Shown here: piece by piece, positions 1 through 64,000 of the stretch
Numbering within the stretch: the first letter of the stretch is position 1
How the letters are laid out: the number at the start of each line of letters is the position of its first letter
DNA from: Haloterrigena salifodinae
GTDB lineage: Archaea > Halobacteriota > Halobacteria > Halobacteriales > Natrialbaceae
Assembly: GCF_003977755.1 (NCBI RefSeq)
Contig: NZ_RQWN01000002.1
Location: forward strand, 186,001 to 250,000
DNA length: 64,000 nt
Reading direction: 5' to 3'
Position numbers and translations under genes: made by a program
Notes under the pieces: model-generated
What the model saw: the letters and a program-made list of their open reading frames with translations, nothing else
Databases searched by the model: none
What the model was told of the DNA's origin: nothing

Positions 1-739
1 CTATCACTGGCGGCGACGATTCCGTTCGATAGCCGCCGCGCTCGTCGCCGCCGTCCTCGGCGTCGCCGTTCGACGGCGGACGAACGACGCTCGAGTTCGG
101 CTGACCGCGGCCGGAGCGACAATCGGCGCGGCCGTTTACGCTGTCCGCGTGCTGCGACGCCTCCTGTCGCCGCCACCGTGGGCGCTCGAGCGAGCCAAGT
201 ACGACGCGCTGGCGGTCCGCCTCCCCCTCGCCGACGCCGATCGGGTGCTCGACGTCGGCTGTGGCACCGGCCGGTCGCTCGTGGGTCTCGCACCGTACGT
301 CTCGCCCGACGCGGACGTGCTCGGGTTCGACGTCTTCGACGATCGAGTCATCCTCGGGAACGGCCCCGTGCTCGTCCGCCGGAACGGGACCCGCGCCGGC
401 CTCGCGGTGACGCCGGTCGCCGGCGACGCGGCGGCGCTGCCGTTCGCCGACGACTCGATTCCAGTCGTCACCGCCTGTCGCGTCCTCCACGATCTCGAGG
501 CGCCGGCTGCGGATCGAACGCTACGCGAGATCCGACGCGTCTGCGACCCCGACGGCGCGCTCGGGGTGCTCGAGTTGCCGTTGACTCCCGACGGCGTTTC
601 CCGTCACCCCGAGTCCTACTGGACGGATCGCATCACCGCGGCGGGCTTCCGGATCGAGTCGCTCGAGCGACTCGAACGCGATACCGGGAACCACTATCTT
701 GTGATCGTCGCGACGCCGCGAATCGGGAGCGACGGGTAG
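1..739 (+). CDS. Membrane-anchored class I SAM methyltransferase, 5' end outside window
   Basis: The reading frame is open from base 2, so the gene starts left of the window. The first ~50 visible residues contain two short hydrophobic stretches (around AAALVAAVLGVAV and TAAGATIGAAVYAV), which suggests a membrane-anchored N-terminus. A Rossmann methyltransferase domain follows, with motif I DVGCGTG and a motif-IV-like region at TACRVLHDLEAP. The GTG at 149 would give a 196-residue soluble protein and is a possible internal start, but the upstream frame looks coding. Substrate unknown. Confidence 0.8.
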   Translation, partial: YHWRRRFRSIAAALVAAVLGVAVRRRTNDARVRLTAAGATIGAAVYAVRVLRRLLSPPPWALERAKYDALAVRLPLADADRVLDVGCGTGRSLVGLAPYVSPDADVLGFDVFDDRVILGNGPVLVRRNGTRAGLAVTPVAGDAAALPFADDSIPVVTACRVLHDLEAPAADRTLREIRRVCDPDGALGVLELPLTPDGVSRHPESYWTDRITAAGFRIESLERLERDTGNHYLVIVATPRIGSDG

Positions 740-875
740 CCCGCCCGCCGTCGGCTCCCGTCGGCCGGACCGCCGGCAGGCATCGCCTCGAGACGGTCAC
801 CGGAAACGGACTACTTAACGGAACGTACAAATCCTTTATTCCGGGGTTCGTGGTTAGCACTCGTTGTGGGAGATA

Positions 876-1955
876 ATGCCAAACACATGCTGCGATCGCC
901 GCCGGTTCCTCGCTGTCGCGGGGGGCGTGACTGCGACCGTCGCAGGCTGTCTCGGCGGTCCGGGTGGGAGCGACTCGGGCGATACCGCCGACGGCGAGCC
1001 CGCCGTCACCGACGTCTCGCTGCTGCTCAACTGGCGGATCAGCGGGCTGCACGCGCCCTACGTCGCGGCCCGTGAGAACGGATTTTACGCGGACGAGGGG
1101 TTCGAGAGCGTTGATATCGAGAGCGGGGACGGCTCGGACTTCGCCGCGAACCAGGCCGGACTGGGGAACGTCGAGTTCGCGATCACGAGCGCCGATCAAC
1201 TGTTGAACGTCAACAGCCGCGGGCTCTCACCGCGCTGCGTCGCGGTCGTCATGCAGCGCAACCCGAACGTCGTCTTCGCGACCCGCGACGGATTCGGCGA
1301 GCTAACCGACCCCGAACAACTCGAGGGCGCGACCGTCGGCAGCGGTCCCGGCATGGTCCGCCAGATGACCGAGGCGTACCTCGAGCACCACGGCGTCCTC
1401 GAGAGCGTCGACTACGTCGACGCCGGCTTCGACACCGTCCAGCAGTTGCTCGCGGGTGACCTCGACGCCGTCGGCGGCGTCTTCGGCGACGTCGTGGATG
1501 CCGAGCACCAGGGCGCGACCGTCGATGTGCTCTCGATCGACGAGACGATTCGCTCGTACGGCCACCTCGTCGCGACCGACGCGAAGTTCGCCGAATCGAA
1601 CGAGACGACCGTCAGTTCGTTTCTCCGCGCGACCGCGAGAGGCGCCGTCTGGGCGAGTACCAACCCCGCTGACGCGATCGCTCTCCTCGTCGACGCCCAG
1701 CCCGAACTCGAGGAGGTCCGCGAGAACCAGACCGACAAGTGGGACCGGATGCACGCTGAGTACATGTTCTCAGAGACCGTCCGCGAGCGCGGCTGGGGAT
1801 ACAGCGAATCGGGACCGTGGGCGGAGACCTACGAGACGCTCGCGGCGGCCGACGTCTTCGAGGACGACGTCGATCCCGAAACGGTGTGGACGAACGACTA
1901 CCTCGACGATGAGTCCGAATACATCGCCGACTACGCGGCGCGGGTCGAGTCGTAA
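876..1955 (+). CDS. ABC transporter substrate-binding lipoprotein, NMT1/ThiY-SsuA family
   Basis: This is an extracellular binding protein for a small organic ligand. The N-terminus is a Tat lipoprotein signal: DRRRF near residue 8, a short hydrophobic segment, then VAGC with lipobox Cys25. I chose the ATG at 876, which starts exactly at this signal, over the in-frame TTG at 864. The NMT1-like body begins at LLLNWRISGLHAPYVAA (about residue 48) and is typical in length. The protein is homologous along its length to the binding domain of the HTH fusion at 5865-7139, sharing LNWR near the start and VRERGWG near the end. A permease follows 111 bp downstream but no ATPase gene lies on this strand. 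Thiamine-precursor, nitrate/sulfonate or related ligands are possible; the sequence does not decide. Confidence 0.88.
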   Translation: MPNTCCDRRRFLAVAGGVTATVAGCLGGPGGSDSGDTADGEPAVTDVSLLLNWRISGLHAPYVAARENGFYADEGFESVDIESGDGSDFAANQAGLGNVEFAITSADQLLNVNSRGLSPRCVAVVMQRNPNVVFATRDGFGELTDPEQLEGATVGSGPGMVRQMTEAYLEHHGVLESVDYVDAGFDTVQQLLAGDLDAVGGVFGDVVDAEHQGATVDVLSIDETIRSYGHLVATDAKFAESNETTVSSFLRATARGAVWASTNPADAIALLVDAQPELEEVRENQTDKWDRMHAEYMFSETVRERGWGYSESGPWAETYETLAAADVFEDDVDPETVWTNDYLDDESEYIADYAARVES

Positions 1956-2066
1956 CCGCCCGCGCGTCTCGAGGCGAACTGTGAACTGGCGGCCGACCGA
2001 GGAACGGCGGATTCGACGGCGCCGACGGAGCGCCAGCGAACCGATGTCGAGAAGGGAGCGAGATCG

Positions 2067-2978
2067 ATGACCGATCGCAGTACGGAGTCAGTGGCCGACG
2101 GCGGGACCGAATCGATGCCCGACGGGGAAACGGGAGCGGGAGCGATGCCCGACGACCGGACCGATACCCACCATCGCCCGATCCGTACGCCGTCGATCGG
2201 GAGCCCGCGGTCCGTGCGCGATCGCGTCGGTCTCGTCGGGAAACGCGTCGGACCGCCGGCGGTCGTCCTCCTCGCGCTGCTCGCCGCGTGGCAGGCGGCC
2301 GTCGTCGTCACCGGGCTCCCGACGCTGATCCTTCCGTCACCGACCGACGTCGCGACCGCGCTGCTCGAGACGTATCCGACCTTGCTCGGCGATGCGGTCG
2401 TGACGGGCGTCACCGCCGCAGCGGGGCTGCTCGCCGGCGGTCTCGTCGGCTTCGCGCTCGCGTTCGCGATGACCTACTCGCGGACGGCGACGCGGACGCT
2501 GGTGCCTTACGTCGTCGCCTTACGGATCGCGCCGCTGATCGCCGTCGCGCCGCTGCTGTTCCTCTGGTTCGGCCGCGGAATCCCGGCGCGGGCGCTGCTC
2601 GTCGCGACGTTGACCGTCTTCCCGATGACCATCGCCGCGCTCGACGGACTGCGGGAGACGCCGGCGGCGTACCTCGACCTCGCCGACTCCGTGGGCGCGT
2701 CGCGGCTCGAGACCTTCCTGTTCGTCCGCGTGCCGGCCGCCGCGCCGAGCGTCGTCGCCGGGTTCAAAATCGCGGCCACGCTGTCGGTCATCGGCGCGGT
2801 CGTCGCCGAGTTCGTCACACTCCGGGCCGGACTGGGCTACCGGGTGTTCGACACGGCGACGTACCTCGAGACGGCCGAGACCTACGCCGCGCTGGTCGTC
2901 CTCTCGGCGCTGGGTGTCGGGTTCTATCTGGTTCCGGTGGCGCTCGAGCGGCTGTTGTGGTCGACTTCGGAACGATAG
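2067..2978 (+). CDS. ABC transporter permease, BPD_transp_1 family
   Basis: Integral membrane permease partner of the lipoprotein upstream. After a ~60-residue hydrophilic acidic N-terminal extension come about six hydrophobic helices. The cytoplasmic EAA-type loop that docks the ATPase is visible at ALDGLRETPAAYLDLADSVG, about residues 190-210. Length 303 aa is typical for SsuC/ThiX-type permeases plus the extension. There is no ATPase gene on this strand, so it probably uses the ATPase at 5092-5868, whose own permease (4319-5095) is a paralogue. Confidence 0.88.
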   Translation: MTDRSTESVADGGTESMPDGETGAGAMPDDRTDTHHRPIRTPSIGSPRSVRDRVGLVGKRVGPPAVVLLALLAAWQAAVVVTGLPTLILPSPTDVATALLETYPTLLGDAVVTGVTAAAGLLAGGLVGFALAFAMTYSRTATRTLVPYVVALRIAPLIAVAPLLFLWFGRGIPARALLVATLTVFPMTIAALDGLRETPAAYLDLADSVGASRLETFLFVRVPAAAPSVVAGFKIAATLSVIGAVVAEFVTLRAGLGYRVFDTATYLETAETYAALVVLSALGVGFYLVPVALERLLWSTSER

Positions 2979-3051
2979 TCGCGAACGGTAGCGGGTCTCT
3001 CAGATGCGCGTGCCGGTTTCGACACCGCGAATGGAACGCGCGTTACGGCTC

Positions 3052-3918
3052 CTAACTCATGCGTTCGTACACGCCCTGGACGACGTTGATCCGGTCTTCT
3101 TCGAGGTTCCGGACGACGTTCGCCGCTTTGACCGGCGTTTCCGCTCCCAGCAGGAGGTTTAGTCCGAGCGGTGGCGGCGCGTCCGCTGGCCGCGATCGCA
3201 TCGACTCCACCACATTCCGGAACCACTCGAGGCTCGGCTCCGTGACGTCCCTCCAGGCGATCTCGTCGAAGCCGCGATCGAGGACGATCTCCCGGAGTCG
3301 CTCGGGCGGATCGAGGTAGCTGAGGGATGCATCCGACGCCCAGGGGACCGGAAACACCGGTTCGCCCCGCGGCCCGGCACAGATTTCGTACAGTGCGAGC
3401 GTACCCCCTGGTCTGCAGACGCGTCCCGCTTCCTCGACCGCCGCTCCCGTGGCCTCGATGTTCAACAACGCGTGCTCGAACCAAACGACGTCGAACGTCT
3501 CATCCTCGAACGGCAGGTCGAGGGCGTTCCCGCGCTGGAAGCGGACCTCGTCGGTCAACCCCACTCGATCGGTAAAGAGCGTCGCAGCCCGACAGTACTC
3601 CTCGACGATATCGATTCCGACGACGTCGCAACCGAACTCGGAAGCGAGGGTGCGAGCGGGCCCACCGATCCCACACCCGATGTCGAGGACACGAGAGTGG
3701 GCTTCGACCGCCGCGAGGTCGGCGACTTCTCGGGTCGCCTCGCGGCCGCGGATGTGGAACTCGTCGAACGATGCGATATCGTCCCGAGTGAGCGCATCGA
3801 CGTCTTTCCCGGCGGCTTCGAGGGCGGCGAGGATTTCGTCGCCGAGGTCGGTCACTCCATAGTGTTCGTTCAAGGCCGCTTCGTCGGGGCTGTCCGCTTT
3901 CGATTCATCGTTCGTCAT
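3052..3918 (-). CDS. Class I SAM-dependent methyltransferase, UbiE/sarcosine-methyltransferase-like
   Basis: A 288-residue soluble methyltransferase. Motif I is VLDIGCGIGGPARTLA (about residues 76-91), followed by an acidic loop VVGIDI and the motif II/III region NALDLPFEDETFDVVWFEHALL. The N-terminal helical region (DDIASFDEFHIRGREAT) resembles small-molecule methyltransferases of the UbiE/glycine-sarcosine type; the acceptor is unknown. The ATG at 3918 gives an acidic N-terminus typical of haloarchaeal cytoplasmic proteins. It sits alone between the two halves of the ABC system and converges with the permease at 2067-2978. Confidence 0.85.
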   Translation of the reverse strand: MTNDESKADSPDEAALNEHYGVTDLGDEILAALEAAGKDVDALTRDDIASFDEFHIRGREATREVADLAAVEAHSRVLDIGCGIGGPARTLASEFGCDVVGIDIVEEYCRAATLFTDRVGLTDEVRFQRGNALDLPFEDETFDVVWFEHALLNIEATGAAVEEAGRVCRPGGTLALYEICAGPRGEPVFPVPWASDASLSYLDPPERLREIVLDRGFDEIAWRDVTEPSLEWFRNVVESMRSRPADAPPPLGLNLLLGAETPVKAANVVRNLEEDRINVVQGVYERMS

Positions 3919-4318
3919 GTCTGTACCCTCCCTCGGCAGGAGACGTCACAGTGGCCGGCCACCGCGTTGCTCCCGTCGTCTCTCGAGTCGGCCATCATCT
4001 TCGGTTCCCTGGCACGACATCGACTAAGTGCGGTGAGTTCCTGCGACAGGACATCTTGATTTTCCGTGGACGTCGTTCGTATGGTTCCATTCTAGATGGC
4101 TATGGCATCAGGCACCATAGCGTTTACACGACCGTCGCTGATTCGCGGTTGATTTCGTCTCAGCAGGATCGGCGCGAGATCTGCCCCTCTGTATGCAGCA
4201 GGCGGTTTTCGGCAGACGGCTGGTTATCGATAGTCGGTCCGGTAACTGCTTCGCCCGTACTCGTCGCGGGATTTGCGAGTGACGACGAAGAAGGAACATC
4301 GACGACTATCTGTCGCGA
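3919..4318. other. Intergenic stretch with a 7-bp inverted repeat
   Basis: I see no gene in these 400 bases, which are less GC-rich than their surroundings. A 7-bp inverted repeat, GCTATGG and CCATAGC, lies at 4099-4105 and 4115-4121 with a 9-base loop. It could be an operator or hairpin. The stretch is the upstream region of the methyltransferase at 3052-3918 and the downstream end of the ABC operon at 4319-7139. Confidence 0.4.
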
Positions 4319-5095
4319 TCAACCCGCCACTTCGAGCCCCAGCCACCGCTTCACACCGCGCTGGACGAGCACCACCGCCCCGTACAGCGCCAGCCCCAGC
4401 GCCAGCAATACCGCGAGCGCCGCGAGCATGACGTCCGGGCGGACGTTCTCCGAGCCCATCTGGATCAGAAAGCCCAGTCCGCGGTCCGCGATCACCCACT
4501 CCGCGACGACCGCGCCCACCACCGCGAGGGTCACTGACTGCTTGAGCCCCGCGAAGACGTCCGGCAGCGCGTACGGGAGGTCGACGTAGACGATCCGCTC
4601 GAGCGGGCCGGCGTCGACCGACCGCAACAGGTCGCGGTGGGCCGACGGGGCGCGCTCGAGGCCGGCGGCGGTGCTCAGCACGAGCGGAAAGAAGGTGATG
4701 AGTGCGACGAAGACGACGGCGGTCTCCGTTCCCGTCCCGAGGTAGATCAACAGCAGCGGCGCGACGGCGATCTTCGGCAGGACCCTGACGGCCACCAGAT
4801 AGGGGTAGATCGCCGTCCGGAACCAGGGGAGGTAGGCGACCAATACCGCCAGCAGGAAGCCGGCCGCGATCCCGACGCTGCCGCCGTAGAGGACTTTCTC
4901 GAGGGTGTACCACGCGTTGTGGACGTACAGCGTCGGGTTCCCGACCAGTCGGGCGACGACGGCGCCGGGCGCGGGCAGGACGAACGCCGGCACGTCACCG
5001 ACGACCGTCACCGCCCACCAGCACAGCACGGCGACGGCCAGCGCGGCGGTCGGGAAGAAGACGTCACCCGCGAGCGTCCGGATTCGCGTCGTCAT
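4319..5095 (-). CDS. ABC transporter permease, BPD_transp_1 family
   Basis: A 258-residue membrane permease, last gene of a three-gene operon. The ATG at 5095 overlaps the ATPase stop codon (ATGA), which fixes the start and implies translational coupling; the frame is open further upstream only as antisense-like, Arg-rich sequence. About six hydrophobic segments are present. The EAA loop is LERAPSAHRDLLRSVDAG, and the C-terminal half contains SVTLAVVGAVVAEWVIA, matching TLSVIGAVVAEFV in the paralogue at 2067-2978. It moves the ligand recognised by the NMT1-type binding protein. Confidence 0.9.
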   Translation of the reverse strand: MTTRIRTLAGDVFFPTAALAVAVLCWWAVTVVGDVPAFVLPAPGAVVARLVGNPTLYVHNAWYTLEKVLYGGSVGIAAGFLLAVLVAYLPWFRTAIYPYLVAVRVLPKIAVAPLLLIYLGTGTETAVVFVALITFFPLVLSTAAGLERAPSAHRDLLRSVDAGPLERIVYVDLPYALPDVFAGLKQSVTLAVVGAVVAEWVIADRGLGFLIQMGSENVRPDVMLAALAVLLALGLALYGAVVLVQRGVKRWLGLEVAG

Positions 5096-5868
5096 CGGTC
5101 TCGCTCCAGATCCCGCTCCCGGTCTCGGTCGTGGGTCTCGTGAAGCGTCCGTCGGACGGTCGCGACCTGTTCCTGGAACGCCCGCGAGCCGAAGACGTCC
5201 GTGTCCCGCGGTTCGGGCAGGTCGATCTCGTAGGCGGCCTCGATCCGGCCCGGTTGCCCGCAGACGACGAGACAGCGATCGGCGAGGAACACCGCTTCGG
5301 GGACGCTGTGGGTGACGAAGACGACCGTCTTCCGCTCGCGGCGCCAGACGTCCCGGATCTCGACGCCGAGTTCGTCGCGCGTGATCTCGTCGAGTTCGCC
5401 GAACGGCTCGTCCATCAGGAGCACGTCCGCGCCGAGGTGGAGCGCGCGGGCGATCGCAACCCGCTGGCGCATTCCACCCGAAAGCTGCACCGGCCGCGCG
5501 TCCGCGAACCCCTCGAGTCCCATCGTCTCCAGCAGCGCCCGCGCGTCGGCCTCGTCGGGCTCTTCGCCGGCCAGCCGCCGGAGGAACGTGACGTTCTCGA
5601 GCGCCGTTTTCCACTGGAAAAGGGTGTGGCGCTGGAAGACGAAGCCGAGGTCGGCACCGGCCTGTGCAGCCGCGGGCGGCTTCCCGTCGATGCGCACGCG
5701 GCCGGTCGTCGGCTCCTGGAGGCCGCCGATCGTCCGCAGCAGCGTCGTCTTCCCGCAGCCCGACGGGCCGACGACCGTGACGAACTCGCCGTCGTCGATC
5801 CGGAGGTCGACGTCTTCGACCGCGGTGACGTCGTCGAACCGAACCGTGACGTCCGCGAGGTCGATCAC
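5092..5868 (-). CDS. ABC transporter ATP-binding protein, SsuB/TauB/ThiZ type
   Basis: A 258-residue ATPase that energises import. Walker A is GPSGCGKTT (about residues 34-42), the Q-loop lies near GFVFQRHTLF, the signature is LSGGMRQR, Walker B is VLLMDEPFGELD and the switch His is in VVFVTHSVPEA. The start is GTG at 5868, overlapping the stop of the upstream HTH/binding-protein gene; the ATPase stop overlaps the permease start. The C-terminus is a highly charged Arg/Asp/Glu run. It is the only ATPase gene near either half of this transport system, so it may serve both permeases. Confidence 0.93.
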   Translation of the reverse strand: MIDLADVTVRFDDVTAVEDVDLRIDDGEFVTVVGPSGCGKTTLLRTIGGLQEPTTGRVRIDGKPPAAAQAGADLGFVFQRHTLFQWKTALENVTFLRRLAGEEPDEADARALLETMGLEGFADARPVQLSGGMRQRVAIARALHLGADVLLMDEPFGELDEITRDELGVEIRDVWRRERKTVVFVTHSVPEAVFLADRCLVVCGQPGRIEAAYEIDLPEPRDTDVFGSRAFQEQVATVRRTLHETHDRDRERDLERDR

Positions 5869-7139
5869 GCCGCATCACCGAGCAGGGCGCCCTGCGCTAA
5901 GGCCGTCCGGAGGCGGTCCCACATCTCGGCTCGGTGCCAGCCCCAGCCGCGTTCGCGGACGGCGTCGCTGGTACCGAAGTCGGCCGCTGCGCAAGCGAAC
6001 GTTCGCCGAATTCGCTCCGGCGGGTCGTCGCTCTCCGCGGCGATCCGCTCGGCCGCCGGGCCGGGATCGCGACGCGCCGCGGCCCAGCCGCCGGTCGTCC
6101 CCGCGAGGACGTTCCCAATCTCCCGCGCCCGCTCGTCGAGCGTCCGCTTGTGGGCGATGATCGTCGGCCCGTAGATCGGGAAGTGATCGGTGACCGGCAG
6201 CACGTCGACGGTCGCTCCCTCTCGCTCGAGCTCTCGCGGATCGGCGATCGAGCCGGTCACGACGTCGGCCTCGCCCCGACGGAGGGCGTCGCGCTCCTCG
6301 CCGTTCGTATCGACGACCGCGACATCCTCGTCGAACGTTATCTGCGAGAGAAAGAGTCGTCCGAGTAGGCGCGTCTCGGCGTTCGGCGGCATGCCGACTC
6401 GTCGGCCCTCGAGCTGATCGACGCTTCGCAGGGGCTCGCCGAACGCCTCGCGGACGGTGTAGAGGACGGTCATCGCCCGCTGGTAGAGCGGCGCGACCGG
6501 GACGATCGGCTCGCCGGCCTCGCGGGCGCGGACGACCGTCGCGGCGCCGGCGAGGGCCAACTCCGCCGTTCCCGAGACGACGCGCTCGAGCGCTCGCCGG
6601 GAGCCGTCGCGGTGCTCGAGCCGGACGTCGACCCCGAACGCGTCGTACCACTCGGCCGCGATCGCCGCGTAGATCGGGACGTGGAGGGCGTTCGGCCGCC
6701 AGTTCAGCGCGAATTCGATCGGCGAGTCGGACGGCGCCGCCGCCTCGGCCCGCGGTTCCGTCGCCGCGCCGCCGCGGAAGCTCTCGGCGAGTTCGAGCAG
6801 CGCCCGTGCGTGACTCTCGTAGGTCGTTTCGATCGTCGGCTCGATGCCGGCGGCCGGTCGCCACGCGGTCCGCGGTCGACCGCCGGACGCGGCCGCGCTG
6901 ACGGTCGTCCGCTCGACCAGGTCGCGGGCCTCGAGTCGCGCCATCGCCTCGCTGATCGTCGTTCGGTTCGTCCCGGTGCCGATCTGCAGGTGAACGTTCG
7001 TGGTCAGATCGGTCTCTCGCTCGGCCCGCAAGAGTAGATACGCGAGGAGTCGGGCCGGCGTTCGCCCGATTCCGGCTGCGATGCTGTCGACGATCGGATC
7101 GTCCTCGTCGTCGAGTACCCAGACGGAACGCGTTCGCAT
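5865..7139 (-). CDS. Cytoplasmic fusion of winged HTH and NMT1-type binding domain, probable ligand-sensing regulator
   Basis: First gene of the operon with ATPase and permease. It has no signal peptide. Residues ~20-95 form a winged-helix DNA-binding domain (TGTNRTTISEAMARLEARDL as recognition region, then a GGRPRTAWR wing). A linker of ~45 residues leads to an NMT1/SsuA-type binding domain (about 141-400, starting FALNWRPNALHVP). That domain is homologous to the exported lipoprotein at 876-1955, including the C-terminal VRERGWG motif. I infer a one-component transcription regulator that senses the imported ligand inside the cell and controls this operon. An importer subunit role is unlikely without export. 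Start ATG at 7139. Confidence 0.85.
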   Translation of the reverse strand: MRTRSVWVLDDEDDPIVDSIAAGIGRTPARLLAYLLLRAERETDLTTNVHLQIGTGTNRTTISEAMARLEARDLVERTTVSAAASGGRPRTAWRPAAGIEPTIETTYESHARALLELAESFRGGAATEPRAEAAAPSDSPIEFALNWRPNALHVPIYAAIAAEWYDAFGVDVRLEHRDGSRRALERVVSGTAELALAGAATVVRAREAGEPIVPVAPLYQRAMTVLYTVREAFGEPLRSVDQLEGRRVGMPPNAETRLLGRLFLSQITFDEDVAVVDTNGEERDALRRGEADVVTGSIADPRELEREGATVDVLPVTDHFPIYGPTIIAHKRTLDERAREIGNVLAGTTGGWAAARRDPGPAAERIAAESDDPPERIRRTFACAAADFGTSDAVRERGWGWHRAEMWDRLRTALAQGALLGDAA

Positions 7140-7402
7140 TGGGATGTGGTATCAATCCACTCCCTACTGCATAAGGCTAGCACTACGCGCGGGAAGTGAA
7201 ACCGAACACGGCGCGCCGGGTGTGCGTTCGGATGCGCCGCCAGTGACTGGCCTCCGCGGGGTTCGGTCACCTTACGGAATGGCGAATTCGATTAGATATT
7301 CATTTCTTCTGTTTCCATATTAGTTTAGATATTATATTTTGATGCCGATTCCATTGATAAGTATTATCCAAACACGTGGTGTCATCTATGTGTGGTGGTA
7401 AC
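7140..7402. promoter_or_regulatory. Divergent promoter region of the ABC operon and the quinoprotein operon
   Basis: About 260 bases between divergently transcribed operons. The right half (7285-7370) is clearly AT-rich, with several TATA-like runs such as TTTAGATATTATATTTTG near 7323-7340, a likely promoter for the + strand operon. An SD-like GGTGG at 7393-7397 lies 5 nt before the ATG at 7403. I did not find a convincing operator for the HTH regulator. Confidence 0.5.
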
Positions 7403-8305
7403 ATGAGTCAGACACCAACTACGTCGAACACGAAACTCGCAGAACGAGGCGATCTGGCGACAGTGCTCGGCGTCGATACGGCAGGTGAGGAGGACATAAC
7501 GTGGACGACCCTCGCGGGGCGGGTCGAACCGCGGTCCGATTCGACGTTCGCCTCGAGCGGGGCGACGATCCGGGCCGACCTCGGCGACCGGCTCGATCCC
7601 GACCTGCTCGAGCGCGAGCGCGAGCGGATCGCAGACGAGATCGGTCGCTTGCCGGACGTCCGCGAGGCGGGCGTTCCGGACGGGCCCGAGGGACTGTATA
7701 CGGAGGTCGCCAAGCCCGGTTGGCGCCTCTACGATCACCTTCTCGAGGCGGGATTCTTCGAACGCCTCGACGAGACCCTGCCGCGGTTCTCGGCCGAGCA
7801 CGTCGAGACCACGGCGCGCGAACTGGTCCTGACGGATCGGCTCTCGTCGGCGCTCGACGACGCCGGCTTCGACGAGGTGGAGAAGACGGCGCTGCTTTCC
7901 GCCGTCGCCAACGACAGCGAACGGCTCTCGCGGTGGGTGCCGGCGAATCAGATCCCGGACGACGTCGAGTTCGAGACGTCGACCGTCCCCCCGTTACATC
8001 AGCGGGCGATGGGCGGAGCGCTGCTGTGGATCCGCGGTCTCGACAGACACCTCTGGCAGAACGAGGTGCTCGTCACCGAGGAGATCCTCGACGACGCGGC
8101 GTGGTACGTGAAGGCGATGCTGGGCGGCCTGTTCGTCACGGCGACCGCCGCCCACGACCTCGCCGCGGCGGACCGATTCACGGACGAACAGCTGACCGCC
8201 GCGCTCACCGCGGGGACGGCCGTCCAGATCGTCAGTCAGGAGGAACTGCTCCACGCCGTCTTCTACATCACGGACGAGATGCGCGCGCCGAGCGAACTGA
8301 GGTGA
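7403..8305 (+). CDS. Uncharacterised, mostly helical protein in the quinoprotein operon
   Basis: A 300-residue acidic protein I do not recognise. It looks largely alpha-helical, with long amphipathic stretches (RLDPDLLERERERIADEIGRL; AHDLAAADRFTDEQLTAAL). There is no signal peptide. The C-terminal half carries clustered His and Glu (DRHLWQNEVLVTEEIL, ATAAHDLA, QEELLHAVFYITDEM) that could bind a metal or cofactor. I chose the ATG at 7403 because an SD-like GGTGG precedes it; in-frame ATGs lie at 7376 and 7388. Its stop overlaps the SD of the quinoprotein gene 6 bp downstream, so the two are translationally linked. A maturation or partner role for the dehydrogenase is a guess from position. Confidence 0.75.
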   Translation: MSQTPTTSNTKLAERGDLATVLGVDTAGEEDITWTTLAGRVEPRSDSTFASSGATIRADLGDRLDPDLLERERERIADEIGRLPDVREAGVPDGPEGLYTEVAKPGWRLYDHLLEAGFFERLDETLPRFSAEHVETTARELVLTDRLSSALDDAGFDEVEKTALLSAVANDSERLSRWVPANQIPDDVEFETSTVPPLHQRAMGGALLWIRGLDRHLWQNEVLVTEEILDDAAWYVKAMLGGLFVTATAAHDLAAADRFTDEQLTAALTAGTAVQIVSQEELLHAVFYITDEMRAPSELR

Positions 8306-8311
8306 TATCCC

Positions 8312-10021
8312 ATGGCACTTCGCAACGATAAGGCCGTTCAGGCCGCACGCGACATCGAACTGAAGGAGATCGAGGATGGCTATACGCTGGTCGGCGGTCC
8401 CGAGGAATCGATCACGCAGCAACACGACACCGACCGAATCCCGGAGGGCGACGTCGACCAGGAGATGCTGAGCAACTCCGGCGAGGACCCGAAATCGTGG
8501 CTGATGTACGGCGGCAACTACGAACAGCACCGAGCCACGACCGCCGACGTCATCACGCCCGACACCGTCTCCGACCTCGAGCTCGAATACGAGCTGTCGG
8601 TCGGCACCGGCTCGAGCATGGAGGGGACACCGATCGTGGTACCGGGCGACCCGCCGGTCATGTACCAGACCAACGGGCCGAACCACATGAAGGCGATCGA
8701 CCCCCGCGAGGGGGAGGTCCTCTGGAGCTACACCTACGCACCGCCGATCGGCATCGAGCTCTGCTGTGACGACAACAACCGCGGCGCCGCCGTCTGGGGC
8801 GACAAGGTGTACATGACGACGCTCGACTCGGGCGTACAGGCGCTCGACCGCTACACGGGCGAGGAGGTCTGGCACACGAGTACGGCCAACCACGAAGTCG
8901 GCTACTCCGCGACGTGGGCGCCGGTGATCCGCGACGGAACGATCTACACCGGCAGCGCCGGCGGCGAGTACGGCGTCCTCGGGTTCGTCGCTGCGCTCGA
9001 TGCCGAGAGCGGCGAGATGCTCTGGAAGACCGATACGCTACTGGAGGACGAGTGGGTCGGCCAGAGCCGCGAACACGGCTGCGGGACCAGCTGGATGACT
9101 CCGACGATCGACGAGGAGCGCGAGGTCCTCTACACGGCGGTCGCGAACCCCGGCCCGGACTTCGACGGGACGGTGCGACCGGGGCCGAACTTCCCCACCT
9201 GCGGCACGGTCTCGCTGGACTTAGAGAGCGGCGAGTTCCAGTGGGGCTTCCAGAGCAGTCCCCACGACGTCTGGGACTACGACGCTGTGGCGCCGCGCGT
9301 GTTGCTGCGCGACGTGGACGTCGACGACGGACCGTCGGAGATGGTCGTCGGCTCCGATAAGACCGGCTGGGTGTACATGATGGACGCCGAGTCGGGGCAG
9401 CTTCACGAGCGCAGCCAGGAGATCTGCCAGCACATCAATATGTGGGAGATGATCCCCCACATCAGCGAGGACGAGCGGGTCCCGTTCGTCCCCGGCGCGC
9501 CGGGGGGCAACGACTGGCAGCCACCGTCGTACAACCCCGACACCGGGTACGTCTACGTGGTGCACCAGAACTTCCCGCAGGACCTCTACTGGCGCTACGA
9601 GGAGTACAGCGAGGGCAACCCCTACTGGGGCGGCGGGCTGGACGACCCGGCCTCCGAGATGCCCGACGAGTGGAACGAGTCGATCACGGCCTTCGCCGCG
9701 GTCGATCCCGCGACGGGCGAGCGCGTCTGGCGCGACTGGATCGAGAGCGAGGACGAGTTCTACATGTGGGGCGGCTCGATGTCGACGGCGACGGGACTGG
9801 TCTTCAACGGGACCCAGAACGGGAACCTCGTCGCGTACGACGGAGAGAGCGGCGACCGCCTCTGGGAGCACGAGTTCGACGTCCCGATCAGCGCCTCGCC
9901 GATGAGCTGGTACGACCCCGGCGAGGAGAAGCAGTACGTCGCGGTCCAGGTCGGCGGCAGCGGCTGGCTCCGTCAGGGAACCCGCGGCGACACGCTCGCC
10001 GTGTTCTCGATGGCAGCCTGA
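8312..10021 (+). CDS. PQQ-type quinoprotein alcohol dehydrogenase, eight-bladed propeller
   Basis: A 569-residue quinoprotein of the MxaF/XoxF/ExaA superfamily, oxidising an alcohol or similar substrate. By my alignment from memory the active-site set is present: adjacent Cys151-Cys152, Glu219 in GGEYGV, Trp261 in GTSWM, Asn279 in VANPGP and catalytic Asp322 in HDVWDYD. Asp324, two residues after the catalytic Asp, matches the position that marks lanthanide-dependent XoxF/PedH enzymes; some Ca/Mg glucose dehydrogenases also have D-x-D here. Trp-docking repeats (DPREGEVLW, DRYTGEEVW, DAESGEMLW, DPATGERVW) mark the blades. No N-terminal signal peptide and no CxxCH haem site is visible. The start ATG at 8312 follows SD GGTGA. 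The neighbouring cupredoxin is the likely electron acceptor. Confidence 0.88.
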   Translation: MALRNDKAVQAARDIELKEIEDGYTLVGGPEESITQQHDTDRIPEGDVDQEMLSNSGEDPKSWLMYGGNYEQHRATTADVITPDTVSDLELEYELSVGTGSSMEGTPIVVPGDPPVMYQTNGPNHMKAIDPREGEVLWSYTYAPPIGIELCCDDNNRGAAVWGDKVYMTTLDSGVQALDRYTGEEVWHTSTANHEVGYSATWAPVIRDGTIYTGSAGGEYGVLGFVAALDAESGEMLWKTDTLLEDEWVGQSREHGCGTSWMTPTIDEEREVLYTAVANPGPDFDGTVRPGPNFPTCGTVSLDLESGEFQWGFQSSPHDVWDYDAVAPRVLLRDVDVDDGPSEMVVGSDKTGWVYMMDAESGQLHERSQEICQHINMWEMIPHISEDERVPFVPGAPGGNDWQPPSYNPDTGYVYVVHQNFPQDLYWRYEEYSEGNPYWGGGLDDPASEMPDEWNESITAFAAVDPATGERVWRDWIESEDEFYMWGGSMSTATGLVFNGTQNGNLVAYDGESGDRLWEHEFDVPISASPMSWYDPGEEKQYVAVQVGGSGWLRQGTRGDTLAVFSMAA

Positions 10022-10058
10022 ATCGCACTGACAACTGAAATCATTCACACGATACACA

Positions 10059-11540
10059 ATGACGAACGAACAACCCTCACGCGAGGACGTGTCCCGTCGC
10101 GGCGTGCTGAAGGGGACCGCTGCGCTCGCGAGTACGGCCGCACTCACCGGCGAGGCGGGCGCCTATCGCGACGCGTTCGATTTCCCCCTTCCGGTCGCGC
10201 AGAACGACGGGATGGCCCGGACGCTCACGCTGGTCGGCATCGTCGGCGGCTGGCTCGGCGTCGCACCGCACTCGATCGACGGCAAGTCCAACCCGCCGCT
10301 GCGGCTGGTCGAAGGAGAAGAACACGAGGTCGTCTGGATCAACGGCGACGGATCGACCCACAACTTCAACATCGCCGCCGGGAGCGCCCTCGGCGACGAC
10401 GTCGAGGTGCTCGAGGTCACGGATACGGTGTCCGAACAGGGCGAGTTCACCACCCTCCAGTTCACCGCCACCGAGGAGATGGAGGAGTACTTCTGTCAGC
10501 CACACCCGGCCCAGATGCGCGGTCCGGTCGAACTGATCGACCCTGGCGACGTCAGCGAACTCGTGGTACACGTCGAAGACGAGAACGGCGAACCCCTCGG
10601 TGCCGAGGTTTTCGTCGACGACATGCATTCGTACTCGGACCTCGCCGCCCGGCCGGACCCGTTCGCGGAGGAGGGACAGAGTCAAGAGTCGGAATCGCGG
10701 GAGCCGGGTAACGCCAGCGACGGCAACGTCAGCGACGGTAACGCCAGCAATGGTAACGTCAGCGACGGCAACGCCAGCGACGGTAACGTCAGTGACGGTA
10801 ACGCCAGCGACGGTAGCGGCGACGTCCAAGGCCAACAGACGCAGCCGCCCGCGGTCGCCCGCTTCGACCTCCTCGAGGACGGCGAGTACGACCTCGAGGT
10901 CTGGACGTACGGCCACGAGCGGGTCACCGATACGGTCCAGATCGACGGCGAGGATCAGCAGATCACCGTCACGTTGCCGGAGGTCGACCCCGGCGAGCCG
11001 ACCGAAACGTATTCGATGACCCTCGAGGACGGCCAGTGGGTCGGTAACGAACCCGAAGCGATCGCCGACCAGGAGAACCCGACGCTCGAACTCCAAGCGG
11101 GCGATACGTACGCGATCGAGTGGGAGAACGCGATCGGTCGCGGCCAACCGGACGGGGAGAACATGACCTTCGAACCGCTTCCCGGCCACAACCTCGCGAT
11201 CGCCAGCGACGGCGAGACCAACCAGTGGAACACGTACGTCCGGTCGGATTTCACCGCCGAGGAAGGCGCGACTCAGACCGTCGAGTTCGTCGCCACCGAG
11301 GAGATGGGCGTCTACCTTGACCAGTCGCAACTCGACGCCGTCGGTGAGATCACCATCGACGGTGCGACAGGGACCGGCGACGGAGCGGCGGCGGGCAACG
11401 AGACGACAGGCAACGAAACGATGATGGACGACGGGATGATGGGAAACGAGACGATGAGTAATGAGACGATGGACGGTGGGATGATGGAGAACGAGACGGA
11501 AGGCAACGAAACGACGGACAACGAGTCCGACGCGTCCTGA
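10059..11540 (+). CDS. Tat-exported blue-copper (cupredoxin) protein with two cupredoxin-like domains
   Basis: A 493-residue exported electron carrier, probable partner of the quinoprotein 37 bp upstream. The N-terminus is a Tat signal (SRRGVLKG, then an Ala-rich stretch to about residue 35). Domain 1 (about 85-160) has a complete type-1 copper site: His101 in THNFN, Cys146, His149 and Met153 in CQPHPAQM. Next come an N-glycosylation-sequon repeat and a carboxypeptidase-regulatory-like beta domain (FDLLEDGEYDLEVWTYG). Domain 2 (about 335-455) resembles domain 1 (FVATEEMGVYLDQSQLDAVG) but lacks the Cys-His-Met set, so it is probably copper-free. The tail is rich in Met and Asn-Glu-Thr sequons and has no membrane anchor. 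Confidence 0.88.
   Translation: MTNEQPSREDVSRRGVLKGTAALASTAALTGEAGAYRDAFDFPLPVAQNDGMARTLTLVGIVGGWLGVAPHSIDGKSNPPLRLVEGEEHEVVWINGDGSTHNFNIAAGSALGDDVEVLEVTDTVSEQGEFTTLQFTATEEMEEYFCQPHPAQMRGPVELIDPGDVSELVVHVEDENGEPLGAEVFVDDMHSYSDLAARPDPFAEEGQSQESESREPGNASDGNVSDGNASNGNVSDGNASDGNVSDGNASDGSGDVQGQQTQPPAVARFDLLEDGEYDLEVWTYGHERVTDTVQIDGEDQQITVTLPEVDPGEPTETYSMTLEDGQWVGNEPEAIADQENPTLELQAGDTYAIEWENAIGRGQPDGENMTFEPLPGHNLAIASDGETNQWNTYVRSDFTAEEGATQTVEFVATEEMGVYLDQSQLDAVGEITIDGATGTGDGAAAGNETTGNETMMDDGMMGNETMSNETMDGGMMENETEGNETTDNESDAS
10708..10815 (+). repeat. In-frame minisatellite encoding N-glycosylation sequons
   Basis: Inside the cupredoxin gene a 15-base unit (GGTAACGTCAGCGAC and variants) repeats about seven times. 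It encodes alternating DGNVS and DGNAS, so every repeat supplies an Asn-X-Ser sequon. The repeat lies between cupredoxin domain 1 and the beta domain and probably forms a flexible, glycosylated surface linker. Copy number is likely variable between strains. Confidence 0.85.
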
Positions 11541-11549
11541 TCGCTCCGT

Positions 11550-11581
11550 CTCGAGGCGTTCCGCCTCGAGTCGCAATTTTT
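11550..11581. terminator. Hairpin plus T-run after the cupredoxin gene
   Basis: A perfect 9-bp stem CTCGAGGCG / CGCCTCGAG (11550-11558 and 11562-11570) with loop TTC is followed by TCGCAATTTTT. This is a terminator-like structure for the quinoprotein operon. It also lies just beyond the 3' end of the convergent exchanger gene. Confidence 0.6.
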
Positions 11582-11594
11582 CGGCGGAGCTCGC

Positions 11595-12740
11595 TCACGC
11601 GTAGTTGGCGATCCAGTAGCCGACGTAGAGGAGCAGCAGGACGCCGCCGCCGAACCGCGTCACGCGGCCGCGAGCGAGCATGACGGCGACGACGAGCAAT
11701 CCGGCGGCGAAAAACGGCCAGTGGACCGCCAGCACCGCGCCGGTGGTATCGACCGGACGCAACAGCGCGATGACGCCGACGTTGGCCGTCACGTAGAACA
11801 CCGTGCTCCCGACGACGTTCCCGACTGCGAGGTGTGCCCGTCCCTGCCGCACCGGTTCGACGGTCAGCGCCAGTTCCTCGATCGAGGCGATGAACGAGAG
11901 CACCGTTGCGCCGAACGCCAATCCCGAAATCCCGAACGCGACGAAGATCCCCTCGGCGCTGACCACGGTGATCCCCGACCCGACGGTCATCCCGACGATC
12001 GCGAGGACGGCGACGGCGAGACTGAACCGCCCGCTTTTCCCCTCGAGGTCGGGAACGAACTCGTCGAAATCGAGGTCGAGGTCCAAATCCAGGCCCGAGT
12101 CGGAACCCCGGTCGCGAGCGCGTCGCTCATCCCGTTCGTCGCCGCCCCGGCCGAGCGCAGGCGCGGCGCCGCCGTTCGACTCCGCTGCCGCGGCGCCACC
12201 CTCCGGGTCCGTCTCCGACGCCGCGTCCGGATCGTCCTCGAGGTCGACGACCTCCTCGACCTCTCCCGAGAGCAGGTACGTCGTCTCCGAGCGGCGTTCG
12301 CGCCAGAAGATGCCGGCGAGCAGCGGGACGAACAGGACCGTCAGGATCGCGCCGTCCGTCCAGTCGAGCGTCCCGTCGAGCGAGAGCGCGAACGCCGGGA
12401 GCGGAACGAGGACGAGCAGGAACAGATAGAGTCGCGGGACGTCCATCCGAAATGGGACGGCGAGCCCCGCGACGCCGACGGCGACCGCGAGGACGAACAG
12501 CGACTCGCCGAACACCGTTCCGAGCGCGAGATCGGGGAGGTCGACGAACGCCGCCGTGACGCCGAGGATCGCGTTCTCGAGGTCGACGCCGGCGAGCACG
12601 ACCGCGAGGAAAAACCCGGAGATGCCGAGCGAGACGGCGCTGCGGGCGACGGCCGCGATGAAGACCTCGACGCACCAGATCACAAGCAGGACGCCCCCCA
12701 GGAAGAGGGCGACGAGGCCGACGAGCGCCGCGCTGTCCAT
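11595..12740 (-). CDS. Cation/Ca2+ exchanger-like membrane protein, divergent CaCA family
   Basis: About ten hydrophobic helices in two halves, separated by a long acidic cytoplasmic loop (about residues 165-235, very rich in Asp, Glu and Gly). The two alpha-repeat-like motifs are recognisable but divergent: FFLAVVLAGVDLENAILGV in the first half and GATVLSFIASIEELALT in the second. They carry acidic residues in place of the usual Pro-Glu core. The ATG at 12740 is chosen because it starts directly at the first helix. A paralogue follows upstream on the same strand, 77 bp away. Transported ion unknown; Na+/Ca2+ exchange is inferred from family only. Confidence 0.78.
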   Translation of the reverse strand: MDSAALVGLVALFLGGVLLVIWCVEVFIAAVARSAVSLGISGFFLAVVLAGVDLENAILGVTAAFVDLPDLALGTVFGESLFVLAVAVGVAGLAVPFRMDVPRLYLFLLVLVPLPAFALSLDGTLDWTDGAILTVLFVPLLAGIFWRERRSETTYLLSGEVEEVVDLEDDPDAASETDPEGGAAAAESNGGAAPALGRGGDERDERRARDRGSDSGLDLDLDLDFDEFVPDLEGKSGRFSLAVAVLAIVGMTVGSGITVVSAEGIFVAFGISGLAFGATVLSFIASIEELALTVEPVRQGRAHLAVGNVVGSTVFYVTANVGVIALLRPVDTTGAVLAVHWPFFAAGLLVVAVMLARGRVTRFGGGVLLLLYVGYWIANYA

Positions 12741-12817
12741 ACGCGGTCCCGAACCACGGCAGCGCACTTAATTCCGGGCGTCGATTCCGCAGCCCCGTCT
12801 CGTCGGCGCTCGCGGCC

Positions 12818-13915
12818 CTATCCGGGGATCGGAACGCCGCCGAACGCGAAGATCGCGACGAGCCAGTAGGCGACGTACAGCCCGGCGAGGGCGTACCCGT
12901 GGCCCCGTCGGAGCCGGCCGCTGGCGATCACGGCTGCAGCGACGGCGGTCAGGACGATCACCGCGGGCAGGTGGAAGACGAGCACGGCCGGTGGAATCGT
13001 CACCTCGGCGACGAACGCGATGACCCCGACGTTGGCCGTGACGGAGAAGATCACGCTCCCGACGACGTGGCCGATGCCGATCTCCGGAATCCCCCGGCGG
13101 ACCGGTTCGATCGTCAGCAGGAGGTTCTCGAACGTCAACACCAGCGTCAGCACCGTCGCCCCGAAGACCGTCTCCTCGATCCCCCACGACTCGACAAGTA
13201 CCTCCGAGCTCGCCTGCAGCATGATCGATCCGACGACGAGTCCGCCGAGCGCGAGCACCGACAGCCCGAGCCAGAAGGCAGCCTCGTAAGCGGCGTCCGT
13301 GACGAAGCGGTCCTCGGGAATCTCCTCGAGGACCGTTCGACTGTCGAGCTCCGCGAGGCTGACCTCCTCGAGCGGGACGCCGCCGTCGGCCTCGATGCGC
13401 TCGGCGATCTCCGAGTCCCGGAACACCGGGACGTCGCGCTGGGATTCCCGGACGACGACGTAGCCCAGCAGCGCGGCGAACGCCGCGACGAGGAGGAGCC
13501 CGTGGACGGTGGTGAGCGTTCCCGCGAGGACGAACGGGACCAGAAGAAGCGGCGAGAGCGCGAACAACACGAGGTAATCGCGGGGGACGTCGACTGGAAA
13601 CGGCCGCGCGATCGCGGCGACCGCCAGCGTGATTCCGGTGATCGCCAGCGCGGTCCCGAGCGCGGTCCCGAGCGCCGCGTCTTCGAGGCCGCCGGCGCTG
13701 AAGACCAGCGCGACGGCGGTGTCGTCGAACTCGAGGCCGGTGAAGACGATCGCCAGCGCGAAGATGGAGACGCCGAAACCCATCGCCGCCCGCGTGAGGT
13801 AGCTGATGAGTTTCTCGACGCTGTAGGTGAGGACGACCGCCCCGACGACGAGCACGACGACCGCGAACCACGTCCCCTGTCCCTCGATGACGCCCTCGAG
13901 GAGGTCTTCGACCAT
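12818..13915 (-). CDS. Cation/Ca2+ exchanger-like membrane protein, paralogue of the downstream gene
   Basis: Same two-half topology as the gene at 11595-12740, with corresponding motifs FALAIVFTGLEFDDTAVALVF and GATVLTLVLTFENLLLT, and the shared EPVRRG and VTANVGVIA segments. The central loop (RDSEIAERIEADGGVPLEEV) is shorter and different. The start is uncertain: ATGs at 13915, 13927 and 13987 are in frame, and I chose 13915 (MVEDLLEG) as closest to the first helix. The pair looks like a tandem duplication and could form a heteromeric transporter. Confidence 0.75.
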   Translation of the reverse strand: MVEDLLEGVIEGQGTWFAVVVLVVGAVVLTYSVEKLISYLTRAAMGFGVSIFALAIVFTGLEFDDTAVALVFSAGGLEDAALGTALGTALAITGITLAVAAIARPFPVDVPRDYLVLFALSPLLLVPFVLAGTLTTVHGLLLVAAFAALLGYVVVRESQRDVPVFRDSEIAERIEADGGVPLEEVSLAELDSRTVLEEIPEDRFVTDAAYEAAFWLGLSVLALGGLVVGSIMLQASSEVLVESWGIEETVFGATVLTLVLTFENLLLTIEPVRRGIPEIGIGHVVGSVIFSVTANVGVIAFVAEVTIPPAVLVFHLPAVIVLTAVAAAVIASGRLRRGHGYALAGLYVAYWLVAIFAFGGVPIPG

Positions 13916-14118
13916 AACCCACTGCATGTGGGCCGTCAACATATAGCTAACAACCCGGAGAGAGAATTCCGTTGGAAATCTATACACGCGTCGCGGATCG
14001 ACCGACGGGACAACCCGCCGGCCGTCGAGTACACGCCCGTCGTGGGACCGGTTCCGTACGTTTTCGATGCGAAAATCGGTTGTTCGGGTCGGAGCGCGAC
14101 GACCGCCGCACGCCGTCG

Positions 14119-14538
14119 TTACGAAGAGTGTTCGTCGAATCTGTCGACGCCAGACTCCGCGACGTCCATGTCTTGCTCGACCTCGCCGCCGCTAACGCCG
14201 ATCGCCCCGACGATGTTGCCGTCCCGCTCAAGCGGGTAGCCACCGCCGAAAATGACCATCTTTCCCTGGTTGGTGTTCTGCAGGCCGTACAGCGATTCGC
14301 CCGGCCTAGTCGGATCGGCCAGATCGTGCGTCGGCATGTCCAGAGCGGCCGCCGTGTAGGCCTTGTTCCGCGAGATATCGACCGACGCGAGCCACGCGCC
14401 GTCCATCCGGTGTTGGGCGATAAGGTTGCCCTCGGAATTCGAGACCGCGATCACCATCGGATTGTCGATCTCTTCCGCTCGCTGTTCGGCCGCGTCGATG
14501 ATCTCCTTCGCCGTCTCGAGTCGCACTGACTCAACCAT
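14119..14538 (-). CDS. GlcG/HbpS-type DUF336 protein
   Basis: A 139-residue cytoplasmic protein of the haem-degrading/HbpS-like (DUF336) family. Family hallmarks are the N-terminal ETAKEIIDAAEQRAEEI helix, AVSNSEGNLIAQHRMDGAWLASVDIS, the AYTAA region and the Gly-rich GGGYPLERDGNIVGAIGVSGG. The start at 14538 (MVESVRLETAKEI) matches the family; the frame upstream is Arg-rich and probably non-coding. Proteins of this family bind haem, cobalamin or small ligands or assist neighbouring oxidoreductases. It is divergent from the dehydrogenase at 14873. Confidence 0.88.
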   Translation of the reverse strand: MVESVRLETAKEIIDAAEQRAEEIDNPMVIAVSNSEGNLIAQHRMDGAWLASVDISRNKAYTAAALDMPTHDLADPTRPGESLYGLQNTNQGKMVIFGGGYPLERDGNIVGAIGVSGGEVEQDMDVAESGVDRFDEHSS

Positions 14539-14872
14539 GCGAGGAACTACCACCCTTCGAGGTGGCATAAATACCCACCGTGAAAATCCCACGATATACC
14601 GTCGGCGAGAGCCGCGAACGTAACCGGCGAGACCGTCGATCACGCTGGTGATTCTCCGACGACCACCGAACGTGGGCCTCGTATCGCGACGGCGATCGCG
14701 CCACGGCGGGGAGAACGCGCCGATCGTCCGACGGCTCCAGTTCTCGGTGGAGCGGGCGTGCGAGCACGGTTTCCACGGACCGAACGGGCGCTACCGAATC
14801 CGACTCGAGCGCAGCGACCACACGAAGGTTTACAACGGAGTTCGTCGTCCGTTCATCGAGGTTTGATAACTA
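14539..14872. promoter_or_regulatory. Divergent intergenic region between DUF336 gene and Zn-dehydrogenase
   Basis: These 334 bases separate divergent genes and must hold both promoters. A TATA-like GGCATAAATACCC lies near 14563-14575, facing the DUF336 gene. GGTTTACAAC (14827-14836) lies about 40 bases before the dehydrogenase ATG. I see no further gene. Confidence 0.45.
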
Positions 14873-16039
14873 ATGTCAATGGACGCCGTCGTCTATCAGG
14901 GACCGCAGGAGGTAGCCGTCGAGTCGGTCGACGAGCCCGAAATCGAACACGAGAACGACGTTATCGTCGATATCACGACGACGTGCATCTGTGGATCGGA
15001 CCTCCACATGTACGAAGGGCGGACCTCGGCCGATCCGGGGATCGTCTTCGGTCACGAGAACATGGGCAACGTGATCGAGACCGGCGACGCCGTCACGTCG
15101 CTCGAGGAGGGCGACCGCGTCGTGATGCCGTTCAACGTCGCCTGCGGGTTCTGTCGCAACTGTGAGAACGGGTATACCGGGTTCTGTACCAACGTCAACC
15201 CCGGCTTCGCCGGCGGCGCGTACGGCTACGTCGCGATGGGACCGTACAAGGGCGGACAAGCCGAGAAACTCCGGGTCCCCTACGCCGACTTTAACGCGCT
15301 GAAACTGCCGGAGGGAGACGAGCACGAGGACGCCTTCGCGCTCCTCGCGGACATCTTCCCGACGGGGTGGCACGGCACCCGACTCGCGAACCTGCAACCC
15401 GGCGAATCGATCGCGATCTTCGGGGCCGGTCCCGTCGGCCTGATGGCCGCCTACAGCGCCAAGATCCAGGGCGCGTCGGAGATTTACGTCGTCGACCGCG
15501 TCGAGAGCCGCCTCGACCTGGCCGAGGACCACTGCGACGCCCGCCCGATCAATTTCGAGGAGAGCGATCCAGTCGAACAGATCAAGGACGCACACGGCGG
15601 CGGCGTCGACAATGGCGTCGACGCGGTGGGGTATCAAGCGATCGACCCCGAGACGGATCCGGGTGACGACGCATACGATCCGGCCCGAGAAAACCCCGCG
15701 GTCGTGCTCAACCAGCTCATCAAGGCCGTCCGACCGACCGGCGAACTCGGGATCCCGGGGTTGTACGTCCCGTCGGATCCCGGCGCGCCCGACGAAATGG
15801 CGGCCCAGGGGCGACTCGGTATCGACTTCGGCAAACTCTTCGAAAAGGGGCTGAAGTTGGGCACCGGCCAGTGTAACGTCAAGGAGTACAACCGGGAGCT
15901 ACGGGACATGATCATCGAGGGACGCGCCGACCCAAGCTGGGTCGTCTCCCACCGCGTCGACCTCGATCGTGCTCCGGAGATGTACGAGAAGTTCGACGAG
16001 CGCGAGGAGGGCGTCATCAAGGTCTTACTCGAGCCGTAG
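14873..16039 (+). CDS. Zn-dependent NAD alcohol dehydrogenase, glutathione-independent formaldehyde dehydrogenase type
   Basis: A 388-residue medium-chain dehydrogenase. Catalytic zinc ligands are Cys40 (ICGSD), His61 and Glu62 (FGHEN). The structural zinc lobe has Cys91, Cys94, Cys97 and Cys105 (CGFCRNC...C). The NAD-binding turn is GAGPVGLMA near residue 180. The long insert DPETDPGDDAYDPARENPAVVLNQ and overall size are typical of the formaldehyde-dismutase/FdhA branch of the family, which oxidises formaldehyde or other aldehydes/alcohols without glutathione. Formate-dehydrogenase-type and aldehyde oxidoreductase genes lie 3-8 kb downstream, which fits one-carbon or aldehyde oxidation. ATG at 14879 is an alternative start. 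Confidence 0.88.
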   Translation: MSMDAVVYQGPQEVAVESVDEPEIEHENDVIVDITTTCICGSDLHMYEGRTSADPGIVFGHENMGNVIETGDAVTSLEEGDRVVMPFNVACGFCRNCENGYTGFCTNVNPGFAGGAYGYVAMGPYKGGQAEKLRVPYADFNALKLPEGDEHEDAFALLADIFPTGWHGTRLANLQPGESIAIFGAGPVGLMAAYSAKIQGASEIYVVDRVESRLDLAEDHCDARPINFEESDPVEQIKDAHGGGVDNGVDAVGYQAIDPETDPGDDAYDPARENPAVVLNQLIKAVRPTGELGIPGLYVPSDPGAPDEMAAQGRLGIDFGKLFEKGLKLGTGQCNVKEYNRELRDMIIEGRADPSWVVSHRVDLDRAPEMYEKFDEREEGVIKVLLEP

Positions 16040-16130
16040 CCGTCTCACCGTCGGTTCCGGTCGGTAGCGCTTGTCTCGAAGCGTCCGATCGGACCGGGCC
16101 CTCGCCGCGGTCCGCGGGTGAGCCCCGACG

Positions 16131-16292
16131 TCAGCTTCGCAGCCACGCCACCGGATGCTCCTCGCGGAGGTGATCCTGATACCGTTCGATCAGATCCGGA
16201 TAGGATCCCGCGATCACGTGCCACTCGCAGTGCTCGCACGCCCGTTCGACCGTATCGTCCGCGCTACTGACGTATCCGCCCTTCCGATTCAT
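16131..16292 (-). CDS. Small putative zinc-binding protein (53 aa)
   Basis: A short reading frame MNRKGGYVSSADDTVERACE... containing a CEHCEW pair followed by HLREEH near the C-terminus, so Cys2-His2 zinc binding is plausible. Codon bias is haloarchaeal, with strong third-position GC. It sits between the Zn-dehydrogenase and a second small CxxC protein, near the COG0523 GTPase. Function unknown. Confidence 0.72.
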   Translation of the reverse strand: MNRKGGYVSSADDTVERACEHCEWHVIAGSYPDLIERYQDHLREEHPVAWLRS

Positions 16293-16449
16293 GGTTATCG
16301 TCGTTCCCTCGCGATCGCATAGCGCTCCCGGCTCATCCGACGGTCACTCGCGTTCGATGCCGCCGTGAGTTCGATCCGTTGCTTGCCGACCGGCCGGAGC
16401 CACCTCGAGCGGAGAAACGGGTATACCGCCGACCGGCGTAGATCGACGC

Positions 16450-16608
16450 ATGTGCCAGTACTGCAGCTACTCCCTCCATGACGGCTGGACGCGGCTGCTC
16501 GAGTACGACGACGTCTACCAGAACGCCCTCCCCGACCGAGCGACGGACCAGTCGACTCACGGCTTCCACGAGTCCTGGGAAGAACTCAGTGACCAACTGG
16601 AGTCGTAG
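16450..16608 (+). CDS. Small CxxC protein (52 aa)
   Basis: The frame MCQYCSYSLHDGWTRLLEYD... begins with a CQYC pair and is acidic with an amphipathic helical middle. It ends 14 bp before the converging end of the COG0523 gene. Codon bias supports coding. With only one Cys pair it could bind a metal as a dimer. Function unknown; proximity to a metallochaperone-type GTPase is suggestive only. Confidence 0.68.
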   Translation: MCQYCSYSLHDGWTRLLEYDDVYQNALPDRATDQSTHGFHESWEELSDQLES

Positions 16609-16622
16609 GGATCGGGGAGCGG

Positions 16623-17744
16623 TCATAGCGGAAACGGATTGACCGACGGTTCTATCTCCGCCGCTTCGTCGCCCTCGATCACGCATGCCTCGAGTTCCTC
16701 GCGAATCCGCTCTTCGTCCATCTCTCGGCCGATGAACACCAGTTGGGTGCGCCGGTCGTCGTCGGGCCGCCACTCGCCGATCGGTCCGGCCCTGACGGAC
16801 GGGCCGGCCTGACTGACGCCGATCACGTCCTCGCGGTCCGCGACGTAACAGACGCCCTTGGCGCGGACGATCGCGCCGTCCCAGTCCTCGAGCCAGGCCG
16901 CGAGTCGCTCCGGGTGAAACGGTCGGTCGGACCGGAAGACGAACGACGAGACGCCGTGCATCTCGGCAGCGGTGCGCTCTCCGTTGTGGGCGTCCGGCCC
17001 GTCTCCGTGATCGTGGCCCTCGCCACGCAGGTGACGTTTCCAGCCCTGCGAGCGCTTGGCCGACTCGAAGTCGAACCGACCGGTGTCGAGGACGATGTCC
17101 GGATCGACCTCGCAGTAGCTCGTTCGGAGCCGTTTCGCTCGCGGCTGGAGGGTCTCGACCACCGCTTCGATCTCCTCGAGGACGTCCTCGGGGACCATAT
17201 CGGACTTGTTGAGCAGCAAGACGTCGCAGAACTCGATCCCCTCGACGAGGACCTCGCTCAACGGCCGGTCGGCGTCGGGTTGTGCCTCCTCCGGAAGCCG
17301 CTCTCCGGCGTCGAACTCCTTCCAGAACCCGTACGTATCCAAGACGGTCACCATCGTGTCCAGCCGAAACAGGGTCGTCGGATCCACGTCGCTGTCGTCG
17401 GTCCCTTCGGTGAACACCTGCGCCACGGGAATCGGTTCGCTGATCCCTGAGGACTCGACCAGCAGATAGTCGAACGTTCGGCGCTCCGCCAGCCGCCGTG
17501 CTTCCTCGAGGAGATCCCCCTGTAACCGACAGCAGATACAGCCGTTCGAGAGGTCCACGATCCCGTCCTCGTCGTTTTCCCGCGCGATGCGGTCCGCGTC
17601 GACGTTGATCTCTCCCATGTCGTTGACGATCACCGCCACCCGCCGTCCGCCCGGGTTCGACAGCACGTGATTGATCAGCGTCGTCTTTCCAGCACCGAGG
17701 TAGCCGGTGACGACGGTGACGGGAATTAGGCCGTTCTCTGTCAT
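16623..17744 (-). CDS. COG0523 (CobW/CobN-like) metal-chaperone GTPase
   Basis: A 373-residue G3E-family GTPase that delivers or allocates metal ions. The P-loop GYLGAGKT is at residues 14-21, the metal-binding CICC at 69-72 (Cys69, Cys71, Cys72), and NKSD at about residue 180. The CobW C-terminal domain starts near SSFVFRSDRPFHPERL. A His-rich loop (GEGHDHGDGPDAHNGE) precedes the C-terminal domain and probably binds zinc, nickel or another divalent ion. Metal and client are unknown; nearby candidate clients include the Zn-dehydrogenase and small zinc proteins. Confidence 0.9.
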   Translation of the reverse strand: MTENGLIPVTVVTGYLGAGKTTLINHVLSNPGGRRVAVIVNDMGEINVDADRIARENDEDGIVDLSNGCICCRLQGDLLEEARRLAERRTFDYLLVESSGISEPIPVAQVFTEGTDDSDVDPTTLFRLDTMVTVLDTYGFWKEFDAGERLPEEAQPDADRPLSEVLVEGIEFCDVLLLNKSDMVPEDVLEEIEAVVETLQPRAKRLRTSYCEVDPDIVLDTGRFDFESAKRSQGWKRHLRGEGHDHGDGPDAHNGERTAAEMHGVSSFVFRSDRPFHPERLAAWLEDWDGAIVRAKGVCYVADREDVIGVSQAGPSVRAGPIGEWRPDDDRRTQLVFIGREMDEERIREELEACVIEGDEAAEIEPSVNPFPL

Positions 17745-17921
17745 ACGGTATCTCCTATCACGTCTGGAGCGCTACTAAGTGACCGGTCGGACGCCGCCGA
17801 CAGTATCGAACGCGGGACTGTTAGACATCGATCGGGCGAGCCTCGGGACGACCGCGTCGAGTCGCGGCTCGCGGCGACCGCTGCCGCCGCGACGGCGAGC
17901 GCAACCGTGCCGGTGGTTCAC

Positions 17922-18215
17922 TCACCGATCGGGCGGATCCGACGCGTCAATCTCGTCGGCCTGGAGGACGAACGTCCGCTCCGGCGGCGGCGCGATCCGC
18001 AACTCGAGCGACCGCGTGAGTCGGTAGTACTTCCGGTTGCCGCGCATGTACCACTCGACTAAGTCGGCGTCCTCGAGCGTCGAGAGGTGGTGGATGGCGC
18101 TCGTTCCGTCCATGCCGACCGCCTCGGCGAGTTCGGAGACGTACTTCGGCCCCCGGGAGAGTTCGCGCAGAATCTCGAGTCGGGTCCCGTTGCCCAGTAC
18201 CTCGATCAGGGACAT
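17922..18215 (-). CDS. ArsR-type winged-helix regulator
   Basis: A 97-residue ArsR/HTH_20 protein: VLGNGTRLEILRELSRGPKYVSELAEAVGMDGTSAIHHLSTLEDADLVEW covers helices 1-5 and the recognition helix, followed by the wing GNRKYYRLTRS. There is no obvious metal-binding CxC motif. The C-terminal tail ends in acidic residues. It is divergent from the amphi-Trp gene at 18329, with a 113-bp shared promoter region. Confidence 0.88.
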   Translation of the reverse strand: MSLIEVLGNGTRLEILRELSRGPKYVSELAEAVGMDGTSAIHHLSTLEDADLVEWYMRGNRKYYRLTRSLELRIAPPPERTFVLQADEIDASDPPDR

Positions 18216-18328
18216 AGAGTCACGTGGGTCGCCGACCCAAGAAGGATTTCGCCGGTACGCTCCCCCTACATACAGGATTCGAAGGACGTTGGTTCAGGTT
18301 TATGCCGGTCAGTGTGGTACCAAACACC

Positions 18329-18631
18329 ATGTCCGATCGAGTCACGCTCCCGGAGGATCGCGACCGCGACCGGCGGACGATCACCGACGGGTTCTTCGAA
18401 CGAGAGGTGTACCTCTCGCGGGAGGAAACGGCCGCCTTCCTCCGGGAACTCGCCGATCAGCTCGAGGCCGACACGCGGGTGACGGTGGCGGGGTCGACGT
18501 GGGAGATCCCCTTCGAGTACCGCGACCCGGTCGAGGTCGAGATCGAGTTCGCGAGCAAGCGCGAGCGCGAACTCGAGATCGAACTCGAATTCACCGAACG
18601 TGGCGAGGGATCAGACCTCTCCGTCCGCTGA
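18329..18631 (+). CDS. Amphi-Trp domain protein
   Basis: A 100-residue protein matching the small amphi-Trp family: REVYLSREETAAFLREL, then GSTWEIPFEYRDPVEVEIEF with the Trp, then KRERELEIELEFTE with alternating charged/hydrophobic residues. The ATG at 18329 is preferred over upstream in-frame starts because the family begins here. Function of the family is not established. Confidence 0.8.
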   Translation: MSDRVTLPEDRDRDRRTITDGFFEREVYLSREETAAFLRELADQLEADTRVTVAGSTWEIPFEYRDPVEVEIEFASKRERELEIELEFTERGEGSDLSVR

Positions 18632-18644
18632 CCGCCGGCGAGGA

Positions 18645-19208
18645 TCAGTCCCGGTCCTTCCACAGCCGCCAGAGCGCGCGGTATAGCGCCCACATATCAC
18701 AGTCGAATTGGTCGCCGAGCGAGCGACAGGTCTCGAGGTACGTCTCGTAGTCCGCAACCGACGGCGGCTCGGGATATGGTTCGGACAACTCCCCAGAGTC
18801 GGCGAGTACGGTCCACTCGCGTTCGCCGACGACGATGCACCGCTGGGGGTCGGCAAAGAACAGGAACGCCGACGCTACCGGGACATCGACGCCCTCGAGG
18901 GCGGTCAGTCGGTCGATTCGATCAGCGGGATCGGTCGCTGCGGCGACGTCGGTGATCGCGTCCCGGACGGTCTCGAACTCGTTTCGTCCGAACCGCTCCT
19001 CGCGCTCCCGACGGCGGGCGTCGGGGATCGCACCGAGGAGGCGCCGGTAGTACCACTGGACGACCCACTCGGCGTCACGGCGGCCGAACTCACCCGCGGC
19101 GAACGCGTCCGGAAGCGTCTCGACCGACTCCCGTTCGACGGGATAGAGGGGTTCGCGCTCGCGGTACTCGTCGGCGTTCGCCTCGACCAGCGATCGGGTG
19201 AGTTCCAT
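18645..19208 (-). CDS. Conserved-type protein with a faint HhH-GPD-like motif
   Basis: A 187-residue protein (or 194 from the ATG at 19229) I cannot name. It is helical and Trp/Tyr-rich. RLTALEGVDVPVASAFLFFADP followed by CIVVGEREWTVL resembles the helix-hairpin-helix and following aspartate region of HhH-GPD DNA glycosylases, though the usual catalytic Lys and Asp are not evident. It might be a divergent DNA-glycosylase-like protein. It converges with the amphi-Trp gene, 13 bp apart. Confidence 0.7.
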   Translation of the reverse strand: MELTRSLVEANADEYREREPLYPVERESVETLPDAFAAGEFGRRDAEWVVQWYYRRLLGAIPDARRREREERFGRNEFETVRDAITDVAAATDPADRIDRLTALEGVDVPVASAFLFFADPQRCIVVGEREWTVLADSGELSEPYPEPPSVADYETYLETCRSLGDQFDCDMWALYRALWRLWKDRD

Positions 19209-19428
19209 CGCCGTGGTATAATTTGGCACGCGCGGCCGTGAGCGTTCCCCCTCTTGGCCTCGCTACGGCGATGGACGTCGAAGTCGACCTGACGCCGTCC
19301 GAAACGGGTCGCGCCCGTCCGGTAATCGGTATCGATTTTCGTGATATATGCTAGAAAGACTCATGGATGCGGACGGAGTCCGTCTACGTGGCACCGAACC
19401 GCAGGCCGACAGCTAGCAACTCAGACCA

Positions 19429-21576
19429 ATGTCCAGCGATCAGCAAGAGCACCACGATCCGGTCAAGACGATCTGCCCGTACTGCGGCGTCGGGTGTGGC
19501 ATTCAAATTCAACAGGGCGACGATCCCGGCGACGTCCAGTTCATGCCGTGGGGCGACGCGCCGGTCAACGAGGGCCGTATCTGCATCAAGGGCGGCGCGG
19601 CGACGGAAGTGATCGACCACGAAGACCGGCTCACCGAACCGCAAATCAAGGAGGACGGTGAGTTCCGGGAGGCGACGTGGGAGGAGGCCTACGAGTACGT
19701 CGTCGACGAACTCGAGCGGATCCGCGCCGAGTACGGTCCGGACGCGACGGGCTTCTTCGGCTCCTCGAAGACGATGAACGAGGAGAACTACCTCCTCCAG
19801 AAGCTCGCGCGCCGGTACGGCACGAACAACGTCGACAACTGCACGCGGATGTGTCATGCCTCGACGGTCTGGGCGCTGCGGACCAGTCTGGGCGCCGGCG
19901 CGATGACCAACAGCATGCGCGACCTCCGCGAGGAGTGCGACCTGTTCTGGATCCAGGGCGCGAACCCCGGCGAGCAACACCCCATCGCTAACAGCCAGTA
20001 CTTCCGGCAGGCCGTCCTCGAGGGCGCGACCGTCATCCAGGTCGATCCGCACGCGAACAAGACGACGCGGTCGTTCCAGATCGACGAGACGGAGCGCCAC
20101 CAGCACCTTCAGTTGAACCCAGGCACCGACATTCCACTGCTGAACATCGTCCTGAAGACGATCCTCGAGCACCACGAGGAGAACCCCGACGACGGCTGGA
20201 TCGACGAGGCGTTCGTCGAGGAGCGCACGGAGGGGTTCGACCACCTGAAGGAGACGCTCGAGGACTTCGACAAGGAGGCCGCGGCCGAGGAGTGCGGCCT
20301 TCCGCTCGAGGCGATCGAACTCGCGGCGGAGAAGTACGCCGCGGCCGACAACGCGGCCATCTTCACGGGGATGGGGATGAGCCAGCACGCCTGCGGCGTC
20401 GACAACGTCCAGAACGAGATCAACCTGGCGCTGATCACCGGAAACATCGGGCGTCCCGGGACCGGCGTCAACCCGCTTCGCGGCCAGAACAACGTCCAGG
20501 GGACCTGCGACGTCGGCGCGATGCCGAACGTCCTCCCGGGCTACCAGCTGGTCGACGACGACGAGGCCCGCGAGTCCGTCGAGGACGTCTGGGGGTTCGA
20601 GATTCCGGACGAGCCGGGACTGACGAACGTCGAGATCTCCTACGCGGCCGGCGACTCGATCCACGGACTGTACGTCATGGGCGAGAATCCCGTGATGAGC
20701 GAGCCCGACGCCAACAGCGTCGCCGAGCGGCTGAAAGAACTCGAGTTCGTCGTCGTCCAGGACATCTTCCCGACCGAGACCGCCGAGTACGCCGACGTGC
20801 TCCTCCCGGCGACGACCTGGGCCGAGCGCGGCGGCACCGTCACCAACACCGACCGCCGCGTCCAGCGCATGCGCGGCGTCGAGAAAGTTCACGAGAACAC
20901 GAAGCACGACCTCGAGATCCTCTCGGAAGTGGGAACGCGGCTGTTCGACGAGGGATTCGACTTCGACGACCCCGAAGACGTCTTCGAGGAACTCCGCCAG
21001 GTCTGCCCGAGCTACCACGGGATGACCTACGACCGCCTCGGCGATGAGGGCGTCCACTGGCCCTGCTACGAGCCGGGCGACGAGGGCGATCCGTTCCTCT
21101 ACGAGGAGGAGTTCGAGACCGAAAGCGGGCTGGGCCACATCGAGGGCGTCGATCACACCCCGCCCGCCGAAACCCCGGACGACGAGTACCCGCTGATCCT
21201 CACGACCGCGCGCCTCGAGGAACACTACAACACGGGGACGATGAGCACCCGATCGCCGACGCTCAACCGCCAGACGCCGGAGAACTTCGTCGACGTCCAT
21301 CCGGCCGACGCCGAGCGCTATGGGATCGGGGACGGCGAGTACGTCCGGTTGCAGTCCAGGCGCGGCGAGATCACGCTCGAGGCCCATGTCACCGAGGACA
21401 CCAAGGAGGGTGTCGTCTGGACGACGCCGCACTTCGCGGCCGCTTCCGCGAATCGACTCACCAATCACGTCCTCGACGAGCGGGCGAAGATCCCCGAGTA
21501 CAAGGCCGCCGCCGCCGAGATCGAGGTCGACGTCGAACCGCTCGGCGAGACGGCCGATCCGGCGGCCGACGACTGA
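19429..21576 (+). CDS. Molybdopterin oxidoreductase, formate dehydrogenase alpha-subunit type
   Basis: A 715-residue bis-MGD enzyme. The N-terminal 4Fe-4S cluster ligands are Cys16, Cys19, Cys23 and Cys52 (CPYCGVGC...ICIKG). The Mo/W ligand region NNVDNCTRMCHASTV places Cys142-His143 at the Cys/Sec-His position typical of formate dehydrogenases. The cofactor-binding C-terminal domain includes HYNTGTMSTRSPTLN and HFAAASANRLTN. No Tat signal is present, so it acts in the cytoplasm. No beta or gamma subunit gene adjoins it, so its electron acceptor (ferredoxin or another carrier) is unknown. The start ATG at 19429 gives the expected short N-terminus. Confidence 0.9.
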   Translation: MSSDQQEHHDPVKTICPYCGVGCGIQIQQGDDPGDVQFMPWGDAPVNEGRICIKGGAATEVIDHEDRLTEPQIKEDGEFREATWEEAYEYVVDELERIRAEYGPDATGFFGSSKTMNEENYLLQKLARRYGTNNVDNCTRMCHASTVWALRTSLGAGAMTNSMRDLREECDLFWIQGANPGEQHPIANSQYFRQAVLEGATVIQVDPHANKTTRSFQIDETERHQHLQLNPGTDIPLLNIVLKTILEHHEENPDDGWIDEAFVEERTEGFDHLKETLEDFDKEAAAEECGLPLEAIELAAEKYAAADNAAIFTGMGMSQHACGVDNVQNEINLALITGNIGRPGTGVNPLRGQNNVQGTCDVGAMPNVLPGYQLVDDDEARESVEDVWGFEIPDEPGLTNVEISYAAGDSIHGLYVMGENPVMSEPDANSVAERLKELEFVVVQDIFPTETAEYADVLLPATTWAERGGTVTNTDRRVQRMRGVEKVHENTKHDLEILSEVGTRLFDEGFDFDDPEDVFEELRQVCPSYHGMTYDRLGDEGVHWPCYEPGDEGDPFLYEEEFETESGLGHIEGVDHTPPAETPDDEYPLILTTARLEEHYNTGTMSTRSPTLNRQTPENFVDVHPADAERYGIGDGEYVRLQSRRGEITLEAHVTEDTKEGVVWTTPHFAAASANRLTNHVLDERAKIPEYKAAAAEIEVDVEPLGETADPAADD

Positions 21577-21685
21577 CCGTCGGCCGTCGCCGGTCGCTCC
21601 TCGTCGTCAGGCCGGACTCGAGGTCGCCGTCGCTGTCAACAACAGGTCTCCTCGAGTCGGAGCCGATCCAGGTCGCCGCCGGCGG

Positions 21686-22540
21686 TCACGCGACGGCATC
21701 CTCCGTCGGCACCCACTCGAGGAGCGGATTCGACTCGCCGACGGCGAGCGCGGCGATCGATCGCCCGCAGGTCTCGCAGTCGCTCTCGAGGGCCACCCGC
21801 GGCCGTCGGCAGCAGTGTTCGACGCGCTCGCGGCGCGTCTCGAGACGCCCGTCGCAGGCGGGACAGCGCTCCCGGAGGAGTCGCAGCCCCGTGAGCACGT
21901 CGCGGCGATCCGCCGGCTCGAGCGTCTCCCAGCCGTCCAGGCGGGTTCGGAGTTCTCGGTCCGCGGCGACGTCGGCCGCGAGCGCCGCGTCCGACTCCCA
22001 TCGGAACTGCTTCGTCCCGTCGAGTTCGACGGTGGCCTCGCCGTACGAGTCGATCTCGTCGGCGTCGACGAGGGATGCGACGGCGTCGGCGGGAGATTCC
22101 ACCGCGCTGCCGGTCGGCAGGCGGTCGGTCCATCGCTCTTGGAAGTCGTTAGTCAAGCGGAGCCCGTTACCGTTCGCCGCCGAGCGCACTACGTCGGCCG
22201 TCGAGAGGGTCTCGACGGCGTCCTCGAGGTCGGCCGTCTCGATCGTCGGCCGTCGTTCGGGCTTCGGGGTGTCGGCTTTGCCGAACCATGAGAGAACCCG
22301 CTCGGGGAGGTAGCGCCGCGTGAGCGTCGGCGTGCCCGGAATCAGATAGCCCCGGAGGTAGACGAGGAGCAGACAGCACGCGAACGCGAGCGCGCCGACG
22401 AGCGCGGAGCCCGCGATGCCGATTCCGACCGCGAGGACGAACGCGATCGCGACGTTCACTACCGTGCACGGGAGACACCGATTCTCGCCGGTGTACTCCG
22501 GTCGCTCAAGTCGCGCGAACGCGTCGGGGACGTCGATCAC
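21686..22540 (-). CDS. Membrane protein with C-terminal zinc-finger-like region, unknown function
   Basis: A 284-residue protein. The N-terminus (about residues 20-68) has an ENRCLPC pair followed by two hydrophobic helices. A soluble middle (about 90-210) is acidic and helical. The C-terminus (about 228-262) has a likely zinc site: CPACDGR, then EHCCRRP and DCETCGR. I do not recognise the family. It converges with the formate-dehydrogenase-type gene and is divergent from the aldehyde oxidoreductase gene, with 222 bp between the starts. Confidence 0.78.
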   Translation of the reverse strand: MIDVPDAFARLERPEYTGENRCLPCTVVNVAIAFVLAVGIGIAGSALVGALAFACCLLLVYLRGYLIPGTPTLTRRYLPERVLSWFGKADTPKPERRPTIETADLEDAVETLSTADVVRSAANGNGLRLTNDFQERWTDRLPTGSAVESPADAVASLVDADEIDSYGEATVELDGTKQFRWESDAALAADVAADRELRTRLDGWETLEPADRRDVLTGLRLLRERCPACDGRLETRRERVEHCCRRPRVALESDCETCGRSIAALAVGESNPLLEWVPTEDAVA

Positions 22541-22762
22541 CGTGACTCACCGCCGACGACTACGCGCCGAACGGCGAAAAAAGGCCGCCGCTCGACTCCC
22601 GTCTGCATCGACTCGCGGCGCCGTCTTTCACTTGTTTCAACGGATCTCGAGTATGATTTCGGAACCGATCGTTGTTGCTCGTTCCACGACTTTCGGTCGT
22701 TCGTAACGAATGTGTGGCAACAACTAACACACTTCGGCGGGAAGAGCCGAGTGTGAACGACG

Positions 22763-24694
22763 ATGACTGAACTCGGCGGATTCCAAGACAACGTCGCACG
22801 TATCGATCTGAGCGATGGGGAGGTGAACTACGAGTCGATCGACGACGAAGACGCGGAGAAGTATATCGGGGCGCGTGGCCTCGGCGTAAAGTACGTCTTC
22901 GAACAGGGCCCCGACGTCGATCCGCTCGGTCCCGATAATCTACTAGCGTTCATGAACGGGCCGCTTTCGGGGACGCAGGTGACGATGAGCGGTCGGATTG
23001 CCATCTGCACGAAATCGCCGCTGACGGGCACCGTCACGGACAGCCACCACGGCGGCTGGTCGGGCGCCCGGCTGAAGTGGTCCGGCTTCGACGGCCTGCT
23101 GTTCGAGGGACAGGCCGACGAGCCGGTATACGCCTTCGTCGAGGACGGTGAGGTCGAACTCCGGGACGCCTCCCACCTCTGGGGGAAGGGCGTCCACGAG
23201 ACCCGCGATACAATCGAGGAGGAGGTCGAAGGGGCCTTCGGCAAGAACCTCTCGATCATGGCGATCGGTCACGCAGGCGAGAACCTCGTTCGCTTCGGGA
23301 ACATCATGAACGAGGACGACCGGGCCTCCGGTCGCGGCGGCACCGGCTGTGTCGCCGGCTCGAAGAACCTCAAGGCGGTGGTCGTCAAGTCCGGGACGAA
23401 GATGCCTAAACCGGCGGACAAGGAGACGTTCATGGAGGGCCACCAGCAGGCGATGCAGGCCATCCAGGAGTCGGAGGTCACCGCACCGAACGAAGGCGGC
23501 CTCTCGATGTACGGGACCAACGTCCTCATGAACATCACCGAAGAGATGGACGGTCATCCGACGAAGAACGGGGTCTACACCTCGGGGAACGCCTACAACG
23601 AGAGTGAGGCCGATCGACCGCACGACCTCGACGCCGACCGCATCAGCGGCGAGAACGTCCGCGAGAACATCCTCGTCGACGAACCCACCTGTCACTCCTG
23701 TCCGGTCGCCTGCAAGAAGGAGGTCGAAGTCGACGTGATGCACAAGGGCGAGGACATGAACATCCGGATGGAGTCCTACGAGTACGAGTCCGCCTGGGCG
23801 CTCGGGACGAACTCCGCCAACGACGACCGGGATCAGATCGCCCTCATGATCGACCGCTGCAACGACTTCGGGATGGACACCATCGACACGGGCAACATGC
23901 TCGCGATGGCCATGGAGATGAGCGAAAAGGGGTACGTTGACGAGGACGTCAACTGGGGCGATACCGAACAGATGGTTGAAATGATCGAGCGCATCGCCCA
24001 CCGCAACGGCGACCTCCCCGACGGGCTCGCGGAGGGCGCCGAGGGCGCGGCCGAGCGGTTCGACGCCCACGACTGCCGACTGGACGTCAAAGGCGAGACC
24101 ATCGCCGCCTACGATCCCCGCTGCCTGAAGGGGATGGGCATCGGCTACGCCACCTCGAACCGCGGTGCCTGCCACCTGCGCGGGTACACCCCCGCTGCAG
24201 AGATTCTGGGCATCCCCGAGAAGGTCGATCCCTACGAGTGGGAGGGGAAGGGCGAACTCACCGCCCAGTTCCAGGACCTCCACGCGATCTCGGACAGCTT
24301 CGACATCTGCAAGTTCAACGCCTTCGCGGAGGGCATCGAGGAGTACGTCACCCAGTACAACGGGATGACCGGCCGCGACGTCACCGAAGACGAACTGCTC
24401 GAGGCGGGCGAGCGCATCTACAACTTAGAGCGCTACTACAACAACCTCGTCGGCTTCGACGGCAGCGACGACTCGCTGCCCGAGCGCTTCCTCGAGGACG
24501 GCATCCACGGTCAGGGCGCTTCGGAAGGCGAGTACTGCGAACTCGAGGAGATGAAGGCGGAGTACTACGACCACCGCGGCTGGGTTGACGGCGTCGTCCC
24601 CGACGAGAAACTGGACAATCTCGGCATCGATATCGGCCCCGGCACGGGCGTCTCCGCCGGCGATAGCGGCGCTGCGGCACCGGGCGACGACTGA
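22763..24694 (+). CDS. Aldehyde ferredoxin oxidoreductase (AOR) family tungsten enzyme
   Basis: A 643-residue AOR-family enzyme, oxidising an aldehyde to the acid with ferredoxin as acceptor. The 4Fe-4S ligands are Cys310, Cys313, Cys317 (CHSCPVAC) and Cys516 (DICKF). Pterin-binding landmarks include GPLSGTQVTMSGR near residue 67-77 and GRGGTGCVAGSKNLKAV near 190-206. The family is tungsten-dependent in characterised members; here the metal is inferred. The C-terminal tail is Gly/Ala/Asp-rich. The gene is monocistronic, followed by the hairpin cluster. Confidence 0.92.
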   Translation: MTELGGFQDNVARIDLSDGEVNYESIDDEDAEKYIGARGLGVKYVFEQGPDVDPLGPDNLLAFMNGPLSGTQVTMSGRIAICTKSPLTGTVTDSHHGGWSGARLKWSGFDGLLFEGQADEPVYAFVEDGEVELRDASHLWGKGVHETRDTIEEEVEGAFGKNLSIMAIGHAGENLVRFGNIMNEDDRASGRGGTGCVAGSKNLKAVVVKSGTKMPKPADKETFMEGHQQAMQAIQESEVTAPNEGGLSMYGTNVLMNITEEMDGHPTKNGVYTSGNAYNESEADRPHDLDADRISGENVRENILVDEPTCHSCPVACKKEVEVDVMHKGEDMNIRMESYEYESAWALGTNSANDDRDQIALMIDRCNDFGMDTIDTGNMLAMAMEMSEKGYVDEDVNWGDTEQMVEMIERIAHRNGDLPDGLAEGAEGAAERFDAHDCRLDVKGETIAAYDPRCLKGMGIGYATSNRGACHLRGYTPAAEILGIPEKVDPYEWEGKGELTAQFQDLHAISDSFDICKFNAFAEGIEEYVTQYNGMTGRDVTEDELLEAGERIYNLERYYNNLVGFDGSDDSLPERFLEDGIHGQGASEGEYCELEEMKAEYYDHRGWVDGVVPDEKLDNLGIDIGPGTGVSAGDSGAAAPGDD

Positions 24695-24806
24695 GGAGCG
24701 TCGACCCTCGAGCGGTTCTTTTGTGGAACGCGGATAGCGTGGTCAGTACAGGCGAACGAGCGTGCACTCTCCGTAAGCGAACGACGTGAGCGAGCGGGCC
24801 ACGGAA

Positions 24807-24947
24807 CCCTCGAAGCCGCGCCAATGGCGCGGCTGAGGGGGTAACGTGTTCGAAAGACGCTATGCGTCTTCCGTCAGCGAGACCCTCGGTCTCGCGGACC
24901 TCGCGAATCGAAGATTCGCTCAGTCACGAGACGGCGAAGCCGTCTCG
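24807..24947. repeat. Cluster of five consecutive short hairpins with 3-nt loops
   Basis: Five perfect palindromes lie in 140 bases, all with a 3-nt loop. They are GCCGCGCC-AAT-GGCGCGGC (24815-24833, with an outer CCCTC/GAGGG pair), AAGACGC-TAT-GCGTCTT (24854-24870), GCGAGACC-CTC-GGTCTCGC (24877-24895), GCGAATC-GAA-GATTCGC (24903-24919) and CGAGACGGC-GAA-GCCGTCTCG (24927-24947). The stretch from 24695 to 25021 contains no gene. A repetitive intergenic element or structured RNA is possible. Confidence 0.8.
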
Positions 24948-25021
24948 AACGACCGCGCAAAAGGGTGGCGAGCAACGTAGGTAGCCCCCAGTATCAAACC
25001 GGCGCGAGTGGAACGGTTCAC

Positions 25022-25657
25022 ATGGCGACCGAACGGTCCGATGTCAGGATCCACGAGCCGCGGGGTGACAACCAGTGGCTCACCGGACTCGTGTTTTTCG
25101 CGCTCGCGGCGCAGTTCATGACCGTCAGCATGCTCGCCGCGTCGATGGCGCCGGGCTACGACTTCACGCAGGGAGCGATCAGCGATCTCGGCGTGATCGA
25201 TGAGACGGCGCCGCTGTTCAACGCGTCGCTGGTTGCCGCCGGCGCGCTGAACCTCGTCGGCGGCGCCCTCTTCTACCGGGCTCACGGGGCGCGGTGGATT
25301 CTGGCCGTCTACGTCCTCGCCGCCATCGGGGCGACCGGCGCGGGCGTCATCCCGCTCGACAGCGGGGATCTCCACGGGCTGTTCGCGCTCGCGGCCTTCC
25401 TCGGGTTCAATCTCGAGGCGATCGCCAGCGGGACTCGCATCGCCGGCCCGATGAAGGCGATTTCGGTCCTCGCCGGACTCGTCGGAATCGCCTTCGTAAC
25501 GGTGATGGCGGTCGGGGACGCCGGCAATCCGGCCGTCTTCGGTCCGATCGGCCACGGCGGCGCGGAGCGGCTGATCGTTTACCCGCCGATGCTGTGGCTG
25601 CTGGCCTTCGGCGGCTATCTGCTTGCCGAGCCGTCGATTGACGCTGCCGCGGACTGA
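25022..25657 (+). CDS. DUF998 membrane protein
   Basis: A 211-residue protein with about six hydrophobic helices. The DUF998 pattern is visible: an early AASMAPGYDFTQGAISDLG loop, then ASLVAAGALNLVGG, GVIPLDSGDLHGLFALAAFLGFN and a final helix before an acidic tail. The ATG at 25022 is chosen; 19 in-frame residues upstream look non-coding. Function unknown. It is flanked on both sides by GC-rich palindromic intergenic sequence. Confidence 0.82.
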   Translation: MATERSDVRIHEPRGDNQWLTGLVFFALAAQFMTVSMLAASMAPGYDFTQGAISDLGVIDETAPLFNASLVAAGALNLVGGALFYRAHGARWILAVYVLAAIGATGAGVIPLDSGDLHGLFALAAFLGFNLEAIASGTRIAGPMKAISVLAGLVGIAFVTVMAVGDAGNPAVFGPIGHGGAERLIVYPPMLWLLAFGGYLLAEPSIDAAAD

Positions 25658-26126
25658 CTCGAGGACGGCCCCGCTCGAGGATGTGCCGGCTACTCGCTCG
25701 AGGCGTGATCCTTGAGAGAACTGACTGTGTATCCGGCAGGGACTGTTGGTTGCGGTACAACACACGGTTTTCGTGATCACCGTCGCTGTGAGGTCAGTTC
25801 GAGTTAGCGCTCGTATCCTCGTGAAGGTGAGGTGGCCGTCCTGCCAACCGTGGCAACGGGGATTTCCACGCCCTCCCCAGCCGATTCGGTCGCTCCTTGC
25901 AGTCGCTCGCTCATCCCTCGCACAACATCGAGCCGCGGTTCGTCACGGGCTCACGGGTCACTTCGTTCCCCGTTCGCTTCGCGAGGCGATCCCTTCGGTC
26001 CCGCCTCGCGGACCTCACCGCGGCTCAGCGCGCGCCACGGCACACCGGATAGCCAGTTCGAGACGGGACTGATCCGATTGCGAGCGCCGACGAACGTATC
26101 CCTGCTCCGTTCCTACGGCGGCTACC
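25658..26126. repeat. Gene-free stretch with a long palindrome, candidate dispersed repeat
   Basis: I find no gene in these 469 bases. CGCGAGGCG at 25980-25988 pairs with CGCCTCGCG at 26002-26010 around a 13-nt loop. The block CTCGCGGACCTC that follows (26006-26017) also occurs in the hairpin cluster at 24891-24902. Simple clusters of CGCTCGCTC near 25905 add to a repeat-like appearance. It may be a multi-copy intergenic element or transposon remnant. Confidence 0.45.
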
Positions 26127-26759
26127 ATGATGGCCACGACCCACGTCTTCGCGGGACTCGCGCTCGCTGCCGCCGTCGCTGTCGTCGCGCCGCAGTTCGC
26201 GGTCGTCGTCGCGAGCGCGGCGATCGTCGGGGGACTGTTCCCCGACTTCGACCTCTACGCGGGCCACCGGAAAACGCTCCACTTCCCCGTCTACTACGGC
26301 GCGCTCGCGGTTCCCGCGAGCCTCGCCGCCGTCCTCGTCCCGACCACTGTGACCGTCGGCCTCGCCGTCTTCCTGCTGGCCGCCGGATTGCACTCCGCGA
26401 GCGATCGGTTCGGCGGCGGCCTCGAGCTAAAACCCTGGCGGGCGACCTCCGAGCGGGCGGTCTACAGCCACTACCACGGCCGCTGGCTCGCGCCCCGTCG
26501 GTGGATCCGCTACGACGGCGCGCCGGAGGACCTCCTCCTCGCGAGCGCCCTCTCGGTCCCCGCTCTACTGGTCTTCGAAGGATCGATTCGGACGGCCGCG
26601 CTCGTCCTTCTCGCTATTTCAGTGGGCTACACGTTCGTGCGAAAACCGCTCGTCAGCGTCGCCCAGCGGCTCCTCGAGCGCGCGCCGGACGCCGTCCTCT
26701 CGGTCGCGCCGGACCGGTTGCTCCCGCTCGAGGACGAGTCCGAGCGGACGGCCGATTGA
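26127..26759 (+). CDS. YdjM/DUF457-type membrane protein (putative metal-dependent hydrolase)
   Basis: A 210-residue protein with an N-terminal THVFAGLALAAAVA helix, the motif LFPDFDLYAGHRKTLHFPV with conserved Asp and His, and two to three more hydrophobic segments. This pattern fits the DUF457/YdjM family of membrane proteins, annotated as metal-dependent hydrolases on weak evidence. The C-terminus is acidic and soluble. ATG at 26130 is an alternative start. Confidence 0.78.
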   Translation: MMATTHVFAGLALAAAVAVVAPQFAVVVASAAIVGGLFPDFDLYAGHRKTLHFPVYYGALAVPASLAAVLVPTTVTVGLAVFLLAAGLHSASDRFGGGLELKPWRATSERAVYSHYHGRWLAPRRWIRYDGAPEDLLLASALSVPALLVFEGSIRTAALVLLAISVGYTFVRKPLVSVAQRLLERAPDAVLSVAPDRLLPLEDESERTAD

Positions 26760-26889
26760 GCCGTCGAGCCGTCGCTACCGGTCACATCGGGCAGTTCAAA
26801 AGATCGATCCGCGGGCCGTCGGGACGTCCGCTACGACGTGATCCGAGCAGTGGTATTCCCAGCGGCTCGTCCGGTCACGTCGGGGACGT

Positions 26890-27282
26890 TCAGTCGTCGG
26901 CGACGGCGTAGTTCGCGCTGGCGTCGGTTTCGGCTTCCGGCTTCGTCAGCTCGATCGCGACCTCCCCGTCGTCGATCGAGACGTGCACGTCGTCGAAGGA
27001 CTTGCGGTACTCGGTCGCGTGCTTGCCGGAGGTATTGATCCGGACTCGTTCCTCGACCAGTTCGGCCTCCGTTAGCTTCTCGACCTTCCGGTAGGCCGTC
27101 GACATCGGGATGTCGCACTGCTCGGACAGTTCCGTCGCGGTCAGCGACTCCTCGCTCGTCGCCTCGAGGATGGCTCGGCAAGCGTCGTCGTCGAGCGCGC
27201 CGAGCACGGCGCCGGCGTCGATCGAGTCGTCGGTTGCGGGCCATCCTTGCTTAGGTGAGTTCGTAGCGGACATCGTCTTCAC
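26890..27282 (-). CDS. Winged-helix transcriptional regulator, ArsR-like
   Basis: A 130-residue regulator. ALDDDACRAILEATSEESLTATELSEQCDIPMSTAYRKVEKLTEAELVEE forms the winged helix, followed by the wing RINTSGKHATEYRKSF and a short beta-rich C-terminus (VHVSIDDGEVAIEL). This arrangement is common in haloarchaeal HTH_20-type regulators. Starts at 27282 and 27273 (second Met) are both possible. It is divergent from the HTH_10 gene at 27505, so it could regulate it. Confidence 0.85.
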   Translation of the reverse strand: MKTMSATNSPKQGWPATDDSIDAGAVLGALDDDACRAILEATSEESLTATELSEQCDIPMSTAYRKVEKLTEAELVEERVRINTSGKHATEYRKSFDDVHVSIDDGEVAIELTKPEAETDASANYAVADD

Positions 27283-27504
27283 TCTCTACTATCGGCCGGA
27301 CCCCCTCCAAATGAGTCCCACTAAATCTGGGTCCTTTATATACGGGTTCGAAAACAGCCGCGTCGAGTGCTATCGGGCTGGTTTCGCGCGGGGACGAATG
27401 GCGGGTTCCGTGGTATCTATCAGCATTCCCCTCGAAACGGCGGGTGTCGCCGGCGAGCGAGACAGGACAGAGGGTTTACGAGGCCGGCTCCCCCAGCAGT
27501 AGCT

Positions 27505-28173
27505 ATGCCTTCGGGGATTCGAGCGGAGATCAAAATCGACGATCCGGCCGGCTGCGTCGTCACGGCGGCCTCGGCGGCGGTGAGCGGCCGCGTCCTCTCT
27601 GTCTCGAAGAGCGCGAATCCGGACGCGCCAGAGCGCGTGACCGAGGAGTTCATGCTCGAGGCGGAGGAGTACCCCGACGAGTTCGACGTGGAGGCCGACG
27701 TCGACATCGAACCCGTCTTCTCCTACGGCTCGAGCGAGGTGTATCGGTTCGGCCGCGAGCTGGGGTGGGGCTGTCCCTGCGAGTGTATCGAACGCCACGA
27801 CTCGCCGCTGGTCGACGTCCGCACGAAGGGGGCGTCGCTGTATCTGACCTTCCACGCGTCGGATATGCACGGCCTGCAGGCGATCATCGGCGACTTGAAG
27901 GAGCGATACTCGAACCTCGACGTCCAGCGCCTGCTGCAGTCACAGCAGGACCACGACGAGCGGAACCTCGTCTTCGTCGACCGGAGCACGCTGACCGCCC
28001 GCCAACTCGAGGTCCTCGAGACGGCCCACCAAATGGGCTACTTCGAGCACCCGAAACGAGCCAACGCGGGCGAGGTCGCCGAGGAGCTCGGAATCACCAG
28101 CACGACGTTCACCGAACACCTCGCGGCCGCGCAAACGAAACTCCTCGACGCGATCCTCGAGTACGACGACTGA
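27505..28173 (+). CDS. Bat-type HTH_10 regulator
   Basis: A 222-residue bacterio-opsin-activator-like protein. The N-terminal sensor-like region (about 1-155) includes the Cys-rich GCPCECIERHDSP, which could bind a metal or cofactor. The C-terminal HTH_10 domain is typical: LTARQLEVLETAHQMGYFEHPK, then AGEVAEELGITSTTFTEHLAAAQTKLLDAIL. The ATG at 27505 is supported by a good haloarchaeal N-terminus; the open frame upstream is Arg-rich. Target genes unknown. Confidence 0.88.
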   Translation: MPSGIRAEIKIDDPAGCVVTAASAAVSGRVLSVSKSANPDAPERVTEEFMLEAEEYPDEFDVEADVDIEPVFSYGSSEVYRFGRELGWGCPCECIERHDSPLVDVRTKGASLYLTFHASDMHGLQAIIGDLKERYSNLDVQRLLQSQQDHDERNLVFVDRSTLTARQLEVLETAHQMGYFEHPKRANAGEVAEELGITSTTFTEHLAAAQTKLLDAILEYDD

Positions 28174-28244
28174 TCGCACCGACCGGTCACTCATGATCCA
28201 AAAACGCTTCGGGACCTACTGCGGGTCGGCGTCGAACCGCAACC

Positions 28245-28254
28245 CTATATATAG
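28245..28254 (+). promoter_or_regulatory. TATA box of the small zinc-ribbon gene
   Basis: CTATATATAG, a perfect palindrome, lies 58 bases before the ATG at 28312. A start of transcription about 25 bases downstream would leave a leader of roughly 30-35 nt. Confidence 0.6.
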
Positions 28255-28311
28255 TGGACGCACAGCTATGAACGTAGACGACCCACGAGACACACGGACT
28301 ACGCCCATCTC

Positions 28312-28461
28312 ATGAGCAGATACGAATTTACCTGTCCAGAATGCGGCCAAGCGATCGAGGTCAACGAGGAGATGCGCGAGGCCACGCTTGAACACGGGTG
28401 TCCGGTCTGCGGTGCCGACGTCACGTCCGCGGACTTCGCCGCCGAGCAACAGACGAACTGA
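28312..28461 (+). CDS. Small zinc-ribbon protein (49 aa)
   Basis: MSRYEFTCPECGQAIEVNEE begins a 49-residue protein with two Cys pairs, CPEC and CPVC, 22 residues apart, forming a zinc ribbon. It is acidic, has haloarchaeal codon bias and has a clear TATA box. It closely resembles the small zinc-finger proteins abundant in haloarchaea. Function unknown. Confidence 0.85.
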   Translation: MSRYEFTCPECGQAIEVNEEMREATLEHGCPVCGADVTSADFAAEQQTN

Positions 28462-28503
28462 ACGCTCGATCGCTCCCGTACCGATGGCCCCTCCCGACCG
28501 ACG

Positions 28504-28956
28504 TTACTCCTCGCGATCGACTTCGGTTCGCCGTCCCTCGAGGCTGTCCGGATCGAGTCGGTAGAGTTCGATATCCAGCTCTTCCTTACCCTGCGCCCAG
28601 ATTTCGAACAGCGGTCGCTTCGCCTCGCCGTACTGGGCGATCTGGTCCGGCGTCAGCTCCGAGGGCGAAATGTCCTCTAACTGCCCCGTCGCGATGACGC
28701 TCCGATAGGTCGAGTCCCGCTCGTCGTAGACGACGAGCCGTGCCGCCGGGGAGGACTCGAGGAACGCCCGCTTCTCGCTTTCCGGCGTCGATACCAGCCG
28801 CATATAGAACACGCGCTCGTCGTCGTCGTACCCGTACGAGATCGGAATCGCGTAGGGGTCGTCGGTACGCGCGAGCGATAACACCCCCGTCTCGTGGTCG
28901 CCGAGGAAGTCGTCGATCTCCGCGTCGGCCATGTCGGTCTCCTGATCGATAGCCAT
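28504..28956 (-). CDS. Pyridoxamine 5'-phosphate oxidase-like flavin-binding protein
   Basis: A 150-residue split-barrel protein. The family pattern is FLGDHETGVLSLARTDDPYAIPISYGYD, followed by VFYMRLVSTPESEKRAFL, then RLVVYDERD and SVIATGQLEDI. It likely binds FMN or F420. The start at 28956 (MAIDQETDMAD) gives the canonical N-terminus; 16 upstream in-frame residues contain no family features. Substrate unknown. Confidence 0.85.
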   Translation of the reverse strand: MAIDQETDMADAEIDDFLGDHETGVLSLARTDDPYAIPISYGYDDDERVFYMRLVSTPESEKRAFLESSPAARLVVYDERDSTYRSVIATGQLEDISPSELTPDQIAQYGEAKRPLFEIWAQGKEELDIELYRLDPDSLEGRRTEVDREE

Positions 28957-29046
28957 CGTCTCAGTGCATTGAGCAAGGGCGAACACGCTCTTTATAGTTG
29001 CCATCGGCGTCGACCGCCGGTTTGAGCCGGCACCGGCAGGTCGGCG

Positions 29047-29457
29047 TTACGGTCCGTCGTCGGTCGCGCCGTTCGGTTCGCCTCCGTTCGCGTCCGCGCC
29101 GTTCGTCCCGATACAGACCGGTTCTCGAATCTCGAGGGCCGTCTCGAACGTCTCCTCGCGGTCGGTTCGGCGCCCGATCCGCAGCAGTTGCTCCTCGTGT
29201 GCGCGACGGACGGCCGACCGCTCGCGGTCGGTCATGTCGAGCTCCTCGCCTACTGCTTCCCAGTGGCCCCACTCGACCAGAAACGCCTCGCGCAGGTCGT
29301 CCGCGTGGACGCGCTCGTACTCCCGTCGGTAGCGCTCGCGGTCGGCCGCCAGACGGCGCTGTGCGCGGTCGACGAGGTCCGGCAGCCGCGTCGGCGCGAC
29401 GCTCGCCTTCGCCGCCGTGAGCACGAGGATCTGGCCCTCGATCGGCTCGCCCGACAT
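29047..29457 (-). CDS. Conserved-type haloarchaeal hypothetical protein, helical
   Basis: A 136-residue charged protein with long helices (LPDLVDRAQRRLAADRERYRREYERV) and an acidic, Gly/Asn-rich C-terminal tail. No known domain is evident. Its ATG overlaps the stop of the upstream 86-residue gene by one base, so the pair is translationally coupled. Confidence 0.78.
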   Translation of the reverse strand: MSGEPIEGQILVLTAAKASVAPTRLPDLVDRAQRRLAADRERYRREYERVHADDLREAFLVEWGHWEAVGEELDMTDRERSAVRRAHEEQLLRIGRRTDREETFETALEIREPVCIGTNGADANGGEPNGATDDGP

Positions 29458-29717
29458 CAGCCACCCGCGCGCATCGCCTTCTGGGCGAACTTCTCGACGA
29501 GCGGCTCGAGGCGGTCCTCGTCGCCCTCGAAGACGACGGTTACCTCTGTCAGTTGCAGCGACGGACCGATCCCGACCTTCTCGGAGGAGAGCGTCGCCGT
29601 CCAGTCCTCGCCCGCGACGGTATCGTCGTCGACCTGCTCGCCGCCGAGGTTCGTCAGATAGCGGATCGCCAGTCGTTCGGAGATACCGCGAAAGGAGCGT
29701 TCGACGCGCGTTGCCAT
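29457..29717 (-). CDS. Small alpha/beta hypothetical protein (86 aa)
   Basis: MATRVERSFRGISERLAIRYLTNLGGE is followed by alternating beta strands (DWTATLSSEKVGIGPSLQLTEVTVVFEGDE) and a final helix. The fold looks like a small molybdopterin-cofactor-associated DUF1952-like domain, but I am not certain. It is co-transcribed with the helical protein that overlaps its stop codon. Confidence 0.78.
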   Translation of the reverse strand: MATRVERSFRGISERLAIRYLTNLGGEQVDDDTVAGEDWTATLSSEKVGIGPSLQLTEVTVVFEGDEDRLEPLVEKFAQKAMRAGG

Positions 29718-29787
29718 GGTCGTCGATACGGCGGCCGATCGGATAAACTCGAGCGTGGCGGCAGCGCCGCGTCCGGACTCGCGATGA

Positions 29788-30102
29788 TCAGAACAGTCCC
29801 CTGAGGGAGACCACGGCGACGACGCCGGTCACCAGTGCGAGGATGATGCTCTCGGTCCGCCACATCACCGCCAGCACGAGCGCGGTCGCGCCCCACTCGG
29901 CCGGCCCGCCGGCCGCCAGCTCCGGCCCGAGGACGGCGATCACGATTGCGCCCGGCAGGACGTCCAGCCCCGCCTGCAGGCGCTCGCTCACCTCGACGTG
30001 GCGGACGAGCCAGATGCCGCCGACCTTCGCGACGACGGTGACGACGGTCATCGCGAGGATGACGCCGACGACCAGCGGATCCAGCGAGAGGACGTCAGCC
30101 AT
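29788..30102 (-). CDS. azlD: AzlD-type branched-chain amino-acid export subunit
   Basis: A 104-residue membrane protein with three to four hydrophobic helices. The AzlD pattern is visible in VVTVVAKVGGIWLVRHVEVSERLQAGLDVLPGAIVIAVLGPEL. It forms an exporter with AzlC, whose gene overlaps its start by 8 bases upstream. Substrate inferred from the family: branched-chain amino acids or analogues. Confidence 0.88.
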   Translation of the reverse strand: MADVLSLDPLVVGVILAMTVVTVVAKVGGIWLVRHVEVSERLQAGLDVLPGAIVIAVLGPELAAGGPAEWGATALVLAVMWRTESIILALVTGVVAVVSLRGLF

Positions 30103-30922
30103 CGTGTCTCACCACCTCGACGACGGCCGCGGCGAACCCGCCGAGGGGAATATACCACTGCCCCGAGAGGACGTTCGCGGCGAGGACGCTCGTCGCCAGC
30201 GCGACGAGCCACGGTACCAGCGTCGACCGGCCGTCCCACAGCTCGACGGCGAGCGCGACGAAGACGGCCGCGAGGATGAAGTCGACGCCGTACTGCGCCG
30301 GATCGCCGACGGACTCGCCGGCGAGGACGCCCAGAACCGTCGACGCGACCCAGCACAGCCAGAGCGCGACGCCGCTGCCAAGCAGGAAGGAACCGCGGCG
30401 ACTCCCTGACGCGAGCTCCTGCATCGACAGCGCCCAGTTCTCGTCTGCCATGAGTACGAGACTCGAGTAGATCTTGCCCGGCGAGAGGTGGCGAAACCAC
30501 GACTGCAGCGCCGCGCCCATCAGAGCGTAGCGCACGTTGACCGCGAACGTCGTGGCGACGATCGCCGCGATCGGGAGCGGATCCGCCCACAGTTCGACGG
30601 CGATGATCTGGGAGGCGCCCGCGAAGACGGTCATGCTCATTAGCGCCGCCTCCGCGAGGCTCAGCCCCGCCTGATTCGCGAGGACGCCGAACGCGACCCC
30701 GTAGCCGCCGACGCCGACGGCGACGGGCAGACAGGCCAGAAAGCCGGCCCGCAGCCCGTCCCAGCCGAACGTGACGGACTCGCCGTCCGGCACCGGTGTT
30801 GTCGCCGTTGTCGACGAATCCGTCGGGTTGTCGTCGGAAGCAGCAGTAGCGTCGCTGTTGCCGCCGTTCGATGACTCCGACGCTTGAGCGGACGGGTCGT
30901 CCGAGTCGAAATTCCTTGCCAT
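30095..30922 (-). CDS. azlC: AzlC-type branched-chain amino-acid export permease
   Basis: A 275-residue permease with a disordered, Ser/Asp-rich N-terminal extension of about 50 residues. The AzlC core follows: GWDGLRAGFLACLPVAVGVGGYGVAFGVLANQAGLSLAEAALMS, FAGASQIIAVEL, RYALMGAALQSW and LMADENWALSM. It overlaps azlD by 8 bases and is divergent from nothing nearby. The extension is unusual in bacterial AzlC but common as an acidic tail in haloarchaea. Confidence 0.9.
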   Translation of the reverse strand: MARNFDSDDPSAQASESSNGGNSDATAASDDNPTDSSTTATTPVPDGESVTFGWDGLRAGFLACLPVAVGVGGYGVAFGVLANQAGLSLAEAALMSMTVFAGASQIIAVELWADPLPIAAIVATTFAVNVRYALMGAALQSWFRHLSPGKIYSSLVLMADENWALSMQELASGSRRGSFLLGSGVALWLCWVASTVLGVLAGESVGDPAQYGVDFILAAVFVALAVELWDGRSTLVPWLVALATSVLAANVLSGQWYIPLGGFAAAVVEVVRHDG

Positions 30923-31021
30923 CGCGACCTCTAGTTCACCCTCCGATCACCGCCGCGTAAAGCGTTCTCGAAAGCGGCGATGGGACCGCCGTGCGATGGC
31001 GGGTCCGATCGCGGCGTTCGA

Positions 31022-31231
31022 TCAGTCACAGACGTACGCTCCGTACAGCCACAGGCCGCCGCCCGCGACTGCGAGACCGAAACCGACCACCGGCTCGCTC
31101 GAGACGGCGATCCACGCGCCGAACAGCAGACCGAGCAGTCCCAGATAGCTGCAGACCTGCTGGAGCCGCGTCCGTCCGTCCGGACGGTCGGAGACGGCGG
31201 CAGCAAGATCGAGAAGCAGATCGAGGACCAT
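31022..31231 (-). CDS. Small two-helix membrane protein (69 aa)
   Basis: MVLDLLLDLAAAVSDRPDG leads into two hydrophobic helices (SYLGLLGLLFGAWIAV and VVGFGLAVAGGGLWLYGAYV). The arrangement is that of a small membrane protein with a short loop. No family recognised. Confidence 0.62.
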   Translation of the reverse strand: MVLDLLLDLAAAVSDRPDGRTRLQQVCSYLGLLGLLFGAWIAVSSEPVVGFGLAVAGGGLWLYGAYVCD

Positions 31232-31358
31232 TCTCGACCGTAGCTATTCCAGCTCCGTTTATAGCTTTTTTCTAACAAGTCTCGCGTACGTCGTTCGCTG
31301 ACCGTCGGCCGTCGATCGACCGATTTCTGCCGCCGCCGACCACCGCGGACCGCTCCCG

Positions 31359-31649
31359 TTAGCCGCCGGCGACCGGCGGAAACACCGAGAGCCGATCGCC
31401 GTCCTCGAGGGGCGTCTCCGGGCCGACCATGTGGGTCACGTCGCGGCCGTTTTTCAGCACGCTCAACTGCGGCCTGATCGCCCGTCCCGACTCGTCTTCC
31501 TCGAGCAACTGGCCTTCGAGACCCTCGTACTCGGCCTCGAGGGCGGCCAGCACGTCGCCGACCGCGGCGTCGTCCTCGAACGTTTCGGTCCGTTCCTTCT
31601 CGCCGACGGCCTCCCGAAAGGTCGCGAAAAACCGCAATTCGAGATCCAT
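31359..31649 (-). CDS. MoaD/ThiS-type ubiquitin-like modifier, SAMP family
   Basis: A 96-residue beta-grasp protein ending in the diglycine needed for adenylation: SVFPPVAGG. The start MDLELRFFATFREAVGEKE and the middle VLKNGRDVTHMVG match archaeal MoaD and small archaeal modifier proteins; from memory it is closest to Haloferax SAMP3. It acts in sulfur transfer (molybdopterin synthesis) and/or protein conjugation (sampylation) after activation by an E1-like enzyme not in this window. Start ATG at 31649 is the only good one. Confidence 0.88.
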   Translation of the reverse strand: MDLELRFFATFREAVGEKERTETFEDDAAVGDVLAALEAEYEGLEGQLLEEDESGRAIRPQLSVLKNGRDVTHMVGPETPLEDGDRLSVFPPVAGG

Positions 31650-31716
31650 ATCTATCGATAGTCGCGGAATCGCATAAGTTCGGGTGGCTCCCGCCGCCGA
31701 CCGGCTCGCGGATCGA

Positions 31717-32067
31717 TCAGGCAGCCGAGGCCGCCGCCGAAGACGTGTAGCTGACGGCGTCGAAATCGGCGGTTTCGAGCGCGTCGTCGATCGCGCCGGC
31801 GCCGTGATCCGTCGCCGCGTCGGCGTCCTCGGCGTCGACGACGACGGTCACGGAGAACTCGAGGACGATCGTGTACGGATCGAAGGGCGCGGTCGGATGC
31901 TCGTACACCTCGGCGTCGTCGATCTCCCAGTCGGCGATGGTTCCCTCAGCAGCGAGGTGCTTGAGGCTCTCGGCCAGTTGTTCGGTCGCCTCGTCGCAGG
32001 CGGTCGTGTCGCTTCCCCCGTGAAGGGTGACGCGGGTCGTCCCGGCCCGCGAAACTGCAAACTCCAT
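31717..32067 (-). CDS. Uncharacterised haloarchaeal protein (116 aa)
   Basis: MEFAVSRAGTTRVTLHGGSDT begins a 116-residue acidic alpha/beta protein, with a DPYTIVLEFSVTVVVDAEDADAATDHG segment suggesting a ferredoxin-like fold. It ends with an Ala/Ser-rich tail. The start at 32067 is preferred to the in-frame 32115 because the latter adds a non-conserved-looking N-terminus. Function unknown. Confidence 0.72.
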   Translation of the reverse strand: MEFAVSRAGTTRVTLHGGSDTTACDEATEQLAESLKHLAAEGTIADWEIDDAEVYEHPTAPFDPYTIVLEFSVTVVVDAEDADAATDHGAGAIDDALETADFDAVSYTSSAAASAA

Positions 32068-32152
32068 ACCGTTTCCTATCAACTGCGCGAATTTGAAGCC
32101 TTGGTCTGTATTCACACGCCGCCCGCGACGGTCCGTCCGACGCGCTCCCGAA

Positions 32153-33268
32153 TTAGTCGTCGCGAATCGCGTCGTACAGCCCCGCCAACTGCTCGAGGGA
32201 GTGATCGACCGCGAGCATGTTCCGGCGACGCCGACAGAGGTCCGAGAGCCGCTCGCATTCGGCCAGCGTCCGGCGGATCGCCCACCGAAACGCCTCGCGG
32301 TCGCCAGGCGCGTACCGGTAGCCGGTCTCGCCCTCGATGATGCCGTCCGCTAACGCCCCGGCGTCGGCGGCGACGACCGGCGTCCCGCAGGCGGTCGCCT
32401 CGAGCGCGACCAGGCCCTGCGTCTCGACCGGACTCGGGAAGACGAACGCGTCGAGCGCCGAGTAGAACGCCGGCAGTTCTTCGCGCTCGAGGAAGCCCAA
32501 AAACCGGACGTCGGCGTCGGTCGCCGCGGCGCGAGCCTCGAGGTCGTCGCGGGCGGGTCCGTCGCCGGCGATGACGAGCGTCCAGTCGGTACCATCGACG
32601 GCGTCGATCGCCTCCTCGAGGTTCTTTTCGGGACCGTGTCGACCCGTGTAGCCCAGCAGCGGCCCCTCGCTCGAGAGGCCGTAGCGCTCCCGAAGGGGCG
32701 TCGCCTCGACCGGCCGGAAGAAGTCGACGTCGATGCCGTTCGAGACGATCGTCGCGTCGACGTCCGCACCGACGCGCTCGAGCAGATGCCATCGGGCGAA
32801 CGACGTCGGCACGGTCACGTGATCGACGCGCTCGAAGAACGCCCGCTCGTAGGCGCGGCAGGCGCTCTTGAGCGGTTCGACCGCCACCTCGGGGACGTGC
32901 TGGTTCACGCGGTCCTCGAGGAGCGTGTGGTAGGTGGCGACGACGGGAACGTCGCGATCGCGTGCGAACCGGACGCCCGCGAACCCGACCGTGAAGGGCG
33001 TGTGGACGTGGACGATGTCGGGCGTGCCGAGGCCGTCGGGAGCCACCGGCACTCCGAGGCGGTAGCGCGGGTACAGCGGCGCGCCGACGCTCGGGAGCGC
33101 GTACTCCCCGTCGCCGGGTTCGTACCCGGCCATCTCGGGGAAGACGATCGCCATCGATCCCCGACGGCGGCCCCATCGCTCGCGCCACAGCGCAACCGTG
33201 TAGGTGACGCCGTTGACCGTCGGTCGGTAGAGGTCGGTGAACGCGGTGACGACGTTCGTCTTCGCCAT
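32153..33268 (-). CDS. GT4-family glycosyltransferase
   Basis: A 371-residue GT-B enzyme. The N-terminal acceptor domain begins TNVVTAFTDLYRPTVNGVTYTV and contains PDIVHVHTPF and YHTLLEDRV. The donor domain includes IVSNGIDVDFF, LGYTGRHGPEKNLEEAID, VIAGDGPARDDLE and the nucleotide-sugar motif SPVETQGLVALEATACGTPVVAADAGAL. No signal or membrane helix; it probably works at the inner face of the membrane. Acceptor (glycolipid, glycan or S-layer precursor) cannot be told. Start at 33268 (MAKTNVV). Confidence 0.9.
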   Translation of the reverse strand: MAKTNVVTAFTDLYRPTVNGVTYTVALWRERWGRRRGSMAIVFPEMAGYEPGDGEYALPSVGAPLYPRYRLGVPVAPDGLGTPDIVHVHTPFTVGFAGVRFARDRDVPVVATYHTLLEDRVNQHVPEVAVEPLKSACRAYERAFFERVDHVTVPTSFARWHLLERVGADVDATIVSNGIDVDFFRPVEATPLRERYGLSSEGPLLGYTGRHGPEKNLEEAIDAVDGTDWTLVIAGDGPARDDLEARAAATDADVRFLGFLEREELPAFYSALDAFVFPSPVETQGLVALEATACGTPVVAADAGALADGIIEGETGYRYAPGDREAFRWAIRRTLAECERLSDLCRRRRNMLAVDHSLEQLAGLYDAIRDD

Positions 33269-33354
33269 CGCTCGACGCTCCACCGCCGCCCGTCAAAGCC
33301 GTTGCGAAAGTGACAGCTCCGCTCGAACGGCGATTTCTGGCTCGCGACTCGTCG

Positions 33355-33903
33355 TCAATCGTCGGCCGCGACGGAGTCGGTGGTACCGGACCGTCGGCGA
33401 TCGACCCGGAACGTCACGTCGTGGTCCGCGAGCAGCGATCGCACTCGCTTGACGCCGCCCTCGGTATCCCACCCCTCGCAGGTGTAGTGTCTGTACGGGT
33501 GGCGCAGCCACGAGTACTCGCGGTGGGCGAACACGTCGACGGCGCCGGCGCCGTCCTGAAACAGCGCGACGTGGAGTTGCCACGTCGCCAGCGGCGATCG
33601 CCGCCGGGCCCAACTCCCGGCCGACAGCCGGCCGTCGCGGTGGATCTTCAGGGAGGCGATCGGTTCCGGTTCGAACGCCATCGCCTCGAGGTCCGCCCGG
33701 AACGTCTCGAGCCCGTACGGGATCGTCCCGACGTACTCGTCGGGGTGCTGGAGACACTGGGCGAACCCGCCGAACGGTTCCTTGATGCGGTGAAGCGTCG
33801 GGAGAACGCGACGGCGCACGCGCGTCGTCAGGTCGATCGCGTCGGCGGCGTCGCGGTCGTCGGTCGAGGCCACGGATAGTCCACTAGTCACGGGCGAGCG
33901 CAA
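33355..33903 (-). CDS. Uncharacterised haloarchaeal protein (182 aa)
   Basis: A soluble protein with helical N-terminus (TTRVRRRVLPTLHRIKEPFGGFAQCLQHPDEYVGTIP), a middle rich in His/Trp (ATWQLHVALFQDGAGAVDVFAHREYSWLRHPYRHYTCEGWD) and a charged tail. I do not recognise it. It is 86 bp from the glycosyltransferase start on the same strand, so the two may be one transcript. Confidence 0.72.
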   Translation of the reverse strand: MRSPVTSGLSVASTDDRDAADAIDLTTRVRRRVLPTLHRIKEPFGGFAQCLQHPDEYVGTIPYGLETFRADLEAMAFEPEPIASLKIHRDGRLSAGSWARRRSPLATWQLHVALFQDGAGAVDVFAHREYSWLRHPYRHYTCEGWDTEGGVKRVRSLLADHDVTFRVDRRRSGTTDSVAADD

Positions 33904-34034
33904 AACCGTTGTGGCTCCCGGCGATCCGGCGTCTGGTATCCGTCGACGACCGTGAATTCCGCTCCCGGAGGAATATATAGCACTCCGGAACGAGCGCCTC
34001 GAGGGAGCCGATCGCCGGTGGCTGCCGGCGCCTG

Positions 34035-34421
34035 CTATAGATCCTGGAGTCGAATGCCGTCCTCGACCAGCCGGGCGTTGCGCTCGCGCTCGAGGTGGTC
34101 AGCGAGGTCGTCGTGGTCGTAGAGTTGGGCGATGACGTCGGCGTACAGCGTCCGCCACGCGATCGCGTAGATCGGCGACTGGCCCCACGCTCGCAGCTCC
34201 GGCACGAGGTCGTCGTAGGTGTCGCGGCGCTCCTCGAAGCGCTCGATTGCCTCGAGGACGCGACCGGCCGCCTCGCGGTCGTCGTCGGCGTCCTCGATCG
34301 CGCGGTTGAGTCGCTGTTCCCAGCCGGCGACGGCCTCCTGCATGTCCGCCGCGGCGGCTTCGTCGTCCTCCGGCAGTCGTTCGAGAACAGGTTTGGGCAC
34401 ACCGAGTGAGAGTTCGTCCAT
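34035..34421 (-). CDS. Uncharacterised helical protein (128 aa)
   Basis: MDELSLGVPKPVLERLPEDDEAAAADMQEAV begins an acidic, coiled-coil-like protein (QRLNRAIEDADDDREAAGRVLEAIERFEERRDTYDDL) ending in an amphipathic helical C-terminus. The start at 34421 follows a GC-rich haloarchaeal pattern; the extra 23 residues from 34490 are Ser/Thr-rich and doubtful. It marks the left flank of the AT-rich island. Confidence 0.7.
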   Translation of the reverse strand: MDELSLGVPKPVLERLPEDDEAAAADMQEAVAGWEQRLNRAIEDADDDREAAGRVLEAIERFEERRDTYDDLVPELRAWGQSPIYAIAWRTLYADVIAQLYDHDDLADHLERERNARLVEDGIRLQDL

Positions 34422-34535
34422 ACTGTGAGTATGGAACGCGGTCGGCAAGAAACTACGGCTAGATAGCTGTGTGCTGTTCGCTCTAGTCATTAGAAGAAAT
34501 AACTAAATGCGGTAAAATGGGTATCTACGGCAAAT

Positions 34536-34916
34536 TCACTCGCCGTTTGTCAATATAACGTTCTTTACTTCTTCCAATAACAAACTACCATCAATATTTA
34601 GGTACCATCTCGGTAGCACAATAAACAGTAATAAGATCAACATGCTAACAGTAGCCCTTTGATTGAACCGGCCTACTGCCTCCAGACGTGGCAATGAATC
34701 AACTATCGAAGTAAACCAGGCCGGGGTAAGACCGACGATGCCGCTGATACTGATGGCACTGAGTAAAATTCCACCGACAATCATCAACATGAGCGCAACT
34801 ATTGAACCGACTTGTCTCTCCGTCTGGGATAATATAGCATCAGAAAACGCTGATATTCCGGCGACACCAATCACGATATAAAATCCCGTTTGTAGTATTG
34901 ATCCCTGGCTCATCAA
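34536..34916 (-). CDS. Small three-helix membrane protein of the AT-rich cassette
   Basis: A 126-residue protein with hydrophobic segments ILQTGFYIVIGVAGISAF, VGSIVALMLMIVGGILLSA and ATVSMLILLLFIVLP, and a short basic/acidic C-terminus. It is the last gene of the ComQ-like cassette, 130 bp after the precursor gene. An immunity, processing or export role is possible from position; sequence alone does not tell. No family recognised. Confidence 0.75.
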   Translation of the reverse strand: MMSQGSILQTGFYIVIGVAGISAFSDAILSQTERQVGSIVALMLMIVGGILLSAISISGIVGLTPAWFTSIVDSLPRLEAVGRFNQRATVSMLILLLFIVLPRWYLNIDGSLLLEEVKNVILTNGE

Positions 34917-35046
34917 CCAAATATAGATGCTTGATCTACTTAAATATTATCCAACCATTAATAATCTATCTGTATTATCATACTTAAAAGTATTATATCA
35001 GTAAGAATGTTGGGTGTTATTATAAATACAGAGATCAATAGAGCGA

Positions 35047-35745
35047 TTAGATCCAGCTATTATTAGGGTTGTCCTGTGGATCCACTTTTGGACCTACCCC
35101 CGGGTAGAGTGTGATACTAACACCGCATCCTTCATTGTTGGCACAAATGACAGCTGCAGAGACACCTGCCGCTGCTGCGACCACCCATGCGGGAACAGCA
35201 CCAGGGCCAGAAATCACACCCGCACCAGATAGCGCTGCTATGATCCCTGTACCTGCACAGACACGACCTGACCAGTAGTTATTTAAATACACTGTCGCGC
35301 TAGGAGGGAGTGTATTAGCACTAAAATCGTTTTTACCACAATCAGAAGCCGCCGGAGTTACGATCGTTGATCGTTGAGCACGGGTAGCCGCGGCAAGATC
35401 TCCTTCGATGTACACAACTCCATCTTTTTCATCGAATTCCAGATGGCTATTATTAACGAGGTCGTTTACTTCCTCTATTCCGTCTTCCAGATTATACCTT
35501 TTCGCTGCTTCTGTAGCAGGTTCAATTTCGGTCCTAACCTTTCTATTGCTTGAGTTTCCAGCTAATTCCAGTTCTCCATTGTCGTTCAATACGATTTCTT
35601 CTGAACCTAATGCAGAACGTTGACTGTTACTTTCTTCAGCCGATGACACCGCGGGTATCACGCCCAAACCAGCGGCTGCAAAGGCACCTGATTTAATTGC
35701 TTTTCGTCTATTCAGCTTATGATCTTCTGTATTATTATCCTTCAT
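35047..35745 (-). CDS. Tat-exported precursor with hydrophobic Cys-containing C-terminal domain (halocin- or pheromone-like candidate)
   Basis: A 232-residue precursor. The N-terminus is a Tat signal (LNRRKAIKSGAFAAAGLG, cleavage likely after AVSSA). Residues ~40-140 are acidic and charged and look like a leader or immunity-type domain. The last ~95 residues contain four Cys (DCGKN, RVCAG, VICANNEGC) around a Gly/Ala-rich hydrophobic stretch (IIAALSGAGVISGPGAVPAWVVAAAAG), and the protein ends NNSWI. Layout (Tat signal, propeptide, Cys-containing hydrophobic peptide) recalls halocin precursors. The gene follows a ComQ-like gene, and Trp231 is next to last, so prenylation of a C-terminal Trp, as in ComX, is a hypothesis only. 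Confidence 0.75.
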   Translation of the reverse strand: MKDNNTEDHKLNRRKAIKSGAFAAAGLGVIPAVSSAEESNSQRSALGSEEIVLNDNGELELAGNSSNRKVRTEIEPATEAAKRYNLEDGIEEVNDLVNNSHLEFDEKDGVVYIEGDLAAATRAQRSTIVTPAASDCGKNDFSANTLPPSATVYLNNYWSGRVCAGTGIIAALSGAGVISGPGAVPAWVVAAAAGVSAAVICANNEGCGVSITLYPGVGPKVDPQDNPNNSWI

Positions 35746-35909
35746 GATGCATCTTATAATAAGTGCTTGCCAATTAAAAATATTACTAATTTAATCAGCT
35801 TAAGTATATGGGAAATTACTGGGAAGTATAGTCGGATTCAGCATATATTGATGAACCAGTCTACCTGGGACCTATATACAGGAACGCACCTATATACAGT
35901 AAATAAACA

Positions 35910-36752
35910 TCATGATGGGTTCCACGATTCGATATCAATTGCTATTAATGGACGGAGGAGTTGCGCACGTTTCTCCGGTAAGTCAGTAACCAATATCTCA
36001 AGTGTTTCTTGCCAACCTGAAATCAGCTCTCTCACCTCTTCTTCGGGGAGAAGATTCCAAGCGTTCCACGGATCCGGATCACCAGCCTTGTACTGTTCTC
36101 CATCTAATATGAATTGGTCGAATTTAAAGTACACATCTCCAAACTTTTCTGCCTTTTCCAAACCAAATTCTCCTGATTCAGATATTATTGACACAATACC
36201 GGCGATAGTGCTGAATATATTTGCTTGCTTTCCAACTATTTCTAAATACCTTTTTCGACTTGGTTTAGATCTTAATTCTTCCATATCTCCTCCCCACATA
36301 GGCATAATATTTCTACAATAGTAATCAATAACACTATCCTCCAGCCTAGTGAGTTGTTGGACAAGTAGTGATTGAAGCAGTTCTTTGCCGATTAAAACGT
36401 TCTTTTTATAGCTATCAATCACATCTCCATCAATCAGATCATCTACTATATCATAATACTCTATAAATGTAAGTGTAAATGACATTAATTCACTGAGCAA
36501 CTCTCCGTTAGAATGTGACAAATACAACTGTTTAGTGATAAAGGGGAATGTAAGCATTGGTTTGTAATTTCTTTTCGGGAATATATCGCTAGAAGAAAAA
36601 GCCAACGATCTAATGTATTCTCTCTTCTCTTTCCGGTCGATCTCACTGAGGATATCTTCTATATAATAATCGATTTCGCTTTGAAAAGCAGTTATCTCTT
36701 TCTGGAATTGGTATAGATCTTCTTCTGACAAATATGTTGGTTTCCTGTACAT
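35910..36752 (-). CDS. ComQ-like isoprenyl diphosphate synthase homologue
   Basis: A 280-residue all-helical protein with trans-prenyltransferase landmarks in the right order. Lys60-Arg61 to Pro65 (PKRNYKPML) matches the GGKRxRP site. The first Asp-rich motif DDLID spans 104-108 inside EYYDIVDDLIDGD, strikingly like the DIMDDLEDED of Bacillus ComQ as I recall it. Lys175 in EIVGKQANIF matches the KT site. The second Asp-rich region FKFDQFILD (209-217) is partly degenerate. The family makes or uses isoprenyl diphosphates; ComQ prenylates the ComX peptide. The next gene in the transcript encodes an exported precursor. The start ATG is at 36752, preceded by AT-rich promoter-like DNA. An ordinary lipid-prenyl synthase is less likely given the divergence and context. 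Confidence 0.75.
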   Translation of the reverse strand: MYRKPTYLSEEDLYQFQKEITAFQSEIDYYIEDILSEIDRKEKREYIRSLAFSSSDIFPKRNYKPMLTFPFITKQLYLSHSNGELLSELMSFTLTFIEYYDIVDDLIDGDVIDSYKKNVLIGKELLQSLLVQQLTRLEDSVIDYYCRNIMPMWGGDMEELRSKPSRKRYLEIVGKQANIFSTIAGIVSIISESGEFGLEKAEKFGDVYFKFDQFILDGEQYKAGDPDPWNAWNLLPEEEVRELISGWQETLEILVTDLPEKRAQLLRPLIAIDIESWNPS

Positions 36753-36917
36753 CGGAATAGGATTTATTTGCTGCTATATTATATCTTACTGTATGAGGTA
36801 AGTAAAAAATACTAAGTAATGTATCTCACCACGTGGTCTAAGTACTATGTGTTAATTTATTAAATTAATATATAAAATCAGTCATGCTGGTGGTAATTCC
36901 CGGATATGTGAACTTGG

Positions 36918-37781
36918 CTACTGATGAAGTCGGTGTCGGGCTATCATCACCTCGTCGACGTACTCGTCGTCGATGCGGTACTGCTCCTTGTGGACGCCCT
37001 CGCGCTGCCAGCCGTTCTCCTCGAGGAACTCGATGGCGGTTTCGTTGGTCGCCGGCAGGTTCTGGTAACACTTCCGGTACCCGGCGTCACTGGCCCACTC
37101 GAGGCCGTACTCGAGGAGGCTCGAGCCGATCCCCTTGCGGCGGAACTCGGGCGCGACGCCGAGCGTGAGTTCGGCGGTGTGGGAAAGCGACGGCAGTTCG
37201 TGGGTGTCGACGTGGAGCCAGCCGACGACGCCGGATTCGGTCTCTGCGTCGTCGTCGTCCGATTCGTCGGTCGCCTCGTCGGCCGCCGACTCGAGACTCG
37301 CGACGAAACAGACCCGCGAACGCTCCTCGTTGGCCCGCACGAGCGCCGAGTCGCGCTCGAGTCGCGTCGCGACGTTCTCGGCGACGATGTAGGGCCCTTT
37401 GTCGGCGACCTCGCGCATCGTCTCGACGATCCCCTCGCGGTCTTCTTCCCGCGCCGGTCGAACCGTGACGGTGGCGTCCTCGAGGGCCAGTTCGGTCGCC
37501 GTTCCGCCGAGCGCGAGGCGGACCTTGCCGTCGGATTCGGTCAGATACCCCCGGTCCGTGAGCCTCTCGATGCAGGACTCGAGGTCCTCGGCGGGCGGAC
37601 AGACCGATTCGGTGTAGGTGCCGGATCGGGCCGGTTTCGAGTGGGTCGTTCCCGATTCGATGCGGATCGCGCGCGCGAGTTCGGCCGGTTCGACGGCCCC
37701 GTTTCGTTCGACGTACTCGTAGACCGTCCGTTCCAGTTCGTCGTCGAGATCCTCGGGCGACATCCGCGGCTGGGCGCTCAT
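36918..37781 (-). CDS. GNAT-family N-acetyltransferase with N-terminal winged-helix-like region
   Basis: A 287-residue protein. Residues ~1-95 look like a small winged-helix or helical domain (LDDELERTVYEYVERNGAVEPAELARAIRIESG... CIERLTDRGYLTES). The GNAT domain follows: TVRPAREEDREGIVETMREV, the acidic low-complexity insert ESAADEATDESDDDDAETE, then AELTLGVAPEFRRKGIGSSLLEYGLEWA with the R-x-x-G-I-G acetyl-CoA loop, and EENGWQREGV. Start at 37781 (MSAQPRMSPEDL). Substrate unknown. Its stop codon lies at the right border of the AT-rich island. Confidence 0.85.
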   Translation of the reverse strand: MSAQPRMSPEDLDDELERTVYEYVERNGAVEPAELARAIRIESGTTHSKPARSGTYTESVCPPAEDLESCIERLTDRGYLTESDGKVRLALGGTATELALEDATVTVRPAREEDREGIVETMREVADKGPYIVAENVATRLERDSALVRANEERSRVCFVASLESAADEATDESDDDDAETESGVVGWLHVDTHELPSLSHTAELTLGVAPEFRRKGIGSSLLEYGLEWASDAGYRKCYQNLPATNETAIEFLEENGWQREGVHKEQYRIDDEYVDEVMIARHRLHQ

Positions 37782-38994
37782 ACCCCCACAACCACCAACG
37801 GGCGGTATTATTATGGACGCCGTATCGCTCCGCAATCGGTCATGACGCCGATCGAAATCCGTCGTTCCTCGCGGCCGCAGACCGCTAATTGCTCGTTGGA
37901 TTCGGCCACGGAGCAGCGTTGGTCCCCGTTCGCGGCGGGGAAACCGGGTTACATCTCGAGTGACCGAACCGAGGCTGCTGAAACCGTCAGCAGTAGTTCG
38001 GCCACGAGTCGCTGATTGTTACCGTCGGAAGCGACATTCTATATCGCGCTATGTAATTTATTGGGTGCTAATCGGGCTGTGACTTCACTCGCGGCGACTC
38101 GTCGTAGACTCGGAAAAAACGGACTGCGAACGGATTCTCGAGTCGATTCCCTCAGCATGGCCGTTCGTCGTTCTCGTCTCCTCCATACACGGGCGATTTC
38201 ACCGGTGTATTCGGTTCGGATCAATACAGGATCGGTATCGAGCGCGGGAATCGAGTCCATACCACTCGCCGACGGGCAGACAGCGTCGCCGCTGTGCAAG
38301 CGAACGCGACCGATCGTCCGAACCACGCTGTCGACCAGATCCTGGGCGGTCACCGATCGGCCGATCGACTAGAGAAGCGACATGCGGTTAGAATTATGAT
38401 ACTATGCCGTTCCGACGGGATTGGTTGCCCGGCAGCCCTATCGCTTCGGTCCGACGAGTACGCGAGACGCGACATCGGGTGTCTCCCCTCGAGGGCAATT
38501 CTAACGCCTCGAGCACCGGGGTTCGAGGGCCGAATTGACCGTCGCTCGCCGGCGGTTCTCGAACCGAGCGCTGTCGGTCGCGATCCGCCGGTTCTGCATG
38601 GTTCGGTGCCGGATGACAGGTCAGTTCGTCGACCGCGGTTCGACGACCGTTCGCGTATCGATCACCGCGCAATCGAGTGGGTCGTCGAACTGCCGGTATC
38701 CATCTCGAGTGATGGACGGATCGGCCGGTCAGTGGTCACTGCTATCAGACGACGGTTCACGTCCGTCGGTCGGCCGGACTCGCATCCGTCGAACGGCCGC
38801 GTTCGCATCCACGAGCGACCTACTGTCCGATAGACTACCCAACACAGCGCCGCTCGAGTCTGTGGCTATCGGCCCGTAACGAGCTAAAACAACCTCCATA
38901 AACCACATGTGGGGATATGGAATCCCCGATCGTTTCGGAAATTTCGGAATCGGGACGGCATCGTTTACAACGGCCGACGTGTAACCGGGTCGGT
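37782..38994. other. 1.2-kb stretch without a convincing gene, upstream of orc1/cdc6
   Basis: No reading frame here combines length, codon bias and recognisable similarity. A decayed fragment may lie at 38039-38353 (listed separately). A 10-bp palindrome CCACATGTGG is at 38903-38912 and TTCGGAAATTTCGGAA at 38935-38950 contains a short direct repeat, both just before the orc gene. I looked for origin-recognition-box-like repeats and did not find a convincing pair, so an origin is possible but not supported. Confidence 0.45.
38039..38353 (-). pseudogene. Possible decayed HalOD1-like fragment
   Basis: On the - strand, GMDSIPALDTDPVLIRTEYTG weakly resembles the core of HalOD1 domains (compare YESIDPDALD and FTYDG in the intact protein at 52727-53062). 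The first half has haloarchaeal codon bias, the second half does not. This is low-confidence: it may equally be chance. Confidence 0.25.
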
Positions 38995-40017
38995 GTGATC
39001 GTCGACGGTCGCGTCCTGCGCGAGGATTTCGTGCCCAGCGAGGTGGTTCACCGCCACGACGAGGTAAACCTCCTCTCGGAGTCCCTGGAGCCACTGCTGT
39101 CCGATCGGCGGGCCGACCCCGCGTTCCTGTTCGGCCCCACCGGCGTCGGAAAGACCTGCATCGCCAGGTACGCGCTCGGTCAGTTGCGCGAGCAGGAGCC
39201 GTCGATCGACGTCGCCTACGTCAACTGCTGGCAGGAGTACACCCGGTTTCGAGTGCTCTACGGCGTCCTCGAGGCGGTCGGCCGGACCGTCGATATCCAC
39301 CGCTCGACGCCGAAGGACGAACTGTTCGATCGGTTGCGCGAGACGGACGCCCGGCCCGTGGTGGTTATTTTAGACGAGGTCGACCAACTCGAGGAGACGA
39401 CCGCGCTCTACGACCTCCACCGGCTGGGGCACGTCTCGCTGGTGTTGATCGCTAACCGCGAGGAGGAACTGTTCGCGAGCTTCGACGACCGGGTCCGCTC
39501 GCGGCTGCGGGCGGGGACCCGCGTCCGGTTCGACCGCTACGGGACCGACGAACTGGCCGGGATCCTGGCCGAACGGGCGGAGAAGGCCCTCGAGCCCGGC
39601 GCCGTGAGCGACGGCCAACTGCGGACGATCGCCGACGCCGCGTCGGGCGACGCCCGCGTGGGGATCGGCATCCTCCGGTCGGCTGCCCGTCGGGCGAGCC
39701 GACGGGGACTCGAGTCGGTGACCAACGGCGTCCTCGAGGCGGCGATTCCGGACGCGCGGACGGCGATCCGGCGCAAGACCGTCGAAGGACTGATCGAACA
39801 CCAGCGCGTGCTGTACGACGTCATCGCCGAGGCCGGCGAGATCGATCCGGGCGACCTCTACGAGGAGTACGAGCGTCGCGTCGACGACCCCAAGACCGAG
39901 CGGACGCTGCGCAACTACCTGACGAAGATGGTCCACTACGACCTGATCGAGGCCGTCGGCGAGCGCCGCGGACGGACCTACCGGCTCGTCGGCGACGACG
40001 CGGTCGGCCGCGAGTAG
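38995..40017 (+). CDS. Orc1/Cdc6-family AAA+ protein
   Basis: A 340-residue replication-initiator-type ATPase. I start it at GTG 38995 (MIVDGRVLREDFVPSEVVHRHDEV), where haloarchaeal Orc proteins begin; the ATG at 38917 adds 26 residues unlike the family. Walker A GPTGVGKT is at 47-54, Walker B VVVILDEVDQLEE near 115-126, sensor-1 region SLVLIANREEELF, arginine-rich RSRLRAGTRVRF, and a C-terminal winged helix (RVDDPKTERTLRNYLTKMVHYDLIE). It is one of the many Orc paralogues of haloarchaea; whether it marks an origin cannot be told. Confidence 0.9.
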   Translation: MIVDGRVLREDFVPSEVVHRHDEVNLLSESLEPLLSDRRADPAFLFGPTGVGKTCIARYALGQLREQEPSIDVAYVNCWQEYTRFRVLYGVLEAVGRTVDIHRSTPKDELFDRLRETDARPVVVILDEVDQLEETTALYDLHRLGHVSLVLIANREEELFASFDDRVRSRLRAGTRVRFDRYGTDELAGILAERAEKALEPGAVSDGQLRTIADAASGDARVGIGILRSAARRASRRGLESVTNGVLEAAIPDARTAIRRKTVEGLIEHQRVLYDVIAEAGEIDPGDLYEEYERRVDDPKTERTLRNYLTKMVHYDLIEAVGERRGRTYRLVGDDAVGRE

Positions 40018-40123
40018 CGGCCGCGTTCGCGTTCGAGGACGTTCGTCGCGACGACACGTCACGACCGGTGAGTGTACGCACCACATTTATGCCCGGCACT
40101 CGACTTGTACTGTACTACTTGTA

Positions 40124-40526
40124 TGGGGTGTTCTGACCAGCTGACGGGCCAGTTCCGGTCCCGCGTCCGCCGGCCAGAGGCGGTCGCCGAACTCGGGCAG
40201 CGAACGCTCGAGTTGTCCGACTCCGATTCGCTTCTACTGTGGCTGTCGCCGGCGATTCGGATCGGTTCCGCCAAGCGGTCCGGTACCCGCATGCCGACGC
40301 GAGTGCGGCCGCCGGTTGGCAGACCCTACGTATATCTGTGTTCGCGGATAAACGTGGACAAGAGTGGACGATTTCAGTTCGCGATCGGGGGATCGGGATC
40401 GATCCGGCGAATACAGATCGCCGCTTCCAGGTGTTCGAGCGACTCCACGGCGCCGAGGAGTCCGAGGAACCGGGACCGTGCCGGCGCCGTCCGAGACCGA
40501 CACCGCGACTGGAACCACGACCGACC
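40124..40526 (+). pseudogene. Remnant of a GAF/histidine kinase
   Basis: Two frames carry pieces of one kinase. From 40124, [20 protein letters not shown] resembles the entry into the GAF domain of haloarchaeal kinases. About 100 bases later, in another frame (from ~40239), [19 protein letters not shown] and [11 protein letters not shown] are the ATP-lid part of a HATPase_c domain. The His-phosphotransfer domain and most of the rest are gone, and the GTGxGL segment is replaced by Arg/Pro-rich sequence. The remnant runs in frame into the response-regulator gene. I infer internal deletion plus frameshift. Confidence 0.7.
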
Positions 40527-40991
40527 ATGAGTGATTCGAGACAGTTCAAACCAGAGCCAGCACAGATCCTGTTAGTCGAGGACAATCCGGGTGACGTCCG
40601 ACTGACCGAAGAAGCGTTCAAGCAGGGCCGCATCGAGAACGACCTCCACGTCGTCTCGGACGGCAACGAGGCGCTGGAGTTTCTCTACCAGCGCGGCGAG
40701 TACGAGGACGCGCCGCGACCGGATCTCATCCTGCTCGACCTCAACCTCCCGCGGAAGGACGGCGAGGATGTCCTCGAGGAGCTCAAGGGGGATTCCGAAC
40801 TGCGATCGATTCCGGTGATCGTCCTGACGAGCTCACGGGCCGAGGAGGACGTCGTCAGATCCTACGAACTCCACGCCAACGCCTACCTGACGAAGCCGGT
40901 CGATCCGGACGATTTCATCGAGACGGTCCGGGCGTTCGAGAAGTTCTGGTTCTCCGTCGTCCGGCTTCCGCCGGAGGGTGAGGGCCAATGA
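40527..40991 (+). CDS. Single-domain response regulator, Rcp1-like
   Basis: A 154-residue receiver protein. The acidic pair is Glu18-Asp19 ([12 protein letters not shown]), the phospho-acceptor Asp71 ([13 protein letters not shown]), the switch Thr/Ser in VIVLTSS and the Lys in [23 protein letters not shown] and [10 protein letters not shown] are typical of Rcp1-type regulators that pair with phytochrome-like or GAF kinases. The start ATG at 40527 fits; the frame upstream belongs to the kinase remnant. Its stop overlaps the start of the next gene (ATGA). With its kinase decayed, it must use a kinase elsewhere. Confidence 0.9.
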
Positions 40992-42682
40992 GCGGAACGG
41001 ACACGCGGGCCGACGCGGACGGAACGACCGCCGAGGTCGATACCCTGGAGATCCTGCTGATCGAGGACAACCCCGGCGATGCGCGCCTGATCCAGGAGAT
41101 GCTCCGTGGGACCGAGGAGCTCGCCCAACGGGTCAGCTCCGACGAATCGGCGGGGCGGACGCCGGAGATCACCCGCGAAAACCGGCTCGAGGACGGCCTC
41201 GAGACGCTCGAGGGGTCGCCGGTCGACGTCGTCTTGCTGGACCTGAACCTGCCCGACAGTGAGGGGCTGCAGACGCTCGAGACGGTCCACGACGAGAGCG
41301 GGGCGACGCCCATCGTCGTGCTGACGGGCGTCCGCGACCAGCAGGTCGGCGTCCAGGCGATCCAGCGGGGCGCACAGGACTTCCTCGTCAAGGACGAGGT
41401 GACCAGCGAACTGCTGGTGCGGACGATCCACCACGCGATCGAACGGGCCCGACAGGAGCGCGAACGCCGCCGCCAGCGCGAGCAACTCGAGGCGCTCAAC
41501 CGGCTCAACCGGATCGGTCACGACATCACTCACGCGGTGATCACGACCGAAACGCGGGCCGACCTGGAACAGCAGGTTTGCGACCGGCTCGCCGAGTCCG
41601 ACGCTTACCGGTTCGCGTGGATCGGCGGCGTCAACCCCGGAAGCGACCGCGTGGTTCCGAAAGCGGCGGCGGGCATCGAGGAGGGCTATCTCGACGCCGT
41701 CGACGTCAGCGTCGCCGAGGACGACGCAACCGGCCAGGGGCCGGCCGGAACGGCGATTCGAACCGGCTCGGTGCAGGTGATGAGCGACATCCAATCGGAT
41801 CCGGAGTTCGAACCGTGGCGGGAGGAGGCGATCGAGCGCGGCTACCGTTCCTCGGCGGCGGTTCCGATCGTCCACGAGGATCTGGTCTACGGCGTGTTGA
41901 ACGTCTACTCCGAGTCGCCGCGGGCGTTCGAGGGGCCGGAGACGACCATCCTCGCCCGGATCGGCGACGTCATCGCCCACGCAATCACGGCGATCGAGCG
42001 CAAGGACGCGCTGGTCAGTGACGCCGTCATCGAACTCGAGTTCCGCGTCGAGGAGTTGGCCCAGCCGCTGATCCGACTCTCCTCGGAGGAGGAGTGTACG
42101 ATCGCGTTCGAGCAGCTGATCCACGGGGACGAGACGCTGCTCGCGTACGGCTCGGCCCACGAGGTCGATCAGGACGCGTTTCAGGAGGGGGTCGACGAGA
42201 CCGACGGCTTCGGCGACGTCCGCTTCCTCGCGGTCAGGCGCGACGCCTTCGAGTTCGAACTCGTGGCGCCGGCCGCCGTCTCGCTGTTCGAGACGATCGC
42301 GACCCACGGCGGCCGCGTCCAGTCGGCGACCATCGACGACGGCGAGTTCCGTTTCGTTGTCGAACTCCCGCGGGGTCGGGACACCCGTCAGATGATCGAA
42401 CTCATCCAGGAACAGCGCGATGATGTCACCTACCTCGCCCAGCGGACCCGCGAGCGCGGCGACCGCAACGATTCCGGCTCGTCGTCGGTCCTCGAGGACG
42501 ACCTCACCGAAAAGCAGCGGGCGGCCCTCGAGACGGCCTACTTCGCGGGCTACTTCGACTGGCCCCGCGAGAGCACCGGCGAGGAAATCTCCGAGCGACT
42601 CGGGATTGCGCCGGCGACGTTCAACCAGCACCTCCGGACGGCCGAACGGAAGTTCTTCGATTCGGTGCTCGGCGAGCAGTAG
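40988..42682 (+). CDS. Receiver-GAF-HTH_10 regulator (Bat family)
   Basis: A 564-residue multidomain regulator, translationally coupled to the response regulator. Receiver domain at about 20-150 with Glu26-Asp27 and phospho-acceptor Asp85 ([10 protein letters not shown]); Lys in [10 protein letters not shown] coiled-coil linker ([21 protein letters not shown]) follows. GAF domain at about 185-335 ([43 protein letters not shown]). A bacterioopsin-regulator domain and C-terminal HTH_10 ([44 protein letters not shown]) end the protein. It probably turns phosphorylation or ligand signals into transcriptional control. Confidence 0.92.
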
Positions 42683-42779
42683 TCGGCTGCCGATCGCTCG
42701 TTCTCGGTTCAGTATCGTCTGCGAGGTCGCCTGATAGTCGTCGTTCGATCCGAACGAACGGACGGCTTCCCGCTCCCGA

Positions 42780-43106
42780 TTACCCGTCACGCTCGGCATC
42801 GTCGTTAGTCGACGCCTCGATACTCGGGGGATACTTACCCAGTCGCAGTTCGAGGTCGGACTGTGGGCGCGCCATACAGGTCAGCGCGTAGGAATCCGCC
42901 TCCTCGGCGGTAAGCCCTCGTGCCGCGGGTTGAACGACGTCTCCGGCGACGATTTCCGCCGTACACGCGACGCACGCCCCGACTCGACACGAGTACTCCG
43001 ACGCGATTCCCGCTTCCAGACACGCCTGCAGGATCGTTTCCGTTTCCGATACCTCGAGCGTGGCGCCGCTGTCGACGAATTCGACCGTGTGTTTTGGGTT
43101 CGTCAT
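42780..43106 (-). CDS. Plant-type [2Fe-2S] ferredoxin
   Basis: A 108-residue ferredoxin with ligands in YSCRVGACVAC (three Cys) and LTCMARP (fourth Cys). It is shorter than the usual haloarchaeal ferredoxin and lacks its long N-terminal insertion. It lies 32 bp after the reductase gene at 43139-44521 on the same strand, so the two form an operon. By analogy with Methanosarcina, where a ferredoxin is needed for geranylgeranyl-lipid reduction, it is the probable electron donor. Confidence 0.9.
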   Translation of the reverse strand: MTNPKHTVEFVDSGATLEVSETETILQACLEAGIASEYSCRVGACVACTAEIVAGDVVQPAARGLTAEEADSYALTCMARPQSDLELRLGKYPPSIEASTNDDAERDG

Positions 43107-43138
43107 CGTGATTCAACGCTTGCGTAAGTCGTTCGGGG

Positions 43139-44521
43139 TTAGTATTTCCGCTCGGCATCACAGATCGAGTGAAACTCGTCCATGATGGCGTCTCGACCCG
43201 TCTGCCATCGTTCGAACGCCGCCGGCGTCTCCGGGTACGACGCGTAGTGGTCGGCCAACTCCGTCGCGAGGTCCCGGACGCGGTACAGTTCGCGCAGTTC
43301 CGACCAGTAGCCGAACGTCGAGCAAAGCGTCTTGAGCTTCAGCCCGAGTCCCATCGAGGGCGTACCCGAGCCGCCGACCGCGTCCGCGAGTTGCTGGGCG
43401 GGCAGCGAGGCGACGATTCCCGACAGCGTCTCGGTGTCGTACGCCGTTCCCCAGACGTTGTACAGATCGATCACGGCGAACCGCTTGCCGAAGTCCGTCA
43501 TCACGTCTCGGTTGTACTGCCAGAGGGCTCGCTCCGAGGGATCGCCCGTCGATATCGCCTCGATCGCCGCGTTCGCTGCCCAGTGTCCCGCGTTCGCTGC
43601 GCTGCCGATTCCGCCGCCGGTCACCGGATTGACGTGGGCGGCTGCGTCTCCGACCGCCAGATACCCCGGTGCGACGGCGGAATCGTACGGTCGGCGGGTC
43701 GGAAGCGCCGCACCGAGCTTGTTTTTCACCGTCGCGTTCTCGAACATCGGTTGCCGCCGGAGATCACGTCGTAACGCGTCGACGAGTTTCATCGGTTCCT
43801 CGGTCATCTGGAAGCCAAGGCCGACGTTGATCTCCGTCTCCGAGCGCGGGAAATACCAGAGATAGCCCAGTTCGTCGGTGGGTTTGAACACGATCGCGTC
43901 GTCCCAGTCGACCGGTTCCGGGACCTCGATGATTTCCCGGTAGGCAGAACAGAACTGAGAGTACCGGACGTCCGTGTCGAAGGTCGTCCCTGAGAAATTG
44001 GCCCTATCCTGAAGTATCGACAGCGCGCCGGCGGCGTCGACGGTTATCGGCGCTTCGTAGACGATCTGCTCGCCATTGCGTTTCGCATGGACGCCAGTTA
44101 TTCGTGCCCCCTCTTGGCGGACGTCAACGACTACGGTATCGTATTCGACCGTCGCGCCGAGTCGCTGGGCCTCCTCGAGGAGGATTTCACCGTACCGTTT
44201 CCGATCGACGACAGCACCTCGCTCTCCGAACTCGACCTCAAGTTCCTGCTCGTGATGGGGGTTCCGAAACACCGCACGACGGATGTTCCGGTTCGTAAAC
44301 GACGCGTCCTTGAGATAGTCGACGTCGATGACGTCGGGAAACGCGCTCGTGCCTTTGATCGCGTCACCGCAGGCGATACGGCCCGCTTCGGACTCGCTTT
44401 TCCGCTCGAGTACGACGACGTCGAGGCCGGCGTCGGCGGCCGTGGCGGCGGCGAACGTCCCGGCAGTCCCGCCGCCGACGACCACGAGATCGGCGCGTCG
44501 GTGGGTGCTGGATTCGACCAT
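43139..44521 (-). CDS. Geranylgeranyl reductase family FAD enzyme
   Basis: A 460-residue flavoprotein that saturates the isoprenoid chains of archaeal membrane lipids or related prenyl compounds. The FAD dinucleotide fold is VVVGGGTAGTFAAATAADAG at 13-32, with VLERK following. Other marks are GRIACGDAIKG near residue 48, LWYFPRSETEINVGLG and the FAD-binding YLAVGDAAAHVNPVTGGGIGSAA. Length fits the GGR family. It is the first gene in an operon with the ferredoxin and is divergent from a TrmB regulator. Confidence 0.9.
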   Translation of the reverse strand: MVESSTHRRADLVVVGGGTAGTFAAATAADAGLDVVVLERKSESEAGRIACGDAIKGTSAFPDVIDVDYLKDASFTNRNIRRAVFRNPHHEQELEVEFGERGAVVDRKRYGEILLEEAQRLGATVEYDTVVVDVRQEGARITGVHAKRNGEQIVYEAPITVDAAGALSILQDRANFSGTTFDTDVRYSQFCSAYREIIEVPEPVDWDDAIVFKPTDELGYLWYFPRSETEINVGLGFQMTEEPMKLVDALRRDLRRQPMFENATVKNKLGAALPTRRPYDSAVAPGYLAVGDAAAHVNPVTGGGIGSAANAGHWAANAAIEAISTGDPSERALWQYNRDVMTDFGKRFAVIDLYNVWGTAYDTETLSGIVASLPAQQLADAVGGSGTPSMGLGLKLKTLCSTFGYWSELRELYRVRDLATELADHYASYPETPAAFERWQTGRDAIMDEFHSICDAERKY

Positions 44522-44660
44522 CGAGTATCTGTAGCTGATCGCGCTGTTCGGTAAAATTATTGAAACGTAGTGCCACTTTCGGCGCGTTTCTCGGCTCTGA
44601 GCGAACGCGACGAGCGTCGAGCAGACCCCCGAATCGGCAATCGAACGGAAGATGTCGTAG

Positions 44661-44670
44661 GTATTTATAC
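44661..44670 (+). promoter_or_regulatory. TATA box of the TrmB-family gene
   Basis: GTATTTATAC lies about 26 bases before the ATG at 44692, the spacing expected for a leaderless haloarchaeal transcript. Confidence 0.6.
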
Positions 44671-44691
44671 GCGACTCGAGACCGAAATCAT

Positions 44692-45477
44692 ATGTCTGCG
44701 TTGCGCGAACTTGGCGTATCGAGTTACGAGGAGTCCGCGTATCGGACGTTGCTCGTGACCGGTCCGTCGACCGCCGCGGACGTTGCGACGGCCAGTGACG
44801 TCCCGCGAGGGCGGATCTACGACGTTTTGAACGGGCTAAGTGCCCGACGGTTAGTTCGAACTCGATCCGCCGATCCGAAGCGGTACGTCGCCGTGGAGCC
44901 GGAGACGGCGGTCGACCGACTTCTGGCGGAGCGACGGGACGAACTGGTCACGAAGTGGACCCGCTCGCTGGAAGTCGCCGACCGGCTCCGCTCGGACCTC
45001 GTTCCGCAGCCATCGCGCGACGGACACTTCTGGCCGGGATCGCTCGGCAGCGACGGGATGCTCACGGCCCTGCGACACCACGCTCGAGCGACCGACGAGC
45101 GGGTGCGGATGATCGCTGGAATTCCGTACGAGTACGCCCGAGCAGACGCCCTCCGTTCGGAAACGGACGTCTTCTTCGAGGAACTCGCGGGGGATATCGA
45201 CGTCGACCTCGTTTGCAGTGCGGGCGTCCTCGAGAAACTCGCGGATTCGATTCCGTCGGCCGCCGCCGATCATGCCGCCGACGTTCGAGTGCGAGGGGTC
45301 CCTGATCTACCCCTCTCGTTCGACATCGTTGATGGGACGACGGCGACGATCGAGATCCCCCATCCGCGGACGAACACCGATCGGTTCGGCGTGATCGGTC
45401 TCACCGACTCCCGAATCGTCAACCGACTCGAGCGGCAGTTCCAGCAACTCTGGGACGAGGCGACGCCGGTATTGTGA
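44692..45477 (+). CDS. TrmB-family transcriptional regulator
   Basis: A 261-residue regulator. The N-terminal TrmB winged helix is LRELGVSSYEESAYRTLLVTGPSTAADVATASDVPRGRIYDVLNGLSARRLV, with RYVAVEPETAVDRLLAERRDEL following. The C-terminal region (about 110-260) is a truncated TrmB/PLD-like ligand-binding domain. It is divergent from the geranylgeranyl reductase operon and may regulate it. The ATG at 44692 is supported by the correctly spaced TATA box; 44 in-frame upstream residues are not. Confidence 0.9.
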   Translation: MSALRELGVSSYEESAYRTLLVTGPSTAADVATASDVPRGRIYDVLNGLSARRLVRTRSADPKRYVAVEPETAVDRLLAERRDELVTKWTRSLEVADRLRSDLVPQPSRDGHFWPGSLGSDGMLTALRHHARATDERVRMIAGIPYEYARADALRSETDVFFEELAGDIDVDLVCSAGVLEKLADSIPSAAADHAADVRVRGVPDLPLSFDIVDGTTATIEIPHPRTNTDRFGVIGLTDSRIVNRLERQFQQLWDEATPVL

Positions 45478-45635
45478 TCGTTCGAGCCGCCGCCCCTGCC
45501 TTCCTCGAGACTCCGTCGATCGCGCGGCTCGTCGCGGGTTTTCGCTACTCGGCTCCCGGTCGGATTTAGGTCGTGCGAAAAATTATAAGAAAATTGAGAA
45601 GTTATATGTGGGTGGGCGTCCTCTACTAGATCGTA

Positions 45636-46181
45636 ATGAGTACGCAGAAGTCCGTTCAGCAGGAGGCCGGCACCGTCGAGGAGAACGCGCTCAGACTCGA
45701 GCCCGAGAAGGCCGAACAGATCATCGAGGCGCTGAACCGCGACCTCGCGGATTCCTACGTCCTCTACCACCAGCTCCACAAGCACCACTGGAACGTCGAG
45801 GGCGCGGAGTTCCTCGATATCCACGTCTTCCTCCAGGAGGTCTACGAGGACGTCGAGGAGGCGGCCGACGACCTCGCCGAGCGGCTCCAGGCGCTGGGCG
45901 GCGTTCCGCATGCGAACATGACGACGCTGGCCGAGAAGGCCACCGTCGAGCCCGAGGACGAGGACGTCTACGACATCCGGACGTCGCTCGAGAACGACCT
46001 CGAGATGATGGGCGACATCATCGAGAGTAACCGCCAGCATATCGAACTCGCCGAGAACTTAGGCGACCACGCGACGGCCCAGATGCTTCGCGACCAGCTC
46101 GTGACTATCGAGGAACACGCCCACCACATCGAGCACTACCTCGAGGACGACACGCTGGTCCTCGAGTCGGCGACGAACTAA
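45636..46181 (+). CDS. dpsA: DpsA ferritin-like DNA-protection / iron-storage protein
   Basis: A 181-residue Dps homologue, forming 12-subunit cages that oxidise and store iron and protect DNA. Ferroxidase ligands have canonical spacing: His51 (HHW), His63 (DIHVF), Asp78 and Glu82 (DDLAER). N-terminal extension and length match haloarchaeal DpsA. An AT-rich promoter stretch lies at 45577-45609. It faces a DtxR-type regulator gene that ends 27 bp downstream, consistent with iron-dependent control. Confidence 0.95.
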   Translation: MSTQKSVQQEAGTVEENALRLEPEKAEQIIEALNRDLADSYVLYHQLHKHHWNVEGAEFLDIHVFLQEVYEDVEEAADDLAERLQALGGVPHANMTTLAEKATVEPEDEDVYDIRTSLENDLEMMGDIIESNRQHIELAENLGDHATAQMLRDQLVTIEEHAHHIEHYLEDDTLVLESATN

Positions 46182-46208
46182 CGGGCCAGTCGACGCGACG
46201 ACCCGCGA

Positions 46209-46610
46209 CTACTCGACGGACGGCGGCCGTTCGTCCGCCTCCGCTTTTTCCGCGTCGAGCAGCGTTTCGGCGACCCGGTCGGTGACGACCGAACTGACGC
46301 TTCCCACGAGTTGCATCGCCTCTCGCCGCGGCTCCGGGAGCTCGAGGACGTCCCGAAAGAACGTCGAGAGGACGACGTAGCGCTCGTGGAGCTCGGCGGA
46401 CGTCTCCCGGCCACGGTCGGTGAGCGTCGCCCCCTCGTACGGCTCGTACTCCAGATAGCCCCGGGCCTCGAGCCGCTGGAGGGTTTCTGTCGCGGTCGAC
46501 GGCGACCGGTCGAGCTCCTCGGCGACGTAGCCGGGTGCGATTGGTTCCTCGCCGTCCGTCTCCCGGGTCGCGCGATAGATCACCAGCAGGTACTGGGGCG
46601 CGTCGGTCAT
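46209..46610 (-). CDS. DtxR-family metal-dependent regulator
   Basis: A 133-residue DtxR/MntR-type repressor. The winged helix is QYLLVIYRATRETDGEEPIAPGYVAEELDRSPSTATETLQRLEARGYLEYEPYEGATLTDRG, followed by the dimerisation helix ELHERYVVLSTFFRDVLELPE. There is no SH3-like third domain, as in short archaeal members. The start ATG is at 46610; in-frame GTG 46682 adds an Arg-rich tail. An iron-box-like palindrome lies at 46743-46758 in its upstream region, so autoregulation is likely. dpsA is next door. Confidence 0.88.
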   Translation of the reverse strand: MTDAPQYLLVIYRATRETDGEEPIAPGYVAEELDRSPSTATETLQRLEARGYLEYEPYEGATLTDRGRETSAELHERYVVLSTFFRDVLELPEPRREAMQLVGSVSSVVTDRVAETLLDAEKAEADERPPSVE

Positions 46611-46742
46611 GCGCGACGGCGACGATACTGATCGGCGGGCGGCTGGGTCCCCCTGTCGGGCGCGTCGAGCGAGCGCTCGCACGCCGGCGGGGTCGACGGT
46701 CGTCTCGGACTGCGCTTCCGAACCGGATCGCCTTCCATGCGA

Positions 46743-46758
46743 TTTAGGCTTACCTAAA
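46743..46758. promoter_or_regulatory. Iron-box-like operator upstream of the DtxR gene
   Basis: TTTAGG CTTA CCTAAA: two perfect 6-bp arms around a 4-bp spacer. It resembles the TTAGG...CCTAA half-site arrangement bound by DtxR/IdeR-type repressors. On the - strand a TATA-like run (CTTTAACG, reading from about 46769) precedes it, so binding would block the promoter of the regulator gene. Confidence 0.7.
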
Positions 46759-46862
46759 ACGTTAAAGTAGTTGCGACTGGCGACCGTTCGATCCGGAACC
46801 GTCGATGACAGGGTTTCGACGGCGTCCGTCGGTTTCCGAGAGTACCGCCACCGGATGAGCGA

Positions 46863-47780
46863 TCACTCGTTCGGAATCTCCGTCGTCGGATCGGTCCGTC
46901 CGTCCGACGACCGCACCGACTCGAGTCGGCCGGCGAGGTTCCGCAGGAGGACGCGGCTCGAGAAGCGGAACGTCCGCCGGCGATCCCGATAATAGAACGG
47001 CCCGAGTTCCGCGTCGGGTACCGTTCGGGGGGTGACGGCCGGATCGGACAGCTTCTCGATCCCGTCGGAGAGGAGACTAATCTGGAGCGCCGCGAGACGA
47101 TCGAAGACGTCCCAGAGCGTCCGGCAGTCGGCGACGCTCGTCTCCGCGGAGGCGACGATCTCGCCGCCGTCGATCGACTCGTTCAGCCGCTGGAGCGTCG
47201 TCCCGGCGCGGTCCCGCCCGTCGTGAAAGATCACCGGCGGCCCCATCCCGCGATAGCGCCGGATATCCGCCGGATGGAAGCTCACCACGCCGTGTTCCGT
47301 CGCGGTCAGGACGTCGCCGCGAATCAGTCCGAACCCGAAGCGGACGACGACATCACAGCGGTCCGCGAGCCGGGAGACGATCCCCGGCGGGAGTTCGTTC
47401 CAGCCGTCTTCGGTCCGCGGCCGACACCGGACGTGATCCGCGTCGGCGAGCGCGTCGGCGCTCTCGGTCGCGCGTCGGTGCCACAGCGGCCGTTCGTCGC
47501 CGAACAGCCGCCCGAGGCTTCGCTCCGCGAGGACGGCTGTCCACGCTCGCTCCTCGCGGAAGACCTCGACGAGTTCGACGACGTCCGCGAGCGAGAGGCG
47601 ATCTTTGCTCTCGTCCCACGACTCGTCCCCGACCGCCGTGCCGGCGGCGTTGTGGACGACGAGCGGAATCTCGACGTCGACGGCGGCCTCGCGGCGGAGT
47701 CGTTCGAGGGCACGGACTTGCCACTCGTAGAGGGACGGTTCCGCCAGTACCCCGACCGCCATCTGTTCACCCCCGGACAT
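46863..47780 (-). CDS. Formyltransferase-like protein
   Basis: A ~305-residue protein whose middle matches the formyl-transferase fold: RCDVVVRFGFGLIRGDVL, then GVVSFHPADIRRYRGMGPPVIFHDG and AGTTLQRLNESIDGGEIVA. The Asn-His-Asp catalytic set of Fmt/PurN is only partly evident (SFHPAD). Such proteins often act on sugar nucleotides. The start is uncertain; ATGs at 47780 and 47762 are best. The C-terminus is basic. Confidence 0.75.
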   Translation of the reverse strand: MSGGEQMAVGVLAEPSLYEWQVRALERLRREAAVDVEIPLVVHNAAGTAVGDESWDESKDRLSLADVVELVEVFREERAWTAVLAERSLGRLFGDERPLWHRRATESADALADADHVRCRPRTEDGWNELPPGIVSRLADRCDVVVRFGFGLIRGDVLTATEHGVVSFHPADIRRYRGMGPPVIFHDGRDRAGTTLQRLNESIDGGEIVASAETSVADCRTLWDVFDRLAALQISLLSDGIEKLSDPAVTPRTVPDAELGPFYYRDRRRTFRFSSRVLLRNLAGRLESVRSSDGRTDPTTEIPNE

Positions 47781-47917
47781 GCGGCGGACTACCGGCGTTC
47801 CGCCCTTTGTTACTCGCGCCATTCAGGCCGAATATTCGTCCGAAATTGGGACACTCAGCGGGAGGGACGGGTTCAGCGACCGAAAGGTCGAGGTGGTCGT
47901 CGGGCGTACGCTCGGCC

Positions 47918-48076
47918 GTGACCGACGAAACCGACGGGATCGACGACCGCGATGACGACGGCGATAGCGCCGACGTCGCCCACGCCCGTCGCGAGTGCGA
48001 CGTTTGTGGGGCGTCCGTCCCCGCGGCGACCTACCGCGAGCACCTACTCAAGGAGTGTCCGGGAGAGCCTCGCTGA
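47918..48076 (+). CDS. Small zinc-finger protein (52 aa)
   Basis: GTG start, then an acidic run (TDETDGIDDRDDDGDSADV) and a compact zinc-finger-like motif CDVCGASVPAATYREHLLKEC (Cys2-His-Cys). It lies 70 bp before the ketopantoate reductase gene. Function unknown. Confidence 0.72.
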   Translation: MTDETDGIDDRDDDGDSADVAHARRECDVCGASVPAATYREHLLKECPGEPR

Positions 48077-48146
48077 CCGGCCTCGAGTCCGAACGTCGAC
48101 CTCACGCGCCCGCAATCCCTTTCACCGATCTCTCCGTACGGTCGGT

Positions 48147-49076
48147 ATGAAATTCGCCGTGTTCGGCGCCGGCGGTGTCGGCGGCTACCTCGGCGCGCGA
48201 CTCGCCGACGCGGGCCACGAGGTCCACCTGATCGCACGGGGCGACCACCTCGAGGCGCTCCGGACCGACGGGTTGCGCCTCGAGAGCGTCGCCGGGGAGA
48301 CGACGGTCGAACTGCCCGCGACCGACGATCCGGGCGAGATCGGGCCCTGTGACTACGTGCTCTTTTGCGTGAAGGCCTACGATACGCGCGACGCCGCCGG
48401 CGACCTCGAGCCGCTGCTCGGCGAGGAGACGGCGGTCGTCTCCTTTCAGAACGGCGTCGACAACGAACGGTGGCTCGCCGAGGAGATCGGCGACGAGCGC
48501 GTCGTCGGCGGCGTGGCCTACATCTTCTCGACGATCGGGGAGCCGGGCGTCGTCGAGCATACCGGCGGCCCGGCGCGGTTCGTCTACGGCGAACTCGACG
48601 AGCGGCGAACGGATCGGATCGAGGCGCTCGACGACGCGCTGTCGGAGAGCGAGGGCGTCGACGCGGTGCTGGCCGACGACATCCGCGTCGAACTCTGGCG
48701 GAAGTTCGCGTTCATCTGTGCGCAGGCCGGGATGACCGCCGCGACCCGGCTCCCGGTCGGCGAGATTCGGGACACCGACGCCTCGTGGGCGATGTACCGG
48801 CGGCTCCTCGAGGAGGTCTGTACCGTCGCTCGGGCGGAAGGCGTCGACCTCCCGGACGGCCTCGTCGACGAGTGGCTCGAGTTCGCCCGGGAGCTGGATC
48901 CGGAGATGTACTCCTCGCTGCAGTACGATCTGACCCACGACAAGCCGATGGAACTCGACGCGCTCCACGGCTCGGTCGTCCGCCACGCGGCCGACTGCGG
49001 CGTCGACGCGCCGATGAACGAGGCCGTCCACGCGATCCTCCGTCCCTGGGCCGACCGGAATCGGAAGGACGACTGA
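48147..49076 (+). CDS. 2-dehydropantoate 2-reductase (ketopantoate reductase)
   Basis: A 309-residue NADPH enzyme of the PanE/ApbA family, reducing 2-dehydropantoate to pantoate for coenzyme A synthesis. The Rossmann motif GAGGVGGYLGARLADAGHEV starts at residue 7. Further marks are DYVLFCVKAYDT, SFQNGVDNE, the catalytic Lys in ELWRKFAFICAQAGMTA and the C-terminal S-x-x-x-D region YSSLQYDLTHDKPMELDALHG. Haloarchaea may use this family also for other 2-oxo acids. The ATG at 48147 begins exactly at the Rossmann strand. Confidence 0.9.
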   Translation: MKFAVFGAGGVGGYLGARLADAGHEVHLIARGDHLEALRTDGLRLESVAGETTVELPATDDPGEIGPCDYVLFCVKAYDTRDAAGDLEPLLGEETAVVSFQNGVDNERWLAEEIGDERVVGGVAYIFSTIGEPGVVEHTGGPARFVYGELDERRTDRIEALDDALSESEGVDAVLADDIRVELWRKFAFICAQAGMTAATRLPVGEIRDTDASWAMYRRLLEEVCTVARAEGVDLPDGLVDEWLEFARELDPEMYSSLQYDLTHDKPMELDALHGSVVRHAADCGVDAPMNEAVHAILRPWADRNRKDD

Positions 49077-49221
49077 GAGTGAACCGTCGGTCGACACCCC
49101 GAGTGCGTACGGACGAATCCGTGCGACCGCGTTTTCCCATCGCTCGTGGATTCTCAAGACTGTTCTCTCGCAGCGAGATGCGGGGAAAATATTATGCGGA
49201 CCGTTGGACTCACACCGACCA

Positions 49222-49365
49222 GTGACGGGACAGCACGGCTCTCGACTCTGGAAGTGTCCGAAATGTGACCGATCGGTAAACCGTTTCGTGAACGGCTGTC
49301 GGTGTCCGTTTTGTCGGGAGACCGTCGCCGACGAGTGTGACTGCGAGACGATTCACACGACCTGA
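49222..49365 (+). CDS. Small zinc-ribbon protein (47 aa)
   Basis: GTG start after a TATA-like AAATATTATG about 30 bases upstream, consistent with a leaderless transcript. The protein has CPKC and CPFC pairs forming a zinc ribbon, with an additional CDC near the C-terminus. Function unknown. Confidence 0.75.
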   Translation: MTGQHGSRLWKCPKCDRSVNRFVNGCRCPFCRETVADECDCETIHTT

Positions 49366-49444
49366 CCGCGAGGGTTCGCTTCGAGCCGCCGCCGTCGGTT
49401 CGGATCGCGTTAGGCGGTCTCTGACGATCGATCGAGCGCGCTCG

Positions 49445-51202
49445 CTACTTCTCTTCGACGTGGCGGATCTCGCAGGCAATTCCCCGAGAGCTCTCGCACA
49501 TTTCGCGGCCGAACATCTCCGCGCGGCCGACGGCGAAGGCCTTCGGCCCCTCGACGACGACCTCGTCGCCGACGCGGATCTCGTCGTCGGCGTCGACGAC
49601 GCCCGGCGCGAGCACGCTGCCGTGGGGGACGAAGCCGTCGATCTCGACGCGCTTGGTGGGCGCGTCGCCCTCGACCCACCGCTTCGCGCCCTCGAGCGTA
49701 AAGGAGAGCGTGCCGTACTGGGGGACCATCGTCGCGAGCTGGGTCTCCTCGCTATCGCGGACCTGGATCTTCGGATAGCGACTGGTCGTCTGGATGTCGT
49801 CGAAGAGGTCGTCGCCGGCGCCGTCGCCGAGCAGGTAGTCCGCGATGGCGCGGACGGTGTTGTGCTCGCGCTCGCGCTTGGAGTACTTCAGCTCGCCCGA
49901 CAGCGCCGTTCCGAGATTGGAAAGGGACTCGTCGTCGGTGGGGTGGCCGCCCTCGGGAACGGTGTACGTGATATCGAGGTCGAGGGCCTCCTCGACGCGT
50001 CCGACGATGTCGCGGTAGCCCTCGTCGGGGACGTGGGCGATGATCTCGGGGTAGTCGTTGCGCTCGAGGTAGCGCTGCAGGACCTCGCTCACAAATTCCT
50101 TCTCGTCTTCGGACCACCGCCCCGTGACGACGGTGTCGTAGTGTTGGGCCGGATAGGTCGTCTCGAGTTCCTGCGGGACGACCCCGATGGGGCTGGTCAT
50201 CGAGACGAGGTGGGCGCGCCACTGGATGACGTCGTGGAACTGGCCGTGACTCTGGGACTCGCTGTAGGGTTTCGTTGCCGAACAGGGGACCAGCACCAGC
50301 GGATTCTTGAAGCGATTCTGGTAGCGCGTGGTCACGCGGTCGGCGTACCGCTGGATCTCGACGCGTCGGAGGGTGTCCTCGGTCGCGGCGTTAATCTCCG
50401 CGTCTCGGAGGATGGGCGTGCGCTCCTCAAGGTAGCCCCACTCCGCGTCCAGTTCGCGCACGGCGGCGGTGAGCCACTGGTCGTGGCGGGCCTGTCCCTC
50501 GACGTAGTCCCGGAGGCGGCCGTCGCGGATGCGTCGGCGGACGATGCCGAGTTCGGCCGCGAGGGCGTTTCGGTTGTGCTCGGCGCAGTCCTCGCGGGTG
50601 AACTCCTCGCGGGGCTGCTGGCAGGCCGAACACGAGCAGGGGAGTTCCTCGAGGTCCTCGAGGAAGTACGCCTCGTCGGTCGTGAGATAGCGGCCCTCGG
50701 TGCCCTTCACGACCGCGGCGGTCTCGTCGAAGAGGTCGACACCGGCGTAGGCCAGCACGGCGACGTTGCGCGGCGTGGCGACGCCCGAGAAGTAGAGGGC
50801 GGTGTCGGTCGGAATCGCCTCGTGGACGTTCACGACGGCCTCGACCAGCGCCGCGCCGTGACCCGTAATCGACTGGACGTCGGAAACGGCGTAGGCGTCG
50901 GTGCCCTGCTCGTCGACGTGCTCGCTCGAGACGACCGCGACGCTCGGGTAGTCGACCTCCGGGTGATCGACCGCGAACGACTCGCGGACTTCCTCGGCGG
51001 TGCCGCCAGGGAACGCCCGGTGGGGGAGGACGGTGAGCGTCGACTCGTCGCCCTCGGGAAGCTCCCGATCGGCGCTCCACAGCGATCCCGCGTCCTCGAG
51101 GACGTCGTCGACGAGCGCGGGGGTCGTCACGGGCGACTCGAGTCGGAGTTCGCCCACGCGAGCGGCCCCATCGCGCTCGTGGACTTCGAAGTAGTCGGTC
51201 AT
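49445..51202 (-). CDS. arcS: Archaeosine synthase ArcS (TgtA2)
   Basis: A 585-residue tRNA-modification enzyme converting preQ0 at position 15 of tRNA toward archaeosine. The N-terminal TGT-like domain lacks the complete transglycosylase active site but retains the Cys-rich zinc site CSCSAC at about 189-194. The ArcS-specific motif PCSATKPYSESQSH is at 306-319. A C-terminal PUA domain (YPKIQVRDSEETQLATMV to the end) binds tRNA. The true transglycosylase tgtA lies 2 kb upstream on the same strand. Start ATG at 51202. Confidence 0.95.
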   Translation of the reverse strand: MTDYFEVHERDGAARVGELRLESPVTTPALVDDVLEDAGSLWSADRELPEGDESTLTVLPHRAFPGGTAEEVRESFAVDHPEVDYPSVAVVSSEHVDEQGTDAYAVSDVQSITGHGAALVEAVVNVHEAIPTDTALYFSGVATPRNVAVLAYAGVDLFDETAAVVKGTEGRYLTTDEAYFLEDLEELPCSCSACQQPREEFTREDCAEHNRNALAAELGIVRRRIRDGRLRDYVEGQARHDQWLTAAVRELDAEWGYLEERTPILRDAEINAATEDTLRRVEIQRYADRVTTRYQNRFKNPLVLVPCSATKPYSESQSHGQFHDVIQWRAHLVSMTSPIGVVPQELETTYPAQHYDTVVTGRWSEDEKEFVSEVLQRYLERNDYPEIIAHVPDEGYRDIVGRVEEALDLDITYTVPEGGHPTDDESLSNLGTALSGELKYSKREREHNTVRAIADYLLGDGAGDDLFDDIQTTSRYPKIQVRDSEETQLATMVPQYGTLSFTLEGAKRWVEGDAPTKRVEIDGFVPHGSVLAPGVVDADDEIRVGDEVVVEGPKAFAVGRAEMFGREMCESSRGIACEIRHVEEK

Positions 51203-51342
51203 ACCCGATATGGGCGGGGGAGCGCGAAAGAGGCTGTCGGTCCCGACGCCGGAATCGCGACCGACTCTCCTTCTCGGTATTGAATATAATGATTAATAGA
51301 CTCGGGAAAATTATATGAACGTCGGGGACCTTGCCGCTATCA

Positions 51343-51453
51343 ATGACAGAACACTACGAATGTTCGAATTGCGGCTCCGAGCTGCACTACCGAACGACGA
51401 AGCACAACGGCTGTCCGAACTGCGGCACCGTCCCGCTTCACAGCGCCGACTGA
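51343..51453 (+). CDS. Very small zinc-ribbon protein (36 aa)
   Basis: A frame of 36 residues with CSNC and CPNC pairs (MTEHYECSNCGSELHY...) and little else. A TATA-like AAAATTATATG lies 26-36 bases before the ATG, giving a leaderless transcript. Similar mini-ribbons are common in haloarchaea. Function unknown. Confidence 0.78.
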   Translation: MTEHYECSNCGSELHYRTTKHNGCPNCGTVPLHSAD

Positions 51454-51631
51454 GGACCCGACCGTCGCGCGATCGATCACGCTGACTGCTGACTGATCCG
51501 CGAGTCCGGCGTGTCCGCCGATTGTCGCGGTACCCGATATTCTATTCGGTGGCATATGCGAGTCGATACCGACGGTCAGGCGCGCCGAGACGCCGGTTTT
51601 CTCTACCGCGGTTCTTCGGAATTGCACCGCT

Positions 51632-52009
51632 CTACGCGGTTCCACGGAATCGCGCCGTCGCCGACGTGTGGCCGCGGTTGAACGAGAGCACCTCGAGTTC
51701 GATCACGTCGCCGACCGAGAGGTCGCCGGGGACCTCCTCGACGAAGACGACGAACCCCTCGATCTTGCAGACGGCCCGCCGCTCGCCGGTGTGGTGTTCC
51801 GTGAACTCGTGGACGGCGGCCTCCCTGACGTCGCCGAGATCGACCGGCGGCTCGCGCTCCTGGGCCGCCTTGTGTTTCTCGTAGGACTGCCGACGTCCCG
51901 CCGATCGACCGCCCCGGACGCGCTTACGCAGCCACGAGCCGACAACGAGAACGACGAACACACCCGCGACGAGGGCGAACACACCGACGGGCGACGCGGC
52001 GCCGAACAT
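51632..52009 (-). CDS. Membrane-anchored TRAM-domain protein
   Basis: A 125-residue protein. The N-terminus has one hydrophobic helix (VGVFALVAGVFVVLVVGSW) followed by an Arg/Lys-rich stop-transfer segment. The C-terminal ~55 residues form a TRAM-like beta barrel (PGDLSVGDVIELEVLSFNRGHTSATARF), a nucleic-acid-binding fold. It may hold an RNA-binding domain at the membrane. Start ATG at 52009; the long upstream frame is antisense to the Lrp gene. Confidence 0.8.
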   Translation of the reverse strand: MFGAASPVGVFALVAGVFVVLVVGSWLRKRVRGGRSAGRRQSYEKHKAAQEREPPVDLGDVREAAVHEFTEHHTGERRAVCKIEGFVVFVEEVPGDLSVGDVIELEVLSFNRGHTSATARFRGTA

Positions 52010-52117
52010 ACGCGAGGGTGGCGTCGCTTGCGCCTTTGCTGTTCCGATGCCGCGCCGTCGGCGCCGCGGCGACGGGCCGAACCAAAAGCGCTTGCTGCTG
52101 GCCCCGAAACTAGCGCT

Positions 52118-52591
52118 ATGGCGTTCGAACTCGACGAGATCGACAGGGGGATCCTCCATCGGCTGCAGGGCGACGCCCGCCACACGACGGCGGCGGACAT
52201 CGCCGGCGACGTCGGCGTCACGGCCAACACCGTCCGAAACCGAATCCGACGACTCGAGGAGGCGGGCGTGATCGCCGGCTACGTCCCGATTATCGACTAC
52301 GAGCGGACGGGGAAATCGATGCACATGGTCGTCCAGTGTACGGTACCGATCCACGAGCGCAGCGACTTGGCGGAGACCGCCCTCGGGGTCGACGGCGTGG
52401 TCGGCGTCCGCGAACTCATGACCGGACACCGGAACCTCCGGGTCGATCTCGCCGCCGAGAACAGCGAGGAGATCACGACCGCCGTCAGCCGCCTCCAGCG
52501 CGCCGGACTCGAGATCGAGGCGGAGGAACTCATCAAAGCCGAGTACCGCCAGCCGTTCGACCACTTCGGAACCGATGCCGTCGATAGCTAA
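52118..52591 (+). CDS. Lrp/AsnC-family transcriptional regulator
   Basis: A 157-residue regulator: HTH LDEIDRGILHRLQGDARHTTAADIAGDVGVTANTVRNRIRRLEEAGVI, then a RAM-type ligand-binding/oligomerisation domain (SMHMVVQCTVPIHERSDLAETALGVDGVVGVRELMTGHRNLRVDLAAEN). The N-terminus MAFELDEID is typical. The C-terminus is short. It is divergent from the TRAM gene with ~108 bp between starts. Confidence 0.9.
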   Translation: MAFELDEIDRGILHRLQGDARHTTAADIAGDVGVTANTVRNRIRRLEEAGVIAGYVPIIDYERTGKSMHMVVQCTVPIHERSDLAETALGVDGVVGVRELMTGHRNLRVDLAAENSEEITTAVSRLQRAGLEIEAEELIKAEYRQPFDHFGTDAVDS

Positions 52592-52726
52592 CTGCAAGCC
52601 CCGATTGATCTCGACTCCGCTCCGAAACCGGCGATATTTTTCGGAAACCGAGATGAATACCGCTGCTATTTCGGTAACGCCGAAATACCCGCTACCCTTT
52701 TATGGATAGGAACGGTTGAGTACAAC

Positions 52727-53062
52727 GTGAGTAATTCATTCATCGGTTCGATCGACGACGGGTTCGACGGGGACATCAGCATCGCCGTCGTCACTGCGGT
52801 CGCGACCAAGCGCGACGTCGAGCCGACCGAGCTACCGCCCCTCTACGAGTCGATCGATCCTGATGCCCTGGACGCCCTCTTCGCACCGACGCGAACGAGC
52901 GGTCCGCGCCGCGGACGTCTCGAGTTCACCTACGACGGCCACGCGATCGTCGTCGAGTGTGGGTCCGACCTCGAGATTACGATCGACGGCACCCCGGCGA
53001 CGGCCGAGCCGATTTCGGCCGGCCGCGCCGATCGACTCGGCGACTCCCGGACCGGCGCCTGA
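52727..53062 (+). CDS. HalOD1 output-domain protein
   Basis: A 111-residue stand-alone HalOD1 protein, a haloarchaeal signalling output domain of unknown activity. The family core is visible: IAVVTAVATKRDVEPTELPPLYESIDPDALDALF, then GRLEFTYDGHAIVVECGSDLEITI. The start is GTG 52727; a TTTTATGG TATA-like sequence (52698-52705) lies 22-29 bases upstream. Confidence 0.88.
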   Translation: MSNSFIGSIDDGFDGDISIAVVTAVATKRDVEPTELPPLYESIDPDALDALFAPTRTSGPRRGRLEFTYDGHAIVVECGSDLEITIDGTPATAEPISAGRADRLGDSRTGA

Positions 53063-53219
53063 AGCGCCGGTCGACCGCGACGCTGCCACAGTCTCCGCGT
53101 CAGCCGATCGCTGAATTACTGCTTTTCAATTACGTACCGCGGAGAGTCGTCGAAATCGCGTTCGCTCTCCTCGCGCATTCGTCACGGCGGTCGTCGCCGC
53201 CTGAACGGCTCGAGGGCGA

Positions 53220-54695
53220 TCAATCCGACGTGAGATCGATCAACTCGACGGACTCGGGAACGCGCTCGAGGACGCCGGCGGGCCAGCCGCGGTGGCCGAG
53301 CGCGAGGTCGGCGTCGGGGTTCACCTCGGCGAGTCGCGCGACGCCGTTCGCCGCGGCCGACAGGGCCGCGCGGTCGGTCCGCTCGGGAACTTCGGCCGTG
53401 AGCGGGTAGGATCTCGAGAGCGCCCGCGGGAAGGGACCGAACGGCGGTTCGACCCGCCAGGAGTCGTCGAACTCGTCGCCCCGGGCCGGCTGTCCCTCGG
53501 TGAGAAACAGCGAGTCGGGGACGGAGAGGCGCTCGAGGCGCCGGTGGTGGCGGACGACCTCGGGGCGGCGAGCGCTCTCCGACGAGACGTGGAAGAACGC
53601 GCCCTTCGAGACGGGGTCCGATCGCTCGAGTTGCTCGGCGTGGTCGAGCAGCGCTCGGTAGCCGTCGAGCATCGTCGGGTGCGAGCGGGCGCGTTGCTCG
53701 ACCAGTTCCAGCAGGTTACCCGCGCGGATGGCCTGTTTGATCCGGCGAATCTCCGCGAACGTGACGTGGAGGTTGTGAGCGGCCAACTCCTCCTCGCGTT
53801 CGTCGTCAGGAAGCGCGCGGAGGTCGTCCGGTGAGTGGCTGGTGCAGACGGAACACGAACACGGCAGGTACTCGAGGTCCTCGAGCAGCCGCGTGCCCCG
53901 GACCGTGAGGTAGCGGTCGTCGCGGGCGTAGAGCGCATAGGCGGCGGAGTCGAACAGGTCACACCCCATCGCGACGCCGAGCGCGAACATCATGGGGTGG
54001 CCGGCGCCGAAGAGGTGGACCGGCGCGTCGGCGCCCAGACCGCGCTTGGCGGCGGCGACGGCGTCGACCATGTCGTCGTACCGGTAGTCGTTCATCAGGG
54101 GAACGACCGCGCCGACGGGGAAGACGTCGAGGGTGGTGCCGTTGGCGTGGCGGCCGGCCGCCTCGCGGAGGTCGGGGTAGGTCGATCCCTGCACGGGCGC
54201 CGACACGAGCATCTCGCCAGTGTCGACGCCCTCGGCGATCTCGAGGCGTTCCTGAGTCGTCTCGAGTTCGGCTTCCGCGCGGTCGCGAGGGACGTCCGGC
54301 GGCGTCGGAATGTCGACGGGCGTGGCGATATCGGAGCCGATCTTGTGTTGGAACTCGAGGATCTCCTCGGTCGTGACGTCGATGTCGCCGTATTCGGAGA
54401 GCTGAAAGGAGCCCGAATCGGTCATGATCGCGCCCGGGAAATCGAGCAGTTCGTGGAGGCCGTCCTCGAGGGCCCGCTCGCGGACGTCGTCGGTCCCGTG
54501 GATGATATACGAATTCGTGATGAGGATCTCGGCCCCGAACTCGTCGGCGAGGCGACGAGGGGCGATCGTGTCCAGATTCGGATTGATCACCGGGAGCAAC
54601 GCCGGCGTTTCGACGGTGACGTCGGCCCGCGGAACGGTAAGTTCTCCGATACGTCCGCCCGCGTCGGTGTCCCGAAGTTCGAAGCTCTCGCGCAT
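53220..54695 (-). CDS. tgtA: Archaeosine tRNA-guanine transglycosylase (arcTGT)
   Basis: A 491-residue enzyme that exchanges guanine-15 of tRNA for preQ0. Marks: [37 protein letters not shown] (Asp93 region for base binding), [28 protein letters not shown] with the catalytic-region Asp, HLFGAGHP and the zinc Cys cluster CSCSVC near 280. Length lacks the C-terminal PUA part, which haloarchaea keep in ArcS. Start ATG at 54695 (MRESFELRD); 56 upstream in-frame residues are not family-like. Confidence 0.95.
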
Positions 54696-55046
54696 CGACC
54701 GCCCCTTCGGCCGTCGGACGTAAGTCAGTGAAGGTTTGCGACCGATCAGCTGTCGGAACGGTATACATTCCGAGAGCGTCCGTCCTGAACGCGTCGGTAA
54801 ACGTCTCGTTCCGTCCAGTCTGGTATAATCTCCCATCGTCTGCAAGCACAAGTTCGATTTCACTCACTGAGGTGATAATTATCATCCGATTCACCCTGAT
54901 CGCCTCGATAGCTGTGACTATAATCGACCCCGACAGGTGAACGCGAGATTAGGGACTGTTGCACGATTCCAACACCTCTTTTCTCCGAGATAATCTCGAA
55001 ACAGTCGCCTCGTTTTAGCCTGAAACCGCTGGTAGGATCTATCGCA
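54696..55046. promoter_or_regulatory. Intergenic region with promoter of the first sequon-rich secreted protein
   Basis: These 351 bases lie between divergent genes. ACAGTCGCCTCGTTTTAGCC at 55001-55020 is repeated exactly at 56638-56657, each time ending 26 bases before the downstream ATG; GTTTTAG probably serves as TATA-like box. GAGATAATCTC (54987-54997) is a short perfect palindrome in this copy only. I see no gene. Confidence 0.6.
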
Positions 55047-56366
55047 ATGGTTTCACGACTACAGAAGCTCGGCGTTGCGTTCGTCGCACTGATGGTCGCA
55101 CTATCCGGGGGTCCTGCCCTGGCCGGTGCGTCATCGGGCGCGAACGACGACGCCGGAGACATGGGCGACGCCGGAGATGTAGGCGAGTCGAGCGCGACAC
55201 TCGAGAGCGTGCAAGTCGAGACGCTCGAACTCGATAACGTCACCGTCGAGAACGCGACGATCGAGGAGCTGAACGTCGAGGAGTTCGACGCGAACGTGTC
55301 GGCGCTGCAGGAGGAACTGGACGGAAACCAGACGAACGCCTCCGAAGACGGTAACGTGACCGGCGAAGCGAACCTCACTGACATCCAGTTCGAACAGCTC
55401 GAGCTCGAGGACGTCGAACTCGAGGAGTTCGAGGAGATGAACGAGTCGGCGAACGACTCGGCGAACGACTCGGCGATGAACGAGAGCGAGGACAACGAGT
55501 CCGACGGTCTCGGCATCTCCAGCGAGGAAGATAACGAGTCCGACACCGCTGCGGCGGTCCAGGAAGACGAGGACGACGGCATCGGTCTCGACGACAACGA
55601 GACCGAAGACAACGCGACGGAAGATAACGCGACCGAAAACGAATCCGCCGGTCAGAGTCTGATCAACGAAAGCACCGAGGAGGTCACGATCCAGAACCTG
55701 ACCATCGAGACGATGGACGTCGGCGAGCTGACCGTTGAGGAGCTGAACGTCGGCGAAGACGCCGGGATGAACGCGTCCGCGAACGACTCGGCGATGAACG
55801 AGAGCGAGGACAACGAGTCCGACGGTCTCGGCATCCTCGGCGACGACGAGGAGAACAACACGTCCGAGACGGGCGCAGCGATCCAGGAAGACGAGGACGA
55901 CGGCATCGGTCTCGACGACAACGAGACGGAAGACAACGCGACCGAGGATAACGAGAGCGAAAACGCGACGCAAGAGTTCGAGAACGTCACGATCGAACAC
56001 TTTGACGTCGACGAGATCACGATCGAATCGATGAACGTCACCTCCGTCGAGGAAGCCGACGGCGGGATGAACGCGTCCGCGAACGACTCGGCGATGAACG
56101 AGAGCGAGGGTGAAACCATCTCCAACCTCTCCGCGTCCTCGATCACCATCGGTAACTCGACCGTCGACACGCTGACGTTCGGCGACGCGAGCGAACTCGA
56201 CGAGATCGGGAGCGAGGAGCCCGAAGACAACGTGACGACGAGCGAAGCCAACGAGACGGAAGACAACGTGACCGAGGATAACGCGACGGAAGATAACGCA
56301 ACTGAGGAAGACAACGAAACGGAATCCGAAAACGACTCCGAGGACGACGGCGGACTGTTTGGCTGA
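55047..56366 (+). CDS. Secreted acidic protein with 5-residue-periodic segments and many N-glycosylation sequons
   Basis: A 439-residue protein with a Sec-type signal peptide (VAFVALMVALSGGPALAGA). Four segments show hydrophobics with five-residue period, for example LESVQVETLELDNVTVENAT, VTIQNLTIETMDVGELTVEE and FENVTIEHFDVDEITIESMN. This spacing resembles pentapeptide-repeat beta-helices. Between them lie Asp/Glu-rich, Asn-X-Ser/Thr-rich linkers, including the twice- or thrice-repeated block MNASANDSAMNESED. The protein has no membrane anchor or C-terminal sorting signal that I can see. A paralogue follows with a duplicated promoter. A surface or extracellular role is likely; function unknown. 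Confidence 0.82.
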   Translation: MVSRLQKLGVAFVALMVALSGGPALAGASSGANDDAGDMGDAGDVGESSATLESVQVETLELDNVTVENATIEELNVEEFDANVSALQEELDGNQTNASEDGNVTGEANLTDIQFEQLELEDVELEEFEEMNESANDSANDSAMNESEDNESDGLGISSEEDNESDTAAAVQEDEDDGIGLDDNETEDNATEDNATENESAGQSLINESTEEVTIQNLTIETMDVGELTVEELNVGEDAGMNASANDSAMNESEDNESDGLGILGDDEENNTSETGAAIQEDEDDGIGLDDNETEDNATEDNESENATQEFENVTIEHFDVDEITIESMNVTSVEEADGGMNASANDSAMNESEGETISNLSASSITIGNSTVDTLTFGDASELDEIGSEEPEDNVTTSEANETEDNVTEDNATEDNATEEDNETESENDSEDDGGLFG

Positions 56367-56683
56367 TCGGGACGAACGCCGCGCGATCGATTCCGTTCCG
56401 ATTACCCTACAATTGCGCTTTTTTTCGGCCCCCACTGATCGCGAGTGGAGACACCGCCCGCCGTCGATAGCGAACGGGCTGTGCTCGTCATCGGAGCACA
56501 CACTGGCGACGACGGTCGCGAGCAACCGGTCTCGCCGATTGGAGTCGACGGCGGAACCGCTATCGGGTCGGGAATGAACGGCCGATTAGCGACTCTCAGT
56601 CGCTTCAAACACGGGGTTTCTCCGCGATAACTCTGTAACAGTCGCCTCGTTTTAGCCGGAAACCGACGGTACGTCCGACTGCA
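56367..56683. promoter_or_regulatory. Intergenic region with terminator T-run and duplicated promoter
   Basis: A CTTTTTTT run at 56418-56425 probably ends the upstream transcript. ACAGTCGCCTCGTTTTAGCC at 56638-56657 is identical to 55001-55020 and similarly spaced before the ATG. The rest of these 317 bases carries no gene I can support. Confidence 0.6.
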
Positions 56684-57727
56684 ATGGCTTCACGAGCGAA
56701 ACCGTTCGGTGTCGTGTTCGTCGCGTTGGCAGTCACGCTTGCGGGGGGTCCTGCCCTCGCGGGCGCTGCAACGGGGGCGAACGCTGACACCGGAGACATG
56801 GGCGATGCGGATACCGCGGCGACACTTGAGAACGTACAGGTTGCGACGCTCGAACTCGAGAACGCAACCGTCGAGAACGCGACCATCGAAGAACTGAACG
56901 TCGAACAGTTCGACGCCGCACAGGAGGACCTCGAGCAACTCAACGAGTCGATCGAACGATCCGGCGAGGGTGAAAACGAGAGCGGGAACGACACCGGCGC
57001 CGAGAACGACACTGCGAACGACAGCGGTGTGACCATCTCCAACGTCGAGCTCGAGCAACTTGCGCTCGAGAACGTCTCGTTGACGGAACTCCAGTTCGAC
57101 GGCGAGCCGGTGGGAAGCACCGAGGCGAACGCGTCTGGCGGAAACGAAAGCGGCGAGAACGCCACCGGCGGGCAGCAAGCGTTGATTAGTGAAAACGCTA
57201 GTTCGCTTGCCGTCCAGAACCTGACTATCGAGACGATGAACGTCCAGCAGATGACGATCGATACCATCGAAACCGAGCAGGACGGCGGAATCCTCAGTCA
57301 GATCGGCGACTTCATCGGCGGTATCTTCGGTGGCGGCGACGGCGGGGGTTCGGCGAACGACACCGCCAACGAGTCGACCGGCGAGGAGATAGAGCAGCTC
57401 ACCATCGAGCAGTTCGACGTCGAGGCCGTCTCGGTCGATACGATGTCGATCCAATCTATCGAGGAGGCTGGCTCGGACGGGAACCAGACCGAGGGCAACG
57501 AGTCCGGGATGAACGACTCCGCGGATAACGCGACGGCCGGTAACGAAACCGGCGCGACGATCTCCGAGGCCTCCGCGACGTCGATCTCGATCGAGACGCT
57601 GGAGGCCAATACCGTCACTCTCGAGGACGCGAGCGACCTCGAGGCCGCCGTCCAGGCGAGCGGTACCGCGAACGAAACTGCCGCGAACGAGACCGGTAAC
57701 GAGACGGGCGCTAACGAGACTGGCTGA
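56684..57727 (+). CDS. Secreted acidic protein, paralogue of the upstream gene
   Basis: A 347-residue protein with the same plan as its upstream neighbour: signal peptide (VVFVALAVTLAGGPALAGA), first periodic segment (LENVQVATLELENATVENAT) nearly identical to the paralogue, then further segments such as VQNLTIETMNVQQMTIDTIE and EQLTIEQFDVEAVSVDTMSI. The linkers are rich in Asn-Glu-Ser/Thr and Gly; one Gly-rich hydrophobic insert ILSQIGDFIGGIFGGGDGGG is unique to this copy. It ends in repeated NETG/NETA sequons. The pair arose by tandem duplication including the promoter. Confidence 0.82.
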   Translation: MASRAKPFGVVFVALAVTLAGGPALAGAATGANADTGDMGDADTAATLENVQVATLELENATVENATIEELNVEQFDAAQEDLEQLNESIERSGEGENESGNDTGAENDTANDSGVTISNVELEQLALENVSLTELQFDGEPVGSTEANASGGNESGENATGGQQALISENASSLAVQNLTIETMNVQQMTIDTIETEQDGGILSQIGDFIGGIFGGGDGGGSANDTANESTGEEIEQLTIEQFDVEAVSVDTMSIQSIEEAGSDGNQTEGNESGMNDSADNATAGNETGATISEASATSISIETLEANTVTLEDASDLEAAVQASGTANETAANETGNETGANETG

Positions 57728-57891
57728 GACAACGGGAACGAGACGTAGTAGCGTCGTCGATGCGGTTTCGAATCGGTCGGCGCGACCACGAGCGCGGTCG
57801 GTCCGATCACGGGCGACGGTCGAGCGATCGACCACCCGTTCTGTAGATCGATTTTTGCGACAGCATCGTCGGCAACCGACCGTCCTCGAGG

Positions 57892-58446
57892 CTACGCTTC
57901 CGCGTCGAACAACTGGTGGTACGAGACGGCGAGGACGGTCCGCCCGTCGCGGATCTCGCCCTCGCGGACGGCCTCGAGCAGATCCTCGAACGCCGTCGGC
58001 GCCACACGAATGCTCTCGTTGTGATCGAGTTGCTGTTCGGCGGTCGGCCGACAGCCGCGGGCGACGAAGACGTGCAAGACGGCGTCGGCGATTCCGTTGG
58101 CCGGTTCGACGGTCACCAGTTGCTCGAAGCTCTCGGCCTCGTGGCCGGTCTCCTCGGCCAATTCGCGTCGGGCGGCGGCCTCGAGGTCGTCGTCGTCGGG
58201 TTCGGTGCCACCGACGGGGAGCCCGCGGCTGACGCGGTCGACGGCCTGGCGCCACTCCTCGATGCAGACGACGTCTCCGTCGGGGGTGAACGGGAGGATG
58301 CAGACGCTGGCGGGTTCCGAGAGGTAGTCGAACTCGGTTTCGGTGCCGTCGGGCAGTCGAACGCGTTCGTTAACGACGTCGAAGCCCGGACAAGTGTAGG
58401 CTATTTGGCGATCGCGGGTCTCCCAGGCGAGTGGATCCGTCGGCAT
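57892..58446 (-). CDS. Nudix hydrolase, ADP-ribose-pyrophosphatase-like
   Basis: A 184-residue Nudix enzyme. The Nudix box is recognisable as GGTEPDDDDLEAAARRELAEETG, with Asp in the first acidic position and the REL-EE core intact. Upstream VCILPFTPDGDVVCIEEWRQAVDRVSRGLPVGG is typical of ADP-ribose/NDP-sugar pyrophosphatases. Start at 58446 (MPTDPLAWETRD). Substrate unproven. Confidence 0.9.
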   Translation of the reverse strand: MPTDPLAWETRDRQIAYTCPGFDVVNERVRLPDGTETEFDYLSEPASVCILPFTPDGDVVCIEEWRQAVDRVSRGLPVGGTEPDDDDLEAAARRELAEETGHEAESFEQLVTVEPANGIADAVLHVFVARGCRPTAEQQLDHNESIRVAPTAFEDLLEAVREGEIRDGRTVLAVSYHQLFDAEA

Positions 58447-58622
58447 ACCGGGCCGTACGGCCGTGGCTCCCAAAAACGCCCCGTCACGGAAGGCGGACCG
58501 AATCCGGCCGGTGATAGCGGTCGTTACTGTGTCTATGTCCGACGTTCCGCCGTGACAGCCGTCCGTACTCGCTCTATAACAAAGTCACAGATGAGAGAAG
58601 GTCGTCACTCAGAGGGTGATCC

Positions 58623-58898
58623 ATGGATCAGCTAACTGGTTTCCAACGTGACTTGCTGTACGTGATCGCAGGGAAGGATCGGCCGTCCGGTCAGGAGATA
58701 CTCGACGACATCAACACATACATCGATCAGCCGGTCACCCACGGCCGGCTGTATCCCAACCTCGACACGCTCGTCGAGAAGGAACTCGTCGAGAAGGGGC
58801 AACTCGACCGGCGAACGAACTACTACGCGCTGACGCCGAAGGGGCGACGAGCCCTCCGGCGTCGCCAGGAGTGGGTCGACCAGTACGTCGACGTCTAA
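58623..58898 (+). CDS. PadR-family transcriptional regulator
   Basis: A 91-residue winged-helix protein: LTGFQRDLLYVIAGKDRPSGQEILDDINTYIDQPVTHGRLYPNLDTLVEKELVEKGQLDRRTNYYALTPKGRRAL. This is the PadR fold with Tyr/Pro in the recognition region (GRLYPNLDTL) and a C-terminal helix. Targets unknown; it is divergent from the Nudix gene. Confidence 0.9.
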   Translation: MDQLTGFQRDLLYVIAGKDRPSGQEILDDINTYIDQPVTHGRLYPNLDTLVEKELVEKGQLDRRTNYYALTPKGRRALRRRQEWVDQYVDV

Positions 58899-59001
58899 CC
58901 GCTCCTGAGCGCCTTTCATCTCGACACGCCGTCGCGGCCGTCCGTAGCGGATCAACCGTTACCGAGTAGCCGTCGCAGCCGGTTCGCCGTCGTTATCTCC
59001 G

Positions 59002-59241
59002 TTACCGAGCGGCCTCGAGGTCGACAACCGTCTCCAGATCCGCGCTGAGCCACGCCGTCAGCATCGCCTCGGGCGGTTCGTCCCGCGGCACGAGCGTACA
59101 GCGATCGCTGTCGGCGCTGTAGCGGACGACGACCGCCTCGAGACGGACGTCCCGTCCGGGGCCGTCTCGAGGGTCGTCGGTATCGGTCGTCCGCGCGCCG
59201 GCCGTGTCGGATTCCGTCCGTGGGTCGGGTATCTCGTCCAT
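59002..59241 (-). CDS. Small haloarchaeal protein, DUF7511-like
   Basis: A 79-residue acidic protein. The disordered N-terminal half is followed by a conserved-looking core RLEAVVVRYSADSDRCTLVPRDEPPEAMLTAWLSAD, which I recall from a small haloarchaeal family. Starts at 59247 or 59241. Function unknown. Confidence 0.7.
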   Translation of the reverse strand: MDEIPDPRTESDTAGARTTDTDDPRDGPGRDVRLEAVVVRYSADSDRCTLVPRDEPPEAMLTAWLSADLETVVDLEAAR

Positions 59242-59445
59242 GATCATCCGAAGCGTCAGTGACGCAACACCGTCTATAGGAGCGGCACGGGCAAAACGAC
59301 ATTTGCTAGAAAACAGTCACGAACGACCGGTTGGCGACGCGTTTCCGGGTGCAGCGATCGACGGCGAAAAACGGGACGAACGGCTGCCGAGGACGGCCGA
59401 AACTCCCGCGCAAAACGGATCGAACGGCGGTGAGTGCTCCGGATC

Positions 59446-60654
59446 TCAGTAGTCGCCTGTGGCGGACTCGTTCTCAGCGTGCCCGTCCGTCTGGTTCATC
59501 GCATCGTCGGTCGACTCGTTCGCTTCCGTCGTGTCGTCGGCCGTCACGCTCTCGTTTTCGCTACTCGAGTCGTCGTCGGCCGCCGTCTCGCTGCCCGGTT
59601 CGCCGTCGACGGCGGCGAGCACGCTGAACGAGCGGTCCTCGTCGTCCGTCTCGTCGGGCATCGATCCCACCTGCTCGGCCGTTACCGTCTCGTCGTCCAG
59701 CTCCGCGAGGTAGCCGATGGCGAAGGCTGTGTACGCCGTGTCCGCCTCGAGGTCGAGTTCGACGCTGACGACGGGGTCGGGTTGGGAGATGACGTCGACT
59801 TCGCCGACCGTCTCGCCGTCGGTCTCGTTGCCGCTGGCGCTCTCGTTGCCGGTTCCGGACGTCTCCTCGCCCATCTCGGCGCTCTCGCCGGCCGGGAAGA
59901 GCTCGAGCGTCTGGCTCCCGGGCTCTACCGGAACGTAGCCGGACGGCTCGGTGAAGGCGACGTCTTCGAAGACCAGCGCACCGGTCTCTCCCTCGGCGAT
60001 GTCGACCGCCGGGGCGTCCGGGACCGCGTGCACGACTCGGAGCGGGGCCGTCCCCTCTTCGACGTCGTTCGACGGGGAATCGACGAGCAGCAGGACGTCG
60101 AACGTGCCCGCGTCGGTCTCGCTCTCGATGTCGCCCATCTCGCCGGTCCCGTCCGTCTCGTTGGCGAGCGCGCTGCCGCCGTCGGAGACGTTCCCCGTCT
60201 CGTTGCTGGCGGTGTCGTTGGCTGCGTCGTACGCGGAGACGTCCATGTCGTCTCCCGCGGCGGCGGCGGACCCGCCCTGGAGTTCGCCGAGAGCGGCGGC
60301 CGTGTAGAACTCTGAGTCGACGGCGATAGTTCCCTCGTAGACGGGCTGGTCGTCACCGGCGGCCGTGATCGCGATCGAGTACGTGCCCGGAACGATCTCG
60401 AGATACGGCGAGAGGTCCCCGTAGCCGACGTCCGAGAGGATCTGCTGATCGTCGACGTAGACGTCGACGTTCGGGGCATCCGGCGAGAAGTGGCCGACAC
60501 GGATCGCGCCGAGCTCCTCGTCGTCGGCCGTCGTTTCGTCTGCCTCCCGTTCGTCGTCTTCGTGTTCGTTGATGGCCAAAGCGGTTCCAGTGATTGCCGA
60601 TCCGGTACCGACGACACCGATCGCCTTGATCGTCGAACGTCGTGATAGTGTCAT
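59446..60654 (-). CDS. Tat-exported DUF4397 protein
   Basis: A 402-residue exported protein. The Tat signal is LSRRSTIKAIGVVGTGSAITG at residues 3-23. DUF4397 domain 1 begins IRVGHFSPDAPNVDVYVDD and includes EIVPGTYSIAITAAG. A sequon-rich linker follows, then domain 2 begins LRVVHAVPDAPAVDI (more divergent, with inserted acidic loops). The tail is Asp/Glu/Ser/Asn-rich. The family is of beta-sandwich cell-surface proteins. Start at 60654 is fixed by the Tat motif. Confidence 0.88.
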   Translation of the reverse strand: MTLSRRSTIKAIGVVGTGSAITGTALAINEHEDDEREADETTADDEELGAIRVGHFSPDAPNVDVYVDDQQILSDVGYGDLSPYLEIVPGTYSIAITAAGDDQPVYEGTIAVDSEFYTAAALGELQGGSAAAAGDDMDVSAYDAANDTASNETGNVSDGGSALANETDGTGEMGDIESETDAGTFDVLLLVDSPSNDVEEGTAPLRVVHAVPDAPAVDIAEGETGALVFEDVAFTEPSGYVPVEPGSQTLELFPAGESAEMGEETSGTGNESASGNETDGETVGEVDVISQPDPVVSVELDLEADTAYTAFAIGYLAELDDETVTAEQVGSMPDETDDEDRSFSVLAAVDGEPGSETAADDDSSSENESVTADDTTEANESTDDAMNQTDGHAENESATGDY

Positions 60655-60808
60655 ACTACGTCGATAAGGGGGGCGCGAAACGGGCAAAAACAGCGCAGTC
60701 AGTTTACCTGATTGTCGTCTCGTTTACTCGAGACGGGTCGTTGTAGACGGCCCGTAACGAGCGAAAGCAGTGCCTACAGCGAAGTAGCAGAACCGAACAG
60801 CAGATCGC

Positions 60809-61540
60809 TTACCGATCTCCGCTCAGCGACACCGTCGAGAGATCCGCCTCGAGGTCCTCGACGTGTTCGTTGAACGACTCGACGAACGCGGCTACGTCGT
60901 CGGCGAGCCGACGGACCTCGGTCGCCGGCGGGGGGCCGTACTGCGAGATGAGGTAGACGCCGTCCGACCCGCCGACGCGCAGGTAGCTCGCGGTGTCGCC
61001 GTCGAACTTGAGCTCCCAGCGACTGCCGTTTGCCGTCGTCGCGTAGGTGCCGTACTCGCCCTCGTAACGGTGGAGTTCGCTCGCCATCGCGTTCCCGACG
61101 TCGCGGATCCGCTCGAGAATCCGATCGCGTTCGGCGACCAATTCGGCCGTCGATTCGATCTCGGGAAACTCGTCCGGAACGTCCGCGAGCAGCCCCTCAA
61201 ATGAGCGGACGTACTCGTTGTACGCGGCGACGAACGCCCCGTAGTCGGCCATCGCCGTCTCGAGCGCCTCGGGTTCGGGCGGCTGTTTGCTCGAGACGAC
61301 ATAGGTCTCCTCGCCCGATTTCGGCTCGAACCGGAGGTACTGGACGTCGCCGGCCTCGTACTTGATCGTCCACGTTCCCGTGTCGGTCTGGAACGTCTGT
61401 TGGCCGTAGTCGCCGCCCTGGAAGACGGCGAGTTCCCGCGCGATTTCGCCGGCGTGGGTCCGGACGCGGGCCGCCAGTTCGTCGCGCCGCTCGGCGACGT
61501 TTTCCATCCCCTCGACGTCCGTCTCGAGTCCCTCGGTCAT
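60809..61540 (-). CDS. Uncharacterised protein made of two tandem ~105-residue repeats
   Basis: A 243-residue soluble protein. Repeat 1 (about 17-122) runs ERRDELAARVRTHAGEIARELAVF... GTWTIKYEAGDVQYLRFEP... YNEYVRSFEGLL. Repeat 2 (about 136-237) runs AERDRILERIRDVGNAMASELHRYEG... SRWELKFDGDTASYLRVGG... FNEHVEDLEADL. Each repeat has helix, Trp-containing beta sheet, then helix. No known family recognised. Start ATG at 61540. Confidence 0.75.
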   Translation of the reverse strand: MTEGLETDVEGMENVAERRDELAARVRTHAGEIARELAVFQGGDYGQQTFQTDTGTWTIKYEAGDVQYLRFEPKSGEETYVVSSKQPPEPEALETAMADYGAFVAAYNEYVRSFEGLLADVPDEFPEIESTAELVAERDRILERIRDVGNAMASELHRYEGEYGTYATTANGSRWELKFDGDTASYLRVGGSDGVYLISQYGPPPATEVRRLADDVAAFVESFNEHVEDLEADLSTVSLSGDR

Positions 61541-61646
61541 CAGTCGTGAGAGGGACCGAATCCAGATACCAGTTGCGTCTCCGCTCGGTTCGGCCGTCGG
61601 ACGGCCGCGGCGATCCGATCGGCGACCGGCGACCGGCGTTCCGAAC

Positions 61647-61870
61647 CTACTCGGTCTCGCCGTACTCGGACGCGAGCGTCTCCAGTCCCACGACCTCGAG
61701 GTTGCCTTCGGCGACGAGCGCGTCGAGGTACATCACCGTTTCCTCGAAGCGGTCGACCGTGTCGCCCGCCCGTCGGGCTCCGTGTTCGACCCGTTCCACC
61801 CCAATTCCGCGCAGCCGGCCAGCGCGACCCCCGTTGTGGTCGCCGTCGCGAGAGACGTCCGCCGTCTCAT
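61647..61870 (-). pseudogene. Frameshifted small lipoprotein gene
   Basis: The frame from ATG 61870 encodes a lipoprotein signal ([20 protein letters not shown]) but stops after about 45 codons in Arg-rich sequence. In another frame the DNA continues with a good haloarchaeal coding pattern, GDTVDRFEETVMYLDALVAEGNLEV..., to the stop at 61647. A single frameshift would join them into one ~75-residue lipoprotein. It could be true decay or a sequencing error. Confidence 0.6.
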
Positions 61871-61957
61871 ACGACCAGTATGTGGTCGACGCGGGATTGT
61901 TATGATCGAAATAGCACGACCGGTCGGCGCCCGGCGTGTCCCGTCCGGGTTCCGTTC

Positions 61958-62269
61958 TCAGCTCTCGTCCTCGCTCTCGTTCGTCGTCCCGCCGGTTTCG
62001 TTGGCGGTATCGTTCTCCCCGCCGTCGCTCTCGTTCGTCATCTCGCCGGTCTCGTTTTCCGTTTCGTTGGCGGTATCGTTCCCTTCCCCGTCGACCAGAC
62101 CCTCGTCTTCGTCTCTCTCTTGTCCGTTCCCCGTTCCCTCTTCGGCGGCCGGTTCGTCGTCCTCGTCGCCGCCACCGCTCGGGCCGCCACAGCCGGCGAC
62201 CAGCGCCGTCGCCGCCGTCGCACCCGTTACCCGCAACAGCCGCCGTCGCGTCCGTTGCTGTGGACTCAT
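61958..62269 (-). CDS. Tat lipoprotein with sequon-rich acidic tail (103 aa)
   Basis: The N-terminus MSPQQRTRRRLLRVTGATAA is Tat-like with lipobox VAGC at Cys27. The mature part is an acidic low-complexity chain with Asn-Glu/Asp-Thr sequons repeated (NDTANETENETGE). It may be a short surface-anchored glycoprotein. No domain recognised. Confidence 0.75.
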   Translation of the reverse strand: MSPQQRTRRRLLRVTGATAATALVAGCGGPSGGGDEDDEPAAEEGTGNGQERDEDEGLVDGEGNDTANETENETGEMTNESDGGENDTANETGGTTNESEDES

Positions 62270-62420
62270 ACCACGTGCAAGTATTCCCCGTCCGATAAGT
62301 TCTGAGCCGACACTCGCGTGTGTCGGACCCTCGACGGCGAGGGCGAACGGTGACGGATCGACTCGAGGAGTTAGGGAGATGAGCCGACCGCCGGAGTCGG
62401 CTGCGCCGCAGCCCGTGGCG

Positions 62421-62669
62421 TTACCAGGTGCGTCGACGAGGGGAGCCCCCACCGGCGTCGAACCGCTCGACCCGAGGCCCGGGCTCGAAGAAGTCCCCGC
62501 GGTCGTCGTAGGTGACCCAGCCCTCGAGGACCATCGTTTCCAGCACGTCCCGGACGAGCTCCGGATCGTAGCCCTCGATCTCGCGGGGCCGGAGCGGGAG
62601 TCCCCGGCAGATCATCCACTCGAGGGCGTCGTTCCAGATCGCGTCGCGCTCGGGATTGCGCGCGTACAT
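62421..62669 (-). CDS. Small haloarchaeal protein with winged-helix-like region (82 aa)
   Basis: MYARNPERDAIWNDALEWMICRG is followed by LPLRPREIEGYDPELVRDVLETMVLEGWVTYDDRGDFFEPG, which has the spacing of a compact winged helix, then a basic Arg-rich tail. Function unknown; it could bind nucleic acid. Confidence 0.68.
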   Translation of the reverse strand: MYARNPERDAIWNDALEWMICRGLPLRPREIEGYDPELVRDVLETMVLEGWVTYDDRGDFFEPGPRVERFDAGGGSPRRRTW

Positions 62670-62792
62670 GTGTTAGCTGCGGATTCCCGACGGCAGCTAT
62701 CAATCTTCTGCCCGTTCCGAGCGTGGATCGACGCGAGCGTGCCTCTCAATGTAGGCAGTAGGCAAAAGCCGAACGCGAGCAAATCGCCGCCC

Positions 62793-63200
62793 GTGACAGC
62801 AATCCCTGACGCCTTCTACGACCTGTTCGAGAAGCAAACGTTCGCGCACGTCGCGACGCTGACCGAGGACACCGATCCCCACGTCACGCCGGTCTGGATC
62901 GACTACGACGCCGACGACGACCGACTTTTGGTCAACACCGAACGCGGTCGCCGCAAGGAGCGCAACGTCCGCGAGGACCCGTCGGTCGGCGTCAGCATGG
63001 TCGATCCCGAGAACCCCTACCGGCGACTCTCGATCATCGGCGAGGTCGAGGAGATCACGACCGAGGGTGCTCGAGAGCACATCGACGAACTCGCGCAGCG
63101 ATACACGGGCGAAGACGAGTACGGGGCGCCCATTGAAACCGAGCGGGTTATTCTGCGGATCCGCGCCGACGACGTCGTCGACGCACAGGACGCGAGCTGA
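62793..63200 (+). CDS. PPOX-class, probably F420/FMN-dependent, split-barrel enzyme
   Basis: A 135-residue protein of the pyridoxamine-phosphate-oxidase-like superfamily: FEKQTFAHVATLTEDTDPHVTPVWIDYDADDDRLLVNTERGRRKERNVREDPSVGVSMVDPENPYRRLSIIGEVEEI. This is the class annotated as F420-dependent. Start is GTG 62793. Substrate unknown. Confidence 0.88.
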   Translation: MTAIPDAFYDLFEKQTFAHVATLTEDTDPHVTPVWIDYDADDDRLLVNTERGRRKERNVREDPSVGVSMVDPENPYRRLSIIGEVEEITTEGAREHIDELAQRYTGEDEYGAPIETERVILRIRADDVVDAQDAS

Positions 63201-63237
63201 TCCCGCCAGGGTATCTCCGACGTCGAATCCGTCACCG

Positions 63238-63468
63238 TCACGCGTCGTCGGTTTCGGTCTCCGGTTCGCCGTCAGGCGAATCGGCCGGCGGCGTCTCATC
63301 GGCGGCCGACGGTTCCGAATACTGGCGCCGAGTCTGCTGGTTGAGCAGTTCCACCTCGTGGCTGCGCTCGGCGTGGCGGTTGAAAAACGTCTGGGCGTCC
63401 TCGAGCCCCTCGATGAGTCGTTCCGTGTCGCAGGTGTGACAGACGCACCGGTACAGATCCTCACTCAT
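63238..63468 (-). CDS. Small zinc-finger protein (76 aa)
   Basis: The N-terminal half has a zinc-finger-like CVCHTC followed by FNRHAERSH (Cys2-His2 type). The C-terminal half is an acidic, Pro/Glu-rich disordered tail. Similar small zinc proteins recur in this window. Function unknown. Confidence 0.75.
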   Translation of the reverse strand: MSEDLYRCVCHTCDTERLIEGLEDAQTFFNRHAERSHEVELLNQQTRRQYSEPSAADETPPADSPDGEPETETDDA

Positions 63469-63777
63469 CGATCAACGCTCGTGAGGAGATAGTGGTGACT
63501 ATCGGCCGGACGTGACCAGCGACGGTCTCAGGGCGGGGTCGAGTGGCATTCATGGGTAGTCAGGTTGCGCCGCGCCGGTCGGGAAACGATTCTCGCTCTC
63601 GTCGCAATCGGTGCTTCTGATCAAGGTAGATGTGTGTGGACGGTAGCTGTATCCGGTTCGGTACGACAGTCATTGTCCACGACTTGTTCGGCAATACAAA
63701 AAGCCCGTCCCTAACCTATTTGGAAGAAAAGGAGGTACTTATTCTAGTTTGGATTTTCGAAGTTATTCGGGGAGCAT
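63469..63777. other. Intergenic region, no gene seen
   Basis: About 310 bases. The part from 63680 to 63780 is AT-rich (for example ATTTGGAAGAAAAGGAG and TTATTCTAGTTTGG) and probably holds a terminator for the leftward gene ending at 63778. I see no coding potential worth listing. Confidence 0.4.
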
Positions 63778-64000
63778 TCATTCTCGGAAGTCGCCGGGTC
63801 GCTGTTCTTCGCCGACATCCCCGGTGAAGAAGTCGACGGGACGACTCCGCGTCTTCCGCAACAGCCGTTCCCGTTCGATCGTCAGCGGGAGGTCGTCCAG
63901 ACGACTCGTGATCTCGTTTACCTCTTCGGTGTTATTCGCGACCGCCAGCGCCTGAATGTTCTCCCGCGCACTCAGCATCTCGTCGACCTTGACGATCTGG
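63778..64000 (-). CDS. C-terminal fragment of a protein cut by the right edge
   Basis: The frame is open to the right window edge, so the gene begins outside. The visible ~73 residues are helical and charged (MLSARENIQALAVANNTEEVNEITSRLDDLPLTIERERLL) and end in VDFFTGDVGEEQRPGDFRE. The ATG at 63978 is probably internal. I do not recognise it. Confidence 0.6.
   Translation of the reverse strand, partial: QIVKVDEMLSARENIQALAVANNTEEVNEITSRLDDLPLTIERERLLRKTRSRPVDFFTGDVGEEQRPGDFRE

What the first reader, a model, noticed from the sequence alone, without database searches (positions are those of the whole stretch)
34536..36752. ComQ-ComX-like cassette in an archaeon: prenyl-synthase homologue next to an exported peptide precursor
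Seen: three genes on one strand in an AT-rich island, in the order ComQ-like protein (35910-36752), Tat-signal precursor (35047-35745), small membrane protein (34536-34916). The first carries the isoprenyl-synthase sites in order: KRNYKP (60-65), DIVDDLIDGD (101-110), EIVGKQ (171-176) and a degenerate second Asp region. Known: Bacillus ComQ, a homologue of farnesyl diphosphate synthase with a DDxxD motif, prenylates a Trp near the C-terminus of ComX, and comQ directly precedes comX. Here the precursor ends SWI. Inference: an archaeal prenylated pheromone or halocin. I know of no described archaeal case.
Basis: partly seen in the sequence, partly recalled or inferred. Interest (0 to 1): 0.9.

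Follow-up and report, generated by a model that had tools for sequence, protein, structure and literature searches.

The report
Archaeal tryptophan-prenylating enzyme with exported precursor
A salt-loving archaeon carries a small inserted gene cassette whose enzyme very probably attaches an isoprenoid lipid to a tryptophan at the tail end of an exported, bacteriocin-like protein, a kind of modification known in bacteria but, as far as I could find, not described in archaea.

Summary
A 2.5-kb AT-rich island (40% GC in a 65% GC window) holds an isoprenyl-synthase-fold enzyme, a Tat-exported precursor ending SWI and a small membrane protein. The enzyme founds an undescribed haloarchaeal family (about 15 genomes; no Pfam or NCBIfam model). 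The AlphaFold model (pLDDT 91) matches trans-isoprenyl diphosphate synthases over its whole length. It keeps DDxxD, but the second Asp motif has only its second Asp, as reported for ComQ. New evidence: C-terminal Trp tracks the enzyme. In all eight loci with a Tat-type precursor the neighbour ends in W or W plus one residue; homologous precursors in enzyme-free genomes end otherwise. The window precursor belongs to an unrelated family whose seven enzyme-free members stop at ..PQ or ..TR; only the window copy carries the extra tail DNPNNSWI. So two precursor families gained a terminal Trp independently. I conclude it is a C-terminal tryptophan prenyltransferase, ComQ/PalQ-like in action but not shown to belong to either family. 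The "pheromone" part is weak: there is no ComP/ComA, and precursors of this family sit beside small membrane proteins. Sister species have the empty site or only the membrane gene. A lipidated halocin with immunity protein fits better. No chemistry was tested.

The parts
34459..36944 (.). AT-rich inserted cassette (40% GC)
   Evidence: two sister species have about 32 and 54 bp here between flanks 90-95% identical; two others have about 600 bp
35910..36752 (-). putative C-terminal tryptophan prenyltransferase (280 aa, trans-isoprenyl-diphosphate-synthase fold)
36558..36575 (-). KRNYKP, residues 60-65, counterpart of GGKRxRP
   Evidence: K60, R61, P65 invariant
36423..36452 (-). DIVDDLIDGD, residues 101-110, first Asp-rich motif DDxxD = D104 D105 D108
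   Evidence: invariant in 11 homologues
36093..36116 (-). QFILDGEQ, residues 213-220, pseudo second Asp motif: Q213, lone D217, Q220 invariant
35047..35745 (-). Tat-exported precursor, 232 aa
35692..35709 (-). Tat motif RRKAIK, residues 13-18
   Evidence: sequence; RR kept in most homologues
35050..35340 (-). presumed mature region from C136: hydrophobic Gly/Ala-rich core, four Cys, to the end (residues 136-232)
   Evidence: boundary inferred from conservation
35050..35073 (-). extra C-terminal tail DNPNNSWI (residues 225-232) absent from seven homologues; W231 is the predicted prenylation site
34536..34916 (-). small membrane protein (125 aa from ATG at 34913, about 3 transmembrane segments), putative immunity protein
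   Evidence: 49% identical orphan in sister species; small membrane proteins next to the homologous precursors

Best explanation
The island is a halocin-like cassette with a dedicated lipidating enzyme. Step 1 (fold and motifs shown, chemistry inferred): the cytoplasmic enzyme binds an isoprenyl diphosphate (C10-C20) at the DDxxD motif and, instead of adding isopentenyl diphosphate, transfers the prenyl group to the Trp at the C-terminus of the neighbouring precursor. Acceptor choice by the altered second Asp motif is inferred from ComQ and PalQ. Step 2 (inferred from the twin-arginine leader): the modified precursor is exported by Tat. Step 3 (inferred): an extracellular protease releases the hydrophobic, cysteine-bearing C-terminal part with its lipid tail. 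Step 4 (inferred): the product acts on the membranes of related archaea, and the small membrane protein 34536-34916 protects the producer. The confidence given is for step 1; for the halocin role it is about 0.5.
For: Enzyme: AlphaFold pLDDT 91, pTM 0.89; Foldseek best E 2e-5, TM 0.74, the 50 matches listed all prenyl-synthase-superfamily structures; Z 23 over 252 residues; profile match to IDS sequences in PDB E 1.6e-8; hhalign to three IDSs of this genome E 3e-5. Pseudo-SARM with lone second Asp and a Gln upstream in 11 of 11, as reported for ComQ (PMC5331326); FARM-to-Gln spacing 108-111 versus 108 from PalQ's published numbering (PMC10853753). Acceptor: nine of nine type-A precursors next to the enzyme end in W or W+1, against 3 of 44 non-adjacent homologues (Fisher p about 1e-8; the script counted 10 of 10, one a truncated duplicate), and the only non-adjacent one ending in W itself lies in an enzyme-bearing genome. 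Background in fetched neighbourhoods about 3 of 184 genes. Window family: only the enzyme-linked copy has the tail DNPNNSWI; seven enzyme-free homologues end at ..PQ or ..TR. Immunity: six of seven or more related precursor loci have a small membrane protein nearby; sister species show cassette, membrane gene alone, or empty site.
Against: No biochemical data. The window Trp is penultimate, and PalQ loses activity with one added Ala, although ComQ accepts Trp 2nd to 4th from the end. First pseudo-SARM position is Leu/Arg/Val/Thr, not the Asn/Gly of ComQ. In one subclade (L023, L029) the adjacent short peptide has no Trp and ends in Cys. How a lipid-tailed, Cys-bearing protein would pass Tat is unknown. 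No killing or immunity was tested, and the membrane gene could be an unrelated neighbour.
Confidence: 0.8

Rival explanations
1. Pheromone: the enzyme prenylates the precursor Trp, and the exported peptide is a cell-density signal as with ComX.
For: Same enzymology as ComQ/ComX and PalQ/PalX, where a histidine kinase gene lies in the cluster.
Against: No sensor kinase or regulator seen next to the enzyme in the neighbourhoods listed (kinases were not searched for by profile); precursors are mostly large and Cys-rich or hydrophobic like halocins; the adjacent membrane protein has about three segments and no kinase domain.
Confidence: 0.12
2. Lipid anchor: prenylation of the C-terminal Trp serves mainly to hold an exported protein on the cell surface, in place of a transmembrane or sortase anchor.
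For: Trp sits at the extreme C-terminus in two unrelated Tat-exported families; archaeal C-terminal lipid anchors exist (archaeosortase, own knowledge).
Against: Small membrane genes beside the window-type precursors and the membrane-gene-only sister genomes are not expected of an anchor.
Confidence: 0.2
3. The enzyme is an ordinary isoprenyl diphosphate or terpene synthase and its neighbourhood with the precursor is coincidence.
For: Same fold as IDSs; weak Pfam polyprenyl_synt hits in 2 of 11 members.
Against: First and third Asp of the second Asp motif, the post-FARM RRG and the Lys of KTx are lost, so isopentenyl diphosphate chemistry is unlikely; the genome already has three canonical IDSs; terminal Trp co-varies with the enzyme in two precursor families.
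Confidence: 0.06
4. The enzyme modifies another residue of the precursor (for example a Cys) and the terminal Trp is only a recognition tag.
For: Precursors have many Cys; the L023 and L029 short peptides end in Cys and lack Trp.
Against: Characterised trans-IDS-like peptide prenyltransferases all modify Trp (PMC13290415); Trp, not Cys, is what appears with the enzyme.
Confidence: 0.1

Closest known systems
PalQ-PalX of Paenibacillus alvei (PMC10853753)
   Same: Trans-IDS-like enzyme; adjacent precursor with conserved C-terminal Trp; Gln upstream of the second Asp motif; near-identical spacing from first Asp motif to that Gln
   Different: Archaeal; Tat-exported protein-sized precursors instead of an NHLP leader; second Asp motif keeps another Asp (Q+4; PalQ keeps Q+3 and Q+7); window Trp is penultimate; no kinase gene seen
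ComQ-ComX of Bacillus (PMC5331326, IPR033965)
   Same: DDxxD kept, second motif reduced to its second Asp; enzyme gene precedes the precursor gene; Trp near the C-terminus (ComQ accepts position 2 from the end in vitro)
   Different: No ComP/ComA seen; first pseudo-SARM residue is Leu/Arg/Val/Thr instead of Asn/Gly; precursor is Tat-exported; a published census found comQXPA only in Firmicutes (PMC4008528)
Canonical isoprenyl diphosphate synthases (PF00348)
   Same: Fold and first Asp motif
   Different: About 13% identity over the structural alignment; RRG, Lys of KTx and first and third Asp of the second motif lost
Halocins such as HalC8 and HalH4
   Same: Precursor from which a C-terminal peptide is released by proteolysis (HalC8 and HalH4 as cited in PMC12893001)
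   Different: No sequence match to a halocin family model; lipidation enzyme attached

Membership tests
Isoprenoid synthase fold superfamily (IPR008949) | All-helical isoprenoid synthase fold | tested here: met
Isoprenoid synthase fold superfamily (IPR008949) | DDxxD first Asp-rich motif | tested here: met
   D104, D105, D108 invariant in 11
Canonical trans-isoprenyl diphosphate synthase (PF00348) | Score over Pfam gathering threshold | tested here: not met
   0 families for the window protein; 2 of 11 members match, best E 0.0016
Canonical trans-isoprenyl diphosphate synthase (PF00348) | Second DDxxD motif | tested here: not met
   QxxxDxxQ instead
ComQ (IPR033965) | Pseudo-SARM with lone second Asp | tested here: met
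   D217 invariant, first and third Asp replaced
ComQ (IPR033965) | First pseudo-SARM residue Asn or Gly | tested here: not met
   Leu, Arg, Val or Thr in 11 of 11
ComQ (IPR033965) | Sequence match to ComQ profile or protein | not tested
   no ComQ sequence or model was at hand
comQXPA locus | Adjacent ComP kinase and ComA regulator | tested here: not met
   neighbours listed; Pfam on 10 neighbours found none
PalQ-type C-terminal Trp prenyltransferase | Adjacent precursor with conserved C-terminal Trp | tested here: met
   in the window Trp is followed by Ile
PalQ-type C-terminal Trp prenyltransferase | Gln before second Asp motif, as Q197 | tested here: met
   Q213 invariant; this Gln is also present in canonical IDSs
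PalQ-type C-terminal Trp prenyltransferase | Prenylation of the terminal Trp in vitro | not testable with these tools
   needs enzyme assay
Halocins | Match to a curated halocin model | tested here: not met
   NCBIfam scan of 10 precursors gave no halocin family at E 0.1
Halocins | Growth inhibition of related archaea | not testable with these tools
   needs bioassay

The most novel reading that the evidence does not exclude
Haloarchaea have their own peptide-prenylation system: one enzyme family that lipidates the C-terminal Trp of several unrelated exported peptide families, each of which gained the Trp separately, with a sub-branch (L023, L029) that may have moved from Trp to C-terminal Cys.
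Probability: 0.45. Interest if true: 0.9.

Novelty: new variant of a known kind. Interest (0 to 1): 0.8.

Why it matters
Tryptophan prenylation of peptides has been described only in bacteria in the literature I could search. An archaeal branch would extend it to a new precursor architecture (Tat-exported proteins), give archaea a lipidated halocin class, and provide enzymes that work at high salt on short C-terminal tags such as GW or SWI. The tail gain in the window precursor makes the substrate prediction directly testable with one peptide.

Tried and rejected
Pfam, NCBIfam, PHROGs and single-sequence PDB search with the window proteins: no useful hit. IMG/VR with A1, phages and plasmids: no relative of the enzyme, so no sign that it travels on a known virus or plasmid. 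The single IMG/VR match to the precursor (L014) is a phage-like contig and taken as spurious. The genome-contig scan, limited to one motif, returned only haloarchaea: Haloarchaeobius iranensis, Halorhabdus salina and a Haloarcula MAG. Weak hits in G258, G021, G438, G218 and the other phylum members (partial, 19-36 bits) are taken as ordinary isoprenoid synthases or noise and not counted. The precursor model is too poor (pLDDT 58) and its PDB search gave nothing. No tRNA in the window and no convincing repeats flank the island. Homology of the window precursor with the Cys-rich type-A family: they align poorly beyond the Tat leader, so I treat them as separate families.

Full report
Observation. 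The three genes, their strand, order and motifs are as stated. The island is 39.9% GC in a 64.9% GC window. In sister species G295 and G181 the flanking genes, 90-95% identical, are only about 32 and 54 bp apart; the window has about 2.49 kb between them. So this is a discrete inserted or lost cassette.

The enzyme. It matches no Pfam family; of the NCBIfam models only a sub-threshold GGPP synthase hit points the right way. Whole-genome searches find homologues in about 15 haloarchaeal genomes of at least four families, patchily (11 clear cases in 391 sampled genomes; two of the 15 are fragments at contig ends). The alignment A1 has 25 invariant columns. The AlphaFold2 model (pLDDT 91, pTM 0.89) matches isoprenyl diphosphate synthases over its full length (Foldseek TM 0.74; Z 23, rmsd 2.6 over 252 residues). 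Profile search finds the same family in PDB sequences (E 1.6e-8). The ungapped alignment there sets window Q213 on the Gln of FQIxDD, so the second Asp motif reads QxxxDxxQ: first and third Asp lost, second kept. hhalign puts a gap in this helix and gives another register; I prefer the ungapped one, which matches both the conserved Gly (G205) and the Gln. The RRG after the first motif and the Lys of KTx are also lost compared with the three canonical synthases of this genome. These are the parts that handle isopentenyl diphosphate (established knowledge of farnesyl diphosphate synthase), so chain elongation is unlikely.

Comparison with known Trp prenyltransferases. In ComQ only the second Asp of this region is preserved and it is essential; the residue before it must be Asn or Gly (PMC5331326). 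The archaeal family meets the first and fails the second. In PalQ, Q197 is modelled to bind the indole NH, with D200 and D204 in the second motif and D89/D93 in the first (PMC10853753); D89 to Q197 is 108 residues, against 108-111 here. Trans-IDS-like peptide prenyltransferases characterised so far all act on Trp (PMC13290415). No ComQ or PalQ sequence was available to compare directly.

The precursors, first test. Seven other loci carry a Tat precursor next to the enzyme. Type A has a Tat leader, a propeptide and a Cys-rich C-terminal part. Its members next to the enzyme end CPGW, NDGW, NDGW, CGWL, CGWW, GVGW, GGGW, TCGW and CSNW: nine of nine with Trp last or second last. The same family occurs in 60 of 382 genomes. 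Among 44 distinct non-adjacent members, three have Trp in the last two places (the script's 10 of 10 for adjacent members includes one truncated duplicate). One ends in W itself (L092, ECGW), and it lies in G207, a genome that has the enzyme; the others end TWC and DWC. Background in the fetched neighbourhoods is about 3 of 184 genes.

The precursors, second test. The window precursor is of another family, type B: Tat leader, short propeptide, hydrophobic Gly/Ala-rich core. Seven homologues in genomes without a detected enzyme all end at ..PQ..AQ or ..TR. The window copy alone continues with DNPNNSWI. A second, unrelated family has thus gained a terminal Trp exactly where it sits beside the enzyme. 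This is the strongest single argument that the Trp is the substrate.

Short precursors. In two loci of one genus (L022, L024) the enzyme has a convergent 34-residue ORF ending LAPW or LGVW, 59% identical over 22 residues. In three related loci the neighbouring short ORFs share the leader N[VI]D[YF]xADLxxR but end DWF, HC and AC. L055 has two enzymes, an ABC transporter ATPase and a 42-residue ORF with an internal Trp. These short ORFs are less certain than the Tat precursors, because I looked for some of them by their ends.

Function. Most of the type-B loci have a 58-128-residue membrane protein close to the precursor (seven such proteins in L127-L133; for those scanned), the layout of a bacteriocin and its immunity protein. 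At the window's site, sister species G356 and G196 keep only a membrane protein (49% identical to 34536-34916 for the G356 copy), while G295 and G181 have neither. Producer, immune-only and empty states fit a halocin better than a pheromone, but this is inference; retention of an unrelated gene is not excluded. I saw no kinase or response regulator adjacent in these loci, although I did not search for them by profile.

Literature. Searches for archaeal ComQ, prenylated peptides and haloarchaeal RiPPs found no archaeal case; the comQXPA census is limited to Firmicutes (PMC4008528) and a 2025 survey of archaeal RiPPs does not mention prenylation (PMC12144867). Only an open-licence library was searched, so an unseen report is possible.

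Verdict. I give about 0.8 that the enzyme prenylates the terminal Trp of the adjacent precursor, and rather less, about 0.5, that the product is a halocin. It works like ComQ and PalQ; membership in either family is not shown.

Noticed in passing
L023:2488-2613 (-), L029:2808-2963 (+), L056:3975-4094 (+): Short ORFs near three closely related enzymes share the leader N[VI]D[YF]xADLxxR but end in HC, AC and DWF; possible Trp-to-Cys change of acceptor.
   Followed up: partly
L055:2607-8654: One locus with two divergent copies of the enzyme, an ABC ATPase, a 42-residue peptide with an internal Trp and a membrane protein with an HExxH-like motif.
   Followed up: partly
L134:6137-6832 (-): Precursor ending ECGW unlinked to the enzyme but in a genome (G207) that has the enzyme elsewhere; possible substrate in trans.
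   Followed up: partly
L063-L107: A large, undescribed family of Tat-exported proteins with Cys-rich C-terminal ends, often several per genome, in 60 of 382 haloarchaeal genomes; ends are highly variable.
   Followed up: partly
L141:3448-3828 (-), L143: At the window's insertion site two sister species keep only a homologue of the small membrane protein, in a stretch of host-like GC.
   Followed up: yes
L016:7206-9499 (+): Three tandem precursors beside one enzyme gene, ending NDGW, NDGW and CGWL.
   Followed up: no

Follow-up and report, generated by a model that had tools for sequence, protein, structure and literature searches.

The window, a 64,000-nucleotide stretch of Haloterrigena salifodinae DNA, contains an AT-rich inserted cassette of 2.5 kb with three minus-strand genes, delimited by alignment to genomes G295 and G356. 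The cassette, its genes, the parts of the precursor, and the flanking genes are the following:

34459..~36931, no strand assigned: AT-rich inserted cassette with the three genes
36918..37754, minus: flanking chromosomal gene (GNAT-like), outside the cassette; 71–97% identical in five congeners
35910..36752, minus: gene for a 280-aa protein resembling trans-isoprenyl diphosphate synthases, a candidate tryptophan prenyltransferase with FARM YDIVDDLIDGD and pseudo-SARM QFILDGEQ
35047..35745, minus: Tat-exported precursor P0001, ATG start, 232 aa
35638..35745, minus: Tat signal peptide of the precursor, residues 1–36 (NRRKAIKSGAFAAAGLGVIPAVSSA), recognized from the sequence and the RR pair invariant in profile A1
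35356..35637, minus: acidic middle of the precursor, residues 37–130, little conserved, absent in L081
35074..35355, minus: conserved C-terminal domain of the precursor, residues 131–224
35050..35073, minus: C-terminal tail DNPNNSWI, residues 225–232, Trp231 at position –2; an extension past the PQ end of the family
34536..34916, minus: 126-aa protein with four predicted membrane segments, candidate immunity protein, 130 nt downstream of the precursor
34035..34418, minus: flanking chromosomal gene, outside the cassette; 89–97% identical in five congeners

The ORF at 35047–35745 was the subject of a preliminary description, and all the features listed there were confirmed; the strand, which it did not give, is minus. 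The description had overlooked the adjacent prenyltransferase-like gene and the genetic link of that gene to the C-terminal Trp.

In three congeners (G295, G181, and G254), the flanking genes are present with nothing between them and the cassette is absent from the site. The GC content is 37% in the enzyme gene, 47% in the precursor, and 44% in the membrane protein gene, and 65–67% in the flanking genes. The insertion site showed neither terminal repeats nor a gene for a transposase or integrase. The cassette appears to be horizontally acquired and recently inserted. Two genomes, G196 and G356, carry the membrane gene without the precursor or the enzyme at the same site, the two copies being 91% identical to each other and 48–50% identical to the window copy. 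The membrane gene of the window may have arrived with the cassette or be a replaced allele, and the lone genes in G196 and G356 may be orphan immunity genes or a sign that the gene is independent of the precursor. Within the plasmid and phage collections, the sole copy of the precursor was found on a Natrinema plasmid, annotated as a hypothetical protein, and no copy of the enzyme was found among viral contigs. A single viral-contig match to the precursor involved a large phage tail-like protein and was rejected as a chance match.

The precursor and its family

The Tat motif of the precursor has its Arg pair at residues 13 and 14, followed by a hydrophobic h-region and the sequence AVSSA near residue 36. 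The 94 residues of the middle part include 21 Asp or Glu and 9 Lys or Arg, and this part is probably a propeptide. Residues 131–232 include 30 Gly or Ala, 5 Asp or Glu, and 3 Lys or Arg. The C-terminal domain itself runs from DCGKNDF through a Gly/Ala-rich hydrophobic stretch at residues 161–201 and NNEGCGVSITLYP to VDPQ. Cys residues are found at positions 136, 163, 201, and 207 and Trp residues at 158, 187, and 231, and the last two residues are Trp–Ile. AlphaFold gave no usable model of the precursor from an alignment of four sequences (pLDDT 31).

Homologues of P0001 that have the Tat signal and the C-terminal motifs in common were found throughout Natrialbaceae, and the ORF is therefore not a chance reading frame. 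As a single query, P0001 retrieved divergent full-length homologues from other Natrialbaceae and matched L005 at E 1.4e-12. A profile of 13 rows (A1) matched full-length members at E as low as 6e-88 and detects about 30 members of the family, some of them broken; hosts with names include Natronorubrum halalkaliphilum, Natronobiforma cellulositropha, and Natrarchaeobius chitinivorans. The RR pair of the Tat signal, Gly137, Gly206, Gly208, and Gln224 are invariant or nearly so. The C-terminal domain follows the pattern CGxND ... [LI]DD ... Gly/Ala hydrophobic stretch ... NxGCGVxI (or NxGxGVxI) ... PQ, and P0001 has the features that define the family: the Tat signal, CGxND, the Gly/Ala stretch, NxGxGVxI, and PQ. 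Conservation, measured as the share of the commonest residue, falls from 0.48 for the C-terminal domain to 0.33 for the middle and 0.14 for the final eight residues of the window precursor. Four members (L075, L076, L083, and L086) carry frameshifts or an internal stop, a frequency of decay expected of conflict genes.

Sequence searches of Pfam, NCBIfam, PADLOC, PHROGs, and PDB with the precursor gave no significant match, and they yielded no enzymatic or surface-anchoring family. A PDB match to plantacyclin B21AG (E 2.7) was too weak and was left unused. The paralogue-like L002, located about 34 kb away in the same genome, matches over the Tat signal region only and is not a member. The family, of about 30 haloarchaeal members, appears to be so far unnamed and undescribed and looks like an antimicrobial one.

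Two features that the preliminary description had listed are narrower than the family. All four Cys are present in the window protein, but only Cys136 and Cys207 are conserved, Cys163 and Cys201 being restricted to the window protein. The conserved pair mostly co-occurs (for example, both are found in L061–L063 and neither in L064, L067, or L081), and in L073, L074, L076, and L077 the second Cys is replaced by one after the LDD motif; the co-occurrence may be read as one conserved disulfide. Likewise, the terminal Trp–Ile is real in the window protein but not a family-wide feature, as it lies on the eight-residue extension and most homologues stop at PQ. The three Trp-tailed members form no supported clade in the tree.

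The C-terminal domain is presumed to be the active part. In L081, the Tat signal is fused straight to this domain without a middle part, and the domain is therefore probably the active one. The same member bears on the proposal of a halocin-like precursor modeled on halocin C8 (HalC8), whose precursor has an N-terminal part that confers immunity. The proposal is partly supported. The layout of Tat signal, acidic middle, and hydrophobic C-terminal part and the recurrent small membrane protein downstream speak for a halocin-like secreted antimicrobial. An immunity role of the other part is not supported, as L081 lacks the middle part and immunity is more plausibly assigned to the membrane protein encoded by a gene of its own downstream.

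The hydropathy of the precursor reaches 2.04 over 19 residues (starting at residue 183 or 184), a value that would also suit a surface protein held in the membrane by a transmembrane hairpin at 161–201 and retained by the cell. Tat-exported haloarchaeal proteins are frequently anchored. However, the patchy distribution, the strong divergence, the broken copies, and the membrane partners fit conflict genes better, and we consider a surface protein improbable.

The partners recur across the family. A small codirectional ORF coding for two or more membrane segments was found less than 200 nt downstream of 13 of the 33 members and 10 of the 204 neighboring genes (odds ratio 12.6), the latter being other genes in the same DNA subjected to the same automatic test; the members are kin and the significance thus overstated, while the count of 13 misses L083 and L086, where the ORF was misassigned and a small membrane neighbor is present, and omits six members with a polytopic partner of about 300 aa. 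In the subgroup of L069–L072, L075, and L080, a conserved polytopic membrane protein of this length is located downstream in place of the small one. The downstream membrane proteins differ in sequence between the precursor subgroups, which argues for repeated association. The combination of a precursor and a small downstream membrane protein looks like that of a bacteriocin and its immunity protein, and at the window locus the membrane protein gene lies directly downstream, as in bacteriocin-type loci.

The enzyme and the C-terminal tryptophan

The gene 35910–36752 lies upstream of the precursor, and its product, as a single sequence, had no match in Pfam even at E 5. A profile of 11 haloarchaeal sequences of the enzyme (A3) matched prenyl diphosphate synthases in PDB, among them a nonaprenyl diphosphate synthase at E 1.6e-8. 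The enzymes have kept the first Asp-rich motif, EYYDIxDDxxDxD, with D104, D105, and D108 invariant in 11 of 11 sequences. The second motif, QxxLDxxQ in the HMMER register, keeps the second Asp alone and has the other Asp positions replaced. The pattern Q213-x-x-x-D217 is invariant in A3, although the Gln is present at the same place in canonical synthases and adds little. The pseudo-SARM of the window enzyme opens with Leu, and the sequences of A3 have Leu, Val, Arg, or Thr there; the NDxxx or GDxxx of the strict ComQ definition was found neither in the window enzyme nor in A3, and the enzyme is thus no ComQ in the narrow sense. AlphaFold, given the one sequence, produced no usable model of the enzyme (pLDDT 40). 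The retention of the second Asp alone matches the degenerate second Asp motif of ComQ, the pseudo-SARM, and ComQ requires a Trp at the second to fourth position from the C-terminal end of its substrate (PMC5331326). In trans-IDS-like enzymes, according to a recent review, the pseudo-SARM site recognizes Trp, and all characterized members act on Trp (PMC13290415).

We found the enzyme at 11 loci besides the window, and at seven of these (L119–L125) it adjoins one to three Tat-exported, Cys-rich precursors. These seven are located in G043 (twice), G161, G141, G203, G321, and G207, with three precursors in tandem in G161. The Cys-rich precursors form one family (profile A5) with no recognizable kinship to the window precursor. 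Nevertheless, all nine of those beside the enzyme have a Trp at position –1 or –2. Among related precursors in enzyme-free genomes, the same is true for 1 of 40 (Fisher p = 5e-9; with one precursor per genome, 6/6 vs. 1/25, p = 1e-5), and these controls were picked by a profile from the Trp-ended set, a bias that should favor Trp ends among them. The sole case among the 40 read from enzyme-free genomes is L191 (G123:C1:105614-106234), with Trp at –2 (...SSTWC).

Enzyme-bearing genomes hold further relatives. L190 (G321:C3:580269-580955) and L193 (G207:C1:3421666-3422304) are Trp-ended, Cys-rich Tat precursors located far from the enzyme gene, possibly substrates modified in trans, and two relatives (in G207 and G308) have no Trp end. 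The remaining four enzyme loci (L126–L129) have no Trp-ending Tat neighbor, one of them being a contig fragment; the enzymes of L126, L127, and L128 possibly have a different function. L126 and L128 adjoin metabolic genes. Spread across Halobacteria, nearly all in enzyme-free genomes, is a large group of Tat-exported proteins (L166–L189 and L194–L209) that vary rapidly and have a short, Cys-rich C-terminal part; they are candidates for further secreted peptides.

Within the precursor family of the window, the picture is less uniform. Both the enzyme and the Trp tail are missing from most members. Two members that do have the tail, L066 (known from a contig of 3.6 kb) and L081, come from genomes without the enzyme, which makes the case weaker for this family; the tail may have another role. 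Both observations speak for a reading in which the product is a halocin-like antimicrobial without prenylation and the isoprenyl-synthase-like gene an unrelated passenger or a maker of terpenoids. Against it stand the tie of the enzyme family to C-terminal Trp in the unrelated Cys-rich precursors (9/9 vs. 1/40) and the single insertion and low GC shared by the precursor and the enzyme, and we regard it as unlikely.

On balance, the enzyme family is likelier than not to modify the Trp of some haloarchaeal precursors. A wider proposition has in our judgment slightly better than an even chance of being correct: that in haloarchaea a single ComQ/PalQ-like family adds a lipid to the C-terminal Trp in two or more unrelated families of Tat precursors, the Cys-rich peptides and the hydrophobic halocin-like domain of the window, in the cytoplasm and before the folded precursor is exported. 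At the window locus, the sequence evidence suggests that the enzyme probably attaches a lipid to the terminal Trp of the precursor, and we propose Trp231 in the tail DNPNNSWI as the prenylation site, based on the tail extension and the association between the enzyme and C-terminal Trp.

The link between the prenyltransferase-like neighbor and the C-terminal Trp revives the other alternative of the preliminary description, a signaling peptide, now in a ComX-like form: the cassette would be an archaeal counterpart of ComQ–ComX and the lipid-tagged C-terminal part a pheromone. An enzyme next to a Trp-tailed precursor is indeed the arrangement of ComQ–ComX, and the precursors vary fast, like ComX. 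The cassette has no sensor kinase or regulator, however, and the domain that would be released is about 95 aa long and strongly hydrophobic, in contrast to the 5–10 aa of ComX. The recurrent small multipass membrane partner also suits immunity better, and a role in signaling seems to us doubtful.

Proposed mechanism

In the model that we find best supported, and to which in full we give somewhat less than an even chance, the window cassette encodes a Tat-exported, proteolytically released, Trp-prenylated halocin-like antimicrobial and its membrane immunity protein. The 232-aa precursor would be synthesized in the cytoplasm, where the enzyme would transfer an isoprenyl group to Trp231, geranylgeranyl being the likely donor chain in haloarchaea. 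The folded precursor would be exported via the Tat pathway and its acidic middle cut off by extracellular proteolysis. The released C-terminal domain, disulfide-capable and Gly/Ala-rich, would enter the membrane of competing haloarchaea, aided by the lipid, while the product of 34536–34916, with its four membrane segments, would protect the producer. Read from sequence are the three genes and their joint insertion, the Tat signal and conserved C-terminal domain of the precursor, the kinship and motifs that link the enzyme to isoprenoid synthases, and the association of enzyme and Trp. We infer that the Trp is modified, that the domain is released by proteolysis, that it kills, and that the membrane protein confers immunity; the model is weakest on the killing and on which lipid is attached.

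Antagonism is common among haloarchaea and few halocin genes are known. The analysis adds a precursor family of about 30 members and a candidate immunity partner for many of them. It also suggests that archaea prenylate tryptophan, a modification that the literature we found describes outside archaea only. If correct, the attachment of a lipid tail before Tat export would be an unusual use of the pathway, and Trp-prenylated, Tat-exported proteins would form a class so far undescribed in haloarchaea.

Relation to known systems

Among the known halocins, HalH4 takes the Tat route and the HalC8 peptide contains about ten Cys. Both are C-terminal fragments freed from precursors (PMC12893001), and the active fragment of HalH4, from Haloferax mediterranei, is released by an extracellular protease, halolysin HlyR4 (PMC12893001). 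The window precursor resembles HalH4 as a secreted precursor with a C-terminal active part, its release being our proposal; by description, it is set apart by the larger size of HalH4 and by no prenyltransferase having been reported with HalH4. With HalC8, it has in common the Tat-exported precursor and the hydrophobic, Cys-containing C-terminal part, the cleavage again being proposed. By description, HalC8 is distinguished by being far richer in Cys than the window precursor, which has four, two of them family-conserved, and the family of the window differs further in that the middle part is missing in L081.

The likeness to ComQ–ComX of Bacillus and to PalQ and ChrPC, further tryptophan prenyltransferases of the trans-IDS-like kind, lies in the intact FARM, the degenerate second Asp motif, and the adjacent precursor with a Trp at most two residues from the C terminus. 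Unlike ComQ–ComX, the window system is archaeal, has a 232-aa Tat substrate in place of a peptide of about 55 aa, and comes without ComP and ComA; its pseudo-SARM begins with Leu, that of ComQ with Asn or Gly. The precursors at L119–L125 share with the window precursor the Tat signal, the acidic middle, the C-terminal Trp, and the prenyltransferase-like neighbor, but they contain 8–14 Cys in their last 80 residues and are not recognizably related to it.
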